From Nitrospinae bacterium RIFCSPLOWO2_12_FULL_45_22 (GTDB lineage Bacteria; 2-12-FULL-45-22), in assembly GCA_001803565.1 (NCBI GenBank), contig MHDQ01000064.1:1-7805 (forward strand): DNA of 7,805 nt, written 5' to 3'. Under the pieces are notes generated by a model that saw only the letters and a list, made by a program, of their open reading frames with translations, was not told where the DNA came from and did not search any database. The translations under genes were made by a program, and so were the position numbers. The stretch's first letter is position 1; each line of letters begins with the position of its first letter. Shown in pieces: positions 1 to 7,805 of this stretch.

Positions 1-1622
1 CCTTTCAGATAAACCTCGCTATCAATATCTATCGGTCTCGATTCTCTGATCTTACCATTCAGGGAGAAGCCCCCTTCTGCTATACCGCCCAATTTGTATT
101 CTGCTAAGAAAGGGAATAGGGTAGCTGAGCCGGCTAGATCATAAGGGGTGAAGTCCATATCCGCCTGAACCATGGGGTCTTTAAATTGGGAGACCCCCAG
201 GGTACCCTTTAAATTCAGTTTATCCAGCCACACTTCTAGCCTTTTGAACTCCAATACATCTTTATCTGTAACCATGCTGAAATCTGCTTTAAAGGGGACA
301 TGGGTAGTCTTTTGAAAGAGATGGGGGTATTCAATATTGTTCTCACTTAAGTCCAGACCCCCCATGATTCCTATTTTGTTCAGGGACCCTGCTATCTTTA
401 GCGTGCAAGAACTCCTTCCTTCTATGGTCAAGTAGGGCAGCGGATAGATCCGAGAAATGATTTTGGCAGGAAAGAAGGCGGGCGAGTTTAGGGTTATGTC
501 CAGGTAGGGTAATTTCCTTATTTCTTTTAATACGCCATGAGCATTTACTGATACTATTTCCGCGGCAGACAAACTGACTCTTTCCAGCTTCAGAACGTCC
601 TTCAAATAATTCCAGGATGTATTTCCTTGAAGGGTTAATTTAACTAAGTCCTGGTCAGCGCCTTTCCCCTGGTATACTGTATGGAAAAGCTCCATCTGCC
701 CCAGGAGCGCTAAATCGTTGCTTAGGCTACCTTTCACCTGTAGGTCAGCATTGATGGTAGCCGGAATGAAATGACGAAAGCTTCTATTTTTAAAATAAGG
801 AGAAAAAAGGGCCGGGCTAAGATTATTTAATTTTATCTCTATATCCAGAGTGGTCTTTTTAAGGTCTAACTGGCCTGGTGGGGGAATAATTTCTCCTTTA
901 AGAGAGATACGGCTTTTTTTTAGAGGATAAGGGTCAGCGCTTAAATCCAGCTTAATACCCTTACCGCCATTTGGGGCCTTAAGGGATAGGTTGAGATTAT
1001 CAAAGGTAGTAGTGAGGGGCTGTGGTTGGTTGATTTTATGATCAATGAATCTAACTTTCCCCTGGCGAATTTTTATCTTTTGAGGCAAAAAGGTAGCAAT
1101 GGCTGTTGACGGGCCAGGTGGCTGAGGCTCGTACAGAGCCAGGAGGGAAGCGACTACTATCCGCTTCTTTGGTTTTCTTTCGGATTTTATCTTTCTAGCT
1201 AATAGATCATCAATACTATATTGTCCGGTTGGGGCCCTCTCAATAAGGATTTCCGGTTCATCTAAAACCGCTCTCTGTACTCTTATCTGCCCCCTAAAAA
1301 GGGGTAGTAATTTAAAACTCAGTTGGCACCTTTTGATCTTTATGAAAGGCCCCGGCAGAAAACCCGGCCGGTTATCTATCTGTAATCCTTGTAACTCTAT
1401 CCCTAAACCGCCCAGTATAGTAAGCCGTATATCCTCTAACTCGACCTTTCGATTAAACTCCGTTTCTAATCTGGCTACTATTACCCCTTTATATTTATTC
1501 AGATTTATTAGCCGGGGGGCAACGGCAGCCAATAGTATTAATATGAATAATACTACAGCTCCTGCTATAATAATCTTTCGCTGCAAGATTGTGCTTTTCT
1601 CCTTCCTGTGCCCTTTGTTCAT
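1..1622 (-). CDS. AsmA-family inner-membrane/periplasmic protein, C-terminus cut by the window edge
   Basis: The minus-strand frame stays open from ATG 1622 to base 1, giving about 540 residues with no stop, so the gene continues beyond the left edge. The N-terminus is a short basic stretch followed by one hydrophobic segment (about residues 17-36, IIIAGAVVLFILILLAAVAP), typical of a single inner-membrane anchor. The AsmA-type beginning follows: LNKYKGVIVARLE, then ELEDIRLTILGGLGIELQGL, then YSIDDLLA near residue 130. The rest is beta-rich, with many alternating hydrophobic residues. AsmA-like proteins are large periplasmic proteins implicated in envelope lipid transport and outer-membrane assembly; that role is inferred here from family membership. 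An in-frame TAA lies two codons before ATG 1622, which limits the start. The Shine-Dalgarno there is poor. A purine-rich AGGAAGGAG precedes an in-frame TTG at 1586, which is a possible alternative start. The gene follows the SucD-like gene by 39 bp and is probably co-transcribed with it. Confidence 0.85.
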   Translation of the reverse strand, partial: MNKGHRKEKSTILQRKIIIAGAVVLFILILLAAVAPRLINLNKYKGVIVARLETEFNRKVELEDIRLTILGGLGIELQGLQIDNRPGFLPGPFIKIKRCQLSFKLLPLFRGQIRVQRAVLDEPEILIERAPTGQYSIDDLLARKIKSERKPKKRIVVASLLALYEPQPPGPSTAIATFLPQKIKIRQGKVRFIDHKINQPQPLTTTFDNLNLSLKAPNGGKGIKLDLSADPYPLKKSRISLKGEIIPPPGQLDLKKTTLDIEIKLNNLSPALFSPYFKNRSFRHFIPATINADLQVKGSLSNDLALLGQMELFHTVYQGKGADQDLVKLTLQGNTSWNYLKDVLKLERVSLSAAEIVSVNAHGVLKEIRKLPYLDITLNSPAFFPAKIISRIYPLPYLTIEGRSSCTLKIAGSLNKIGIMGGLDLSENNIEYPHLFQKTTHVPFKADFSMVTDKDVLEFKRLEVWLDKLNLKGTLGVSQFKDPMVQADMDFTPYDLAGSATLFPFLAEYKLGGIAEGGFSLNGKIRESRPIDIDSEVYLK

Positions 1623-1661
1623 TGTTCGTTACCGCAGGCTACAGATGGCAGACTGAGGTCA

Positions 1662-2564
1662 TTAATGGGTTGGCATATTTTGGGTTAATAATTGAGGTAT
1701 GGCGGAAAAGTCTTCAGCTACCAGGATACCTGCCTCTAGAAATGCCTGGACCTTTCCCCTGGTAGTGCCGCGATTCCCCTCCACCATAACGGCCGCATGG
1801 CCAAATCTTACCCCCGACATGCTATCGGCAAACCTTCCAGCAACAAAGGCCACAATAGGTTTGGCAACCTTATTGGCTTTAACATATTCCGCCAGATCCT
1901 CTTCGGCAGTACCGCCCGGCTCGCAGAAGATCACTACGCCATGGGTTTCAGGGTCTGCCTGGAACAAAGGGATCAGGTCTACAAAGGTAGAACCAATAAT
2001 AGGATCGCCACCCACGCTTATACAAGTGCTCTGGCCTAAGCCATTTAGAGTGAGCAGATTAGCAATCTCCGTCGTCATACCCCCACTGCGGGATATAATA
2101 CCGATATTGCCGGGCGAATAGGCCCTCTTCACATCCTCTGCCCGGCCGCCTATCATCCCTAGCTTGGTCTTATGAGGACAGATAAGGCCGAGAGAATTAG
2201 GGCCGATGATCCGGCTTCCTAACTTATGGCCATGAGTGATTATATCTACCACATCTCGCCTCGGTATTCTCTCAGTAACAATCACTAAGAGCTTTATGCC
2301 ATTGTCCAGGGCCTCAAAGGCTGCCCCACGCACAAAAGCGGGTGGGACAGAGATGATGCTGGCGTCTACCCGTTCATTCTTAGTTATCTGTCTCACACAG
2401 TCATAGACCGGCACGCCATGAACCTCCCAGCCCCCTTTGCCAGGCGTTATACCACCAACTACCTTTGAACCATAATCTAAGAGGTCCCGGGTAAAAGTGA
2501 CTGCTTCCCGTCCGGTAATGCCCTGGATAATCATCCGGGTATCTTTGTCAGCAATGATAGCCAT
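1662..2564 (-). CDS. Succinyl-CoA synthetase alpha-subunit-like protein (SucD superfamily) with ATP-citrate-lyase-like signatures
   Basis: This complete 300-residue protein has the usual SucD length. It contains an N-terminal CoA-binding Rossmann domain (QGITG at 14-18, VVGGITPGKGG at 35-45), IIGPN at 119-123, a ligase domain with SRSGGM at 158-163 and GGDPIIGSTF at 185-194, the active-site-supporting Glu215 in CEPGG, and the phosphorylated His256 in RFGHA. All catalytic residues appear intact, so it should act as the alpha subunit of an NDP-forming acyl-CoA synthetase using a phosphohistidine. Several details resemble ATP-citrate lyase more than SucD: SRSGGM instead of SRSGT, GSTF instead of GSNF, VRFGHA like VQFGHA, and a longer loop (about 138-151) before SRSGG. 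Citryl-CoA synthetase small subunit or another acyl-CoA synthetase is therefore possible. No beta-subunit gene is adjacent on either side. The start has no good Shine-Dalgarno. The AsmA-like gene follows 39 bp downstream. Confidence 0.88.
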   Translation of the reverse strand: MAIIADKDTRMIIQGITGREAVTFTRDLLDYGSKVVGGITPGKGGWEVHGVPVYDCVRQITKNERVDASIISVPPAFVRGAAFEALDNGIKLLVIVTERIPRRDVVDIITHGHKLGSRIIGPNSLGLICPHKTKLGMIGGRAEDVKRAYSPGNIGIISRSGGMTTEIANLLTLNGLGQSTCISVGGDPIIGSTFVDLIPLFQADPETHGVVIFCEPGGTAEEDLAEYVKANKVAKPIVAFVAGRFADSMSGVRFGHAAVMVEGNRGTTRGKVQAFLEAGILVAEDFSAIPQLLTQNMPTH

Positions 2565-2578
2565 ACCATTTTTATAAT

Positions 2579-2607
2579 AGCATAGAGTAGGTCATAATAA
2601 AACTCAA
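2579..2607 (-). promoter_or_regulatory. Candidate sigma70-type promoter for the SucD-like gene
   Basis: Reading the minus strand, TTGAGT (2607-2602) and TATGCT (2584-2579) are separated by 17 bp, the optimal spacing for a -35/-10 pair. Each matches the consensus at four of six positions. Initiation would fall only about 8 nt before the ATG at 2564, which would give a near-leaderless transcript and would fit the absence of a Shine-Dalgarno. This is inferred from motif matching only; matches of this quality occur by chance in AT-rich sequence. Confidence 0.3.
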
Positions 2608-2703
2608 GTTTGAGACGACCAGAGAGGAGAGATACAGGGGGAGGATAGAGTTGGTAACAGTTGTAGGAGAAGGCTTAAATGTGACAAAGTTAATTTATAT
2701 TTA

Positions 2704-2803
2704 GGACGCAGATATATTCAGGGATCAGGAATCAGGGGCCAGGGATCAGCTCCATTTTTGACAACCGATCCCTGAACCCTGACCCCTGGTCAGTTCTGCG
2801 TCC
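2704..2803. repeat. Imperfect inverted repeat built from GGGATCA-like heptamers
   Basis: The outer arms are a perfect 9-bp inverted repeat, GGACGCAGA (2704-2712) and TCTGCGTCC (2795-2803). Inside the left arm are four consecutive heptamers: GGGATCA, GGAATCA, GGGGCCA and GGGATCA (2721-2748). The right arm carries three on the opposite strand: GGGGTCA, GGGTTCA and GGGATCG (about 2766-2786). CAGGGATC pairs with GATCCCTG (2740-2747 with 2767-2774) across a 19-nt loop. The transcript could fold into a long imperfect stem just downstream of the OmcA/MtrC-like stop codon at 2816. No U-run follows on the minus strand, so it is not a canonical intrinsic terminator, though it could protect an mRNA 3' end. 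It resembles dispersed REP or MITE-like repeats; I see no clear target-site duplication. Confidence 0.75.
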
Positions 2804-2815
2804 AATAAGGAAATT

Positions 2816-4834
2816 TTAAGGTAAGGGCTCATGCTCTTTGGAGACGGCAAACTCCATCCCTTCTCCATGACACACCCGGCAAGATTCTCCATAGCGGCTA
2901 GAGGTCATCAGGTCTGCATGGGCAATAGTATCTATGGCGTCATGGCAGGCGATACAAACCGCAGTAGTGGGCTTTACTCGAACAATCTCCCTACCTGACT
3001 GCGTAACTACGGTATCCCGCACCCCACTGGATAAAGGCAATAGATAAGAATTACCTTCATGGCAGGTATTGCACTGGCGTCGGTCGCCAGGAAAGACTAC
3101 CTTGGAATACTCGTGGGGTGTATTGCCGAATCCATAGACAATAAAGGGCTTTTGCGCTAATTCCTCGCCGGTATGGAGCCTGTGGACTAATACTTTATAA
3201 TGCACTGACTCGGGAGGCATCTTATCGGCTGGTCTTCTCCCTTCATCGGTCTGGTCGGGGTTATGGCAGATCACACAATATTCCGTATTGTTCCGTAGGC
3301 GACCATGCAATTCCAGCCGGTCATGGCAGGCATTATTACAGTTCTTGGTAGCAACTACGGTACGGCGGGCCTGGGGTGAGGGATCGGTTATAGCCACATA
3401 TTTCACCACATTATCCCCGGTCTCAAATACTTCTTTTCCATTTACTTTAGTACTCTTCCGGCCCTCTATCCCTACAGCATAGGTCCCCGAGGCAGTACCA
3501 GGCAATGCTTTACTAAAGGTATAGGAGATATTGCCCTGGCCATCAGGGCCAGAGGAGTTCTGTCCAGTCACGGCCTCTCTTACCCACCAGCTATATTCGG
3601 TAGTAGGCCCACCAATAGTAAGCCCTACGGTAGCGAGATCAGCCGTACCCAGGTTCTGAGTGCCCCGCTTAATCTTGAAAACTACTGTTGGGTTCTGACC
3701 GGGCTTGGCATTCGTTATACTGACAATCTCAAACTCTAATTTAGTCAGTTGCTTAGACTTCTCCGGGATAGTATGAGCCCCAGCCACTGAGAGATCAAAT
3801 TCATCCCCATCGGACTCGTGACAGAAGGTGCATTGATCATCAGTACGGGCACCACCGGGGTGTTTCTCACCGGTAGTAAAGTTTAGATCGTCATGGCAAG
3901 CGCCACAGGCTGCGGCTGAAGGCCTATCCGTGTAATTATCTGCCTGATCGGCATTGCGGTGGCACTTGGTACAGTTGCGAATATCCTGCGGGAAGACTAC
4001 CTCGGAATAATCGTGTACGCTCTGCCGGAAGCCTATAATTTGATAAGGTGTTCCGGCCTTAACACTGGGTAAGTTCTCGCCGCGATGGATCTTGTGAATC
4101 ATGACTTTAAAATCAATAGTGTTGCCAGTATCAGGGTCTGTACCCTGGTCCGTATGGCAGAGGCGACAATATTTATATTCCCGGCGGCCCCCGCCATGGA
4201 GAGCCAGCAAGTTGTGGCACTCGTTGCAATTATCAATATTCACTACCTCGCGTTTATAAGGCAGAGCGCCCCCAGCGGGCACAAAGTCGAAGGTATCATT
4301 ATCATCATAATTTTTCTCTTGATACACCCGCCGGGCCTGGCCGCCTACGGTGTGGGGTAAACTTCTATTATAATTGGCGGGCAAGGCAGTCTTAAAGGTA
4401 TACTGGAACTTACCAGTATCTTCATCAATAGTAGTTGTGGTTCCTCCGGTATCCGTAGTAGGCTGGTTGGCCGTAGCCCCGGTAATGGGGCTGGTTACTT
4501 TGGTAAGGATATAACTAGAGTAACTGGTCAGGCCAGTATTGGGGTCCAGGATGAGGGCGGCAATGGTAAACCGAAGGTTGGACAGTTTCGTAGCGTCTAA
4601 CCCATTGCCATTGTTATCCGTGAGGGTAAATGATACCACTGGTGTTCTGGTTGAGTCAGGAATCGTCGCTCCTGTGAGCTTAAGGATTACTCCGGGGGCG
4701 GGCTCAAAAAAATGCTTAGCGTTTATGTCGCCCGGGGGTGGGTCTTGCGGCCATTTAAAGCCATAAAAGGTAGTCAGAACCAACCCGAACAAGATTGTTA
4801 CCCCAAAATAATTTAAAAACCTCTTTGTGGTCAT
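2816..4834 (-). CDS. OmcA/MtrC-family decaheme c-type cytochrome
   Basis: The 672-residue product carries ten heme-attachment motifs in two pentaheme clusters. The first cluster begins at residues 203 (CNECH), 223 (CRLCH), 288 (CTKCH), 310 (CGACH) and 335 (CTFCH). The second begins at 499 (CNNACH), 520 (CVICH), 588 (CNTCH), 627 (CIACH) and 652 (CRVCH). Each cluster follows a cysteine-free, beta-rich region, matching the alternating beta/pentaheme layout of the MtrC/OmcA family. Shared motifs such as LHG, IH+IH/VHRLH and YSEVVFP/YSKVVFP show the halves are internal duplicates. The N-terminus is basic then hydrophobic (FGVTILFGLVLTTFYGF), so it is exported, but no lipobox cysteine is visible, unlike classical surface lipoproteins. 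ATG 4834 is preferred over GTG 4861 because AGGAGGT lies 7 nt upstream. The likely role is terminal electron transfer at or near the cell surface, partnered with the barrel and MtrA-like cytochrome upstream. The sixth motif is CX3CH, not CXXCH. Confidence 0.93.
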   Translation of the reverse strand: MTTKRFLNYFGVTILFGLVLTTFYGFKWPQDPPPGDINAKHFFEPAPGVILKLTGATIPDSTRTPVVSFTLTDNNGNGLDATKLSNLRFTIAALILDPNTGLTSYSSYILTKVTSPITGATANQPTTDTGGTTTTIDEDTGKFQYTFKTALPANYNRSLPHTVGGQARRVYQEKNYDDNDTFDFVPAGGALPYKREVVNIDNCNECHNLLALHGGGRREYKYCRLCHTDQGTDPDTGNTIDFKVMIHKIHRGENLPSVKAGTPYQIIGFRQSVHDYSEVVFPQDIRNCTKCHRNADQADNYTDRPSAAACGACHDDLNFTTGEKHPGGARTDDQCTFCHESDGDEFDLSVAGAHTIPEKSKQLTKLEFEIVSITNAKPGQNPTVVFKIKRGTQNLGTADLATVGLTIGGPTTEYSWWVREAVTGQNSSGPDGQGNISYTFSKALPGTASGTYAVGIEGRKSTKVNGKEVFETGDNVVKYVAITDPSPQARRTVVATKNCNNACHDRLELHGRLRNNTEYCVICHNPDQTDEGRRPADKMPPESVHYKVLVHRLHTGEELAQKPFIVYGFGNTPHEYSKVVFPGDRRQCNTCHEGNSYLLPLSSGVRDTVVTQSGREIVRVKPTTAVCIACHDAIDTIAHADLMTSSRYGESCRVCHGEGMEFAVSKEHEPLP

Positions 4835-4840
4835 TGGACA

Positions 4841-4847
4841 ACCTCCT
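4841..4847 (-). promoter_or_regulatory. Strong ribosome binding site that fixes the start of the OmcA/MtrC-like gene
   Basis: AGGAGGT on the minus strand lies 7 nt upstream of ATG 4834. It decides against the in-frame GTG at 4861, which would place this Shine-Dalgarno inside the coding region and would add nine residues before the basic signal-like start MTTKRF. Confidence 0.85.
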
Positions 4848-4868
4848 CTCTCGAATCTCACTGTTAAT

Positions 4869-4876
4869 CTGTTGAT
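4869..4876. repeat. Left copy of 8-bp direct repeat (probable target-site duplication)
   Basis: CTGTTGAT directly abuts the left terminal inverted repeat of the element at 4877. An identical copy directly abuts the right end at 5107-5114. A near-copy, CTGTTAAT, sits immediately to the left at 4861-4868, so a chance contribution from pre-existing repetition cannot be fully excluded. Confidence 0.8.
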
Positions 4877-4893
4877 GTAAGTATTCAGTAAAC

Positions 4894-4924
4894 CACGAGA
4901 TTAACACGAGATTATCACAAGATT
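4894..4924 (+). repeat. Left subterminal array of three CACRAGATT units
   Basis: CACGAGATT (4894-4902), CACGAGATT (4905-4913) and CACAAGATT (4916-4924) repeat with an 11-bp period, close to one helical turn. Such phasing would put all copies on one face of the DNA, as expected for protein-binding subterminal repeats of a transposable element. The binding role is inference. Confidence 0.85.
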
Positions 4925-5015
4925 TTCCTCCTAATCTCTAAACTATCCTTGCCAAAATTTAATAGCAACCCAACCTTTTTCCTTGTAGCCTTCAAATAAT
5001 TTAAAAGTTGTGCCC

Positions 5016-5027
5016 GGGGTGCACCCC
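5016..5027. repeat. Perfect 12-bp palindrome in the middle of the MITE-like element
   Basis: GGGGTGCACCCC reads the same on both strands. It lies where GxxExxY similarity begins, so it may mark the junction of an internal deletion. It is markedly more GC-rich than the rest of the element. Confidence 0.8.
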
Positions 5028-5043
5028 GCCATTTCTCCTCATT

Positions 5044-5072
5044 ATCTTGTGTAAATCTTGTGAAATCTTGTG
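5044..5072 (-). repeat. Right subterminal array of three CACAAGAT(T) units, inverted relative to the left array
   Basis: On the minus strand, CACAAGATT (5072-5064), CACAAGATT (5062-5054) and CACAAGAT (5051-5044) repeat every 10-11 bp. They mirror the left array at 4894-4924. The right arm has about 16 extra bases between the 17-bp terminal repeat and the first unit compared with the left arm. Confidence 0.85.
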
Positions 5073-5106
5073 GTTTCATTAAAAACGGGGTTCAGTGAGT
5101 ATTTAC

Positions 5107-5114
5107 CTGTTGAT
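5107..5114. repeat. Right copy of 8-bp direct repeat (probable target-site duplication)
   Basis: CTGTTGAT directly abuts the right terminal inverted repeat ending at 5106 and is identical to 4869-4876. Its last base is also the final base of the barrel gene's TAA stop (5114-5116), so insertion occurred just after the stop codon without altering the protein. Confidence 0.8.
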
Positions 5115-7060
5115 TAAAATTCGGTTTTTAGATATATCGTAGCCAGGTCAGCATCGTAGTCGTTGAGCCGACCACCATAGTTGTCCCGCTGTTCATAGAG
5201 GGCCACATGGCGATAATCAAAATTGAGGCTCATATCTGTCTCCCGTACCTTGAAGCGATACTGTAGGCCCCAGCTAAAGTCGTATACATCCAATGGGAAC
5301 GTACCCCGGGCATCAATAAACCTGAAATTCAGGTCAGTGGTTAAGAATGAAGTTAGATCGTAAGTTATACCCCCCACATAAATGTCATTATCTTCCGAGA
5401 AATCTGCGGCCCTGATAGGCCCAATATTTAAGCCCAAGGCCTCTACAATCTCGGTATTAAGCTCTAAGTCCTGCCGGGTATAAGCAGCCGTCAGCGAGAG
5501 AGTTTTGAAGGGCTGGTACCAGATATTAGCGGAATAGCTCTTTTCTACATAGTCTGATGCACCGGTAGTATTTTTTTTATCCTTTACAGTAAACCCAAAG
5601 CCGGTACTAAGATTGTCACGGGGATTAAATTTTATCTTGAATTTGGCATTATCTTCATCGGTAGAGCTGATGCGGGTATACGGATTATCTATGCTGCCGT
5701 TTTCATATTCTGACGAAATAGTGAGCATTTTCCAGGGCTTAAGGTCAAAGCCTGCTACCAGGGACTTATTACGGGTGTCTATCTTGCGGTGTATCAGCCG
5801 GTCTTCGGTCGCGCTAGCGAAACGATCCTGGAAGCGGTACCCCAGGCGCAGAGAGAGGATTTCAAAAGGGATATATTCGAAGACGGCCCCAACAGTATTG
5901 GCCCGGATGTTATCATCGGTCTTGGCCAGGGCAGTAGCAACCGTAGGAGAAAACAGGACAAAGAGGGGGCTGGGGAATATCCGGGTATCTTCGGTAAAGA
6001 TATCGGCATCGTTCTTGGTGCTGTGTAAGCGATAGTTAGTATGGAGGAAGAGGTTATCAAGAATCCTAAAAGAAAGCCCTAGATCAAAGATATGGATAAG
6101 CCGGTCGCCATCACCATCTCCTCGACGGTTCTGTTGCAGATTCACACCGGCAAAATTCCGTCCCAGCAAGCTATTAGCGAAGGAATAATCCAGGTCACTC
6201 TTACTGAAGATATAGCCCAGGTTCAACTCTACCCGATCCAATAGATAAGAATGGAGCTTCACAGTAGTAATAGGTATAGTGAGGGTTTCTGACTGGTGCC
6301 AATCATAGGCATCTAACTCAGTAGCGGCCCGGCTGCCGAACTGACCGCCGGCCGATGGTGCGGGCAGGAAATAACTTATCTTGTCATTAAAGAGGCGCAA
6401 TTCCTGTTCTATAGACAAGTCTACCGGGCCGATCGAATAATCCAGCCCAAATTTATAATCGTTGGTGAGCTTATGCACCGGATAGAAGAGCTGGAACTCA
6501 TCCTGGAATATCTCGCGGGTAATAGTAGCATCACCATTCTGCCATTGTCGCCTATAAGAGAAAGAGAACTTGGGCAGGTCTTTCGGCGTAAGGGTAAAAT
6601 CTACCTGGGTAAATTTCCGGCTCCAGTCAAATATATGGGGATCACCCGTGGGAATAAAGGGGAAGCCGAGATTGTTATATTTGTAATCTACTTCCTGGCG
6701 GGTGATCTTTAAGTCAAACAGGTCATGTTTCCCCAGCCTGATATATCCCCAGGGATAAGGGTCACCACCCCAGTTATGGCCTTCAATACCGAAATAGTCT
6801 ATAGGGTTCCCGGCCTTGTCTCCGGCCTCTCCCTGTAATGACAGGTCAAATAAACGTAAACCTCGCATCAAATTATAGTCCTCTTCATACTTGGCTTCAT
6901 TCTTGTCTATATCCACTGCCCTACCGCCAAACGATACTGATCCCCTGATCTTATAATCACCTACCTGATATCTTCCGGCAGCATCATTTTTTTCGGTGAT
7001 TCCTAACAAGAATACCAGGGCCATAAGTAGGGTCCAACTGCCTTTTTTAATCACTCGCAT
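5114..7060 (-). CDS. MtrB/PioB-like outer-membrane beta-barrel protein of a porin-cytochrome complex
   Basis: The 648-residue product begins with a signal peptide (MRVIKKGSWTLLMALVFLLG, likely cleaved near DAA-GR around residue 28). The mature part is dominated by alternating polar/aromatic strands throughout, and it ends in a terminal phenylalanine (YLKTEF), the usual assembly signal of outer-membrane barrels. I found no cysteine, so it carries no heme itself and lacks the CxxC found in Shewanella MtrB. The length is close to that of MtrB/PioB proteins (roughly 650-800 residues). The early region with FGIEGHNWG and a following GKHDLFDLKI stretch resembles the start of that family. It lies between an MtrA/DmsE-like cytochrome gene (30 bp upstream) and an OmcA/MtrC-like gene. 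It should therefore form the barrel that sheaths the MtrA-like cytochrome across the outer membrane. GGAGG lies 10 nt before ATG 7060. The family call leans partly on context; another decaheme-associated porin class is the main alternative. Confidence 0.8.
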   Translation of the reverse strand: MRVIKKGSWTLLMALVFLLGITEKNDAAGRYQVGDYKIRGSVSFGGRAVDIDKNEAKYEEDYNLMRGLRLFDLSLQGEAGDKAGNPIDYFGIEGHNWGGDPYPWGYIRLGKHDLFDLKITRQEVDYKYNNLGFPFIPTGDPHIFDWSRKFTQVDFTLTPKDLPKFSFSYRRQWQNGDATITREIFQDEFQLFYPVHKLTNDYKFGLDYSIGPVDLSIEQELRLFNDKISYFLPAPSAGGQFGSRAATELDAYDWHQSETLTIPITTVKLHSYLLDRVELNLGYIFSKSDLDYSFANSLLGRNFAGVNLQQNRRGDGDGDRLIHIFDLGLSFRILDNLFLHTNYRLHSTKNDADIFTEDTRIFPSPLFVLFSPTVATALAKTDDNIRANTVGAVFEYIPFEILSLRLGYRFQDRFASATEDRLIHRKIDTRNKSLVAGFDLKPWKMLTISSEYENGSIDNPYTRISSTDEDNAKFKIKFNPRDNLSTGFGFTVKDKKNTTGASDYVEKSYSANIWYQPFKTLSLTAAYTRQDLELNTEIVEALGLNIGPIRAADFSEDNDIYVGGITYDLTSFLTTDLNFRFIDARGTFPLDVYDFSWGLQYRFKVRETDMSLNFDYRHVALYEQRDNYGGRLNDYDADLATIYLKTEF

Positions 7061-7090
7061 CTTTTCTGGTCCTCCAAAATCATTGGGACA

Positions 7091-7805
7091 CTACTCAAGA
7101 AGAATCTTGCTAACATTAGAGCCATGAATATTCATATGACAGACGGTACACGTCTGAAACCGGGCATTTCGCTGGTTATGGAAGGCCGGGGCATCGGGAT
7201 GGCAGGAGAGGCAGAGCATCCTTACTTCCTGATAGGTCAGCAGATGCCGGCTGTTGGAGCCATGGGGCTTATGGCAAACCAAACACCCCTCCACATAAAG
7301 CGATAGATGCTCATAAATCCAGGGCCCCCGTTTGTCTGTGTGGCACTTGAAGCAGACTTCATCCGCCTCCTTTTTCAGCATCCGGTAATTAGGGCTGCCG
7401 TGAGGGGTATGACAATCAGTGCAGTTTATAACACCCTCCGGGACTTTGTGGTGTTCGGGCAAGGCAAACTCTGCCATGATTTCTCTGTGGCAGTTGTAGC
7501 AGAGGTTTGGGGCGGTTTCTCGGAGCATATATTCCTTTGCCGGGGCATTATGAGGCGGTAAATGGCAATCATCACAGGCTATAGCCCCTAGACGATGTTC
7601 ACTCTTACGGAAAGTAAAACGCTCGGCCTCTTTTTTATGGCACTTAAGGCATATTTCAGAGCGGCTCTTAGCGGATTTTCCGGGAAATTTAAACAGGGCC
7701 TTTTCTGGGTCCTCCATGTGCTCACTGCCCGGCCCGTGACATGCCTCACAGCCCTTCAGTTCCGCTGGGGCCTTCTCATCCAGATCGGTCTTGTAATGGG
7801 CAGAT
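7091..7805 (-). CDS. MtrA/DmsE-like multiheme c-type cytochrome, N-terminus cut by the window edge
   Basis: The frame is open from the right edge to TAG at 7091-7093, giving about 237 residues. An internal Met at 7717 is not the start, because a heme motif (CEACH, 7736-7750) lies in frame upstream of it. Nine CxxCH motifs are visible in order: CEACH, CLKCH, CDDCH, CYNCH, CTDCH, CFKCH, CLVCH, CLSCH and CTVCH. Family hallmarks are GCEACHGPGSEH, CHTPHGS, KRGPWIYEH and CHKPHGS, shared with MtrA, PioA and DmsE decaheme cytochromes. The missing N-terminus would supply the signal peptide and most likely the tenth heme. The protein should be a periplasmic heme wire inserted into the beta-barrel encoded 30 bp downstream, carrying electrons across the outer membrane. 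Direction of flow (reduction of external acceptors or oxidation of external donors) cannot be told from sequence. It is likely the first or an early gene of the operon; its promoter is outside the window. Confidence 0.92.
   Translation of the reverse strand, partial: SAHYKTDLDEKAPAELKGCEACHGPGSEHMEDPEKALFKFPGKSAKSRSEICLKCHKKEAERFTFRKSEHRLGAIACDDCHLPPHNAPAKEYMLRETAPNLCYNCHREIMAEFALPEHHKVPEGVINCTDCHTPHGSPNYRMLKKEADEVCFKCHTDKRGPWIYEHLSLYVEGCLVCHKPHGSNSRHLLTYQEVRMLCLSCHPDAPAFHNQRNARFQTCTVCHMNIHGSNVSKILLE

Follow-up and report, generated by a model that had tools for sequence, protein, structure and literature searches.

Insertion sequences of the IS66 family generate 8-bp target repeats, as described for ISPpa5a and ISPpa7 (PMC3281130) and for ISDge4, whose ends read GTGACTACTCAGCA and GTAACTGCTCAGCA (PMC12898284). 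We analysed a 7805-nt stretch of DNA from Nitrospinae bacterium RIFCSPLOWO2_12_FULL_45_22 (the window), in which a 230-bp segment without transposase (4877–5106) separates two genes of an electron-transfer operon. Judged from its sequence, this segment is very probably (probability about 0.92) a non-autonomous element with IS66-type ends and a GxxExxY-derived interior that was mobilised in trans and inserted after the stop codon of a porin gene with duplication of 8 bp.

The 8-bp direct repeat CTGTTGAT is located at 4869–4876 and 5107–5114 and directly abuts the inverted ends, both of which terminate exactly at it. The left terminal inverted repeat GTAAGTATTCAGTAAAC (4877–4893, plus strand) and the right one, GTAAATACTCACTGAAC (reverse complement of 5090–5106, read inward), match at 13 of 17 positions; the mismatches between the two ends at 4/17 bases are counter-evidence to our reading. 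Inverted arrays of ~10–11-bp units sit just within the terminal repeats, the left one (4894–4926) consisting of three ~11-bp units (CACGAGATTAA, CACGAGATTAT and CACAAGATTTT) and the right one (5044–5076), ATCTTGTGTAAATCTTGTGAAATCTTGTGGTTT, being inverted relative to it. We counted perfect 8-bp direct repeats abutting inverted ends with at least 13/17 matches at a spacing of 150–400 bp. This configuration occurred once in the real window and at a mean of 0.002 per window in 500 dinucleotide shuffles, i.e. about once in 500 shuffled windows. A first-pass annotation, made from the letters alone, had described this 246-bp spacer with its duplication, ends and subterminal arrays, and all three features were borne out.

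The element is flanked by two genes on the minus strand, encoding an MtrB/PioB-like outer-membrane porin (PF11854; 5114–7060) and an MtrC/MtrF-like multihaem cytochrome (PF22113; 2816–4834); another multihaem cytochrome is encoded upstream of the porin. The placement between two electron-transfer genes proposed earlier was thus confirmed, as was a residual gap of 41 bp, which remains when 238 bp are subtracted from the 279 bp between 4835 and 5113. The target and the porin stop codon have one base in common, the last of the codon and also of the right repeat copy, so that the stop is kept. The AGGAGG ribosome site of the cytochrome gene is intact beside the insertion, and the operon is probably little affected beyond a longer spacer and leader. 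The order is represented by one further genome; there, a porin homologue (45% identity) is followed ~15 bp downstream by a different cytochrome gene and there is no element; an empty site with a single CTGTTGAT was not found in this one relative, where the gene downstream of the porin differs.

The spacer might instead belong to the ancestral sequence of the operon, perhaps as a regulatory hairpin, the repeats having arisen by chance. The minus-strand RNA of the element can indeed pair its two arrays. However, its folding was not exceptional compared with shuffled sequences (z=−1.67), and on this ground an RNA hairpin was rejected as the reason for the element. Searches yielded no Rfam match, no terminator and no match in plasmid DNA. 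The rarity of the combined ends and repeat in shuffled windows and a 96%-identical copy (C67), which lies at an unrelated site with a perfect duplication of its own, make an ancestral origin exceedingly improbable.

The source genome is a draft of 3.67 Mb in 321 contigs (85% complete) and contains further copies of the element: C67, C66 (77% identity), C114 (73%), C96 and C297. The duplication at C67 is GGCATCCT (8/8) and that at C114 is TATCCAGT/TATCCGGT (7/8). An element on C275, related to the window element by its ends only, is flanked by CCTCAAAC (8/8), while no target duplication was present at the borders of C66 and C96. The search suggested with the first-pass annotation, for copies that share the ends but differ in their 8-bp flanks, was therefore positive, and the element has the features of a MITE: it is short, lacks a transposase and occurs in several same-end copies with different target duplications. 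The window copy and C67 carry the same deletion scar at two sites with different duplications, and the palindrome CGGGGTGCACCCCG at the deletion junction (5015–5028) is common only to these two. Because the identical internal deletion is found at another site, we conclude that the defective, transposase-free form itself moved.

The interior of the element contains a minus-strand ORF of 54 aa (4915–5079), which reads MKPQDFTRFTQDNEEKWRGAPRAQLLNYLKATRKKVGLLLNFGKDSLEIRRKIL. Its N-terminus is encoded by the right array, its stop codon lies within the left array, and the middle of the gene is deleted. The C-terminal part scored 37.7 bits against the NCBIfam model TIGR04256 (GxxExxY; cut-off 35), covering model positions 82–115 only, and also matches PF13366. 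As it lacks a complete domain bearing the GxxExxY motif, the ORF is by its sequence a remnant of a GxxExxY gene (PD-(D/E)XK-like) and not a working member. A longer portion of the gene is retained in C96, and the deletions differ among the window copy (shared with C67), C66, C114 and C96. We rejected selection on the short ORF: the reading frame is lost through the deletions of C66 and C114 but kept in C64/C67, so that there is no sign of such selection. The earlier interpretation as a MITE-like transposition product stands with respect to structure and event. The element is not an anonymous MITE, however, but descends, by deletion, from an element that carried a GxxExxY gene. Likewise, no transposase is encoded, as had been stated, but the 54-aa ORF had been missed and the family, which had not been recognised, can be named as IS66-type.

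This assignment rests on the ends, which start with GTAA and are of the IS66 type. Over 17 bases, the left end is identical to both ends of L179, an element of a Spirochaetaceae MAG that encodes an IS66 transposase and a DruA-like protein; the same pattern was found in L203, L122, L138 and L209. We scanned 84 980 genomes with the 18-base degenerate end pattern GTAARTATTCAGTRAACC and obtained at least 117 loci. Those listed span Planctomycetota, Omnitrophota, Elusimicrobia, Aerophobetes, Firmicutes, Spirochaetes, Chloroflexi and others. By our own estimate, tens of exact matches are possible by chance alone in such a collection, and the weight therefore rests on the paired loci. Among the matches listed, a duplication of at least 7/8 was located exactly at the predicted border in 11 of 39 pairable loci, and 12 shifted controls gave a total of one. 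Ten of the 11 duplicated loci, at 83–368 bp, are too short to hold a transposase. The remaining one, L203 of Peptococcaceae SCADC1_2_3, is a complete element of 3272 bp with the perfect 8-bp duplication GAATTTTT; it has genes for an IS66 transposase and a DruA-like protein as well as a third ORF. In L179 (2619 bp), the inverted ends are perfect over 22 bp and begin with GTAAGTATTCAGTAAAC, and there is no target duplication. IS66 and/or DruA sequence was found directly inside a GTAARTATTCAGTRAACC-type end in six further loci, and the coding region lies inside the end in all eight listed loci with detectable IS66 or DruA sequence.

The DruA-like gene (PF14236, Druantia) directly follows the IS66 transposase gene in L203, L179, L122, L138 and L209. 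In the literature searched, we found no paper linking IS66 transposases with DruA-like genes. A Chloroflexi locus (L168, 4498–4703) has the same ends, a perfect duplication and an interior with inverted TAATTGG-type arrays.

Mobilisation by another transposase family that also makes 8-bp duplications has in its favour that no matching transposase, i.e. no IS66-DruA element with window-type ends, is present in the assembled genome (85% complete, 321 contigs). A partner in the same genome would support the assignment but is not strictly required for it. The ends of the window element agree with those found on IS66-DruA elements, among them a complete element flanked by a perfect 8-bp duplication, and we consider a different family very unlikely. 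Two candidate partners in the source genome were rejected. The sole IS66 transposase found, located on C275, extends into an N gap and seems to begin with an end of another sequence, GTAACCGTTCACC, and the only DruA match (C73) is below the cut-off and spurious. At L078 (3945–4006; G000:C275), a 9-N gap connects the IS66 transposase frame with another gene, and the same ~25 bases recur on its two sides; this junction is probably a scaffolding artefact.

GxxExxY genes without IS66-type ends also occur in the source genome, and most of them have inverted arrays, of other sequences, on both sides. A comparison of upstream and downstream arms covered 71 GxxExxY loci, drawn from about 30 genomes in many lineages. 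The mean match score between the two arms of a locus was 17.7, compared with 9.15 (sd 0.31) for arms re-paired between loci and 8.6 for control windows, and 48 of the 71 loci scored above every control window. Re-pairing removes the effect of shared motifs; it leaves the kinship of copies from the same genome, but this would raise the re-paired scores, not lower them. The array sequence varies between copies, while the two arms of one copy match. Since GxxExxY loci are generally enclosed by matching inverted arrays, the inverted subterminal arrays of the window element belong to the GxxExxY cassette.

The arrays consist of ~8–11-bp units (CACAGAGG, CACAAAGG, CACAGATT and others), for example at G000:C232:6248–6592 and G000:C84:5978–6328. 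One GxxExxY gene (G048:C1:730416–730766) has unusually long matching arms, in which GGGGAGAGGG-type repeats extend over more than 80 bp, and about ten GxxExxY genes or fragments lie within 41 kb of a single chromosome (G141:C1:786477–827837). In a Brocadiaceae locus (L151, 572–1370), a GxxExxY fragment and array lie inward of an exact GTAARTATTCAGTRAACC end match, at a distance of about 100 bp or more; another small element is nested alongside, and the nested ends leave the borders uncertain. No GxxExxY was found among phage proteins, and the literature searched contained nothing relevant on GxxExxY, PF13366, DUF4338 or DruA with IS66.

The cassette could itself be the mobile unit: the PD-(D/E)XK-like protein of the GxxExxY gene would move this gene and the inverted arrays around it, and the GTAA ends would be a mere outer shell. 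Matching inverted arrays at most GxxExxY genes of other genomes would suit this explanation, as would the fact that 0 of the 71 loci had inverted ends bordered on the outside by an 8-bp duplication. However, the 8-bp duplications of the window element's family abut the GTAA ends, not the arrays, and most of the nuclease domain is gone from the window copy, yet the same deleted form is present at two sites. Movement by the cassette's own protein is thus very unlikely. In a tentative and rather doubtful extension, GxxExxY genes may be widespread mobile or IVS-like cassettes with copy-specific matched inverted arrays, on whose arms the PD-(D/E)XK-like protein would act; the window element would have arisen from a cassette of this sort by capture in an IS66-type shell and subsequent deletion.

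With regard to the origin of the IS66-ended element, we propose the following order of events. The starting point would have been a unit with IS66-type ends and, inside it, a GxxExxY gene with inverted short-tandem arrays on both sides. This gene would then have lost its middle, and the defective form would have moved again, as the same deletion at two sites with different duplications suggests. Insertion of this form into CTGTTGAT just after the porin stop codon, with duplication of 8 bp, would have been the work of a trans-acting IS66 transposase, whose source was most likely an element with an additional DruA-like gene.

Taken together, an unexplained spacer of an electron-transfer operon becomes a recognisable mobile insertion, and an end sequence common to small elements of many uncultured phyla gains a family name, IS66-type. 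Our data also connect GxxExxY cassettes that have matched inverted arrays to IS66 transposases and DruA-like proteins, three subjects that no paper we found treats together. The matched-array pattern is simple and testable for a common gene family that is nearly absent from the literature searched. Transposase-free IS66-type elements such as the window element are ordinary; the GxxExxY cassette enclosed by arrays is more unusual and deserves more attention.

In comparison with known systems, the window element shares with the IS66 family (the ISBst12 group, e.g. ISDge4, as well as ISPpa5a and ISPpa7) the GTAA/GTGA-starting ends, a TTCA/CTCA core and 8-bp duplications (PMC12898284, PMC3281130). 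It differs in its size of 230 bp and the lack of a transposase, and its partner group has a DruA-like gene beside the IS66 transposase. Like MITEs, it is short and has inverted ends, target duplications and several copies but no transposase; unlike them, its interior derives from a passenger gene (GxxExxY) and not from a deleted transposase gene. GxxExxY proteins (TIGR04256; PF13366, PDDEXK_3) are represented by a remnant above the TIGR04256 cut-off, but most of the domain is deleted and the gene is not active. The mobile insertion cassettes (MICs) of Bacillus cereus likewise consist of insertion-sequence ends around a passenger gene without transposase (PMC3281130), whereas the family described here has IS66-type ends and a passenger that is broken in every assembled copy.
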